DNA of 41,165 nucleotides, taken from NCBI GenBank assembly GCA_937883785.1, contig CALGDE010000149.1, positions 1 through 41,165 on the forward strand, written 5' to 3'. Source of the DNA: an uncultured cyanobacterium (lineage in GTDB: Bacteria; Cyanobacteriota; Cyanobacteriia; CACIAM-69d). The notes beneath the pieces were generated by a model that worked only from the letters and a program-made list of their open reading frames with translations, was not told the origin of the DNA and made no database searches. The position numbers and the translations under genes are program-made. Shown here piece after piece: positions 1 to 41,165 of this stretch. The stretch's first letter is position 1, and the number at the start of each line of letters is the position of its first letter.

Positions 1-211
1 AAGGGCTAAGAGGAAGATACAGGAAGCCTTTTAGCCTTCTTGTCACCCCGTCAGTCTTCAGACACAGTTCTCGCACGTCGTCACTGTAGCCTCGGTGAGT
101 TTGAGGAGTTTCAATGAATTGCCGCCCACAGTCACGGCAGCGATGATTCTGTTTAGAGCCTCGGAAGCCATTTTTTGAAATGGCGGTGGACTGACAGCGA
201 GGGCATTGCAT
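1..211 (-). pseudogene. IS1 InsA-like transposase, N-terminal fragment
   Basis: From an ATG at 211-209 the minus strand reads MQCPRCQSTAISKNGF, then CRDCGRQFIE, then GYSDDVRELCLK. This is the zinc-finger and helix-turn-helix start of IS1 InsA proteins, with Cys pairs at residues 3/6 and 25/28 and the typical CGRQFI and GYSDD blocks. InsA binds the IS ends and, by frameshift with InsB, makes the active transposase. After about residue 52 the expected MYVNGMGF continuation is replaced by unrelated sequence (TDGVTRRLKGFLYLPL), although the frame stays open to the window edge. The fragment therefore looks truncated by deletion or recombination. The family call is strong; functional loss is inferred. 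Confidence 0.7.
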
Positions 212-250
212 AGGTCGGGGGAGTTTGGATTCGATGGCTGATCACTTCCC
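1..250 (-). mobile_element. IS1-family insertion sequence, one end (partial)
   Basis: The stretch holds an InsA-like reading frame on the minus strand, plus about 40 bases before its start codon that look like the outer end of an IS1-type element. Read on the minus strand, the end near position 250 begins GGGAAGTGATC, which fits the GGnnnTG pattern of IS1-family terminal repeats. The boundary at 250 is inferred; the other end lies outside the window or has been lost. No target duplication can be checked here. The histidine kinase gene begins directly beyond this edge, so the element probably inserted into that gene. Confidence 0.55.
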
Positions 251-1274
251 ATCATCTCTCAATCCTGCAACGCCAGATTTTGCAATTCACGATTCCATCG
301 CTGATTTCCTGACGTTGTTAACGAGTAAGGACGACCTAACCCAGGAGCTGGAACTACAAAAGGACAGGCTAAAGTAGGCTTTAAAGGAAAAGGAAGAGAT
401 TGCGGAAAAGGCGGAAGGAGTAGCCCGAGATCGCGCCCAAGAGGCAGAACAGGCGCTGAAAAAACTCAAAGAAACTCAGGTGAAGCTCATTCAGACGGAG
501 AAAATGTCTGCCTTGGGACAAATGGTGGCGGGAATTGCCCACGAAATCAATAATCCTCTTAATTTTATTGCGGGGAATATTACCCACTTGGAGGGCTATG
601 CCGAGGATTTAATGGCGATCGCCTCCCACTGTGATGAACACGATGCCTATGGCGACACTGTTTTAAGGGAACAGCTTGAAAATGTGGAAATTGAGTTTCT
701 CCTGGAAGACTTGCCGAATATTATTCGGTCTCTCAGATCAGGAGGAAAGCGTATTAAGGACTCCGTGCTTGCCCTGAGAAAGTTTTCTCGGCTGGATAAC
801 AGAATTGTTGACACTGTGGATTTACATGAAGGAATCGACAGTGCCCTGCGCGTTTTAGCCCATAAGCTAGAGCACAACATTCACGTCAAAAAAGACTACG
901 GAACCCTTCCCCTGGTCAAGTGTTATCCCGCCCAACTGAATCAGGTGTTTCGGCATCTTTTGGCCAATGCTGCCGATGCTTTATTGGACTCAGAATTGGA
1001 TTCAGATTGCCGTGAAAAGGTCATTCGCATTGGTACAGGCTTAAACAACCAAGGGTTGGTGTATGTGTCCATTGAAGATAACGGAGCAGGTATCGCTGAA
1101 GATATTCAAAGAAAAATTTTTGACCCTTTCTTCACCACAAAGCCAGTGGGACAGGGGGCAGGACTGGGGTTAGCGATCGCCTATCAAATTATGGAAGATC
1201 ACCGCGGGTTTATTGAGGTTAAATCTGACCCGGGGCAAGGCTCCACCTTTACCGTTTGTGTCCCCGAACGCTAA
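251..1274 (+). pseudogene. Sensor histidine kinase, disrupted 5' part and in-frame TAG
   Basis: One frame runs from the IS edge to the TAA at 1272-1274, broken only by TAG at 375-377. Before the stop it encodes about 40 residues (PDFAIHDSIADFLTLL and onward); after it, a charged coiled-coil (KEKEEIAEKAEG) leads straight into a kinase core. Counting from the GTG at 480, the H-box is AGIAHEINNP with phosphoacceptor His21, the N-box is at 152-168, G1 is DNGAGI (200-205), the F-box is FDPFF and G2 is GLGLA. This is the cyanobacterial class of soluble HisKA/HATPase kinases. The catalytic core (480-1274) is intact, so a short protein from GTG 480 is possible, but no good ribosome binding site was seen. 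An ATG at 234 in frame lies inside the IS end. Confidence 0.6.
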
Positions 1275-1418
1275 TTTTTTGACCCTAATGTTGTGTTTGG
1301 TTGCCTGAAGTATTTGTAATCGTTGTGAATTGGGGTAGAGGCAATTGGGGTGGTTTACCCTAGAAAACTCAGGTGTCTGTGAGCAGGTGTTTGTTAGTTC
1401 CCTGCTTTTCTCGAGGCT

Positions 1419-4136
1419 ATGACTGGACCGGGTGATCGCAACATTCCCAATCGCAACTGCTTTGAGGTGGTGTTTGATGATTTGACGCCCATGATGCAGG
1501 AATATGTGCGCACAAAAGGCGACCACGTGCAGGCGCTGCTGCTGTACCGGGTGGGAGATTTTTACGAAACGTTTTTTCAGGATGCTTGCACGGTGTCCGA
1601 AGTGTTGGAGCTGACGCTTACCAGCAAAGACGCGGGGAAAAAAATTGGACGGGTGCCCATGGCTGGCGTGCCCCACCATGCGTTAAATCGATACGCAGCT
1701 CAGCTGGTGAATCGAGGTTATGCGGTGGCGATCGCTGACCAAACGGAGGATCCCGCCCAAGCCCAGGGACTGGTGCGGCGGGAAGTGACCCGGGTCTTGA
1801 CGCCAGGGACAGTGATTGAAACGGGGATGTTGGCTGCCCGGCGGAATAATTTTTTGGCGGCGGCGGTGGTGGCGGGCAATACCTGGGGGCTGGCCCACGG
1901 GGATGTGTCCACGGGGGAGTTTTGGACCACCCAGGGGGAAGGACTGGATCCGTTAACCCAGGAGCTATTGCGGCTGCAGCCGTCGGAGGTTCTGACGCCG
2001 GTGGATGCGCCGGATCTGGTGGGATTACTGCGCCCTGGGGAAAGTCGCGATTCTTTGGAAAATCGCGGCGGCAAAATTTCCGATGCCCTACCCCAGGAAT
2101 TTTGCTACGCTCTCCGTCCGGCGTCGGCTTTTGGGCTCGATGAAGCGCGGCAACGGTTAATGCAGCGGTTTCGGGTGCGATCGCTGGAGGGATTAGGGTG
2201 CGATCGCCTGCCCCTAGCCATTCGGGCCGCCGGGGGACTGCTGGAATACATCCAGGACACCTTTAAGGGGGGCAGCGACGGCAACGCTGTGGAGGGGGAT
2301 CAGGTGCCGTTGCAAACCTTGAAAACCTATACCATTACTGACTATTTAATCCTGGATCACCAAACTCGCCGCAACTTAGAAATTGTACAAACAGTGCGGG
2401 ATGGGTTATTACACGGGTCTTTGTTATGGGCGTTGGACCAAACGGTGACCAGTATGGGCAGCCGGGCATTGCGACGATGGTTGCTGCAGCCGTTGTTGGA
2501 TACCAAATCTATTACTGCCCGCCATCGGACCGTGGGGGAACTGATTGGCAACACCCAACTGCGGCGGGATCTGCAGGCAAATTTGCGACAAATTTACGAT
2601 CTGGAGCGACTGGCAGGGCGATCGGGGGCCGGCACTGCTAATGCCCGAGAACTTATGGCTTTAGCCGACTCTCTGCAAAAGCTACCGGATTTAGCGCAGT
2701 TAGTGGCGACCTGTCAGTCTCCTTACCTCAAAGCCGTGAACCAGGTACCGGAGCCGCTGGAAAAGCTAGCGTTGCGCCTAAAAAGTTTTTTGCGGGCGGA
2801 TTTGCCCATTTCCATTACTGAAGGGGGTCTGATTCGCGATGGGGTTAGCGGGGAGTTAGATGAGCTGCGATCGCGGGCAGTGGATGATCGAACCTGGCTG
2901 GCGGCGTTGGAACAGCGGGAACGGGAACGGCTGGGGCTGTCGACCCTAAAAGTTCGCTTCAACAAAACCTTTGGCTATTACATTGGCATTCCCCGCGCCA
3001 AAGCGGACCTGGCGCCAGACGACTACATTCGCAAGCAAACTCTGACTAACGAAGAGCGCTACATTACCCCAGAACTGAAGGAGCGAGAGGCGCGGATTTT
3101 ATCCTCTCAGGACGAAACCAATCTGCTGGAATACGAAATCTTTTGTCAGTTGCGCAACGGGGCCGGGGAGCTTGCGGATCCCATTCGCTCCGTGGCTCGG
3201 GGCGTCGCTGCTGTGGATGTGCTCACCTGTTTCGCCGAAGTTGCGGTTCTGCGAGGATATTGTTGCCCAACCATGACCCGCGATCGCGCCCTGAAAATCA
3301 CCCAGGGTCGTCACCCGGTGGTGGAATATTCCCTGCCCGACGGATTTTTTGTGCCCAACTCCACCGCCCTAGGCAGCTCTGATAAAAACACTGCCAGGTC
3401 CCATCCTCCCGATTTGGTAATTCTTACTGGTCCCAATGCCAGCGGTAAAAGCTGCTATTTGCGCCAGGTGGGGCTGATTCAGTTGATGGCCCAGGTGGGC
3501 AGCTACGTTCCGGCTCAAGGGGCGACATTGGGCATTAGCGATCGCATTTTCACCCGGGTGGGAGCTGTGGACGACCTAGCCACCGGGCAGTCCACTTTTA
3601 TGGTGGAAATGAATGAAACGGCAAATATTCTCAACCACGCCACCGAGCGATCGCTGGTGCTGCTGGATGAGATCGGACGGGGCACCGCCACCTTTGACGG
3701 ACTTTCCATTGCCTGGGCCGTTGCTGAATATCTCGCCAATGATCTTAAAACCCGCGCCATTTTTGCCACCCACTACCACGAGCTAAATGAACTGGCGGCA
3801 TTGATTCCCACCGTGGCTAACTTTCAAGTGACGGTCCAAGAGCAGGGCGATCGCATTGTTTTCCTCCACCAGGTTCAGCCGGGTGGTGCCGATAAATCCT
3901 ATGGCATCGAGGCGGCTCGTTTAGCTGGCTTGCCCCAAAAAACTATCCACCGCGCTCGCCAAGTTATGGGGCAAATCGAGAAGCACTCCCGTATCGCCAC
4001 GGGGCTCCGTAAAACCAATGACAAAAAAATTAAAAAAACTACAAATTTAAAAAGTATCCAAGAAACAAACTCTCCCCTAAGTGCATCGTCAGAAACAGCG
4101 GTTCAAGAGCAGCTGGACATCCTCAACCTGTTTTAG
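1419..4136 (+). CDS. mutS: DNA mismatch repair protein MutS
   Basis: MutS recognises mispaired and looped bases and uses ATP to recruit MutL. The 905-residue product has all the parts: the mismatch-reading motif Phe48-Tyr-Glu50 near the N-terminus (GDFYETFF), connector, lever and clamp regions, and an ABC-type ATPase with Walker A GPNASGKS at 671-678, Walker B LLDEIGRG with Asp750-Glu751, and the ATHYHEL motif after it. The C-terminus adds a Lys/Ser-rich linker and ends in EQLDILNLF, which resembles a sliding-clamp binding peptide (inference). Length is normal to slightly long for cyanobacteria. The ATG at 1419 was chosen because the family N-terminus begins right after it. The gene stands alone on its strand, with 144 bases before it. 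Confidence 0.97.
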
Positions 4137-4467
4137 GTCTGCGGTTTGTTAACTCTGAATTTGTAGAATGACCATGGCGCTGTCACTAGTGACTGCAATG
4201 GCACAGCTTGAAAATTAAGGGGTTAAGGCTACGGCCTTTGGGGTTCCTCATTGGAGAGCGTGTATTCTCCTTTGCGTAAAACTTGTGTGATCTGGGGCGC
4301 GCGCTCGTTAAGAGTTAACGTCTGGTGTAGTGCCGTCATCAATGCTTTTTGCGAAAAAATTGGGGCTGAAACCCTTGCTGCTGGGCATCGAGGATTAACT
4401 GAGCGTTGCCTTGGTGACAATCTGCTCTACCAATTGTGTCTCCATCAATCTGTACTCTAGTTCTTCT
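4137..4467. other. Intergenic region with a palindrome and a dispersed repeat copy
   Basis: No convincing gene lies between mutS and the phosphoribosyltransferase. The region contains a perfect 12-bp palindrome, GTCACTAGTGAC, at 4182-4193. At 4350-4376 it holds a copy of a short element (GCGAAAAAA followed by GGGGCTGAAACCCT) that recurs at 33756-33781. Two open frames of 60-70 codons, one on each strand, have no recognisable family. Confidence 0.5.
4350..4376 (+). repeat. Short dispersed repeat, copy 1
   Basis: TGCGAAAAAA, then two variable bases, then GGGGCTGAAACCCT. The same arrangement is present once more, in the same orientation, at 33756-33781. Looser similarity continues for about 20 bases downstream. 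The core can fold as GGG-CTGAAA-CCC. Confidence 0.5.
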
Positions 4468-5034
4468 ATGACTTGGGATTCTGCGTCGCGACCTCCAATG
4501 TCCTCACCGCCGGACGACACCTTGCCTGGGAGCTCTTCTTCCGATGATTTACACGTTTCCTGGGATGACTATCATCAAAAAATCGAGCAGCTTGCCTTAA
4601 ATATTCACCATTCCCAGTGGACCTTTGATGCAATCGTTTGCATTGCTCGCGGCGGCTTAAGGGTTGGGGATATTCTGTCCAGAATCCACGATAAACCCCT
4701 TGCTATTCTCTCAGTGCGCTCCTACGGCGGAGAGGTGGGGCGCGATCGCCTAGGGGTGACCCTCTCTCAAACCCTGTCCACCACGGTGCCTCGTCTGGGT
4801 CCCAACGTGCTTCTAGTGGATGATTTGGCAGATTCTGGAAGTACCCTTCAGCGATCGCTACAGTGGCTACACCAACACCATGGGCAAGACGTGGAAATAA
4901 TTAAAACGGCCACCCTATGGTGTAAATCCACTTCAGCGGTGACCCCCGACTACTACATTGACCAGGTGGACGGCGATCGCTGGATTTGCCAACCCTTTGA
5001 GCAATATGAACGCTACCGATTACCCTCTCAATAG
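4468..5034 (+). CDS. Phosphoribosyltransferase, purine (Gpt/Hpt-like) type
   Basis: A type I phosphoribosyltransferase of 188 residues, likely transferring the phosphoribosyl group of PRPP to a purine base for salvage. The PRPP-binding loop is VLLVDDLADSGST (114-126) with the paired Asp118-Asp119, and an upstream VCIARGGLRVGD block is the family's flexible-loop start. The C-terminal WICQPFEQYER segment resembles short Gpt/xanthine-type enzymes, but the base specificity cannot be read from sequence. The frame also opens from a TTG at 4411; I prefer ATG 4468 because the extra 19 residues are low-complexity, and ATG 4498 is also possible. Neighbouring genes give no pathway clue. Confidence 0.8.
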   Translation: MTWDSASRPPMSSPPDDTLPGSSSSDDLHVSWDDYHQKIEQLALNIHHSQWTFDAIVCIARGGLRVGDILSRIHDKPLAILSVRSYGGEVGRDRLGVTLSQTLSTTVPRLGPNVLLVDDLADSGSTLQRSLQWLHQHHGQDVEIIKTATLWCKSTSAVTPDYYIDQVDGDRWICQPFEQYERYRLPSQ

Positions 5035-5504
5035 CTCTTCTTTACTTTCTTAATCTGTCCAAGAATTTTGTGGGGCATGTTAGCCTAGTAAATATACGGA
5101 AAGCACTCGAATTCTCACTCCTCTCATGGTTTGCTGTTTCAAGGTTGCAAAGCTTTGGTTAATAAGCCGGGCTTTAACGCTGCTGTCTCTTAAATTTCTG
5201 AAAGCGGCAGAGACGCCTGTGAATAGTTGATCAATGTTGCATATTTTCCTGTTTGAATGTCTGAGAGTTGAAAAGTGTTAGGCATTGTGCCAGCTTTTGC
5301 TTAAGGATAATGGTCTCCCGCCTGCCTAGGGGGAAATTCCAGCGCTGCTTATGCGCTTTCCAAGGGCAACTTTGTTGAAGGACAAAGTTCTCGAAAGCGT
5401 TTGGGTCGTTTGAGCTAATAGTTAGGTTTGCTTTCGCAAGATTTCCCTAAGCCTTCTTCCCGGGTTTTAGGCGAGCATAAAGGCTTTGTTTGTTGAGGTT
5501 TATC
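5035..5504 (+). other. Long non-coding leader region upstream of the MshEN-like gene
   Basis: 470 bases with no supported gene. The left part (5035-5340) shows only a weak stem, GTCTCT pairing with AGAGAC near 5180-5215. The right part (5341-5436) is strongly structured and is listed separately. The final bases carry GAGG at 5494-5497, the ribosome binding site of the next gene. Because everything structured lies on the sense strand just before a start codon, I read it as a 5' untranslated region, though an independent small RNA is equally possible. Confidence 0.5.
5341..5436 (+). promoter_or_regulatory. Structured leader RNA with competing stems
   Basis: Several perfect pairings overlap. 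AGCGC (5341-5345) pairs with GCGCT (5353-5357). CGCTTTC (5354-5360) pairs with GAAAGCG (5393-5399), enclosing AACTTTGT (5368-5375) paired with ACAAAGTT (5382-5389) around a six-base loop. CGAAAGC (5392-5398) can instead pair with GCTTTCG (5430-5436). The first and second stems exclude each other, as do the second and third. This is the architecture expected of a switching leader, but it matches no riboswitch class I recognise, and the c-di-GMP class I consensus is not present. Confidence 0.5.
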
Positions 5505-6104
5505 ATGACGCACACATCAGAGAGGAGTTCTAGGGCGGTTCAAGGGATGGCAACAGCCGTTGCTGACCCTATGTTTCGTCCTTTAGGAGCCTATTTCGTG
5601 GAAGCAGGATTGATTAGTCCTGCCCAGGTTCAGGTGGTGCTCAATGATCAGGAAATGACCGGACTGCGGTTCGGCGAAATTTTGGTGCAGCGTGGCTGGA
5701 TCAAAGAGAAAACCGTTGAGTATTTTGTAGACAAGTTGGTTGAGCCAGAGCGGCGATCGCTGCAAAAGTCCCTGGCTTGGCAAAAAGCTACCGTTAATCA
5801 GAAGCCTGCCCATCGTAAAGGATTTGTCACGGGGCCCCCGGCAGCACCTCCGGGTAATCGTAAGCCACGGCAGGCTGCCAGCCCATCAAATCGGACAACC
5901 ACATTGCGTCCGGCGGCAAGCCAGCATCGGAAAGGGTTTGTTGCGTCTGGACAGCGTAACGGTACGGTATCTGGTGCCGCAGCGGCCTCCACCACTGACT
6001 ATAAAAAGGCAGAGGATAGCACCAGTGAAGTGACCACCTGCTCTGGCTTGAGTCGTGACAGTGGCTATGACGAGGCTGCAGAGAGCTTAGTGTGGATCGG
6101 CTAA
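5505..6104 (+). CDS. MshEN/GspE-N-like domain protein with basic, low-complexity tail
   Basis: A 199-residue cyanobacterial protein. Residues 27-80 (LGAYFVEAGLIS, then MTGLRFGEILVQRGWI) have the repeat layout of the MshEN/GspE N-terminal domain, which in type IV pilus and type II secretion ATPases binds c-di-GMP or a partner. No ATPase follows. Instead a Pro/Ala/Arg-rich tail begins, containing the motif HRKGFV twice (103-108 and 141-146), and then an acidic C-terminus. The start is ATG 5505, set by GAGG seven bases upstream; a TTG at 5490 would add five residues. It follows a long structured leader. I infer a regulatory or adaptor role, but the exact function is unknown. Confidence 0.6.
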   Translation: MTHTSERSSRAVQGMATAVADPMFRPLGAYFVEAGLISPAQVQVVLNDQEMTGLRFGEILVQRGWIKEKTVEYFVDKLVEPERRSLQKSLAWQKATVNQKPAHRKGFVTGPPAAPPGNRKPRQAASPSNRTTTLRPAASQHRKGFVASGQRNGTVSGAAAASTTDYKKAEDSTSEVTTCSGLSRDSGYDEAAESLVWIG

Positions 6105-6121
6105 ACTTCGTGAGCGGCGGT

Positions 6122-6156
6122 TTTGGTTTGGCGATCAAAGCCGTTTGGTTTGGCGA
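6122..6156 (+). repeat. Two copies of a 13-bp direct repeat
   Basis: TTTGGTTTGGCGA occurs at 6122-6134 and again at 6144-6156, a period of 22 bases, in the spacer before the carboxypeptidase gene. Two turns of the helix apart, they could be an operator, but this is only inference. Confidence 0.4.
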
Positions 6157-6189
6157 AATATAACTTTTAAGCACTAGCTTTTACGTGCC

Positions 6190-7110
6190 ATGGATGAGTC
6201 TGCCGCATCTAAGGAATCCGAGTCGGAAACTGATGATATTGGCTTTGGGCGATCGCTTTCCCAGACAGCATCAGGGCGTCGAAGCCGTATCTCCACAGAG
6301 GTGGCTGAGGCAGTGCGTGACGGCGGCTATCCAGCGACTAAGAAACCCCGAAAGGGAGGGCTGGGTTGGCTCTTAGGGGCGCTGGCATTGGTATTTGCTG
6401 GAATTGCTGCAATGGCTCTGTGGGCGTGGAGTACAGGACAGCTAGAGGATTTGTTGGCAGGCGACTTATTTGCTCCCAAAACGCCTGACGTGGAGGAAGT
6501 GTCGGATCCCAACGCGTCGCCGACGATTAATTCCGATGACTTGTTGGGCCATTTGCCCTACGAGGAAGCGCCGGAAGACGATTTAGTGGCGATTTCCGCT
6601 GATGGGCTATTTTTGCTGCGTTCAGCGGCGGCCGAAAGTTTCCGCGAACTAGACCAAGCGGCGCGACGGGATGGTATTTCTTTGGCAATGATTTCGGCAT
6701 TTCGATCCATTGCTCAACAGCAGCAGATTTTCTTTGATATCAAGGCTAACCGTCGCCAAACTCCCGACGAGCGGGCAGAGGTAAGTGCTCCTCCCGGCTA
6801 TAGCGAACACCATACGGGCTACGCCATTGATTTGGGCGACGCGGCAGTGCCGTCGGTGAATTTGAGCGAGTCTTTTGAGGACACTCGGGCGTTTGAGTGG
6901 CTGGATCGCAACGCCGTTCAGTTTAATTTTGAGCTGTCCTTTCCTCGGGACAATGTGCAAGGTATTGCCTACGAGCCCTGGCATTGGCGCTTTGTGGGCG
7001 ATCGCCACAGCTTAGAAACGTTCTACAAGGCTCGATATCAAGTGAGACCTCGCCCAACGTCAGCGACATCGGAGGGAGACGCTGATGGGTCAGACGAGGC
7101 AGAGGACTGA
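6190..7110 (+). CDS. Membrane-anchored D-alanyl-D-alanine carboxypeptidase, VanY/M15B family
   Basis: This enzyme removes the terminal D-Ala from peptidoglycan stem peptides in the periplasm. The 306-residue protein begins with a charged cytoplasmic stretch (1-55), a single membrane helix (about 58-80) and a linker. The zinc peptidase domain (about 120-285) has the full set of signatures: SAFRS with Arg172, SEHHTGYAIDLGD with zinc ligands His207 and Asp214, and EPWHW with catalytic Glu262 and zinc ligand His265. The C-terminus is acidic and Ser/Thr-rich. A sense-strand neighbour (MshEN-like) ends 85 bases upstream, and the next gene is convergent, 28 bases away. The family call is secure; the exact substrate (tetra- or pentapeptide) is not. 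Confidence 0.9.
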   Translation: MDESAASKESESETDDIGFGRSLSQTASGRRSRISTEVAEAVRDGGYPATKKPRKGGLGWLLGALALVFAGIAAMALWAWSTGQLEDLLAGDLFAPKTPDVEEVSDPNASPTINSDDLLGHLPYEEAPEDDLVAISADGLFLLRSAAAESFRELDQAARRDGISLAMISAFRSIAQQQQIFFDIKANRRQTPDERAEVSAPPGYSEHHTGYAIDLGDAAVPSVNLSESFEDTRAFEWLDRNAVQFNFELSFPRDNVQGIAYEPWHWRFVGDRHSLETFYKARYQVRPRPTSATSEGDADGSDEAED

Positions 7111-7138
7111 ATCAATTTAGTCATTAAGGACGTCAGCC

Positions 7139-7747
7139 TTAGCGACATCCATCCACGGACACCACGTACACGTTGCCCACGGTGCCTACATTGCCCACAA
7201 GGGTATTGACCTGGAAGGGTTGCAAGACGCGATTGTTGCTGCGACGACGGGGAAATGCCTGCATTTGCACCAATTCGTTGGCTTCGGTAACCACCTTTTG
7301 ATCGTAAAATCGGTCGTTGGAATCATCGCCGTACTTTAAAAAGGCTTTGACGTTGTAAGTGCCGGAATCTTTAAAGAACAGATTGACGCGGAAACTGGTG
7401 AAGTTAATTTCCGTAGGCACCACAAAGTCCGTGTTCCAGTTACTGCGAGACACAAGCAAGCTGGGCAAAGACACGCGCTTGATCACCTCTGGATCATTGC
7501 CACCGACGGGTTGAAGGGGCAGGGGACGGCGACAGGCTATCTGGGGGGGGAATCGCTCAGGTACCTGAGCTACGGGGGCAATGGTAGTCATATTGACCGT
7601 TGCAGGGAACAGGCTGGTGGGGGCTGCAAGACCCAGTAGAGGAGCGATCGCCAAGCTGCCTGTGGCTAAGCTGCCCGTGAGTAAGGAGAGCGATCGCTTT
7701 TGAAATAAATTGCAGGATATGGGCAATGGATTAAACGGTATTGTCAT
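7139..7747 (-). CDS. Secreted protein of unknown function
   Basis: A 202-residue protein not recognised beyond its general form. A polar start with Arg/Lys is followed by a long hydrophobic, Ala/Leu/Gly-rich segment (about 20-43), which reads as a signal peptide or anchor, so the mature protein is probably periplasmic or outer-surface. The mature part is rich in beta-forming residues, with two Cys (near CRRPLPL and near the end, DGCR) that could form a disulfide. It is convergent with the carboxypeptidase gene and divergent from the TPR-like gene, 64 bases away. Confidence 0.65.
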   Translation of the reverse strand: MTIPFNPLPISCNLFQKRSLSLLTGSLATGSLAIAPLLGLAAPTSLFPATVNMTTIAPVAQVPERFPPQIACRRPLPLQPVGGNDPEVIKRVSLPSLLVSRSNWNTDFVVPTEINFTSFRVNLFFKDSGTYNVKAFLKYGDDSNDRFYDQKVVTEANELVQMQAFPRRRSNNRVLQPFQVNTLVGNVGTVGNVYVVSVDGCR

Positions 7748-7811
7748 GACGGGAAATGGCTATGAAGTTTAGGATGACCAAAGGTTAACTTAATTATCCC
7801 AAAGCACTACT

Positions 7812-8459
7812 GTGACTGATTCCCCCGTGACCGATTCAGGCTCCGACTCCAAGGCAGACCCGGCTAATTTGCCTGATTCAACGGATAGGGCTCCCAATGA
7901 TAATCAGCTGCCCCAAACGGAGCTGGAGAAGGAACTAGCGGAAGATCGGAAATCCCAGGCACGGGGGCTGTTGCAACGGGGAAAAGCTGCCTACGAATCG
8001 GGTCGATATCGCGATGCCATTAATACTTTAGAAACGGCGGCGGGAGTGATGCAGAACCCCATCTCTCCATTGGGGGGGGAGATTTCAGTTTGGTTAGTAA
8101 CAGCCTATGAAGCGTTGGGGTTACGGGACAGTGCTTTGGGACTGTGTCGAAAACTCTGTACCCATCCCGATTTTACGGTGCGAAAACAGGCGCGGCGACT
8201 GTTGGAAATTTTGGAGGCGCCCCAGCTTAATCGTCCCAAGGAATGGATGACAGAAATTCCCGATCTCTCTTCCCTAGAAGAAGATGAGCGCTCTCAGGTT
8301 CCGATTAGCCGCCCCCGCAAAAACACGAAAAGCTCAGTAACGGAGCCTCCCGCTGAGCCGCCATTACCCCCTGAAGAGCGTCGTTATAACGATGGGCTGT
8401 TTTGGGCGATCGCGTTAGGGGTCTTGACGGTTGGTTTGGCGGCGTGGGCGGTCATTTAA
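7812..8459 (+). CDS. TPR-like protein with C-terminal membrane anchor
   Basis: The 215-residue product has an acidic, disordered N-terminus (1-45), a helical repeat region with TPR character (about 48-135: ARGLLQRGKAAYESGRYRDAINTLETA, a degenerate second repeat, then HPDFTVRKQARRLLEI), a Pro-rich linker, and a final hydrophobic helix ending at the C-terminus (WAIALGVLTVGLAAWAVI). That layout suggests a tail-anchored scaffold facing the cytoplasm. The start is GTG at 7812; no internal ATG would keep the N-terminus. Function and partners are unknown. Confidence 0.7.
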   Translation: MTDSPVTDSGSDSKADPANLPDSTDRAPNDNQLPQTELEKELAEDRKSQARGLLQRGKAAYESGRYRDAINTLETAAGVMQNPISPLGGEISVWLVTAYEALGLRDSALGLCRKLCTHPDFTVRKQARRLLEILEAPQLNRPKEWMTEIPDLSSLEEDERSQVPISRPRKNTKSSVTEPPAEPPLPPEERRYNDGLFWAIALGVLTVGLAAWAVI

Positions 8460-8506
8460 TATGCAATATTTCTGACGATTCAAATGTGGAGCGAGGCACG
8501 ATTGCG

Positions 8507-8977
8507 ATGGATGAAAATCGAGAACAACTTCGAATTCGCACCGCTCAACGAGAGGATATTGAGACTTTGTTTGAAATTCGAACAGGGGTCGTCGAGAATT
8601 ACCAATCTCGCGAAGAAATAGCTGAACTAGGCATTACTCCAGATTCCGTTGCCACCATGTTAGAAACGGATTGCTGTGCATGGATTGCACAGCTAGAAGA
8701 GCGGGTGATCGGTTTTTCCATTGCTAGTGCCACGGAACGGACGATATTCGGAATTTTTGTGCGACCTGATTTTGAGGGACGAGGGGCTGGGCGAGCTTTG
8801 ATGGAAGTGACTGAGAGGTGGTTTTGGGATCAAGGCATGGATGAAATTTGGCTGTTAACTGGCAATGACCCAACCCTCAGAGCCTATGGTTTTCATCTGC
8901 ATTTAGGCTGGGTGCCGGTGGGCGTTGAGCAGGATGGAGAGTTGCCAGGGGAAATGAAATTTATCAAGAAGCGCTAG
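8507..8977 (+). CDS. GNAT family N-acetyltransferase
   Basis: A 156-residue acetyltransferase using acetyl-CoA. The pyrophosphate-binding loop is in FVRPDFEGRGAGRALMEV (R/Q-x-x-G-x-G/A motif), preceded by the beta strand IFGIFV and followed by LRAYGFHLHLGWVPVG, the usual motif B region. The substrate is not predictable. The frame is open back to 8402, but those codons overlap the end of the previous gene and look random; ATG 8507, preceded by a GCGAGG-like site, gives the family length. It is followed 12 bases later by a second, unrelated GNAT gene, so the two are likely cotranscribed. Confidence 0.85.
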   Translation: MDENREQLRIRTAQREDIETLFEIRTGVVENYQSREEIAELGITPDSVATMLETDCCAWIAQLEERVIGFSIASATERTIFGIFVRPDFEGRGAGRALMEVTERWFWDQGMDEIWLLTGNDPTLRAYGFHLHLGWVPVGVEQDGELPGEMKFIKKR

Positions 8978-8989
8978 GGGAGGTTTATA

Positions 8990-9556
8990 TTGCTTAGCCA
9001 GCTTAAAATTCGATGCGCTTTATCTTCTGATATGGGGGCGATCGCCCAGGTGATAACTGCCGCGTTCCCCAAGGAAGGAGCGATTATTGTTGACTTGGTA
9101 AACGACTTAATTAAAGATCCCACAGCTCAGCCTGTTGTGTCCTTAGTGGCGACCCTTCAAGGCGACACTGGTGAAGAAATTGTGGGGTATATTTTGTTCT
9201 CTAATGCTTGGTTAGAGGGGGGCGATCGCACCGAATCCATCGTGATGCTCGCCCCTCTGTGCGTCCATCCCACCCATCAAAAACAAGGCATCGGCGGACA
9301 GCTCATTGAAGATGCAATCCAACGGTTAGCGGCATCGGAAGTAGACTTAGCGTTTCTCCTGGGCTACCCCAGCTACTATCCCCGCCATGGCTTTTCCCCT
9401 GCTGGTAAACAAGGTTTTATCCCCACTTATCCCGTGCCTGAAAAGGATGCAGATGCGTGGATGGTGCGGGAACTGAAACCTGGGGCGGCGGAATCTCTCT
9501 CCGGCAAAGTCATTTGCGCCGACGCCCTCAATGAACCGCAGCATTGGCAAGAGTAG
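8990..9556 (+). CDS. GNAT family N-acetyltransferase, YhbS-like (COG3153)
   Basis: The 188-residue product begins with LKIRCALSSDMGAIAQVI, a typical GNAT N-terminus, and carries the acetyl-CoA loop CVHPTHQKQGIGGQLIEDAI. The following GYPSYYPRHGFSPA block is characteristic of the YhbS subgroup. The acceptor substrate is unknown. The start is a TTG at 8990, supported by GGGGAGG (8977-8983) six to seven bases upstream, which overlaps the stop of the previous GNAT gene. The tight spacing suggests one operon. Confidence 0.85.
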   Translation: MLSQLKIRCALSSDMGAIAQVITAAFPKEGAIIVDLVNDLIKDPTAQPVVSLVATLQGDTGEEIVGYILFSNAWLEGGDRTESIVMLAPLCVHPTHQKQGIGGQLIEDAIQRLAASEVDLAFLLGYPSYYPRHGFSPAGKQGFIPTYPVPEKDADAWMVRELKPGAAESLSGKVICADALNEPQHWQE

Positions 9557-9728
9557 ATCACTGGTGTCGATTCCTGGATTTATTTTATTGTCTGCGGATT
9601 AGAAGGTCATATTCCGTACGGATTTCACTTCCCCTGTTTTGCAACAGAATAGATTGTCCACCTTATGGTTGATGTATGGCCGGCACTGGGCTGCTAACAA
9701 TGGTTAGTACCTTGGAAGGAGTAAATCT

Positions 9729-10448
9729 ATGGGTTCTGCCCCCCCTAGTCAAAATTTTGACTCAGCCGTTGACAGTGTGGCTCGTGCTTTCAGCGCATTC
9801 TCAACAGCTTTACAAGAAGGCACGAACACTGTGGGAGATGTTTTTGTTAGTTCTATATATCCGTTAATAGAGAGAACCACTCGCTTCTTTGGTACTGCTG
9901 TTGCTCCGATCGCAGACATTCCTTTTATTAAGTTTGCCACTGGGCTCCCTGGCTTGAGCTGGCTGTTGGCAGCCTTGGGGCAGGTTAATGATGACAAGGT
10001 GCGCCGAGAGGTGGCAGAACTGCGGGTCAAGTTTCCCCTTGACACGAATGAGAAGCTGGCGCAGCGGATTGTGAGTCAAACAACGCTTCAAGGGGCCCAG
10101 GTGGGACTGTTAACTAATCTCATTCCTCCCTTCGCAGTGCTTTTGTTTGCATTAGACCTTGGGGCGATCGCGGCTCTACAGGCTGAAATGATTTATAAGA
10201 TTGCGGCGATTTATGGCTTTTCCACTGACGATGTAGAGCGTCGGGGGGAAGTGCTAGCAATTTGGGCGGTGTTTACTGGCAGCTCTGGCACCCTGAAATC
10301 GGGCTTGAGCTTTTTGGAACTCTTGCCAGGTTTGGGAACCGCGATCGGGATTTCGTCCGATGCCGCGATCATTTACGGCGTCGGTTGTCTAGCTTGCCGA
10401 TATTACGAGGTGAAGTTAGGAAGACAGCTCAAAGTGCAGGGCACTTGA
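9729..10448 (+). CDS. EcsC/DUF697-like membrane-associated protein
   Basis: A 239-residue protein of the EcsC/DUF697 type. It has several hydrophobic, Gly/Ala-rich helices: around PGLSWLLAALG, LLTNLIPPFAVLLFALDLGAIAAL and ELLPGLGTAIGISSDAAIIYGVG. The middle and C-terminal parts have the same order of hydrophobic hairpins as the membrane domain of the GTPase at 33820-35112, but no GTPase domain is attached here. The start at ATG 9729 has AAGGAG at 9716-9721. Function is unknown; members of the family often sit at membranes with trafficking or stress roles (family knowledge, loosely defined). Confidence 0.6.
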   Translation: MGSAPPSQNFDSAVDSVARAFSAFSTALQEGTNTVGDVFVSSIYPLIERTTRFFGTAVAPIADIPFIKFATGLPGLSWLLAALGQVNDDKVRREVAELRVKFPLDTNEKLAQRIVSQTTLQGAQVGLLTNLIPPFAVLLFALDLGAIAALQAEMIYKIAAIYGFSTDDVERRGEVLAIWAVFTGSSGTLKSGLSFLELLPGLGTAIGISSDAAIIYGVGCLACRYYEVKLGRQLKVQGT

Positions 10449-10478
10449 AGGGCAGTATTAGATTGACTCGTCGTTCCC
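10449..10478. other. Short spacer before the Uma2 remnant
   Basis: Thirty bases with no recognisable site between the EcsC-like gene and the decayed Uma2 gene. The sequence from 10726 to 10823 after that remnant is likewise featureless. Confidence 0.4.
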
Positions 10479-10725
10479 ATGTTTAGTACCCAGCCCCGTA
10501 CTTATACCGTTGATGAATACCGCGATCGCTAACAGACTGCGGAGCAACGCCATGAGTATCGCAACGGAGAAATTATTCCAATAACCGGCGGGTCGCGATC
10601 GCACAATAGAATTGCGGCTGTTGGATCTGAATACCGGTCTTGAGAAGGTTTTGAAACTTGAGGCGATCGCTCTGGAATTGCAACTACGGCCCATCTCCAT
10701 CTATCGCGGCATTGCTTTCGGTTGA
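10479..10725 (+). pseudogene. Decayed Uma2-family (DUF820) endonuclease-like gene
   Basis: From ATG 10479 the frame reads MFSTQPRTYTVDEYRDR, stop (TAA 10530-10532), QTAEQRHEYRNGEIIPITGG, then SHNRIA. This is the N-terminus of cyanobacterial Uma2/DUF820 proteins, usually TYTVDEYLALEETAEERHEY and GEIIPMTGG...HN. Soon after, the similarity stops. A second frame then gives KLEAIALELQLRPISIYRGIAFG ending at TGA 10723-10725, which fits the C-terminal end of the same family. About 100 or more middle codons, including the PD-(D/E)XK core, are missing. The gene is therefore broken by at least one stop, one frameshift and a large internal deletion. Confidence 0.7.
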
Positions 10726-10823
10726 TACTCAATTGGATTGATGGCGCTATGGTTTGGGCTTTGAGGCTTTGGCTAACCTCGTACAATAATTGCTGAGCTA
10801 TTTATCCACTTCGCGCTGACTCC

Positions 10824-12005
10824 ATGGATTGGACCCGCCAGACTAAAAAGCAATTCCGTGAGGCTTTGACGACGGTTTATCCCAGCTATGACTTGCTGGA
10901 GATGTTTTTGGAGGAGGATTTTGGTGAGCGGTTGCCCAGCATAACTTCAAAGACGGGGCTGGAAGTGGTGGCTTTTGCTCTGCTGAAATGGGCGGACGCA
11001 AAGGGGCGGTTGGATGAGCTGTATCGGGCATTTTGTGAGGAAAACCCGGATAATCCGGTGACTCAAGAGCTGGTGCAGTCTTTTGCACAGGTGTCTTCAC
11101 CGAAGCCCAAAGCGACGCCTAAAGATACGCCGAAGATTCGACCGCTGTTTGAGTTTGAGACGGTGCGGGTGGATGAGCAGGGAAAAGTTATTGAGCGTCA
11201 GCGGAAAACGGCGGAATATTGGGATTTGGATTTAGGTGAGGGGATTACTTTGACCTTGGTGAAGGTGCCAGCAGGTCAGTTTTGGATGGGGTCGCCTTCC
11301 GATGAATTAGAGCGGGACGCTCTTAAAAAAATTATTGATGACTATGAGGAGGGACCCAGGCATTTAGTGCAGATTCCAGAGTTTTGGATGGGAAAGTATC
11401 CAGTGACCCAAATGCAGTGGCGTCGGGTTGCGGCTTTGCCAAAAGTGCAAGTGGATTTAGAGGTTGACCCGTCGGAGTTTAAGGGTGCTCAGCGTCCTGT
11501 GGAGCAAATTAGCTGGGATGAGGCGCGAGAATTTTGCCAACGGGTGTCTCGCTTTACTGGGGAATCTGTTGGCTTACCTAGTGAATCCCGGTGGGAGTAT
11601 GCCTGTCGGGCTGGCTCCGATACTGCGTTTGCTTTTGGTCCGACGCTAAACGCTGAAATCGCTAATTACGACGCTAACTACACCTATGACAAAGGACCGA
11701 AAGGTAAGTATCGAGAGGAAACGACACCTGTGGGGCAGTTTCCAGGAAATAGCTGGGGTTTATTCGATATGCACGGTAATGTTTTGGAATGGTGCGACGA
11801 TGTGTGGTTTTCCAATTATGATGGTGCGCCTACCGATGGTTCGGCTCGAAAGTCAAGTCAAGTAGATCGTCGTCTGCTGCGCGGCGGCTCCTGGAACTAC
11901 GATCCTAGGTATTGCCGGTCTGCCTGTCGCAACTACTTTTCGCGCGGGTTCCGCGTCAACTACATCGGTTTTCGTGTGTGTTGTGTGGCTCCGAGGGCTT
12001 TTTAG
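10824..12005 (+). CDS. EAD1 / FGE-sulfatase (SUMF1) fusion, candidate DGR target protein
   Basis: The 393-residue protein joins two domains. Residues 1-90 (FREALTTVYPSYDLLEMFL ... GLEVVAFALLKWADAKGRLDELYRAF) match effector-associated domain 1, a small helical adaptor used in bacterial conflict and signalling proteins to recruit a partner bearing the same domain. Residues about 131-393 form an FGE-sulfatase domain with C-type-lectin fold: PAGQFWMGSP, PVEQISWDEAREFC, SRWEYACRAG, MHGNVLEWC and a terminal RGGSWN...IGFRV. The catalytic Cys pair of true formylglycine-generating enzymes is not evident, so this is probably a binding domain. Its last 41 residues look adenine-mutagenised (see the separate entry). 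No reverse transcriptase or template repeat is in the window. ATG 10824 fits the domain start. Confidence 0.85.
   Translation: MDWTRQTKKQFREALTTVYPSYDLLEMFLEEDFGERLPSITSKTGLEVVAFALLKWADAKGRLDELYRAFCEENPDNPVTQELVQSFAQVSSPKPKATPKDTPKIRPLFEFETVRVDEQGKVIERQRKTAEYWDLDLGEGITLTLVKVPAGQFWMGSPSDELERDALKKIIDDYEEGPRHLVQIPEFWMGKYPVTQMQWRRVAALPKVQVDLEVDPSEFKGAQRPVEQISWDEAREFCQRVSRFTGESVGLPSESRWEYACRAGSDTAFAFGPTLNAEIANYDANYTYDKGPKGKYREETTPVGQFPGNSWGLFDMHGNVLEWCDDVWFSNYDGAPTDGSARKSSQVDRRLLRGGSWNYDPRYCRSACRNYFSRGFRVNYIGFRVCCVAPRAF
11880..12005 (+). other. Candidate DGR variable region (VR)
   Basis: Codons 353-393 encode RGGSWNYDPRYCRSACRN and on to IGFRVCC. In DGR targets of this family the template encodes Asn (AAC/AAT) at a fixed set of positions. 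Here nine of these positions hold Tyr359, Asp360, Tyr363, Cys368, Tyr371, Phe372, Phe376, Val378 and Tyr380. Their codons are TAC, GAT, TAT, TGT, TAC, TTT, TTC, GTC and TAC: every one ends in C or T, as expected if only the two adenines of AAY were replaced. Asn is retained at 358, 370 and 379. The fixed frame residues (RGGSW, PR, CRSA, IGFR) are intact. The template itself was not found in the window. Confidence 0.7.
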
Positions 12006-12059
12006 CGGTTGTCCAGAGACCTTGCCCTTTGCTCTTAAGCCCTTTTGCCCTTTGCCCCC

Positions 12060-12085
12060 TTCGCGCTGTGCGCGAAAAATTTTTC
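12060..12085 (+). terminator. Hairpin downstream of the candidate VR
   Basis: TTCGCGC (12060-12066) and GCGCGAA (12070-12076) form a perfect 7-bp stem with a three-base loop, followed by AAATTTTTC. It can act as an intrinsic terminator. It also lies about 55 bases after the VR stop codon, where DGR targets often carry a hairpin needed for target recognition. It follows a pyrimidine-rich stretch with repeated CCCTTT units. Confidence 0.6.
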
Positions 12086-12229
12086 AGCACTTCAATTTCA
12101 GAAAGTTGCAAGAATCAGGTACGCCCCTATTGGCTTCGAGTCTTAGGGCTGGGTGTTCCGAAACTCCTTTAAACTGATTAGGTTGTTTTTGAATGCCTGG
12201 CGCGACTGTTTCCGCCCATCTCCTAACCC

Positions 12230-14389
12230 ATGCCCGCATTTTTGTTTGAAGTCGGTACCGAAGAACTCCCCGCTAGTTTTGTTGACCAGGCGATCGCCCA
12301 GTGGAAAACCCTGATTCCTGCGAGCCTGAAGGAAGCGGATTTGGCGGTGGAGTCGATTCAGTATTTCGGCACCCCTCGACGGTTGGCGGTGTTGATCGAG
12401 GGTTTACCGGAGCGTCAGGAAGATAAGAACGAAGAAATTAAAGGACCTCCGGCGAAGGCTGCGTTTCGTGATGGCGAGGCGACTAAGGCGGCGATCGGTT
12501 TTGCCAAGAAGTATGGGGCGACGCCGGACGCCTTGGAAATTCGACCGACGGACAAAGGGGAATTTGTCTTCCTAAAGCATTTTGTGGCGGGGCGGACCTC
12601 GGCGGAGTTGTTGCAGGAGTTGGCTCCCCAGTGGGTTCTGGATTTAGAAGGGAAGCGGTTTATGCGCTGGCGCGACGGGGAATTGCGGTTCCCCCGTCCC
12701 ATTCGCTGGTTGGTGGCGCTGCTGGATGACCAGGTGGTGCCGGTTTCTTTGACAGTGCGGGCAGCGGCTGATGGTCAGGAAGAATTGACAGTAACGAGCG
12801 ATTGCCAATCCCAGGGACACCGAGTGTTAAACCCTGAGCCAATTAACTTTGCTTCGGCAACAGAATATATAGAAGGACTTCGCGGCGCATCGGTATTGGT
12901 GTCACCCCAGGAGCGGGAAGACTTAATCGTTAAGCAGATCAAGGCAGCCGAGGCGGAACTGGGCGGCACCATTGAAATTGATGAGGACCTGCTGGCGGAG
13001 GTGCGCGACCTCACGGAATTCCCCACGGCGGTTATCGGAAAGTTTGACGATGAGTTCCTAGAGTTGCCGCCGGAGGTGATCATTACGGTGATGGTGACTC
13101 ACCAGCGCTATTTTGCTGTGGCGGAAAAAGGTAACCCCGCAAAACTGCTGCCAAACTTTATCGCCATTTCCAACGGTGACCCTGCAAAATCGGACATTAT
13201 CGCCGCCGGTAACGGTCGGGTGATTCGCGCCCGTTTGAACGATGGTCAGTTCTTCTACGATGCGGACCTGAAGCAATCCTTGGAAACCTATCTGGCGGAA
13301 CTGGAAAAGGTCACCTTCCAGGACAAGCTAGGGTCTATGGCGAAAAAGGTGGACCGGATGGTGGCGCTGGCGGAATTGCTGTGCGATCGCCTCAACATCA
13401 CCGGCGACAACCAAACCACTGCCCTCCGCGCCGTCAAACTGGCAAAGGCAGACCTGGTCACCCAAATGGTCAAGGAATTTCCCGAACTCCAAGGGATTAT
13501 GGGTGAAAAATACGCCCGTACTGGCGACGAAGGGGAAGCGGTGGCGATCGCCATTGGAGAACACTATTTACCGAAAGGCGCTGGCGATGCCCTGCCCCAA
13601 AGTGAAGCCGGTCGCATTGCCGCATTGAGCGATCGTTTGGATACCCTAACTGCTTTATTCGGTATCGGCATTATCCCCAGCGGCTCCTCCGATCCCTTTG
13701 CCCTGCGTCGCGCCGCCAATGCGATCGTCAATATTCTGTGGGATGCCAACTACAACTTAGATCTAGACGAATTGACCGAGGCGGCGATCGGGGACTCTCC
13801 CGAGAATGGTGACGCTGTGGACCAGGTGAAAAACTTCTTTGGGCAGCGCTTCCAAACCCTGTTGCAGGAAGAGAAAACTATTGACTACGACCTAGTGAAT
13901 AGTGTCCTGGGAGACTTGGAGGGCGATCGCGATAGCCTCCAGCGGGCACTGCAAAATCCCCTCGACACCCTGGTTCGCGCGCAATTCCTACAAACCCTGC
14001 GGGGGGATGGTCGCTTGCAGGAAATCTACGCAACGATCAACCGGGCGGCGAAATTGGCGAAGAAAGGCGACCTCCCTGGCGATGTGCTCGACCCCAGCAC
14101 CTGTGTGGACCCTGCCAAGTTTGAGCAGCCCTCTGAAAATGCGCTGTGCAACTCCCTGCAATCCCTTGCACCGATGGTTCAAGACGCCCGCGCCACCCAG
14201 AACTACGACAAAGTAGTAGAAGCGCTTCAATCCCTCGCTCCGGTGGTGACCGACTTCTTCGACGGTGAAAACAGCGTGATGGTGATGGTTGATGACCCCG
14301 CTATCCAGAAAAACCGTCTGAATTTACTAGGGCTGTTGCGTAACCAAGCCAGTATTCTTGCGGACTTTAGTCTGATTGTGAAAGGGTAG
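12230..14389 (+). CDS. glyS: Glycine--tRNA ligase beta subunit
   Basis: The beta subunit of the alpha2-beta2 bacterial glycyl-tRNA synthetase, which binds tRNA-Gly while the alpha subunit carries the catalytic site. The 719-residue product opens with the family signature PAFLFEVGTEELPASFV and contains FGTPRRLAVLI, EFPTAVIGKFD, VTHQRYFAV and the HD-like region with LVTQMVKEFPELQGIMG, EHYLP and SSDPFALRRAANAIV. The C-terminal anticodon-binding helical part is complete. The start ATG 12230 directly precedes the conserved N-terminus. The alpha subunit gene is not adjacent. Confidence 0.97.
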   Translation: MPAFLFEVGTEELPASFVDQAIAQWKTLIPASLKEADLAVESIQYFGTPRRLAVLIEGLPERQEDKNEEIKGPPAKAAFRDGEATKAAIGFAKKYGATPDALEIRPTDKGEFVFLKHFVAGRTSAELLQELAPQWVLDLEGKRFMRWRDGELRFPRPIRWLVALLDDQVVPVSLTVRAAADGQEELTVTSDCQSQGHRVLNPEPINFASATEYIEGLRGASVLVSPQEREDLIVKQIKAAEAELGGTIEIDEDLLAEVRDLTEFPTAVIGKFDDEFLELPPEVIITVMVTHQRYFAVAEKGNPAKLLPNFIAISNGDPAKSDIIAAGNGRVIRARLNDGQFFYDADLKQSLETYLAELEKVTFQDKLGSMAKKVDRMVALAELLCDRLNITGDNQTTALRAVKLAKADLVTQMVKEFPELQGIMGEKYARTGDEGEAVAIAIGEHYLPKGAGDALPQSEAGRIAALSDRLDTLTALFGIGIIPSGSSDPFALRRAANAIVNILWDANYNLDLDELTEAAIGDSPENGDAVDQVKNFFGQRFQTLLQEEKTIDYDLVNSVLGDLEGDRDSLQRALQNPLDTLVRAQFLQTLRGDGRLQEIYATINRAAKLAKKGDLPGDVLDPSTCVDPAKFEQPSENALCNSLQSLAPMVQDARATQNYDKVVEALQSLAPVVTDFFDGENSVMVMVDDPAIQKNRLNLLGLLRNQASILADFSLIVKG

Positions 14390-14465
14390 GATTTCCTGAA
14401 ATAAGGCAAGTCGGCGGTGTCGATACGTTAGCTCGAACCTACTCCCAATGAAAAATCAAAATAAA

Positions 14466-14495
14466 TTGGACATTGTGTCGATTACCGTCTAGTAT
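14466..14495 (+). promoter_or_regulatory. Candidate sigma70-type promoter of the rplC cluster
   Basis: TTGGAC (14466-14471), an 18-base spacer, then TAGTAT (14490-14495). The same -10 hexamer is used in the candidate rpsM promoter. Transcription from here would give a leader of about 350 bases before rplC. Confidence 0.45.
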
Positions 14496-14778
14496 CTTTA
14501 ATCGTCGCCAATTTTCGGACTTGCTTCCTTGGCAGCGCAACTCATAAGTTCCGAAAGCAGATACTGAATTGGTTTTTTCTTTCGAAAAGCCTCTTTAAGT
14601 CTGGGCGCAACCGTTGTACCAAAGCGTGCAACATCCCAAGCTTTCCATCAGCTTGCTTTAAGCGATCGCAAAACATACTTGGCTCCCACTGGAGTTTCGT
14701 AGCCTCTCCGAGAGAGAGGGTGCAGTAAGTATTGAGCGCCCGTGTGCAAGCGAACGGAAATTCATCGAGACTGCTGTG

Positions 14779-14809
14779 ACTAATCCCTGGGTGTGATCCC
14801 TCGATTAGT
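14779..14809 (+). promoter_or_regulatory. Leader hairpin before rplC
   Basis: ACTAATC (14779-14785) pairs perfectly with GATTAGT (14803-14809); inside, GGG and CCC can add a second short stem. It sits about 45 bases before the rplC start. Such leader structures are typical sites for ribosomal protein feedback control, but no binding protein can be named from the sequence. Confidence 0.4.
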
Positions 14810-14852
14810 GCTGTCATTCTCCGATTTCAACCGCACACAAGGAGAGAGTTCC

Positions 14853-15494
14853 ATGTCTCTTGGCATTCTCGGGACCAAGCTGGGCATGACCCAAGTGTTT
14901 GACGACACGGGCAAAGCCATTCCGGTTACCGTTGTTCAAGCCGGTCCCTGCACGATCACCCAAGTCAAAACAAAAGAGACAGACGGTTATTCCTCTGTCC
15001 AAATTGGCTATGACGAGGTTGCCCCCAAAAAGCTAACCAAAGGCGAACTGGGTCACCTAGCCAAGTCTGGCGCGTCTCCCCTGCGTCATCTTCGGGAATA
15101 TCGCCTAGAGGATGTATCTAGTTTCGAGCTAGGACAAGCCGTCACCGCCGATATTTTTGACGAAGGTCAGCTTGTGGATGTGGCCGGAACCAGCATTGGT
15201 CGAGGCTTTGCTGGCTTCCAAAAGCGTCACAACTTCAGCCGTGGTCCCATGTCTCACGGTTCTAAAAACCATCGCGCCCCCGGTTCTATCGGTGCCGGTA
15301 CCACCCCTGGTCGGGTTTACCCCGGTAAGCGCATGGCGGGTCATATGGGTGCCGTGCGCAAGACGATTCGCAAGTTGCAGGTGGTGCGTGTAGATGGCGA
15401 TCGCAACCTGCTGCTCATCAAAGGCGCTGTGCCCGGAAAAAGCGGCAACTTGCTCAGCATCGTGCCTGCAAACTTAGTCGGTCGTAAGGGGTAA
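14853..15494 (+). CDS. rplC: Large subunit ribosomal protein uL3
   Basis: Early-assembly protein of the 50S subunit, reaching toward the peptidyl transferase centre. The 213-residue product begins [16 protein letters not shown] and has the long central extension [13 protein letters not shown]...[12 protein letters not shown]. The frame is open back to 14793, but ATG 14853 with an AAGGAGAG site upstream gives the family N-terminus. It is the first gene of the cluster, as in other cyanobacteria, which place rpsJ elsewhere. rplD follows after 8 bases. Confidence 0.97.
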
Positions 15495-15502
15495 GGCAGT
15501 AA

Positions 15503-16138
15503 ATGGTTAATTGTGTTGTAAAAAGCTGGGACGGCGGCGACGCCGGTCAAGCTGAATTTAATTTAAAAGTTGCCCGGGAAGAAACCGCATCCCACGTGGT
15601 GCACCGGGCGCTGATTCGTCAAATGGCCAACGCCCGTCAGGGTACCGCTAGCTCCAAGACTCGGTCTGAAGTGCGCGGTGGTGGTCGCAAGCCTTGGCGT
15701 CAAAAGGGTACTGGTCGTGCCCGCGCCGGTTCTATCCGATCGCCCCTATGGCGTGGTGGTGGTGTCATCTTCGGCCCCAAGCCTCGGGATTATTCCACCA
15801 AGATGAACAAAAAGGAGCGACGGTTGGCATTGGCCACAGCGTTCCAAAGCCGCTCTGAAGAGTTAGTGGTGGTGGAAGACTTCGCCGACCAGCTCGAAAA
15901 GCCTAAAACCAAGGACCTGTTAGCGGCGTTGAAGCGCTGGGGCGTTGAAGCCGATGACAAGGTGCTGTTGGTACTAGCAGAGCGTGACGACAAGATTTAT
16001 CTGTCTTCCCGCAATGTGCCCAACCTTAAGGTGCTGATCGCAGACCAGATGAACGTTTACGACGTGCTCCACGCGGATCAAGTTGTGGCCACAAAGAGCG
16101 CTATTTCACGGGTTCAGGAGGTGTACGGTGTCGCTTAA
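15503..16138 (+). CDS. rplD: Large subunit ribosomal protein uL4
   Basis: Binds 23S rRNA domain I and lines the exit tunnel. The 211-residue product has the tunnel loop [19 protein letters not shown] and the RSPLWRGGG block, then the Rossmann-like body. In many bacteria L4 represses its own operon through the leader; the structured leader before rplC makes that possible here (inference). The 3' end contains the ribosome binding site and first 11 bases of rplW. Confidence 0.97.
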
Positions 16139-16445
16139 AACCAAAACTCGCTTAAACGAGCGCCAGTTGGCGGATATTGTCCGTCGCCCCATCATTACCG
16201 AGAAGGCGACCCAGCAACTGGAATTTAACAAGTATGTGTTTGACGTTAGCCCCAAGGCTAACAAAGCCGATATTAAAGCGGCGATCGAACAGCTTTTTGA
16301 CGTGAAAGTCATCAAGGTGAACGCCTACAACCCTCCCCAGAAAAAGCGTCGGGTTGGACAGTTTATCGGTCACCGTGCCCATTACAAGCGTGCTGTTGTC
16401 ACCTTGGCTGAGGGCAGTTCCATCGAATTATTCCCCGAAGTTTAG
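16128..16445 (+). CDS. rplW: Large subunit ribosomal protein uL23
   Basis: Exit-tunnel rim protein that docks trigger factor and the signal recognition particle. It is 105 residues from GTG 16128, overlapping the end of rplD by 11 bases. The GTG is chosen over an in-frame ATG at 16083 because AGGAGG (16116-16121) lies six bases upstream and the product then starts with [10 protein letters not shown], leading into the conserved RRPIITEKA block. The overlap implies translational coupling to rplD. Confidence 0.93.
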
Positions 16446-16467
16446 GTTTCAAGGATAGCTACTAATT

Positions 16468-17331
16468 ATGGGTATTCGTTCCTATAAACCCTATACACCC
16501 AGTACCCGTCAGGCGACCGTTTCTGACTTTGCGGACATTACCCGCTCTAAGCCAGAAAAGTCCCTAACTAAGGGTCACCATCGTAAAAAGGGTCGCAACA
16601 ATCGCGGTGTTATCACCAGCCGCCGCCGAGGTGGTGGTCACAAGCGCCGCTATCGTCAAATTGATTTCCGCCGTAACAAGCTCGATATGCCAGCGAAAGT
16701 GCTGTCTATTGAGTACGATCCCAACCGCAATGCTCGCATTGCCCTGTTGGAGTACCAAGACGGTGAAAAGCGCTACATCTTGGCTCCCGCCGGTTTGGGC
16801 GTGGATGACCTAGTGCAGGCGGGCTCCGGTATTCCCATTGAAGTGGGTAATGCTATGCCGTTGGCGGAAGTGCCTTTGGGTACTGTTGTCCACAATGTGG
16901 AACTGACTCCGAAGAAGGGCGGTCAAATTGTCCGCTCTGCTGGTGCCGGTGCCCAGGTGGTGGCGAAAGAAGGTGATTACGTCACCTTGAAGATGCCGTC
17001 CACGGAGGTACGGATGGTGCGCAAGGAGTGCTTTGCCACTATCGGTAACGTGGGCAACGCTGAAATCCGCAACATTAGCTTGGGTAAAGCGGGACGTAGC
17101 CGCTGGAAAGGGCGTCGTCCTAAGGTTCGCGGTAGTGTGATGAACCCGGTGGACCACCCCCACGGTGGTGGTGAGGGTCGTGCGCCTATTGGTCGCAGCG
17201 GTCCGGTTACCCCCTGGGGTAAACCAACGTTGGGTTACAAGACCCGTAAACGCAAGAAAGCTAGCAGTTCCCTGATTGTGCGCCGTCGTCGTAAGACGTC
17301 CAAGCGCGGGCGGGGTGGACGTAACGCTTAA
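16468..17331 (+). CDS. rplB: Large subunit ribosomal protein uL2
   Basis: Essential for subunit joining and close to the peptidyl transferase centre. The 287-residue product shows [13 protein letters not shown] near the N-terminus and the C-terminal signature [15 protein letters not shown], whose histidine is the conserved catalytic-centre residue. The C-terminus is strongly basic ([10 protein letters not shown], then [14 protein letters not shown]). The gap to rplW is 22 bases and to rpsS 63. Confidence 0.98.
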
Positions 17332-17394
17332 GGCGCTTCTGGTCGAGATTTTCCCATTTACTTTGTTTTTCCCTAGGTATAGCCGGTAACGCTT

Positions 17395-17670
17395 ATGGCT
17401 CGTTCTCTTAAAAAAGGACCGTTTGTCGCAGACAGTTTGCTGAAAAAAGTCGAGGCAATGAATGCGAAGGGCGACAAGCAGGTCATTAAAACTTGGTCTC
17501 GCGCCTCGACAATCCTGCCCCAAATGGTGGGTCATACGATCGCCGTTCACAACGGTCGCCAGCATGTGCCGGTGTATCTCAGTGAGCAAATGGTGGGTCA
17601 CAAGCTGGGAGAGTTTGCTCCCACTCGCACCTTCCGCGGTCACATTCGAGATAAGAAAGGTCGCAAGTAA
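17395..17670 (+). CDS. rpsS: Small subunit ribosomal protein uS19
   Basis: Head protein of the 30S subunit, contacting uS13. The 91-residue product reads [18 protein letters not shown] and later [17 protein letters not shown] and [12 protein letters not shown], all family signatures; length is normal. It keeps the usual order between rplB and rplV. Confidence 0.98.
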
Positions 17671-17702
17671 GGGCCATAACGGCGCAGGAGATTTTTAGCG
17701 AT

Positions 17703-18047
17703 ATGGAAGAGTTTGAAATTAAAGCCACAGCCCGTTATGTGCGCATGTCCCCTCGGAAAGTGCGACGGGTGTTGAACCAAATTCGTGGACGCAGCTATGC
17801 GGAAGCGCTGGTGATTCTGGAGTTTATGCCCTACCGTGCCTGCGAGCCGGTGCGTAAAGTTCTGCGCTCAGCAGCGGCTAATGCGGAAAATAACGAAGGG
17901 TTAGACCCGCGATCGCTGGTGGTGAGCACTGCCTTTGCCGACCAGGGTCCGTCTTTAAAGCGTTTTCGCCCCCGTGCCCAAGGGCGTGCCTATCAAATTC
18001 GCAAACCCACCTGCCATATCACCGTGGCAGTGGCTGAGGCAGCGTAA
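17703..18047 (+). CDS. rplV: Large subunit ribosomal protein uL22
   Basis: Binds all 23S domains and forms, with uL4, the tunnel constriction. The product has 114 residues with [20 protein letters not shown] and the C-terminal hairpin [21 protein letters not shown]. The ATG at 17703 has no strong ribosome binding site, but AGGAG lies nearby at 17686-17690. The next gene is 67 bases away. Confidence 0.97.
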
Positions 18048-18114
18048 CTGACCCATCGGTTAGTGGAAATTTGAAGTAAAAGACGCCAACAGTACGATCA
18101 CACGGGACAAACAC

Positions 18115-18846
18115 ATGGGACAGAAAATTAATCCGGTTGGTTTCCGTCTCGGCATTACCCAAGAGCACCGCTCTCGCTGGTTTGCCGAGGGGCAACGTTA
18201 TCCGGAACTTCTCCAAGAAGATTACAAAATCCGCGAGTACGTGGATAAGAACCTCAACAGCGCCGGTATTTCACAGGTGCGCATTGAGCGTAAAGCCGAC
18301 CAAATTGATTTGGAAGTGCACACCGCTCGCCCTGGGGTAGTGGTAGGACGCGGCGGCAGCGGCATTGAAAACCTGCGCGTCGGTCTACAGGACTTGCTCG
18401 GTAGCCGCGATCGCCAAATTCGCATCAACGTGGTGGAAGTGGCCCGCGTGGACGCTGACGCTGTGCTGATTGCCGAATACATTGCCCAACAGCTAGAGCG
18501 TCGGGTGTCTTTCCGCCGGGTTGTGCGCCACGCCATCCAGCGGGCTCAGCGTGCCGGTATTGAAGGCATCAAAGTGCAAATCAGCGGTCGTTTAAACGGT
18601 GCTGAAATTGCCCGGAGCGAGTGGACCCGTGAAGGTCGTGTGCCCCTGCACACTCTGCGAGCGGACATTGATTACGCTTACCGCACTGCCAAAACCATCT
18701 ACGGAATCCTAGGCATCAAAATCTGGGTTTTCAAAGGTGAAATTATTCCCGGTCAAGAGAATCTGGCTAAGACCAACGCTGCACCGCCTCGTCGCCGTCA
18801 GCCCCGTCGCCGTCAGCAGTTTGAAGACCGTTCCAACGAGGGGTAG
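18115..18846 (+). CDS. rpsC: Small subunit ribosomal protein uS3
   Basis: Lies at the mRNA entry site and takes part in helicase activity of the ribosome. The 243-residue product begins [15 protein letters not shown], has a KH domain with the GXXG loop in [13 protein letters not shown], and a C-terminal domain with [13 protein letters not shown] and [16 protein letters not shown]. The tail is Arg-rich ([13 protein letters not shown]). Six bases separate it from rplP. Confidence 0.98.
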
Positions 18847-18852
18847 AGAACA

Positions 18853-19266
18853 ATGCTGAGTCCAAAGCGAACTAAATTCCGCAAGCACCATCGTGGTCGC
18901 ATGCGAGGAATGGCTACCCGTGGTAACAAACTGAACTTTGGCGACTACGGGCTACAGGCAACGGAATGTGGTTGGATTACCTCCCGACAGATTGAGGCGG
19001 GGCGTCGAGCGATGACCCGTTACATTCGCCGGGGTGGAAAGATCTGGATCCGAATTTTCCCGGATAAGCCGGTTACGATGCGTCCCGCAGAAACTCGAAT
19101 GGGTTCCGGTAAAGGATCTCCCGAGTTTTGGGTGGCGGTAATTAAGCCGGGGCGGATGCTCTATGAGCTGAACGGTGTGCCTGAAAGTATTGCCCGGGAG
19201 GCAATTCGTTTGGCGTCGTTCAAGATGCCGGTGAAGACCCAGTTTGTTAAGCGTACGGAGGCTTAG
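18853..19266 (+). CDS. rplP: Large subunit ribosomal protein uL16
   Basis: Organises the A-site tRNA pocket of the 50S subunit. The 137-residue product starts [17 protein letters not shown] and carries [40 protein letters not shown] and [11 protein letters not shown], the full set of family blocks. Two bases separate it from rpmC. Confidence 0.98.
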
Positions 19267-19268
19267 TT

Positions 19269-19511
19269 ATGGCATTGCCAAAAGTTGAAGACACTCGCAA
19301 ACTGAGCGATTCAGAATTAGCTGAGCGGGTGGTGGCGGTGAAGCAGGAGCTTTTCCAGTTGCGGATGAAGCGATCGCTGCGCCAGGAAATCAAGCCCCAC
19401 GAGTTTAAACATCTCAAACATGAGCTGTCCCAACTGCTAACGGTGGAGCACCAGCGTAAGCAGGGTGCATCCGAGGGCAGTACTTCAGACCCCAGTTCCC
19501 AGGAGGAGTAA
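19269..19511 (+). CDS. rpmC: Large subunit ribosomal protein uL29
   Basis: Small two-helix protein beside uL23 at the tunnel exit. The 80-residue product has KLSDSELAERVVAVKQELF followed by LRMKRSLRQEIKPHEFKHLKHELSQL. The C-terminus adds about 15 polar residues (GASEGSTSDPSSQEE) beyond the usual bacterial end. It is packed between rplP and rpsQ with gaps of 2 and 6 bases. Confidence 0.95.
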   Translation: MALPKVEDTRKLSDSELAERVVAVKQELFQLRMKRSLRQEIKPHEFKHLKHELSQLLTVEHQRKQGASEGSTSDPSSQEE

Positions 19512-19517
19512 TGCCCT

Positions 19518-19766
19518 ATGGCAGTTAAAGAGCGCGTTGGCGTTGTGGTCAGCGACAAAATGCAAAAAACGGTGGTGGTGGCGGTGGAAAACCGGTCTGC
19601 CCACCCTAAGTACGGAAAGATTGTGGTCCGTACTCGACGCTACAAAGCCCATGACGAAGAAGACAAGTGCAAGGTGGGCGATCGCGTGCGAATCCGCGAA
19701 ACCCGCCCCATGAGTCGTACTAAACGCTGGGCGATCGCCGACATTCTAGAAACATCTCCGAGGTAA
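19518..19766 (+). CDS. rpsQ: Small subunit ribosomal protein uS17
   Basis: An OB-fold protein that binds 16S rRNA early in 30S assembly. The 82-residue product has [37 protein letters not shown] and [19 protein letters not shown], as expected. Gaps of 6 bases on both sides mark it as part of the tight operon. Confidence 0.97.
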
Positions 19767-19772
19767 ACAGCC

Positions 19773-20141
19773 ATGATTCAACAGGAGAGCTACCTAAACG
19801 TTGCCGACAACAGCGGTGCCCGCAAAATCATGTGCATTCGCGTGGTGGGCGGCGGTAACCGTCGCTACGGGCGCGTCGGCGATGTCATTATTGGCGTTGT
19901 TAAAGACGCCTTGCCCAATATGGCTGTGAAGCGTTCTGACGTGGTTCGCGCTGTTATCGTGCGCACCAAAAAGAACATTCGCCGCTCCAGTGGCATGAGT
20001 ATCCGCTTTGACGACAATGCAGCGGTGTTGATTAACCCCGAGGGTAATCCTCGCGGCACCCGTGTTTTTGGTCCCGTTGCCCGTGAGCTACGCGACAAAA
20101 ATTACTTGAAAATTGTTTCCCTTGCGCCGGAGGTTCTGTAA
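19773..20141 (+). CDS. rplN: Large subunit ribosomal protein uL14
   Basis: Interface protein contacting 16S helix 14. The 122-residue product opens [24 protein letters not shown] and ends [18 protein letters not shown], both conserved. Its stop codon overlaps the start of rplX in TAATG, so the two are translationally coupled. Confidence 0.98.
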
Positions 20142-20503
20142 TGAAAAAAGGAACCAAGCTGAATAAAAATGGCAATCCTATTTGCCACAAGATGCACGTC
20201 AAAAAGGGCGACACCGTTCAGGTAATTACCGGACGGGATAAGGGGAAGATTGGCGAAGTTGTGGCGATTTTTCCGAAGAAGAGCACCGTCGTTATCGAAG
20301 GTGTGAATCGGAGAACGAAGCACATCAAGCCCACCCAAGAGGGAGAGTCGGGGCGGATTGAAACCACCGAATTCCCTATCCACAGTTCCAACGTCATGCT
20401 CTATTCCAAGACGGAAAAGGTGGCCAGCCGAGCCAGCTACGTCGTGGACGAGAACGGTCGTAAGGTCCGCAAACTCAAGAAAACAGGCGAGATTATTGAC
20501 TAA
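20141..20503 (+). CDS. rplX: Large subunit ribosomal protein uL24
   Basis: Initiates 50S assembly at the 5' end of 23S rRNA. The 120-residue product contains the KOW motif [19 protein letters not shown] and the block [13 protein letters not shown]. It starts in the TAATG overlap with rplN. The following 89-base gap to rplE is among the longer ones inside the cluster but shows no clear signal. Confidence 0.97.
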
Positions 20504-20592
20504 GCTCCTGGCGGTGGAGAAGTGGCGGCGGGGATACAGGTGACTGCCCCTTTCCTTCATTTTTTGACCGACGGGATGTTCCGAGAATCACC

Positions 20593-21138
20593 ATGGCATC
20601 ACGACTTAAAAACTACTACCAAGAGACGGTTCTACCGAAGCTTACTGAAGAGTTTCAGTACAAGAACGTCCACCAAGTTCCTAAAGTAATCAAGATCACG
20701 GTGAACCGTGGTTTAGGTGAAGCGTCCCAGAACGCTAAGGCCCTTGAATCCTCCCAAAAGGAGCTAGCCACCATCACAGGTCAGCAACCGGTGGTGACCC
20801 GAGCTAAGAAGGCGATCGCGGGCTTTAAGCTGCGCGAAGGTATGCCCGTTGGCTTGAAAGTTACCCTGCGCGCCGACCGGATGTACAACTTTTTGGATCG
20901 GCTAGTAAACCTTTCCCTGCCTCGTATTCGCGACTTTCGCGGCGTCAGCCCCAACAGCTTCGACGGTCGGGGCAACTACTCCTTGGGTTTGAAAGAGCAG
21001 TTGATTTTTCCCGAAGTGGAATACGACAGCATTGATCAAATCCGCGGTATGGATATCTCGATTATTACGACCGCAAATACAGATGAGGAGGGGCGTGCCT
21101 TGCTGAAGGCATTTGGAATGCCCTTTCGGGAGAAATAG
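20593..21138 (+). CDS. rplE: Large subunit ribosomal protein uL5
   Basis: Binds 5S rRNA and contacts the P-site tRNA. The 181-residue product has [54 protein letters not shown] and [18 protein letters not shown], matching bacterial uL5 throughout. In many bacteria rpsN follows; here rpsH comes next, which is the normal cyanobacterial arrangement. Confidence 0.98.
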
Positions 21139-21161
21139 CAGCGTGAAGGAGCTAGCTAACT

Positions 21162-21563
21162 ATGGCAGTTAATGACCCCATTGCAGATATGCTGACTCGC
21201 ATTCGCAACGCGAGTATGGCTAGACACCAAACCGCCAAGGTGCCTGCGACTAAAATGACGCGCAGCATTGCCGCCGTACTGGAGGCAGAGGGATTTGTGA
21301 GTGGTATAGAGGAAACCGGCGAAGGTATTAGCCGTACCCTTAACCTGGGCTTGAAATATAAAGGCAAGCAGCGCCAGCCAATTATCACCACCATCAAGCG
21401 AGTGAGCAAGCCTGGACTTCGGGTGTACTCCAACCGCCGTGACTTGCCAAGGGTGCTGGGGGGCATTGGCATTGCCATCATCTCCACCTCTAGCGGCATC
21501 ATGTGCGATCGCGACGCCCGTAAGCAAGGCGTTGGCGGCGAAGTCCTGTGCTACGTCTGGTAG
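21162..21563 (+). CDS. rpsH: Small subunit ribosomal protein uS8
   Basis: Central-domain 30S protein; in enterobacteria it is also the translational repressor of this operon. The 133-residue product has [27 protein letters not shown] and the C-terminal signature [28 protein letters not shown]-like ribosome binding site lies at 21144-21150 before the ATG. Confidence 0.98.
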
Positions 21564-21620
21564 AGCTTCCAGGACGTTACTGAATCATTCTATTAACAGC
21601 CTCAGGAGGTTCTATTAGCA

Positions 21621-22160
21621 ATGTCACGAATTGGCAAACAGCCAGTCCCTATTCCCAGCGGCGTTACGGTCACCCTCGAAGGGCAGTACGTAACGGTAAA
21701 GGGACCCAAAGGAGAGCTACAGCGAGAATTTCCCGCCGAAGCCACCTTTGAACAGGACGGCGATGCAATCAACGTTAAGCGGATTAATGACTCCCGCGTT
21801 GCCCGTCAGCGTCACGGCCTATGCCGATCGCTACTGGCCAACATGATTGAGGGCGTTTCCTCAGGATTCCAGCGCAAGTTAGAAATCCAGGGCGTGGGCT
21901 ATCGAGCTCAGGTGAAAGGCAAGACCTTGAATTTAAGCGTTGGATATAGTCACCCGGTGGATATTCCTGCCCCCGACGGCATCCAGTTCACCGCTGAAGG
22001 TCCCACCAACGTTACCGTTAGCGGCATCGATAAGGAGCTTGTGGGTAACACCGCCGCTCGCATTCGCGCCGTTCGTCCCCCAGAGCCGTTCAAAGGCAAG
22101 GGCATTCGCTATCAAGGCGAGCAAGTCAGACGTAAAGCTGGTAAGACAGGTAAGAAATAA
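21621..22160 (+). CDS. rplF: Large subunit ribosomal protein uL6
   Basis: Sits near the GTPase-associated centre of the 50S subunit. The 179-residue product has two repeated domains and the signature [20 protein letters not shown] close to the C-terminus. AGGAGG (21604-21609) precedes the ATG. Its stop overlaps the rplR start in TAATG. Confidence 0.98.
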
Positions 22161-22522
22161 TGAAGCAAGGTCGTAAAGCCTTAACTCAACGGCGCCACCG
22201 TCGAGTTCGGCGTAAGATTACTGGCACCGCAGAGCGCCCTCGCCTCTGTGTTTTTCGGTCGCACCAGCACATTTACGTGCAAGCCGTTGACGATGCGGCT
22301 CAGCACACCCTAGCAGCGGCATCTACGTTAGACCCTGATCTTCGAGCAAAGCTGGAGAGTAGCCGAGATCAAGCGGCATCTGCTGCCGTTGGACAACTTG
22401 TGGCTGAGCGACTTAAGGGCAAAGGCATTTCCCAGGTGGTGTTTGACCGCGGCGGAAATCTTTACCATGGTCGTGTCAAGGCGCTAGCGGAAGCTGCCCG
22501 CGAAGCCGGTCTGGAGTTTTAG
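22160..22522 (+). CDS. rplR: Large subunit ribosomal protein uL18
   Basis: 5S rRNA-binding protein of the central protuberance. The 120-residue product has a basic N-terminus ([12 protein letters not shown]), [20 protein letters not shown] and [21 protein letters not shown], all conserved. It starts within the rplF stop (TAATG). Confidence 0.97.
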
Positions 22523-22557
22523 GTCGAAAACGTAGTCGGAAATATTAGGACAAGACA

Positions 22558-23082
22558 ATGGCGAATCGTCGTAAGAAAGATCGCAATCGCGAAAAAGATT
22601 CCGAATGGCAGGAACGGGTGGTGCAAATCCGCCGGGTAACCAAGGTGGTCAAGGGAGGTAAGAAGCTTAGCTTCCGGGCGATCGTAGTAGTGGGCGATGA
22701 AAAGGGTCAAGTGGGCGTTGGTGTGGGTAAAGCCGCTGACGTAATCGGCGCCGTTAAGAAGGGTGTTGCCGATGGCAAAAAGAGCCTGGTTTCGGTTCCT
22801 TTGACCACGAACAATTCCATCCCCCACCCGTCTCAAGGTCGTGGCGGCGGTGCATCGGTAATGATGCGTCCTGCGTCTCCAGGTACTGGTGTAATTGCTG
22901 GTGGTGCTGTGCGTACGGTTTTAGAATTAGCCGGCGTTAAGAATATTCTGGCGAAGCAATTGGGATCTGATAACCCCTTGAACAATGCCCGGGCAGCTTT
23001 GAATGCTTTGGGTTCCCTGCGGACTCTTGGTGGTGTGGCGAGTGATCGCGGTATTCCTATCGAAAAAATGTACTCAAAATAA
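22558..23082 (+). CDS. rpsE: Small subunit ribosomal protein uS5
   Basis: Supports decoding accuracy and mRNA unwinding in the 30S subunit. The 174-residue product has the double-stranded RNA-binding-like domain ([36 protein letters not shown]) and the C-terminal block [20 protein letters not shown]. rpmD, which follows in many bacteria, is absent here, as in other cyanobacteria. The stop codon lies inside the 5' arm of an 11-bp hairpin. Confidence 0.98.
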
Positions 23083-23106
23083 ACTTTGACGCCGAGTCAA
23101 AGTTTA
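23080..23106 (+). terminator. Perfect 11-bp hairpin between rpsE and rplO
   Basis: TAAACTTTGAC (23080-23090) and GTCAAAGTTTA (23096-23106) form a perfect stem around the loop GCCGA. The stem includes the rpsE stop codon. No run of T follows on the plus strand, so full termination is doubtful; an attenuator, an RNA processing site or an mRNA stabiliser is more likely. Its presence inside an otherwise compact operon is notable. Confidence 0.6.
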
Positions 23107-23166
23107 AAAAGCTGAGTTCAAACCTTTGAAGTTCACATCAGCCTGAAACAAGCAAAAGCTTAAATT

Positions 23167-23643
23167 ATGAGACTGAAAGATGCGAAGCCCCAAGAGGGCT
23201 CAAAACGTCGCCGCCGTCGTGTTGGACGTGGCATTGCCGCAGGTCAAGGTGCAAGCTGCGGCTTTGGCATGCGAGGTCAAAAATCCCGCTCCGGTAGTGG
23301 TACTCGCCCCGGTTTTGAGGGTGGACAGATGCCCCTGTATCGTCGCGTACCCAAGCTCAAGCACTTTACCTTGGTTAACCCTAAGGAATTTACCCTGATC
23401 AACGTGTCTGATTTAGGTGATGTTGCTGCGGGAACTACAGTTAACCTGGCGTACCTGGTGGATGAAGGCATCATCACTGTGGGTAACTCTCCGTTGAAGG
23501 TGCTGGGAGATGGTGAGTTGAACGTGGCTTTGACCGTTGAAGCTGCTGCTTTTAGCAAGTCTGCCAAGGCAAAAATTGAAGCAGCAGGGGGCACTTGCAC
23601 AGTGGTTCCCATGGGACCTGAGAAGTGGGTTCGGTCCAAGTAA
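23167..23643 (+). CDS. rplO: Large subunit ribosomal protein uL15
   Basis: Late-assembly 50S protein with a long basic N-terminal tail. The 158-residue product begins with [20 protein letters not shown] and has [24 protein letters not shown] and [14 protein letters not shown], all typical. The C-terminal globular part ([13 protein letters not shown]) is complete. It lies 84 bases after rpsE, behind the hairpin. Confidence 0.97.
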
Positions 23644-23730
23644 CGATGAGCTCTCTGCTTTGTTGTAAGGCAGTAGGGTAGGGCTCAACTGGTACGATTA
23701 AGTTTTACGGATCCTTTTAGGTACGGCGAA

Positions 23731-25053
23731 ATGGTGGTCAGTCGCGACAGAAGCCCGTCTGCACAGGAAACATTTGCACAGATGGCCCAGGCCGCTGGAC
23801 TGAGAGGTCGGCTATTGCTGACCATTGGTCTATTGGTGTTGGTTCGTTTGGGCATTTACCTACCGGTGCCCGGTATTGATCGAGCAATCTTCTCTGCTCG
23901 CATTGAGTCGAGTGGTTTAGGGGGAATTGTTGGATTTTTAGATATTTTCTCCGGTGGCGGGCTGTCTGCCCTAGGCATTTTCGCCTTGGGCATTTTGCCA
24001 TTTATTAATGCCTCCATCATTATTCAGCTTTTGACGGCGGCGCTACCTTCCCTGGAAGATTTGCAGAAAAACGAGGGTGAGGCCGGACGACGAAAGTTGT
24101 CCCAAATTACTCGCTACGTAGCCTTGGGATGGGCCTTTATCCAAAGTTTTGGCATTGCTCTCTGGGTCTCAAGCTTGGGGGCTGCAACCACTCCCGGTCC
24201 AGTTTTTATCATCGAAACGATGTTGGCACTGGCGGCTGGGTCAATGCTGGTGATGTGGTTAGGAGAGTTGATTACCGAGCGTGGCATTGGTAATGGTGCG
24301 TCGCTACTAATTTTCGTCAATATTGTGTCCACCTTCCCCCGCTCGGTGGGACAAACTTTCGCTCTGGCTCAAAGTGGCGATCGCGAAGTTGTGGGCGGCA
24401 TTATTCTTCTGGTGTTGGCATTCTTGGCGACCATCGTTGGCATTGTGTTTGTGCAAGAAGGAGCGCGACGAATTCCTATTGTGTCTGCCCGTCGCCAGGT
24501 GGGGCGTCGTGTTTATCAAGAGCGCAGTAGCTACTTGCCCCTACGTCTAAACCAGGGGGGAGTAATGCCAATCATTTTTGCCACTGCGGTTTTGGTGCTG
24601 CCGGCCTCTTTGGCACAATTCACTAACAATGAAGTTCTGGCTCGGGTCGCGACTTATTTAAGTCCCACGGGAATCACTCCCTGGCTGTACGCCTTAGTGT
24701 ACTTGGCACTGATTCTTTTCTTTAGCTACTTTTATGCGTCTTTGATTGTGAATCCGGTCGATATGTCCCAGAACCTCAAGAAAATGGGGTCTAGCATTCC
24801 TGGAGTTCGCCCTGGTCAGGCAACCAGCGATCGCATTCAGCAAGTGCTAAATAGGCTCACCTTTTTGGGGGCAGTGTTTCTCGGACTAGTGGCGATTGTT
24901 CCCACCGCCGTTGAAAGTGCGACCAACGTCAGAACCTTCCAAGGGTTGGGCGCAACATCTTTTCTGATTTTGGTGGGTGTGGCCATTGACACCTCCAAGC
25001 AAATTCAAACTTACGTTATTTCTCAGCGTTACGAGGGCATGGTGAAAGAATAA
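23731..25053 (+). CDS. secY: Protein translocase channel subunit SecY
   Basis: Central channel of the Sec translocon in the plasma and probably thylakoid membranes. The 440-residue product has ten membrane helices, beginning after a short cytoplasmic N-terminus (RLLLTIGLLVLVRLGIYLPV), with the plug region PGIDRAIF, GILPFINASIIIQLL (helix 2) and ITERGIGNGASLLIFVNIV (helix 4-5 region), and a C-terminal tail ending RYEGMVKE. It ends in a TAATG overlap with adk, so the two are coupled, as in many bacteria. Confidence 0.98.
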   Translation: MVVSRDRSPSAQETFAQMAQAAGLRGRLLLTIGLLVLVRLGIYLPVPGIDRAIFSARIESSGLGGIVGFLDIFSGGGLSALGIFALGILPFINASIIIQLLTAALPSLEDLQKNEGEAGRRKLSQITRYVALGWAFIQSFGIALWVSSLGAATTPGPVFIIETMLALAAGSMLVMWLGELITERGIGNGASLLIFVNIVSTFPRSVGQTFALAQSGDREVVGGIILLVLAFLATIVGIVFVQEGARRIPIVSARRQVGRRVYQERSSYLPLRLNQGGVMPIIFATAVLVLPASLAQFTNNEVLARVATYLSPTGITPWLYALVYLALILFFSYFYASLIVNPVDMSQNLKKMGSSIPGVRPGQATSDRIQQVLNRLTFLGAVFLGLVAIVPTAVESATNVRTFQGLGATSFLILVGVAIDTSKQIQTYVISQRYEGMVKE

Positions 25054-25628
25054 TGCGTCTAATTTTTCTAGGACCGCCAGGGGCAGGCAAAGGAACTCAA
25101 GCTCAGATTGTGTCAGAGTGGCTGAGTATTCCCCACATTTCCACTGGGGACATTCTGCGAGCAGCAGTTAAAAACGAAACTGAGCTTGGGCTAAAAGCTA
25201 AAAGCTACATGGATGCAGGGGATTTGGTACCTGACTCCTTAATTCTGGATATGATTCGTGATCGCCTGGAGCAGCCTGATGCAAAATCGGGCTGGATTCT
25301 AGATGGCTTTCCCCGCAACGTTGCCCAGGCCCAAAAGCTAGATGAAATGCTAGCCAGTATGGGGCAGTCCTTTGATCGCATCCTGAGTCTAGAAGTTCCC
25401 GATGATGTTTTGGTCGCTCGACTTTTGGGTCGTGGTAAAGATCAGGGGCGTTCTGACGACAATGAAGCGGTGATTCGCCGCCGCCTTGAAGTTTTCTACG
25501 AATCCACGGCCCCTATTTTGGAGTTCTACGGCAATCGACCCGAACTTACCATTGTTAATGGCGACGCTGAGCTAGATGCTGTTAGCGAGAAGCTGAAAAC
25601 TGCGATTCGTCCCCTCTCTAGCGTTTAG
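25053..25628 (+). CDS. adk: Adenylate kinase
   Basis: Converts ATP and AMP to two ADP. The 191-residue product is the short-LID form: P-loop GPPGAGKGTQ (near residue 7), AMP-binding ISTGDILRAAV, GWILDGFPRNVAQA, and a short LID (LLGRGKDQGRSDDNEAVIRRRL) with no zinc-binding cysteines. Its start overlaps the secY stop. A hairpin follows 15 bases after its stop. Confidence 0.97.
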   Translation: MRLIFLGPPGAGKGTQAQIVSEWLSIPHISTGDILRAAVKNETELGLKAKSYMDAGDLVPDSLILDMIRDRLEQPDAKSGWILDGFPRNVAQAQKLDEMLASMGQSFDRILSLEVPDDVLVARLLGRGKDQGRSDDNEAVIRRRLEVFYESTAPILEFYGNRPELTIVNGDAELDAVSEKLKTAIRPLSSV

Positions 25629-25643
25629 GGATATGCTTATTTG

Positions 25644-25669
25644 TAAGCTCCGATACATAAGGGAGCTTA
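25644..25669 (+). terminator. Hairpin after adk
   Basis: TAAGCTCC (25644-25651) pairs perfectly with GGAGCTTA (25662-25669) around a ten-base loop. The following TTCGGTTTGATT is only moderately T-rich, so it may be a leaky terminator that lowers expression of infA relative to the genes before it, or a processing site. Confidence 0.5.
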
Positions 25670-25731
25670 TTCGGTTTGATTGCGCTGAAGCTTTTTTGTC
25701 ATTTTGAAGCCATTGGCTAGGAGATTCCACT

Positions 25732-25959
25732 TTGTCTAAGCAAGATTTGATTGAAATGGAAGGGACCGTAACGGAGTCCCTTCCCAATGCCATGTTTCGA
25801 GTGGATCTCGATAATGGCTTTAACGTTTTAGCCCATATTTCGGGAAAAATTCGCCGCAACTACATCAAAATCTTGCCGGGCGATCGCGTCAAAGTGGAAT
25901 TGACTCCCTATGACTTAAGCAAGGGGCGGATTACTTTTCGCCTCAAGAATAAGCGTTAG
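25732..25959 (+). CDS. infA: Translation initiation factor IF-1
   Basis: Binds the 30S A site during initiation. The 75-residue OB-fold product reads [39 protein letters not shown] and [18 protein letters not shown], nearly identical to other cyanobacterial IF-1. The start is TTG 25732 with TAGGAG (25718-25723) upstream; no ATG is available in the right place. rpmJ, normally next, is missing. Confidence 0.96.
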
Positions 25960-26041
25960 ATCATTAGTCGATGGATGTGGAGATCGTTGCCCCAGAGTAG
26001 CGAACCTGTTCCATCTTGATTTTCTTGGCAAGTTTAAGCTG

Positions 26042-26070
26042 TTGACGGAAAAGACCGAGAGGGATAGTAT
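26042..26070 (+). promoter_or_regulatory. Sigma70-type promoter before rpsM
   Basis: TTGACG (26042-26047), a 17-base spacer, then TAGTAT (26065-26070): close to consensus and the best promoter match I saw in the window. It would start the rpsM-rpsK-rpoA unit about 100 bases before the rpsM start codon. A GGGGC/GCCCC hairpin (26071-26091) lies just at the expected transcription start. Confidence 0.65.
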
Positions 26071-26091
26071 AGGGGGCTGGTGATGCCCCTT
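26071..26091 (+). other. GC-rich hairpin at the rpsM promoter
   Basis: AGGGGGC (26071-26077) pairs with GCCCCTT (26085-26091), one G-T wobble included, around a seven-base loop. On transcripts arriving from infA it would fold; on transcripts starting at the promoter only the 3' arm would be present. No T-run follows. Confidence 0.4.
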
Positions 26092-26177
26092 AAAAAGGTC
26101 AGGATTTTCCGGCTATCTATCCAGGCACTCAACAAAAACTAACCCTTAACCACCACTGAACGAAGGAGATTCAAAAA

Positions 26178-26546
26178 GTGGCAAGAATCGCTGGCGTGGA
26201 CTTACCCCGCGACAAACGTATCGAAATTGGTTTGACCTATATCTATGGAATCGGCCTGTCGCGATCGCAAAAAGTATTAGCAGCAACAGGCGTCAACCCT
26301 GATACGCGGGTTCGCGAATTGTCTGACGCTGACGTCGCTGCCCTGCGTTCTGAGGTAGAGCAAAGCTACGAAATTGAAGGGGACTTGCGCCGTTGGGAAG
26401 CAATGAACATCAAGCGTTTGATGGACATTGGTACCTACCGTGGTCGTCGCCACCGTGCCGGGCTACCTGTTCGTGGACAGCGAACCCGCACCAATGCTCG
26501 GACTCGCCGTGGTGCTCGTCGCACCGTCGCCGGCAAGAAAAAGTAA
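26178..26546 (+). CDS. rpsM: Small subunit ribosomal protein uS13
   Basis: Head protein that bridges to uL5 and contacts P-site tRNA. The 122-residue product has [43 protein letters not shown] and the basic tail [15 protein letters not shown]. The start is GTG 26178 with AAGGAG (26163-26168) nine bases upstream. It opens a separate transcription unit, judging by the promoter before it. Confidence 0.97.
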
Positions 26547-26626
26547 ATCTTCTGGGATGATTCTCAGGCTTCTTTTACCAGCAAATTATTCGCCCCTAGT
26601 TTCCTACTTGTACTATCTCAACTGTT

Positions 26627-27022
26627 ATGGCTAAGCAACCAGTTAAGCGCTCCGGATCGCGCAAGCAAAAGCGTCATGTGCCCAGCGGCGTCGCTCACAT
26701 CCAGTCCACATTCAACAACACCATTATTACGATCACTGATCTGAAGGGAGACGTTGTTTCTTGGGCCTCAGCTGGGTCCAGTGGTTTTAAAGGAGCAAAA
26801 AAAGGTACTCCTTTTGCCGCCCAAACTGCTGCTGAATCTGCCGCCCGCCGCGCAGTGGAGCAAGGCATGCGTCAAACGGAAGTGATGGTGAGTGGTCCTG
26901 GGTCAGGTCGTGAGACAGCTATCCGTGCCCTTCAAGGCGCAGGCTTAGAAATTACTTTGATTCGTGACGTTACTCCGATTCCTCATAATGGTTGCCGTCC
27001 CCCCAAGCGCCGCCGCGTTTAA
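26627..27022 (+). CDS. rpsK: Small subunit ribosomal protein uS11
   Basis: Platform protein near the mRNA exit. The 131-residue product has [61 protein letters not shown] and the C-terminal [15 protein letters not shown]. rpsD, which follows rpsK in enterobacteria, is not here, as in cyanobacteria generally. No ribosome binding site was seen before ATG 26627. Confidence 0.98.
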
Positions 27023-27271
27023 GATGATGCCACCCCATTAGAGGACTTTTGAACTGTAGTGGTGTTTTAAGGTTGAACCAAAGCCTGTAGGAGTTGGCAT
27101 TTTTGGCAATCAGTTGCTTTTAAGAAATTAGGGTGACTAGGAGCTTGGGGAGAAAGGGGAGGAATGCCAGTGATTTTGGCAATCTCCATGATTTTTTCCC
27201 GTTGATAGGGGTATCAAGCTCGCCTTGAAATTGTTAAGGCGATGGATCAGTACAAGCTGGGAGGTGACGTT

Positions 27272-28216
27272 GTGACGCAGTTTCAGATTGAGTGTGTAGA
27301 GTCGAGTACGGAGAGCAGCCGTAATCAGTATAGTAAGTTTGTTCTAAGTCCCCTAGAGCGTGGTCAGGGTACCACCGTGGGTAATGCTTTACGACGGGTG
27401 TTATTGGCGAATCTGGAAGGGACCGCGGTGACGGCGGTACGCATCGCTGGCGTTAGCCATGAGTTTGCCACTGTGCCCGGTGTTCGGGAAGATGTGCTCG
27501 ACATTTTGCTGAATATGAAAGAGCTGGTGCTCCGCAGTCACACTGATGAGCCGCAAATTGGTCGGCTACTGGTTAAAGGTCCGGCTGTGGTTACAGCGGA
27601 TTTGTTTGATTTGCCGTCGGAAGTGGATGTGGTGGATCCCACCCAGTACATTGCCACTTTGGCTGAAGGTGCCACTTTAGAAATGGAGTTTCGCATTGAG
27701 CGGGGCAGTGGTTACCGGGCGATTGACCGGGGACAGGATGAGTCGTCAGCGATTGATTTTCTGCAAATCGACTCTGTTTTTATGCCGGTTCACAAGGTGA
27801 ATTGGTCTGTGGAGAATGCTCACATTGGCGAAGCTGTTGACCAAGATCGTCTAACTTTGGAAGTGTGGACAAACGGCAGCGTCTCTCCGCAGCAAGCCCT
27901 GAGTCAAGCGGCGACGGCACTTGTGGATTTGTTTAATCCATTGAAAGATTTCACGCTAGATGCTGCGCCCAGTGAGCAGAAAGAAAATCAGGACCCCAGT
28001 AGCCAGATTCCTATTGAGGAACTGCAGTTGTCGGTTCGCGCTTATAACTGTTTGAAGCGTGCCCAGATTAACACTGTGGCTGACTTGCTGGAGTTTAGCC
28101 AAGAAGACTTGCTTGAAATCAAGAATTTCGGGCAAAAATCGGCTGAGGAAGTTATCGAAGCGCTGCAACGGCGCTTGGGTATTACTCTGCCCCAGGAAAA
28201 AGCTGCCAAGGCTTAG
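27272..28216 (+). CDS. rpoA: DNA-directed RNA polymerase alpha subunit
   Basis: Dimerises to nucleate core polymerase and contacts promoter DNA and activators. From GTG 27272 it is 314 residues, starting TQFQIECVESSTES, as in other cyanobacteria; GGAGG (27260-27264) lies seven bases upstream. An ATG at 27242 would add ten unrelated residues. The N-terminal domain has PLERGQGTTVGNALRRVLL and GVREDVLDILLNMKELVLRS; the C-terminal domain (about 240-310) has LSVRAYNCLKRAQINTVADL and EEVIEALQRRLGI. A 249-base gap precedes it, in which I saw no clear signal. Confidence 0.96.
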   Translation: MTQFQIECVESSTESSRNQYSKFVLSPLERGQGTTVGNALRRVLLANLEGTAVTAVRIAGVSHEFATVPGVREDVLDILLNMKELVLRSHTDEPQIGRLLVKGPAVVTADLFDLPSEVDVVDPTQYIATLAEGATLEMEFRIERGSGYRAIDRGQDESSAIDFLQIDSVFMPVHKVNWSVENAHIGEAVDQDRLTLEVWTNGSVSPQQALSQAATALVDLFNPLKDFTLDAAPSEQKENQDPSSQIPIEELQLSVRAYNCLKRAQINTVADLLEFSQEDLLEIKNFGQKSAEEVIEALQRRLGITLPQEKAAKA

Positions 28217-28269
28217 GACTCGCTGGTTCTAGTTCCACAAGCTTTTCCATTGCCTTCTAATGGCTACTT

Positions 28270-28324
28270 TGAAGCTAATTGTCGATTGTTCGCACAATTT
28301 GATGATTAGCTTCATGTTTTTTGG
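28270..28324 (+). terminator. Terminator-like hairpin between rpoA and rplQ
   Basis: TGAAGCTAAT (28270-28279) pairs perfectly with ATTAGCTTCA (28305-28314), with a short inner stem TTGT/ACAA possible inside the 25-base loop, followed by TGTTTTTTGG. This is an intrinsic terminator layout. If it works, rplQ and truA would need their own promoter or depend on readthrough. Confidence 0.6.
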
Positions 28325-28369
28325 TATTATTTTCGTCTGTCTATTGCAATAAAAGTCCCCTAGAAAGTC

Positions 28370-28720
28370 ATGCGTCACAGTCGTCGCGTTCCTAAGCTAG
28401 GTAAGCCTGCCGATCAGCGGAAGGCTTTGCTTAGGGCGCTCACCACTCAACTTATTCGTAACGGTCAGCTTAAGACCACCAAGGCACGGGCTAAAGCTGT
28501 GCGATCTGAAGCTGAGCGGATGATCACCTTGGCTAAGGATGGTACCTTGGCTGCCCGTCGTCGGGCGATGGGTTACATGTATGACAAGGATCTCGTTCAT
28601 GCCTTGTTTGCAGAAGCTCCTGAACGCTACGGTGCTCGTAAAGGAGGCTACACTCGAATTCTTCGCACGGTGCCCCGTCGTGGAGACAATGCTGAAATGG
28701 CAATTATTGAGCTGGTTTAA
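28370..28720 (+). CDS. rplQ: Large subunit ribosomal protein bL17
   Basis: Tunnel-exit protein of the bacterial 50S subunit. The 116-residue product opens [24 protein letters not shown] and has [23 protein letters not shown] and [30 protein letters not shown]. It is the usual neighbour of rpoA, but a terminator-like hairpin lies between them. truA follows after 48 bases. Confidence 0.98.
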
Positions 28721-28768
28721 CAACCGTAAGCTGAGTTACTGTCACTACTGAAGGCAACGGACTTTCCC

Positions 28769-29587
28769 ATGACATCATCACAGCAGCAGCGTATTGCCTT
28801 GATGATTCAGTACATGGGCACAGGGTTTCACGGTTGGCAACGTCAACCTAATGAGCGCAGTGTTCAAGGGGATATTGAAGCTGCTCTTGATTCTGTTCTA
28901 GGGAGACCTACTACGTTGCACGGCGCAGGACGCACCGATGCTGGTGTGCATGCGGCGGCGATGGTAGGACACTTTGATGCAATAGGTCCGATTCCAGCTC
29001 ATCGCTGGGCTAGTGTTTTAAATTCTCGTCTGGCGGATGATGTGGTGATTTTGGCGTCTGCGCCGGTAGCTAGTGATTGGCATGCTCGGTTTTCTGCAAG
29101 CTCGCGGCGATATCGCTATACCCTGTATACCGATCCTAAGCCTAATTTGTTTCTTGCCCCCTATACCTGGCATTATTATCAGGAGTCCCTTGATGTTGAT
29201 CTGATGCGGAAAGCGTTGTTCCCTCTTGTGGGGCGCCATCATTTGGCAGCCTTTCATCGGACTGGGTCCAACCGCCCCCATTCTTGGGTGGATGTGCATG
29301 AGGTTCAGTGTCAGCGACGGGGCGAAGTTGTGGACATTGAAGTCCAGGCAAGCGGTTTCCTATACGGAATGATGCGTCTCCTGGTGGGGATGCTGGTTCA
29401 GGTGGGACGCCGCATTTATACGCCAGAAAGTTTTACGGAAATTTGGCAGCAGGAATGGCGCGATCGCGTTAAATATGCCGCTCCGGCCCGTGGGTTGTGC
29501 TTACTCAGTGTGGGTTATCCGGAGTCCCCGTTCCCCGAACGCATCGGTGCAAATACCTTGCCCCATTTTTTGATTCCGTCTGTGTAG
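28769..29587 (+). CDS. truA: tRNA pseudouridine(38-40) synthase
   Basis: Converts uridines 38-40 in the anticodon stem of tRNAs to pseudouridine. The 272-residue product has YMGTGFHGWQRQPNERSVQGDIE, the catalytic loop GAGRTDAGVHA with the active-site Asp, FSASSRRYRYTLY, and FLYGMMRLLVGMLVQVGRR. Its placement between rplQ and rplM is the common cyanobacterial and Gram-positive order. A strong terminator follows it. Confidence 0.96.
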   Translation: MTSSQQQRIALMIQYMGTGFHGWQRQPNERSVQGDIEAALDSVLGRPTTLHGAGRTDAGVHAAAMVGHFDAIGPIPAHRWASVLNSRLADDVVILASAPVASDWHARFSASSRRYRYTLYTDPKPNLFLAPYTWHYYQESLDVDLMRKALFPLVGRHHLAAFHRTGSNRPHSWVDVHEVQCQRRGEVVDIEVQASGFLYGMMRLLVGMLVQVGRRIYTPESFTEIWQQEWRDRVKYAAPARGLCLLSVGYPESPFPERIGANTLPHFLIPSV

Positions 29588-29638
29588 CGGCTAGTGTCGC
29601 AGCCAAATTTTGCCTTAGGGTAATGGCTTCGTTAGCTC

Positions 29639-29663
29639 GCTGCCACAAAGGCAGCTCTTTTTT
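29639..29663 (+). terminator. Intrinsic terminator after truA
   Basis: GCTGCC (29639-29644), loop ACAAA, GGCAGC (29650-29655), then TCTTTTTT. A compact GC-rich stem followed directly by a T-run. It should separate the rpoA-rplQ-truA unit from rplM-rpsI. Confidence 0.8.
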
Positions 29664-29720
29664 GAGTTTTTACCATTTTGTTTTTTCGCCATTGAGCGAT
29701 TTCGATTTAGAGCGATCGTT

Positions 29721-30173
29721 ATGACTAAGACCCACGTTCCTGCTGTAGATTCCATCAATCGTCGATGGTATGTAATTGATGCCGAAAACCAACGTCTTGG
29801 ACGTTTGGCTTCGGAAGTTGCTTGCATTTTGCGCGGCAAAAATAAGCCTGAATATACTCCTCACATGGACACAGGCGATTTTGTCGTGATTATTAATGCG
29901 GAGAAAATTGCCGTTACTGGACAAAAAGCAACGCGCAAATTTTATCGTCGCCATTCCGGCCGTCCCGGCGGTATGAAAGTTGAAAGCTTTGAGAAGCTCC
30001 AGGCTCGCATTCCTGAGCGGATTATTGAAAAGGCAGTGAAAGGCATGTTGCCGAAAAATGCCTTGGGTCGCCGCCTGTTTACCAAGTTGAAGGTATACGC
30101 TGGCCCTGATCATCCCCATGATGCTCAACAGCCCGAAATCTTGTCCCTGCAAACTATTCCTGGAGGTAACTAA
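29721..30173 (+). CDS. rplM: Large subunit ribosomal protein uL13
   Basis: Early 50S assembly protein. The 150-residue product has [50 protein letters not shown], and [20 protein letters not shown]. rpsI follows after 2 bases and its ribosome binding site GGAGG (30162-30166) is inside the last codons. The first gene after the truA terminator; a promoter in 29664-29720 is likely, but none is clear. Confidence 0.98.
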
Positions 30174-30175
30174 TA

Positions 30176-30583
30176 ATGCAAGCTACTGATGGTCGCGCGG
30201 TTTACTTAGGCACTGGTCGCCGCAAATCTTCTATTGCTCGCGTACGTTTGGTTCCAGGAACCGGGCGGATTGTGGTTAATGGTCGCGACGGCGACAACTA
30301 TCTTCAGTACAATCCCGCCTACTTGAATGCGGCAAAGGCACCCTTGGAAACTTTGGGGCTGGAAAGTGAGTACGACGTGTTGGTTAATGCCCACGGTGGC
30401 GGTTTGACGGGACAAGCAGATGCGATTCGTTTGGGCGTTGCTCGGGCACTGTGCGAAGTGGACCCTGACAATCGTAAGCCTCTCAAAATTGAGGGATATC
30501 TAACCCGTGATCCCCGTGCTAAGGAGCGTAAGAAGTATGGTTTGCGCAAAGCACGGAAGGCTCCTCAGTTTTCCAAGCGATAA
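30176..30583 (+). CDS. rpsI: Small subunit ribosomal protein uS9
   Basis: Its C-terminal tail touches the P-site tRNA anticodon. The 135-residue product has [44 protein letters not shown] and the invariant end RKAPQFSKR. It is coupled to rplM by close spacing. A loose hairpin of GGCGAAAAGC with GCTTTTTCGCC follows at about 30599-30635. Confidence 0.98.
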
Positions 30584-30598
30584 AAACTGCTGCGGAAT

Positions 30599-30635
30599 GG
30601 CGAAAAGCAACAGCGGAAATTTTTCGCTTTTTCGC
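30599..30635 (+). terminator. Possible hairpin between rpsI and rpmE
   Basis: GGCGAAAAGC pairs with GCTTTTTCGCC (one bulged base), and an inner GCGGAAA/TTTTCGC is possible. No T-run follows, so it is more likely an RNA stability or processing element than a terminator. Confidence 0.35.
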
Positions 30636-30694
30636 CCCGTACATACTTTTGATGCTGACTTTGTTTCCACCTAATTTATTGAGAGAGAGGCGTT

Positions 30695-30925
30695 ATGCCA
30701 AAGCCAAATATTCATCCTGAGTGGTATCCCGAAGCCAAAGTTTATTGCAATGGCGAAGTAGTGATGACCATTGGTTCTACTAAGCCTGAACTCCACGTGG
30801 ATGTGTGGTCTGGTAATCATCCGTTTTATACCGGTACTCAAAAGATTATTGATACCGAGGGACGCGTGGAGCGCTTCTTGCGTAAGTACGGTATGTCTAG
30901 CGCTGATGCAGAGGACGAAGGTTAA
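30695..30925 (+). CDS. rpmE: Large subunit ribosomal protein bL31
   Basis: Forms a flexible bridge between the subunits. The 76-residue product begins MPKPNIHPEWYPEAKVYCNGE and has STKPELHVDVWSGNHPFYTGTQK and EGRVERFLRKYG. It has a single Cys, so it is the zinc-free type usual in cyanobacteria. GAGAGAGG (30682-30689) is the ribosome binding site. Confidence 0.97.
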   Translation: MPKPNIHPEWYPEAKVYCNGEVVMTIGSTKPELHVDVWSGNHPFYTGTQKIIDTEGRVERFLRKYGMSSADAEDEG

Positions 30926-30998
30926 GTTGAGGGACTGTTTGTGCCTAAGCTTTCCCTGTTTCCTGCACGTGTTTTTGGCGATCGCGCCTTTGTAACCT

Positions 30999-32090
30999 AT
31001 GGCTGAGTCTTACTTACTGGACAAATTAAACTCCGTTGAACAGACGTTTCATCAGCTCACCCGTCAAATGGCGGATCCTGATGTGGCCTCTGATCCGACG
31101 GAGTTTCAGCGGGTTGCGAAGGCGCGGGCGTCTTTGGAGGAGACGGTTAATACCTATGAAGCGTGGCAGCAGGCGTCAGAGGAGCTAGTGGGCGCAAAAG
31201 AGGTGTTGCGCGAATCCCAGGGAGATGAAGAGCTGCGGGAAATGGCAGCTTTGGAAGTTGATGAATTAGACGAGAAAATAGTCGAGCTAGAAAATCGGCT
31301 GAAAGTATTGTTGCTGCCCCGTGACCCCAACGACGAGAAAAATATCATGTTGGAGGTGCGCGCTGGCACTGGCGGAGACGAGGCTGGTATCTGGGCTGGA
31401 GATTTGGTGCGCATGTATAGCCGCTATTCCGAAGGACAAGGATGGCGCGTTAAGTTACTGAGCGAATCGGTGGCGGACATGGGTGGCTTTAAGGAAGCCA
31501 TCCTGGAAGTACAGGGAGATAATGTCTACAGCAAGCTGAAGTACGAAGCTGGGGTACACCGGGTACAGAGGGTGCCGGCGACGGAAGCAGGTGGTCGAGT
31601 CCACACCTCTACAGCGACGGTGGCGATTATGCCGGAAGTGGATGATGTGGAAATTGAAATTGATCCGAAGGATATTGAAATGACGACGGCGCGGTCTGGG
31701 GGCGCAGGTGGCCAGAACGTAAATAAGGTGGAAACTGCCGTTGACTTGATGCACAAGCCGACGGGGATTCGGATTTTTTGCACTGAAGAGCGATCGCAGC
31801 TGCAGAACCGAGAGCGGGCGATGCAAATTCTTCGGGCAAAGCTATATGAAATGAAGCTACGGGAGCAGCAGGAAGCAGTGAGCTCTGCCCGGAGATCGCA
31901 GGTGGGTACTGGGTCGCGCTCTGAGAAAATTCGCACTTACAATTACAAAGATAATCGCGTTACTGATCATCGTTTAGGACAAAACTTTGGCTTGGGCGGT
32001 GCTTTGGAAGGGGATATTGAAACGATTATTCAGTCTTGTATTACCCAGGACCAGCAGGCGCAGCTAGCAGAATTAGCGGAATCAGCGTAG
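30999..32090 (+). CDS. prfA: Peptide chain release factor 1
   Basis: Recognises UAA and UAG stop codons and triggers peptide release. The 363-residue product has the codon-recognition tripeptide Pro193-Ala-Thr195, which marks release factor 1 and not 2, and the catalytic Gly237-Gly-Gln239 in [17 protein letters not shown]. The N-terminal helical domain and the C-terminal [14 protein letters not shown] block are complete. The order rplM-rpsI-rpmE-prfA is conserved in cyanobacteria. Confidence 0.97.
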
Positions 32091-32195
32091 AAATGCCTTT
32101 GATAATCGTGTCTCGGGTACCTGACAATGGGGACCTGGGCGGTCTACGATAGCTCAACAGTGTTTGCTTGTTTGTGGCACGGCAGGAGTGAAATA

Positions 32196-32513
32196 ATGGC
32201 GAATAAGGATGGTTTCGGCAGCGGGCTAATTGTTGGTGCTGCGCTAGGTGGACTGGTGGGCGCGCTAATTGGGGCGTCGTTAGCGTCGCGGTCTGAGGAA
32301 GATGAAGTATTGGAGTCGGGACGCGATCGCCGCAGAATGCGTGGAGGTCGGGGGGGCGCTAGTTTGGAGTCTGCCCGCCAAGGATTAGAAGGTCGCATCG
32401 CTCAGTTAAATGAGGCGATTGATGATGTGCGTAGTCAGCTAGGAACGCCGCTGCCGATGGATGTGGAGAACGGTGGTCGAAGTGAACCCACGCCGCGATC
32501 GCAGCCTGAATAA
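32196..32513 (+). CDS. Small YtxH-like/glycine-zipper protein
   Basis: A 105-residue protein of unknown role. After MANKDGF a Gly/Ala-rich membrane helix follows (SGLIVGAALGGLVGALIGASLA, about 9-30), with GxxxG spacing that favours helix packing, then an Arg/Gly/Glu-rich stretch, a short amphipathic or coiled helix (SARQGLEGRIAQLNEAIDDVRSQL) and a polar end. ATG 32196 is chosen over a TTG/ATG extension from 32127 because AGGAG (32184-32188) lies seven bases upstream. It is convergent with the sulfotransferase. Confidence 0.7.
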   Translation: MANKDGFGSGLIVGAALGGLVGALIGASLASRSEEDEVLESGRDRRRMRGGRGGASLESARQGLEGRIAQLNEAIDDVRSQLGTPLPMDVENGGRSEPTPRSQPE

Positions 32514-32553
32514 CCTGTGCTTGTACGTTGGGATTTTATTGGGCAGTTGAGCT

Positions 32554-33576
32554 TTAGCCCTCGCAGTTGAGGGTGTTTTCCAGGACTTTCGCCAGTGCTT
32601 GTCGTCTAGCCGCGTTGATCTCACAGATATCCGCAACAGTTTCAGGCGAGTGAATTTCGACAGGTACTTCGGGCGTTGTCTGGGGATTGATACCTTGGAA
32701 GGTAAGTCCGAATTCCTGATGCAACCAAAGCAGATCAGGGTTGAGGGCGACGATGGTTTCGCGCACCTCGAAAAGGAGTTGGGGGCGCGTGTAACCAGGC
32801 AAGTTGCGATCTAACTGGGTTAGGACATGGCGCAAGCGGTCCGTTTCTGCCGTGAAAATGTTGGGTTGATCGCCAAATCGCTGCAGTCGGTGCTGTTGCA
32901 GGATATCCATCGCCTCTGCGCTGATGGTTTCATTGGCTACTTGTGGAGCAATTATGTCCTGTAAGTTGGGCAAGCTCGGGAAGACTCTCCCCATAAAGTC
33001 CTTAGTAATGTCCCCATCCTTCAATTGACCTCGCTCAAAGGCGGCGACGGTTAGGGTGTCGGCCATGCTCATAAACCGAGAAATTTTGTTGCGATACTGA
33101 CGATTCTTGAACCGAGGCAGAATGTGCGAGCCTTTTAGCACCTGTTGTGCATGGGACAGATAGTGTCCGGCGGGGTTTCGAATATAAACAACAACGTGAA
33201 TATGATCGCCAATTTGACGAAGATCCTGTTCGAATTTTTGTAGCTTTTCCGGTAGCCGAGTATTGAAAAGCCCTTCTGCGGAAAAAATAACGGTTTTCAA
33301 ATCACGTTCATTGACCGTTGCCCTTACAGAACCTAGGAATTTTTTGTAGTCAATTTTGCGGCGGTCAAGGTTGTCGCTGTAGTGCTGTCGTAGGCTGCGG
33401 GATAGGGTTTTTGGCGATCGCAACGCCGCGACTAATTCTTTATGTTCATCCTGGTAGAGAACTCCTTCCGGGTACAGGATGCCGTTCTCTTGCAGCAAGT
33501 GGCGGTTATGCCCCAGCGCTCTCTGCAGCGCTGTGGTGCCAGTTTTAGGCATGCCAATATGGACAATGATTTCCAT
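32554..33576 (-). CDS. Sulfotransferase family protein
   Basis: Transfers sulfate from PAPS, in bacteria often to a polysaccharide or other exported substrate. The 340-residue protein starts with the 5'-phosphosulfate loop HIGMPKTGTTALQRAL (7-22) and has the 3'-phosphate strand and helix HVVVYIRNPAGHYLSHAQQ near residues 130-148. The acceptor cannot be predicted; the C-terminal half is diverse in this family. It has no signal peptide. The gene stands alone on the minus strand, 243 bases downstream of the GTPase gene. Confidence 0.85.
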   Translation of the reverse strand: MEIIVHIGMPKTGTTALQRALGHNRHLLQENGILYPEGVLYQDEHKELVAALRSPKTLSRSLRQHYSDNLDRRKIDYKKFLGSVRATVNERDLKTVIFSAEGLFNTRLPEKLQKFEQDLRQIGDHIHVVVYIRNPAGHYLSHAQQVLKGSHILPRFKNRQYRNKISRFMSMADTLTVAAFERGQLKDGDITKDFMGRVFPSLPNLQDIIAPQVANETISAEAMDILQQHRLQRFGDQPNIFTAETDRLRHVLTQLDRNLPGYTRPQLLFEVRETIVALNPDLLWLHQEFGLTFQGINPQTTPEVPVEIHSPETVADICEINAARRQALAKVLENTLNCEG

Positions 33577-33755
33577 GGTTTTTCCCTGCCACTGCTACCC
33601 GACTTTTGGCACCTACCCCTTAATTTACTGTTGGCTTAAACATTGGTCTGGGTTGTGCCCATAAACGCAAACACTACGGGCGCACCCTATGGCTAGGACG
33701 TGTCATCAATTGAGCGCCAAAAACCTTACGTAGTAGGAAGTAAACGCCCTTCTCA

Positions 33756-33781
33756 TGCGAAAAAAACGGGGCTGAAACCCT
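33756..33781 (+). repeat. Short dispersed repeat, copy 2
   Basis: TGCGAAAAAAACGGGGCTGAAACCCT, the second copy of the element found at 4350-4376. The spacer it sits in (33577-33819) holds nothing else I can support. Confidence 0.5.
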
Positions 33782-33819
33782 CGTAGCTAAAGGCTTTGAG
33801 ACTTAAACGATGATAGCTC

Positions 33820-35112
33820 CTAGCTAAAATCTTGATTTTTAAAGCGCTCTTGGGCTTCTTTGAAGGCTTTGGACATGGCAGTTTGGATGGTTTTTGGGTC
33901 AGGCTTCTTGCCGCCCATTAAATCGCCGAAATAGACGCAGGCTCCTTCCCCCAGCGCCCAAGTGTATGCCGCTGCCCAGGATGCTGCGATCGCCCCGCCA
34001 AATCCAGGAATAAACTTAACCAGCTCCCGCCCAATGGTTTGGGCAATAAACCCTCCGGCGATCGCCCCAGCAATGCCACCGGCCTGAGACGGCGACAGGG
34101 TTTGACCATAGAGTTTGCCTAATAACCCCACCAGCGAAACCTGCAGTGTGGTGAGCACTGGCATAGTAGCAAAGGGTAGGGGCACCGCTGCCAACGTCGC
34201 TGTCGCCATGGAAAATGCCAAAATATAGCGCCGTGCGGCCCCCCGGTACAAACCGCCAATTTGCGTTAAGGCATCGTCATCCAGCAGTCGATGAATTGCC
34301 GTGGCTTCTGCCTTGGGTAATAGGTCTGCCAGGGCATTAATTAGCGCTTCGCGTCCGTAGTTTACTGGAGTGTAGTCGTCTTCAGGCTGGGTAAAATCGA
34401 TGGGCACCACTCGGTCCGCTAGGGAATCGAAACTTTTGGAAATTGCCGCGATCGCCCGTTCCAAATCGTCAAAGTTTTCGCTTTTGTTTCCACTGTTACC
34501 CCTGTTGGTGGGTGGATAAGGGGGATGGTTGATCTCGCGATCGCCATAGGCTTCATGAAGGCAGGTAATTGCCAATAAACACGGTACATCCGACGTTCTT
34601 CGGCGCACGCGGGACACAATTTTTCGCAGGCTGTCGGTGGCGAAATCGCTCGCCTTGACCGTTACCACCACAATGCGCGATCGCTGGTTATCGCTATTGT
34701 CCTCAGTGGTAAGCCCAGTCGTTAGCTCTTCAATCAGCGCCTCATCGGGAGACCGTCCATTTTGGGGGCGATCGCCCAACCCCACCGTGTCCGTAAACAC
34801 CAGCCAAGGTAAGTCATCAGACGGATAGGCATAGCGCTGCGTATGCTGGGTATGGGGACGAAATCCCTGCCCCACAATTTCCGCCGACACCCCCGTTAGC
34901 CCACACACAATGGAGCTTTTTCCTGACTGGGGCTTGCCAAGCAACCACACCTCCGTCGTCGGCAACTGCTCCCGCACCGTTTGCAAAATTTCCGCCAGCT
35001 GCTCATCGCTGACGTTGAAATTTGCACCGAGCCACTCTCCTGCCCGATCCGCCCAATCCCGAGCGATCGCCCCCACCTGCTCCAGCGGTGAATCTTGACT
35101 ATCCTGCGCCAC
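33820..35112 (-). CDS. Membrane-associated GTPase with DUF697 domain
   Basis: The 430-residue protein has an N-terminal Ras-like GTPase domain: P-loop GKPQSGKSS (59-67), switch II DTVGLGD (108-114), and CLHEAYGD near 184-191 in place of a normal NKxD motif, so base specificity may be relaxed. The C-terminal part (about 285-400) is the DUF697 domain, with hydrophobic helical hairpins (FSMATATLAAVPLPFATMPV; GGIAGAIAGGFIAQTIG; FGGAIAASWAAAYTWALG). It probably acts at a membrane. Residues 196-205 (HPPYPPTNRG) look like an inserted low-complexity piece. It is divergent from the reductase gene. Confidence 0.85.
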   Translation of the reverse strand: MAQDSQDSPLEQVGAIARDWADRAGEWLGANFNVSDEQLAEILQTVREQLPTTEVWLLGKPQSGKSSIVCGLTGVSAEIVGQGFRPHTQHTQRYAYPSDDLPWLVFTDTVGLGDRPQNGRSPDEALIEELTTGLTTEDNSDNQRSRIVVVTVKASDFATDSLRKIVSRVRRRTSDVPCLLAITCLHEAYGDREINHPPYPPTNRGNSGNKSENFDDLERAIAAISKSFDSLADRVVPIDFTQPEDDYTPVNYGREALINALADLLPKAEATAIHRLLDDDALTQIGGLYRGAARRYILAFSMATATLAAVPLPFATMPVLTTLQVSLVGLLGKLYGQTLSPSQAGGIAGAIAGGFIAQTIGRELVKFIPGFGGAIAASWAAAYTWALGEGACVYFGDLMGGKKPDPKTIQTAMSKAFKEAQERFKNQDFS

Positions 35113-35174
35113 GCCCTTCTCCTAAAAACCGGTACCCTAAAAACCATTATCGCTGAGTGCCAATTTTCCCTGCC

Positions 35175-36188
35175 ATGTCCACCGCTTCCCCTCCCTTAAC
35201 CCTCGACATCAAACCCATTCAGCTTCCGAAAATGGGCTGTGGCACGTGGGCATGGGGCAATCGCCTGCTGTGGAATTACGACCCCACCATGGACGATGAC
35301 CTGCAACAGGTGTTTAACCTGTGCGTTAACAATGGCGTGACTCTTTTTGACACTGGCGACTCCTATGGCACCGGCAAGCTCAATGGGCGCAGCGAAAGCT
35401 TACTGGGAAAATTCGCCATCACCTACACCGGTGAAAACCACGATGCCCTGTGCCTTGCTACCAAACTTGCTCCTTATCCCTGGCGACTGACGCGCCAGTC
35501 AATCATTGACGCCGCCAACGCTTCCCGCGATCGCATGGGACGTCTGGACTTGGCCCAACTGCACTGGTCCACCGCCAACTATGCCCCCTGGCAAGAGCCG
35601 GCACTGTTAAATGGGCTCTGTGACCTGTACGAGCAGGGCATTATTCGCGGTGTGGGGCTGTCGAATTTTGGACCAAAACGGCTGCGGAAAATGTACCCGA
35701 TTTTTCGCGATCGCCAAATCCCAATTTTGACCTTACAAATTCAATACTCGTTACTGTCCACCTATCCTGTAACCGACTTGGGATTAAAGGAAACCTGTGA
35801 TGAATTGGGAATAAAAATTATCGCGTACAGCCCGCTATGTCTCGGTGTTTTGACCGGCAAGTATAGTGATGACGAGGGCACGAAACCAAGCTATCCCAAG
35901 GGACTGCGTAACCTGCTATTTCGACAGTTAATTCCTAATGCTGAACCGGTGGTCAACTGTCTGCAGGCCATTGCTAAGGAACGCGATAAAACCCCGGCTC
36001 AAATTGCCCTTAATTGGTGCATGGTTAAAGGTACAATTCCGATTCCCGGCGCGAAAAATCTCAAGCAAGCTCAGGATAATCTGGGTGCCACAGGTTGGCT
36101 GTTGGATAACGGCGAAGTGGATGCTCTCGATAAAGCCGCTGCCAGCGTGAGTAAACCTATGGTGCAAAATGTATTTCAGAGCCGCTAA
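35175..36188 (+). CDS. Aldo/keto reductase
   Basis: NADPH-dependent reductase of small carbonyl compounds with a TIM-barrel fold. The 337-residue product (from ATG 35175; GTG 35157 would add six residues) has the active-site tetrad in LFDTGDSYGTG (Asp and Tyr), LATKLAPYPW (Lys) and LAQLHWST (His). GVGLSNFGPKRL and the cofactor-binding end IPIPGAKNLKQAQDNLGA are typical. The specific substrate is unknown. It is divergent from the GTPase gene by about 60 bases and convergent with the next gene. Confidence 0.93.
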   Translation: MSTASPPLTLDIKPIQLPKMGCGTWAWGNRLLWNYDPTMDDDLQQVFNLCVNNGVTLFDTGDSYGTGKLNGRSESLLGKFAITYTGENHDALCLATKLAPYPWRLTRQSIIDAANASRDRMGRLDLAQLHWSTANYAPWQEPALLNGLCDLYEQGIIRGVGLSNFGPKRLRKMYPIFRDRQIPILTLQIQYSLLSTYPVTDLGLKETCDELGIKIIAYSPLCLGVLTGKYSDDEGTKPSYPKGLRNLLFRQLIPNAEPVVNCLQAIAKERDKTPAQIALNWCMVKGTIPIPGAKNLKQAQDNLGATGWLLDNGEVDALDKAAASVSKPMVQNVFQSR

Positions 36189-36307
36189 AGGATGCCTTCA
36201 GACAGGCTATTACCCTAACTACGATTTAACGTGACGATGACTTTCTAACAGATGTATTGACCCTATGCACTGCTCCTAAACTTGATGAGTACGGCTCTTC
36301 GTTAAGC

Positions 36308-39181
36308 TTAATTGGGTAGGGCAATAACTGGCTCCATCAATGTTTCTAAATCTTGGGGATAGGCGATCGCAAATCCCTGAGCATAGTCAATCCCGATAGT
36401 GCGCAAACGCTCAACTACCCGTTCACTTTCCGCGTACTCTGCAATGGTTTCAATGCCCAAAGAATGGGCAATACGATGGCAGCTTTCCACCATTGTTCTA
36501 TCTACTTTATTGGTGGTTATTTCACGCACAAACATGCCGTCAATCTTTAAATAATCCACGGGAAGGGTACGTAAATAAGCCAACGAACTCATGCCACTGC
36601 CAAAGTCATCAAGGGCAAATAAACATCCCAGCGATTTAATTTCCTCAATAAACTTTGTGGCTCGTTGGAGATTGGCGATCGCCATGGTCTCCGTCACTTC
36701 AAAGCAAATCTTACTCGCTGGACTCCCTGGATAACTCAAACACTCTTTTAAAAAGCTGAAAAAGCTCTCACTGCTAAGACTCTCTCCCGACAAATTAATT
36801 GTATAAATGCAATTGTCAGAATGCTTTTCTAACATTGACCAGTAGCGTTTTAGAAAGTTTTTCACTACCCACCGATCAAGATCGGGCATCAGGTTATATC
36901 GCTCGGCGACCGGTAAAAACTGACCTGGGTTAATCAGCTCTCCATCTTCACTAACCATTCGAATTAGCACCTCATAAATGGTTGGATGATCGGCGTGATG
37001 GAGAGGAATAATCTTTTGAGCAAATAAACAAAATCGCTCTTCCACTAATGCTTGGTTGATTTTTACTAGCCAGGATTGCTTACCGTACTGAGTGGCAATA
37101 TCTTCTTGTCTTAAAGTATAAATTTCTAGCTGATTTTTTCCCCCACGCTTGGAGTTGTGGCAAACGGTAGCTCCCACATTTAGAATATTGCCGACGGCTT
37201 TATTGGCTTCGTTCCACTGCACTAAACCAATGTTTGCACTCAAGGTGAAAGCTTGATCTTGCCATACAAATTTATCGCTCTTAATACCGCTGCGAAATTC
37301 ATCAATCATTTCCGTGGCGCGATTTAGGGAACAGAAAGGCAATAAAACGCCAAACTCATCTCCTCCTAGTCGAGCAATGATTTCCGCAGATCGAAAATAA
37401 TGTTTTAAAACTTGACCTGCATAGGATAGAAGCTGATCCCCAGCAACGTAACCAAAAATGCTATTAACTAGGTCTAATTGATCTAAATCCACATAGCAAA
37501 AAATATGATTGTAGGGCGTATCAATATCCTGATTAACTAACTCTTGAAGCTTAATATCTAGTGCTCGATGGTTATACAGTCCTGTGAGTCCGTCATGGGT
37601 GGCCTGCCAAGACAATTCCTGTTCCAGATAATAAGACTGGGTCATATCTCGAAAGGCTAGAACGACGCCCACCGCATTTTGATGGCGATCGCAAATAACA
37701 TTGGCAGAACCATTAACCACCGACTGCTGTCCCGTTTTTGAAACCAGCAAGTGACGCCCTCGCCAACTTTTTAGCCTTGCTTCATTAACTTCTCCCGCAA
37801 TGAGGCAAGGTCGTCGCTCTTCCGTTGTGATGCTGTATAAATTCACCACCTCATTAAGGGGCTGGTGCCATGACTCTTCCTGAGACCACCCTGTGAGCTT
37901 CTCTGCTACTGGATTCAGCGTTTCAATCTTCCCGGTTAGGTCAATGGTGATCACTGCATCACCAATAGAACGTAGGGTGACCTGTGCAAACTCCCGCTCT
38001 TGCGCCAGTGCATTTTCAACGCGGTGTCGGTACGTTAAATCCTGCCCAAGCAAAATCGTACTTTGGTTATCCAGTTGAGAATTAAGCCAAGCTAAATCCA
38101 AAGATTTTCCTGATTCAGTCTTGACTTCAATTTCTCGCCATGTACCTTCTTCATGATGCAATATCTTGGAAAGTTGTTGTTTATTATGGGTCGAATTAGA
38201 GAGGGACTGAAGTTGTATTTCTGTATTGTCTTGCTTAGATGCTTCATCGCCAAATGTATCTTTAAAAAGTTTATTGGCTAAGCTGATTTTTCCATCTTGT
38301 TCATAGACTGCCAACAGCAACGGGACATTATCAAAAATGTTGCGAATAATCTTTTCCCGATACTCCAACTTCTTCTTACTTATGCGCAAAGCAGAAATAT
38401 TAGAAGACGAACCGATCATGATTAGTGGTTCGCCGTTGGTATCTCTTAAAGCAAGACCTCGCCCTGCAAACCAGCCGTAGCTTCCATTAGCTAGTCGGCT
38501 GCGATATTCAATGGAGAAAAAGGATTGCTCACCACTGAGATGTTTATTCAGCGCCTTTAATACGGAGGGGTGATCGCTTGGATAAATACAATTTAGCCAC
38601 GCATCGTAGCTGTCTTCAATTTCATGGGAGTCGTACCCATGTAACTCGCGCCAACGCTGGGACAGCTTGAACGTATTGTCACTTAGATCCCACTCCCACA
38701 GTCCATCGTTGCTACCTTTCAACGCCAAGTCCCAAAAGCGACTTTGGGCTTCAGCCTGAGCTTGCATAACTGTTTTCTGTACAGCGCTCTTGGCTAAGAA
38801 TGCACTTTTAAGGATGCTGCGGCTGCCAACGCCAATTAACCCACTAAAAACCCGTCCAAAGCGCACGAAAATCAGTGAACGATAGGCGGGTAAGCCGATG
38901 ACAATCAGCAAGGTGACAATATCAAGAATGTTCCATGGATTTCTCAAAAATTGCCATGGCTTCTTCCTGTGATTGATGATTTTTAACGCCAAGTCAATAA
39001 CAATTAGGACCACTGTTAAAGCAAAAATCGAGTTGAGCGCTACTCCCCAGGGCAAAATCTTTGGCGCCAGAGATTGCAGTAGTAACAACAATCCATCAAT
39101 AACTAAAAGTATCGTGATCCAGTTCCTCAGTTTTCTTTTGCTGATGAGGTTCTTGATGGACGTTTTGGGTCTTTGTTTCAT
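36308..39181 (-). CDS. Voltage-sensor-like / PAS / GGDEF / EAL signalling protein
   Basis: A 957-residue membrane protein that probably controls cyclic di-GMP. Residues 21-118 form four membrane segments in the order of an ion-channel voltage sensor: S2 VVLIVIDLALKII with an acidic residue, S3 NPWNILDIVTLL with the WN..D signature, and S4-like LIFVRFGRVFSGL with spaced Arg. No pore follows. Three PAS-type regions come next (about 150-260, 280-390, 400-525), then a GGDEF domain with intact RLGGDEF (about residue 606), and an EAL domain whose motif reads EVLIR (about 737), with INLSGE, FEVTET, LDDFGSG, LKIDG, IAEYAE and YAQGF. Both catalytic sites look plausible. hflX lies upstream on the same strand. 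Confidence 0.88.
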   Translation of the reverse strand: MKQRPKTSIKNLISKRKLRNWITILLVIDGLLLLLQSLAPKILPWGVALNSIFALTVVLIVIDLALKIINHRKKPWQFLRNPWNILDIVTLLIVIGLPAYRSLIFVRFGRVFSGLIGVGSRSILKSAFLAKSAVQKTVMQAQAEAQSRFWDLALKGSNDGLWEWDLSDNTFKLSQRWRELHGYDSHEIEDSYDAWLNCIYPSDHPSVLKALNKHLSGEQSFFSIEYRSRLANGSYGWFAGRGLALRDTNGEPLIMIGSSSNISALRISKKKLEYREKIIRNIFDNVPLLLAVYEQDGKISLANKLFKDTFGDEASKQDNTEIQLQSLSNSTHNKQQLSKILHHEEGTWREIEVKTESGKSLDLAWLNSQLDNQSTILLGQDLTYRHRVENALAQEREFAQVTLRSIGDAVITIDLTGKIETLNPVAEKLTGWSQEESWHQPLNEVVNLYSITTEERRPCLIAGEVNEARLKSWRGRHLLVSKTGQQSVVNGSANVICDRHQNAVGVVLAFRDMTQSYYLEQELSWQATHDGLTGLYNHRALDIKLQELVNQDIDTPYNHIFCYVDLDQLDLVNSIFGYVAGDQLLSYAGQVLKHYFRSAEIIARLGGDEFGVLLPFCSLNRATEMIDEFRSGIKSDKFVWQDQAFTLSANIGLVQWNEANKAVGNILNVGATVCHNSKRGGKNQLEIYTLRQEDIATQYGKQSWLVKINQALVEERFCLFAQKIIPLHHADHPTIYEVLIRMVSEDGELINPGQFLPVAERYNLMPDLDRWVVKNFLKRYWSMLEKHSDNCIYTINLSGESLSSESFFSFLKECLSYPGSPASKICFEVTETMAIANLQRATKFIEEIKSLGCLFALDDFGSGMSSLAYLRTLPVDYLKIDGMFVREITTNKVDRTMVESCHRIAHSLGIETIAEYAESERVVERLRTIGIDYAQGFAIAYPQDLETLMEPVIALPN

Positions 39182-39646
39182 GGTGCAGCCTAGGAGAGAG
39201 TGAAAATGAGTGGGGTTTTTAGGAGAAGGTCACTACATGGATAGGCTTGCACTCTGGGTTTCTCGCTTGGCACCTATCCAGAAATACCGTGAAGAAAGAG
39301 TCAAGAATGAAGACACTTAATGGTGAACTTGAGATGACGATTTAAATTGTCAGCGGTTATTTTTCTGGCGTTAATCGTTGAAGGGATAAAAATAGATACA
39401 GAAAATAGATATATGGGTGAAAAACATATGGGTGGATCAAAGCTTGCTCACTTTGCCTGTGTGCTGCTTTTAACGCCAAGTGATTGAGCGGTGATCTGGG
39501 CTTTAAATATAATTATGAGGACCATTGTTGCAAATAAATGGTCCTAAAAAACATGCGAAGTTGAATTTTATTGCCACTACATTCTATTTGCCGTATGCGT
39601 GGTTTTCTCTGTTGTTAAGGGTGATTATGGCTATTTTTCGCTGCGT
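39182..39646. other. Intergenic region between hflX and the GGDEF-EAL gene
   Basis: No gene is supported. It is AT-rich and has three ordered elements: a perfect 9-bp hairpin, AGGACCATT (39518-39526) with AATGGTCCT (39537-39545); a 9-bp inverted repeat, TGGCGTTAA (39366-39374) with TTAACGCCA (39470-39478); and two direct copies of ATATGGGTG (39411-39419 and 39426-39434), 15 bases apart. The promoter of the GGDEF-EAL gene must lie here. Confidence 0.5.
39518..39545 (-). terminator. Hairpin downstream of hflX
   Basis: A perfect 9-bp stem with a ten-base loop, about 100 bases after the hflX stop when read on the minus strand. The sequence that follows on that strand (CATAATTATATTT) is only partly T-rich, so termination is plausible but not certain. 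Confidence 0.45.
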
Positions 39647-41165
39647 CTAGTTTTGTTGGGTGAAGTTTAATAGGCGTTGACGGAGCGTTTTCAGACCCAG
39701 GCGATCGCGAGCGGCAATAAACGCAGCTTCGGGGTAGTCTATCTTCGCCTGGTCAAGGGCGTCACTAGACACGGCGTCAATTTTATTAAAGGTCAGCAAA
39801 CTGGGACCTGGAACCACGTCCATGGTCTCTAAAATTGCGTTTACCGCATCAATTTGATGCACCCAAGCGGGATGGGATAAGTCCACCACATGCAGCAGCG
39901 CGTCTGCATCGGTGACTTCCTCTAAGGTGGCGCGAAAGGCATCGACCAAGGGCGGTGGTAGGTTCTGGATAAACCCTACCGTGTCCACCAGTATAATTTG
40001 CAACGGTTTGTGGGTAACGGGGTCGATGTCCGTTAGGCGTCGCGTGGTGGGGTCCAAAGTGGCGAAGAGCTGGTCCGCTGCGTAAGCTTCAGCATTGGTA
40101 AGGGCGTTAATTAAGGTGGACTTGCCCGCGTTGGTGTAGCCAATAATGGCTACCACCGGCAAATCTTGTTTTTGACGACGTTCCCGTAGTCGGCTCCGGT
40201 GGGCTTGGAGCTGATTAACGTCGCGCTGTAGCTTGGCGATACGTCGCTGAATGGCTCGCCGTTCCGTTTCCAGTTTTGTTTCTCCTGGTCCACGGGTGCC
40301 GATGCCGCCCCCTAGGCGGGACATGGCTTGCCCTCGACCCACCAGGCGTGGCAGTTGATATTCAAGTTGGGCCAACTCCACCTGAAGTTTGCCTTCGCCG
40401 GAGCGGGCTCGCTGGGCAAAAATGTCGAGAATGACTTCGGTGCGATCAACGGCGCGGACCCCCGTGGCGGTTTCCACGTTGCGCGCCTGCACGGGAGATA
40501 GGTCCCGATCAAAAACAATTAGGTTGGCTCCCAGCCGCTGAGCTGCTAGGGCTAAATCTTGCACTTTGCCGCTGCCGATTACCGTTTGGGGATGGGCTCG
40601 CGATCGCCGTTGCAATATCGTTTCAATCACATCGCCGCCCGCTGTATCCACCAAGCGCCCCAGCTCTTCCATGCGCTCGCTAAATTCCAGGTTGGACACC
40701 TCGTCCGTTTGGATCCCCACCAGCAATACCTGCTCCCGGTTCCCTTCCACCTGGCGAGCCACAAACTCCCGGCGGAATTCTTCCTCCAACCCCCCTACAA
40801 AATCCACAAAGTCCCAGGTGTCTAGCTCATCCAGGCTCAAGGACGACAAAATTGTGGTGCCTGTCACGGGACTGTTAGCTTCTTCAACTGCTGTCTCCGC
40901 CGGTTGTTGTGACGAAGCGGCGGACCTATTGCTAAGGGGAGTGTCGTCGATCGTATCAACACGGTCGGAAATTAAGTGGGCGACGTGGGCTGCGGAAACA
41001 TAGCCCGTTGCGCCGCCCCCTCGCCGCTCAAAGCCGCGATCGCTGACGCTGAGGAGCACTAGGGCATCGAGGCGCTGCATCACCAGGGCCGTTAACGTGG
41101 CGGTGTTGGGGGGGCGATCGCCATGTTTAAGCTGGGTGGCCACACAGCGAATGCCCGACAAGCGC
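39647..41165 (-). CDS. hflX: Ribosome-associated GTPase HflX (5' end outside window)
   Basis: HflX rescues and splits stalled or heat-damaged ribosomes. The 505 codons visible run off the right edge: the frame continues upstream of SGIRCVA with Leu and Arg codons, so the first TTG seen is internal and roughly 80-100 N-terminal residues are missing. Present are the N-terminal nucleotide-binding domain (TVIGSGKVQDLALAA, LIVFDRDLSPVQARN, VDRTEVILDIFAQRA), the Gly-rich linker SRLGGGIGTRGPGETKLE, and the G domain with GYTNAGKST, VDTVGFIQNLP and FNKIDA. The long Ser/Thr-rich insert near residues 75-105 is typical of cyanobacterial HflX. Confidence 0.94.
   Translation of the reverse strand, partial: RLSGIRCVATQLKHGDRPPNTATLTALVMQRLDALVLLSVSDRGFERRGGGATGYVSAAHVAHLISDRVDTIDDTPLSNRSAASSQQPAETAVEEANSPVTGTTILSSLSLDELDTWDFVDFVGGLEEEFRREFVARQVEGNREQVLLVGIQTDEVSNLEFSERMEELGRLVDTAGGDVIETILQRRSRAHPQTVIGSGKVQDLALAAQRLGANLIVFDRDLSPVQARNVETATGVRAVDRTEVILDIFAQRARSGEGKLQVELAQLEYQLPRLVGRGQAMSRLGGGIGTRGPGETKLETERRAIQRRIAKLQRDVNQLQAHRSRLRERRQKQDLPVVAIIGYTNAGKSTLINALTNAEAYAADQLFATLDPTTRRLTDIDPVTHKPLQIILVDTVGFIQNLPPPLVDAFRATLEEVTDADALLHVVDLSHPAWVHQIDAVNAILETMDVVPGPSLLTFNKIDAVSSDALDQAKIDYPEAAFIAARDRLGLKTLRQRLLNFTQQN

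Follow-up and report, generated by a model that had tools for sequence, protein, structure and literature searches.

An EAD1–FGE gene in the 41,165-nt stretch of DNA analysed here (hereafter the window) is probably, at odds of roughly 0.6, a stranded "variable-protein homologue" that is now static or nearly so and lacks both the template and the reverse transcriptase (RT) of a diversity-generating retroelement (DGR). Its C-terminal variable surface would have been inherited from a DGR-diversified lectin lineage, the template repeat and RT having since been lost from the genome or never having been there; a genome holding neither would leave that surface static or nearly so. Past DGR diversification of this particular gene appears plausible from sequence but is not proved, as there is no template with which to compare it. 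We regard the gene as a real but ordinary member of the class known from the available text of PMC7517822.

The 393-residue product passed the Pfam membership thresholds for both EAD1 (PF19955; residues 1–87, 64.1 bits against a gathering score of 24.2) and FGE-sulfatase (PF03781; residues 145–385, 168.7 bits against 23.3). The closest solved structures in a sequence search were PvdO (5hha) and Treponema denticola variable protein 1 (2y3c). The latter, which we take to be a DGR target, has an FGE-type lectin domain that aligns with the window protein through the variable repeat (VR; E 5.2e-19), whereas the window protein carries EAD1 and no DGR was found in its genome. Human SUMF1 (PDB 2aii and others) shares the domain family and the GGS...GFR frame. 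The active site of FGE is a cysteine pair, and a cysteine in the YMCHRSYC motif of the human enzyme has a catalytic role. This residue, presumably active-site Cys336, pairs in our alignment with a variable Tyr in the WNYDPRYC motif of the window protein; Tyr there takes the place of the first cysteine of the pair, so formylglycine chemistry is unlikely. The FGE domain of the window protein probably binds rather than catalyses. About 55 bases past the stop codon, a hairpin (TTCGCGC-TGT-GCGCGAA) followed by AAATTTTT forms a terminator-like site at 12060–12084.

Table 1 Features of the EAD1–FGE gene in the window.
Feature	Coordinates	Strand	Basis
393-aa protein with EAD1 adaptor domain and C-terminal FGE-sulfatase / C-type-lectin fold domain	10824..12005	+	Pfam EAD1 E 1.7e-17; FGE-sulfatase E 2.5e-49
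EAD1 (effector-associated domain 1), top of 13 matches in own genome	10824..11084	+	
FGE-sulfatase (C-type-lectin fold) domain	11256..11978	+	One of six FGE matches in own genome; structures closest in sequence are PvdO and T. denticola variable protein 1
VR-like C-terminal region: 33 codons RGGSW...GFRV and 8-codon tail	11880..12002	+	Lines up in frame with template and variable repeats of DGRs in relatives

The VR-like region consists of 41 codons (RGGSWNYDPRYCRSACRNYFSRGFRVNYIGFRVCCVAPRAF), ends in a TAG stop at 12003–12005 and lies at the 3′ end of the gene, within the predicted C-type-lectin fold domain. These codons share the frame of cyanobacterial DGR targets. An earlier note on this DNA had singled out 11880–12005 as a candidate DGR variable region at the end of a lectin-fold protein; the coordinates, the 41 codons, the fixed frame and the nine residues that it lists (Y, D, Y, C, Y, F, F, V and Y) are all as it described. 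Its reading is borne out in that this C-terminal lectin/FGE domain belongs to the kind rewritten by DGRs in cyanobacteria, with the register and the hypervariable columns where they would be expected. The note had also taken all nine columns to be Asn in templates. Among 14 template-like sequences of relatives, Asn is typical in eight of them, but the column with Cys (number 15 of the VR in zero-based numbering) holds Asn in just 3 of the 14. All nine codons do end in C or T, an observation to which the note had attached considerable weight. Given the residues, however, and with codon frequencies taken from 13 window ORFs, the probability of this outcome is 0.34, because the Val codon alone was free to differ; Tyr, Asp, Cys and Phe codons always end in C or T. 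As an argument for a DGR, the nine C- or T-ending codons therefore carry almost no information. In the full set of template-Asn columns, 12 of 12 window codons end in C or T (NNY), which is compatible with AAY codons mutated at adenines and is also expected from the residues. The claim that the pattern exceeds chance survives for the choice of residues, with F, Y, H, N, D or C filling 11 of the 12 template-Asn columns as against 20% of the positions that precede the final 41 codons of the gene, and not for the third bases. Residue choice and the place of the variation are the informative part of the pattern.

The window is contig C149 of a 4.84-Mb draft genome in 167 contigs with a completeness rating of 99.99%. 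It is of cyanobacterial origin, with its best matches among named genomes in Trichodesmium, Leptolyngbya and Phormidesmis. We searched the whole draft assembly, window included, with three RT queries. The RVT_1 profile gave no first-look RT candidates in the 167 contigs. A DGR-RT protein from the same family, a query that found just its own source among six genomes, likewise gave none. An eight-sequence DGR-RT profile returned no match at E <= 10 among five candidates; this profile recovered the RTs of G004, G031, G134 and G123, all of them contributors to it and so no independent test of its reach, together with an RT fragment in G045. The draft assembly thus yielded no DGR-type RT.

Nor did it yield a template repeat with adenine-confined mismatches. 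Used as a DNA query, the window VR matched itself and the coding sequence of an EAD1–FGE paralogue on contig C88 at 75% identity, with no adenine-biased copy in the draft genome and a next match of 17 bases. A hypothetical template used as query recovered the C88 paralogue at 72%, and all additional matches in the draft genome were of 27 bases or fewer. We rejected a 19-base exact match on contig C150 as a template, since the three frames of its strand hold no RGGSW...GFR frame. Against the 14 template-like sequences, which come from 12 relatives, the window VR showed 8–23 non-adenine mismatches; the best match was in G092, which, like G026 and G061, owes its "template" status to Asn-richness alone. 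These searches bear out the earlier note in finding neither RT nor template within the window, and lend no support to its proposal that the region is being diversified in trans from elsewhere in the genome. The whole-genome search that it had suggested, for an adenine-biased copy beside an RT gene, led to the C88 paralogue only, which differs at third positions in 7 of 21 fixed codons.

The same template test gave clear results in relatives. An RVT_1 search of 145 related genomes, the window's own included, matched 77, among them DGR-type RTs beside FGE genes. Mismatches between template repeat (TR) and VR fell at template adenines in 14 of 14 cases in G004, which belongs to the same family, in 15/15 and 13/13 in two pairs of G031, in 15/15 and 11/11 in two pairs of G123, and in 13/13, 12/13 and 12/14 in G135, G134 and G011, respectively. 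The VRs of eight in-register pairs differed from their own templates at 0–2 non-adenine positions. Two ungapped comparisons fitted adenine-only change badly (10/18 for L172 at the G134 locus and 19/28 for L173 at the G135 locus), and these look out of register through a difference in length, as compared without realignment. The G136 locus gave no TR/VR pair in the same comparison. In G045 (L233 on contig C280 and L205 on contig C88 of that assembly), a VR and a template lie on different contigs, the template adjoins a C-terminal RT fragment and 20 of 20 mismatches are at template adenines, making this VR a clean candidate for a trans target. Recovery of the DGR pairs and of this target indicates that the template test works and that trans targets exist in the group. 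In G062 (L228, contig C239, minus strand), a template-like copy lies 449 bases after a VR, but only 3 of its 7 mismatches fall on A; the two may be a TR/VR pair in decay.

Ordinary divergence of paralogues could also have produced the window sequence: an exposed ligand-binding lectin surface would have varied under drift or diversifying selection, with a DGR never involved. We consider this somewhat unlikely. The near-automatic occurrence of NNY codons at these residues (the P of 0.34 above) suits such divergence, and NNY codons are widespread in the family. Among non-template sequences of cyanobacteria, all twelve template-Asn codons are NNY in 15 of the 31 whose genome has an RVT_1 hit and in 6 of the 21 whose genome has none (Fisher p = 0.25), a sorting in which not all RVT_1 hits are DGR RTs. 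Among non-cyanobacterial sequences the count is 3 of 59, in a set of which 43 of 60 rows before filtering were one conserved family. The counts are confined to 33-residue segments, a limit that removed 12 of the 125 distinct ones, and omit template-like rows with at least 9 Asn of 12, namely 10/41 with an RVT_1 hit, 2/23 without and 1/60 non-cyanobacterial. Two of three paralogues in the window's own genome are also NNY at all twelve. The codon pattern of the window gene is typical of its family. Moreover, this family, an FGE family of Massilia, Duganella, Janthinobacterium and kin (43 sequences) that makes up most of the non-cyanobacterial set, has 7–10 NNY codons of 12 in these columns and yet is conserved between species, and the paralogue on contig C39 carries Gln in a template-Asn column, a residue that adenine-only change of AAY cannot yield.

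What speaks against divergence alone is where the variation falls. It coincides with the template-Asn columns of the relatives' DGRs, one of these DGRs being in the same family, and homologues of the domain are DGR targets. For 13 related-domain pairs, taken from the 55 possible among 11 sequences, the upstream domain is 49–82% identical and only 1–5 of the 12 template-Asn columns agree. The window and C88 proteins follow this pattern, with 3 of 12 template-Asn columns and 118 of 207 upstream residues identical. The two genes disagree in the third base of 7 of 21 fixed and 2 of 12 variable codons, as against 0–2 of 21 and 0 of 12 in seven TR/VR pairs. These synonymous differences in fixed codons fit ordinary divergence, and the 7 of 21 shows that the two genes were not recently rewritten from one template. 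Where their residues are identical, on the other hand, the two genes share the codon at 12 of 17 sites in the VR but at only 43 of 108 upstream (p = 0.033, uncorrected); the test fell below 0.05 for 3 of the 13 pairs, which included the active G031 pair. This excess faintly suggests that the two genes once had a template in common, but it is too slight to build on. We favour a stranded homologue of DGR-diversified proteins over divergence in which a DGR took no part.

It is improbable, in our judgement, that trans diversification of the VR continues, driven by a DGR present in the cell and outside the assembly, whether through a gap, a plasmid or a strain difference. A DGR could have escaped assembly in a draft of 167 contigs, and the G045 locus provides a precedent for a VR and its template on different contigs. 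Remote targets are common in cyanobacteria, numbering 76 in 21 genomes according to the available text of PMC7517822. In G088 (L227, contig C73), a VR at 4819 and a template at 5385 form an intact pair with 13 of 13 mismatches at template adenines, and neither RVT_1 nor the DGR-RT profile found an RT in that assembly; its template is either an orphan or its RT is missing from the assembly. An RT missing from an assembly accordingly does not prove that diversification is over. Against live diversification of the window gene, both RT and template would have to be missing from an assembly rated nearly complete. Eight plasmid records matched the VR query at 70–85% identity, five of the eight at annotated FGE proteins, but the two matches above 80% identity span just 33% and 38% of the query. 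Phage records gave no match, and viral contigs held four distant relatives. A more specific form of this proposal has the EAD1–FGE sensor diversified by a DGR on an element outside the assembly, such as a plasmid, which would amount to borrowed, switchable antigen-sensor diversification of an EAD1/NTPase conflict system; we hold this to be very improbable.

The EAD1–FGE gene sits in a variable stretch of its genome. Upstream lie an EcsC-family gene and a Uma2 remnant, and the neighbour on the other side is presumably a glycyl-tRNA synthetase beta-chain gene. Pfam scans of three other window proteins brought no vWA/MoxR neighbour to light. In G001, the single congener compared, the neighbouring synthetase gene is 93% identical and the flanks align to window positions 7001–9556, 10501–10618 and 12152–12969. 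Between these flanks, G001 carries a Uma2 gene and a hypothetical gene in place of the EAD1–FGE gene, of which it has no orthologue (best match 43% identical, E 3.3e-67). The gene was therefore gained here or lost in G001. The Uma2 remnant, a broken putative restriction endonuclease gene at about 10500–10727, corresponds to an open frame in G001.

The window's genome has 13 EAD1 matches and six FGE matches, two of the latter at contig ends. A further EAD1–FGE gene is seemingly split between the ends of contigs C88 (L014, C88:94-516) and C85 (L015, C85:65-358), with a C-terminus RGGSWKDKARVCRSASRAYQ... that has Lys and Gln in its variable part. Pfam scans of seven other EAD1 proteins without FGE identified NB-ARC in two, AAA_35 in one and WD40 repeats in one; there was also an nSTAND1 match at 27.0 bits, against a cut-off of 27.1, and one AAA_16 match below its cut-off. 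The same genome thus encodes EAD1 proteins that carry NB-ARC and AAA domains. The lectin surface of the window protein may bind a ligand, and EAD1 would then couple this binding to a second EAD1 protein, one belonging to a conflict system centred on an NTPase.

This arrangement resembles the EAD1-linked and FGS-domain conflict systems of cyanobacteria, for which the available text of PMC7159879 (eLife 2020) proposes EAD1 as a coupling adaptor. As there, the FGS (FGE) domain is C-terminal, other domains are N-terminal, and several EAD1 proteins occur per cyanobacterial genome; the window gene differs from the systems in that text in having an EcsC-family gene, a Uma2 remnant and a synthetase gene as neighbours. 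The cyanobacterial variable proteins, remote variable proteins and "VP homologues" in the available text of PMC7517822 (2020) share with it a C-terminal C-type-lectin domain, hypervariable columns at the gene's 3′ end and dispersed paralogues, some with grafted N-terminal domains. That text judges 121 of 219 lectin-domain paralogues to be diversified, describes all3226 of Nostoc PCC 7120 as a paralogue with remnant TR–VR homology and no proximal RT, and suggests that the diversifying parts are lost once a variant is selected. Unlike its remote targets, the window gene has no template found in its draft genome, so it cannot be classed as one by similarity to the genome's own TR or variable protein. 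For DGR targets of Thiohalocapsa, trans activity is the best explanation given in the available text of PMC10907252.

The window gene adds one more case to a published class, the cyanobacterial lectin paralogues that have a DGR-like look and no machinery at hand. It also indicates that a C or T at the end of the codon is by itself a poor marker of DGR action, since the residues common at such sites dictate it. Diversification in trans, if true, would bear on how bacteria keep the sensors of their conflict systems variable.

Follow-up and report, generated by a model that had tools for sequence, protein, structure and literature searches.

Gene and domain organisation

The window analysed here (the whole of a 41,165-nucleotide stretch of DNA from an uncultured cyanobacterium) contains a complete gene for a protein of 957 residues. 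The preliminary description of this gene gave no strand; it lies on the minus strand. The protein begins with a four-helix S1-S4 unit, a voltage-sensor domain (VSD), which is followed by three PAS domains, a GGDEF domain and an EAL domain (Table 1). Orthologs with the same domain order are found in a species of the same genus (G004, locus L012) and in one of the same family (G005, locus L013).

Table 1. Coordinates of the VSD-PAS-GGDEF-EAL gene and its parts within the window.
Feature	Residues	Window position	Strand	Basis and remarks
Complete ORF, VSD-PAS-PAS-PAS-GGDEF-EAL	957 aa	36308..39181	-	Orthologs 84% (G004) and 41% (G005) identical, full length
Voltage-sensor domain S1-S4	22-126	38804..39118	-	Pfam Ion_trans, S1-S4 only; PDB profile matches; Nav VSD fold match
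S1 helix	21-38	39068..39121	-	Invariant D29, aligned with the Ci-VSP S1 Asp
S2 helix	45-70	38972..39049	-	Invariant F53 and D63 (charge-transfer acidic position)
S3 helix	82-96	38894..38938	-	NPWNILD at 81-87; invariant W83, N84 and D87
S4 helix	98-115	38837..38890	-	Invariant R101, R107 and R110; 113 is Ser here, Arg in G005
Basic helix from S4 to first PAS	121-156	38714..38821	-	AlphaFold model
PAS domain 1 (PAS_3)	173-257	38411..38665	-	Pfam
PAS domain 2 (PAS_8)	279-317 (matched)	38231..38347	-	Pfam
PAS domain 3 (PAS)	401-513	37643..37981	-	Pfam
GGDEF domain	527-684	37130..37603	-	Pfam, E 4e-26
EAL phosphodiesterase domain	708-942	36356..37060	-	Pfam, E 8e-60; catalytic residues invariant in the three orthologs

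The convergent neighbour, at 35157-36188 (plus strand), is an aldo-keto reductase. It has a weak match to the NCBIfam Kv_beta family TIGR01293 (48 bits, far under the cut-off of 365), and is probably an ordinary aldo-keto reductase. Beyond it, at 33820-35112 (minus strand), is a protein resembling GTPases, which has what looks like a P-loop motif and hydrophobic C-terminal segments but no NCBIfam match, and which also lies beside the fusion gene in G004. The window and G004 thus have the GGDEF-EAL gene, the aldo-keto reductase and the GTPase in the same order. Upstream, at 39647-41161 and on the same strand as the VSD gene, is the GTPase HflX (TIGR03156, above cut-off).

The N-terminal domain is a voltage-sensor domain

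It had been proposed from the sequence that the first 120 or so residues resemble the S1-S4 unit of ion channels, the residues cited being an acidic residue before LALKII, the NPWNILD motif and arginines in S4. All of these are present, the acidic residue being D63 and the arginines R101, R107 and R110, and the profile search and structure prediction suggested at the time both lead to voltage sensors. Pfam Ion_trans matches residues 22-126 of the window protein over positions 8-120 of its 241, which is S1-S4 only. At 19.5 bits (E 6e-4) this match is under the 25-bit Pfam cut-off, so that independent support is needed. Both orthologs have the same S1-S4-only match over the same profile range (E 7e-5 and 5e-5), and the isolated G005 domain, at 27.2 bits (E 2.7e-6), is above the cut-off. 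When a profile made from the three N-termini was compared with all PDB chains, it matched NavPaS (E 1.8e-5), NavMs (0.003) and Ci-VSP (0.0056). When the domain is aligned with Ci-VSP, D29 lies opposite the Asp of S1 and D63 opposite the FMLD Asp of S2, and the NPWNILD motif pairs with NPWEVAD. A further match, to the Hv1 chimera 3wkv, was discounted because its matching S2-S3 stretch is letter for letter that of the Ci-VSP chain.

Three cyanobacterial channels, one of them from the genome of the window, were compared with the domain profile to profile (P 2.5e-10), and R107 and R110 align with the first two S4 arginines of these channels. The window's genome also encodes a channel protein of the canonical voltage-gated type (G000:C39:73146-73835, L001), with six helices and four arginines in S4. 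The sequences were also scored with a three-sequence profile of bacterial-channel VSDs against 1,500 local shuffles of each real sequence. All three orthologs score above every one of their own shuffles; for the window sequence the score is 29.3 bits against 27.2 for the best shuffle, which came from 5-residue shuffling, a procedure that preserves much of the motif. The acidic counter-charges D29 (S1), D63 (S2) and D87 (S3) are invariant and align with the channel and VSP positions.

Structure prediction agrees with this. An AlphaFold model of residues 1-270, built from the three orthologs only and with neither channel sequence nor template, has helices at 15-38, 45-70, 75-80, 82-96 and 98-115, followed by 121-156 running into PAS1. 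The top VIA-align match is NavCt (Z 10.5, rmsd 2.3 A over 97 residues, model residues 17-115), where it should be kept in mind that arrangement alone can give helical bundles Z values up to about 13. Nearly all of the best 50 VIA-align rows are Nav or Cav sensors; Ci-VSP and Hv1 chains are absent among these 50, which is no evidence against either. Confidence in the model is lowest in S4 (pLDDT 44-59). Foldseek on the same model gave only PAS/LOV chains as top matches, because PAS1 dominates it, and a full-length AlphaFold model from the three sequences (pLDDT 46) was used for secondary structure only.

The window protein's own Pfam score, under cut-off, and the middling Z values that helical bundles can give are what might be said for an unrelated four-helix membrane domain that merely resembles a VSD. 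Against this, profile, motif register and fold comparison are concordant and the isolated G005 domain is above cut-off, which makes an unrelated domain hardly credible. A pure chance resemblance and an unrelated bundle were therefore both rejected on the fold, profile-profile and shuffle results. Since sequence and fold agree, we take membership as settled: the N-terminal domain of the window protein belongs to the VSD superfamily. Neither of the outcomes named beforehand as refuting this, an unrelated topology in the predicted structure or a lack of matches to voltage-sensor families, was obtained.

The earlier suggestion that no pore follows is borne out: there is no S5-S6 after S4, from which a helix runs directly into PAS1. 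The absence of S5-S6, with the Ion_trans match ending at 120 of 241, rules out a voltage-gated ion channel.

Conservation of S4 and possible competence as a sensor

The S4 sequence of the window protein is YRSLIFVRFGRVFSGLIG. R101, R107 and R110 are invariant across the three orthologs, 113 is Ser in the genus and Arg in G005, and 116 is never Arg. The spacing 101/107/110(/113) is that of Ci-VSP 217/223/226(/229) (numbering from PMC13095418). The preliminary remark that S4 has fewer regularly spaced arginines than true sensors therefore holds for the window species, which has Ser113 and Ile116 at gating positions R3 and R4, but not for G005, with Arg at 101, 107, 110 and 113. Two in-register gating charges would lead one to expect a shallow voltage response.

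Between the window and G004, S4 is identical at 19/21 positions and S1-S3 at 51/77 (Fisher p 0.03). S4 has a dN/dS of about 0.03; at the high dS between the congeners, all changes in the codons of R101, R107, R110 and R121 are silent. Compared with G005 the excess conservation of S4 is not significant (p 0.19), although residues 100-111 are identical at 9/12 positions when the whole VSD is only 32% identical. The basic helix that follows is also well conserved, with 30/32 of residues 119-150 identical in G004.

These results bear on the worry, raised with the first description, that the domain is a scaffold only: a decayed sensor, retained as a VSD-derived anchor or dimerisation scaffold that is blind to voltage, with sensing left to PAS and GTP. 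Two of the four gating positions have been lost in the genus, there is an Ile (Ile60) at the S2 aromatic position of the charge-transfer centre, and the VSD is evolving faster than the enzyme (71% identity between congeners, vs 90% for EAL). Within the VSD, however, the drift is in S1, S2 and the loops, while the S4 arginines are under purifying selection; D29, D63 and D87 are invariant despite 32% VSD identity; and a plain anchor has no need of arginines in the membrane. The worry is thereby weakened, and we consider a decayed sensor unlikely, though Ser and Ile at R3/R4 and Ile60 remain. The conservation of S4 speaks against a bare anchor, without amounting to proof of voltage sensing.

A second alternative is that the domain responds to something other than voltage, such as a lipid, pH, tension in the membrane or a ligand bound within its cavity, in the manner of the S1-S4 units of TRP- or CNG-type channels. 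In TRP-type channels, S1-S4 domains with reduced S4 charge serve in ligand or lipid binding. CNG channels, too, contain VSDs yet are thought to be voltage independent (PMC4256070). We regard this alternative as distinctly improbable, given that the conserved acids of S1, S2 and S3 together with S4 arginines at 3-residue spacing make up a voltage-sensing set, and that conservation across the three sequences indicates no ligand site.

Voltage sensing by the window VSD is plausible, falling a little short of an even chance. Against it stand Ser113, Ile116 and Ile60, and Asn84 in the place of E183, the S3 partner in Ci-VSP. The ortholog of G005 (L013:4475-7450, minus strand) has the fuller S4 and a degenerate GGDEF (YTDEF), and is the one best suited to experiments on voltage sensing.

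The probable enzymatic output

Both signature motifs of the output module had been described as essentially intact. This is true of EAL, whose signature reads E-V-L in the window protein but whose catalytic residues are all present: Q722, E737, N796, E828, D858, D859, K879, E915, E918 and Q935 are invariant in the three orthologs and align with RbdA. It is true also of the GGDEF motif, which is literal in the window protein (606-610) and in G004, although the domain around it has DLDQLDLVNSIFGYVAGD off consensus, keeping the first Asp, the Asn and GD but with the FK, ND and GH positions altered. In G005 the domain is degenerate (YTDEF), having lost metal and guanine residues, among them the Asp and GD. 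Identity to G005 is 145/258 (56%) for EAL and 57/169 (34%) for GGDEF.

The strongest NCBIfam match is NF007298 (PRK09776), which we take to be the DgcE/YegE-type family; it covers residues 369-950 (PAS3-GGDEF-EAL) at 506 bits, the cut-off being 1135. The closest solved relative over GGDEF-EAL is RbdA/PA0861 (E 2e-106). RbdA has been reported as a phosphodiesterase stimulated by GTP bound at GGDEF, although reports differ (PMC10294637, PMC7825114). Since the EAL residues are invariant and GGDEF is degenerate in G005, the output that all three proteins share is likely to be breakdown of c-di-GMP by EAL. The original assignment of a c-di-GMP turnover module can accordingly be narrowed to the EAL phosphodiesterase as its conserved catalytic part.

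Distribution and the place of the VSD

A survey of this fusion in other cyanobacteria, as had been suggested, gave two relatives, those of G004 and G005, so that the fusion was found in three related species only. A scan of about 85,000 species, with patterns that reach only close relatives, returned only these two. Elsewhere in 386 genomes of the phylum, a VSD-specific profile matched nothing beyond short frames with weak scores, of which those that were intact were of channel size. Among the Ion_trans (PF00520) matches listed for 90 genomes, which extend to E about 8e-5 and could miss weaker VSDs, there was no other long frame with an S1-S4-only match. No relative of the fusion was found in viral contigs or plasmids.

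When 389 genomes of the class were searched with a profile of the first 270 residues, the matches in G004 and G005 alone began at residue 1; the other matches listed start at residue 103 or beyond, near the helix that precedes PAS1, and this helix-PAS1 unit is found in many other cyanobacterial proteins. From where these matches start, it would appear that a VSD of the channel type was fused ahead of a widespread cyanobacterial PAS coupling module. It follows that conservation of the helix after S4, being part of that module, is not specific to voltage coupling.

In the nearest PAS-GGDEF-EAL relatives from the same genomes, the VSD is replaced by CBS repeats (G004:C226) or a receiver domain (G000:C146, G004:C262), as judged by eye from the translations without a profile. 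The G004:C226 paralog (3806-6211, L029/L032) has N-terminal CBS-like repeats followed by PAS repeats and GGDEF-EAL. The presence of CBS or receiver domains at the place of the VSD supports its role as an input domain.

Possible function

Our best explanation, which we put at close to an even chance, is that the protein is a membrane-bound c-di-GMP phosphodiesterase with the pore-less VSD as its sensory input. The more specific and more tentative form of this is that the VSD puts c-di-GMP hydrolysis under the direct control of membrane potential, the protein being a possible prokaryotic counterpart of the VSPs, made by an independent fusion of a VSD to PAS-GGDEF-EAL. A change in membrane potential or in the local field would move S4, with R101, R107 and R110, past D63 in S2 and D87 in S3; the helix from S4 to PAS would relay this shift through the chain of PAS domains to a GGDEF-EAL dimer, and the relayed shift would alter the hydrolysis of c-di-GMP by EAL. 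In this genus, binding of GTP to GGDEF may be a second input. The protein would then work much as an animal VSP does, except that an enzyme for a bacterial second messenger would stand where the VSP has its phosphoinositide phosphatase.

According to a 2023 review, prokaryotic VSDs, as known so far, are always accompanied by a pore (PMC10377628). The window protein and its orthologs are an exception. The VSD-controlled enzymes named in reviews are animal VSPs (PMC13095418, PMC3440755), and we found no report in the open-access PMC literature of a VSD joined to GGDEF or EAL. The protein is thus a new combination of two known kinds of part, a VSD and a c-di-GMP enzyme module. If it responds to voltage, it would connect membrane potential to c-di-GMP directly, through one molecule, and this link could be tested with a single heterologously expressed protein. 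Genetically encoded tools that place second messengers under voltage control might also be developed from it.

Comparison with known systems

The window VSD shares its S1-S4 fold and the register of S2, S3 and S4 with NavAb, NavMs, NavCt and the channel G000:C39. Bacterial Nav and Ion_trans channels differ in having an S5-S6 pore and four regular S4 arginines, whereas the window protein is poreless and has two in register plus R101.

Hv1 is, like the domain described here, a stand-alone VSD with an S1 Asp, and D29 is at what we take to be the position of the Hv1 selectivity-filter Asp. The role of that Asp (PMC10377628), together with the lack of a pore, might suggest a proton-permeable, Hv1-like domain that informs the enzyme of pH or of a proton current. 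This is very improbable: S4 has no RxWRxxR (PMC10377628), reading R-F-G-R-V-F-S in the window and R-F-G-R-V-L-R in G005, with no Trp, and Ci-VSP shares the S1 Asp but conducts no protons (PMC13095418). The missing S4 motif rules out the Hv1 family, from which the window protein also differs by its large attached enzyme, and no prokaryotic Hv1 is known (PMC10377628).

The enzymatic half resembles RbdA/PA0861 of Pseudomonas aeruginosa in its PAS-GGDEF-EAL order and EAL catalytic set. RbdA differs in having a putative periplasmic sensor (PMC10294637) rather than a VSD, and the GGDEF nucleotide motifs of the window protein are further off consensus. E. coli DgcE/YegE is similar over PAS3-GGDEF-EAL, the match lying well under the family cut-off. 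Its N-terminal membrane domain, by contrast, is MASE1 (PMC6510439).

In Ci-VSP of Ciona, a pore-less VSD is likewise followed by a cytosolic signalling enzyme. Both proteins have the S1 Asp, the S2 Asp and the NPW..D motif of S3, and in both the S4 arginines are spaced by six and then three residues (R217/R223/R226, PMC13095418, and R101/R107/R110). The differences are that R229 and R232 are Ser and Ile in the window protein (113 being Arg in G005), that Phe161 of S2 is Ile and Glu183 of S3 is Asn, and that the window protein is bacterial. Its PAS-GGDEF-EAL output, in place of a PTEN-like phosphatase, rules out membership of the VSP family. Ci-VSP is the closest working analogue.
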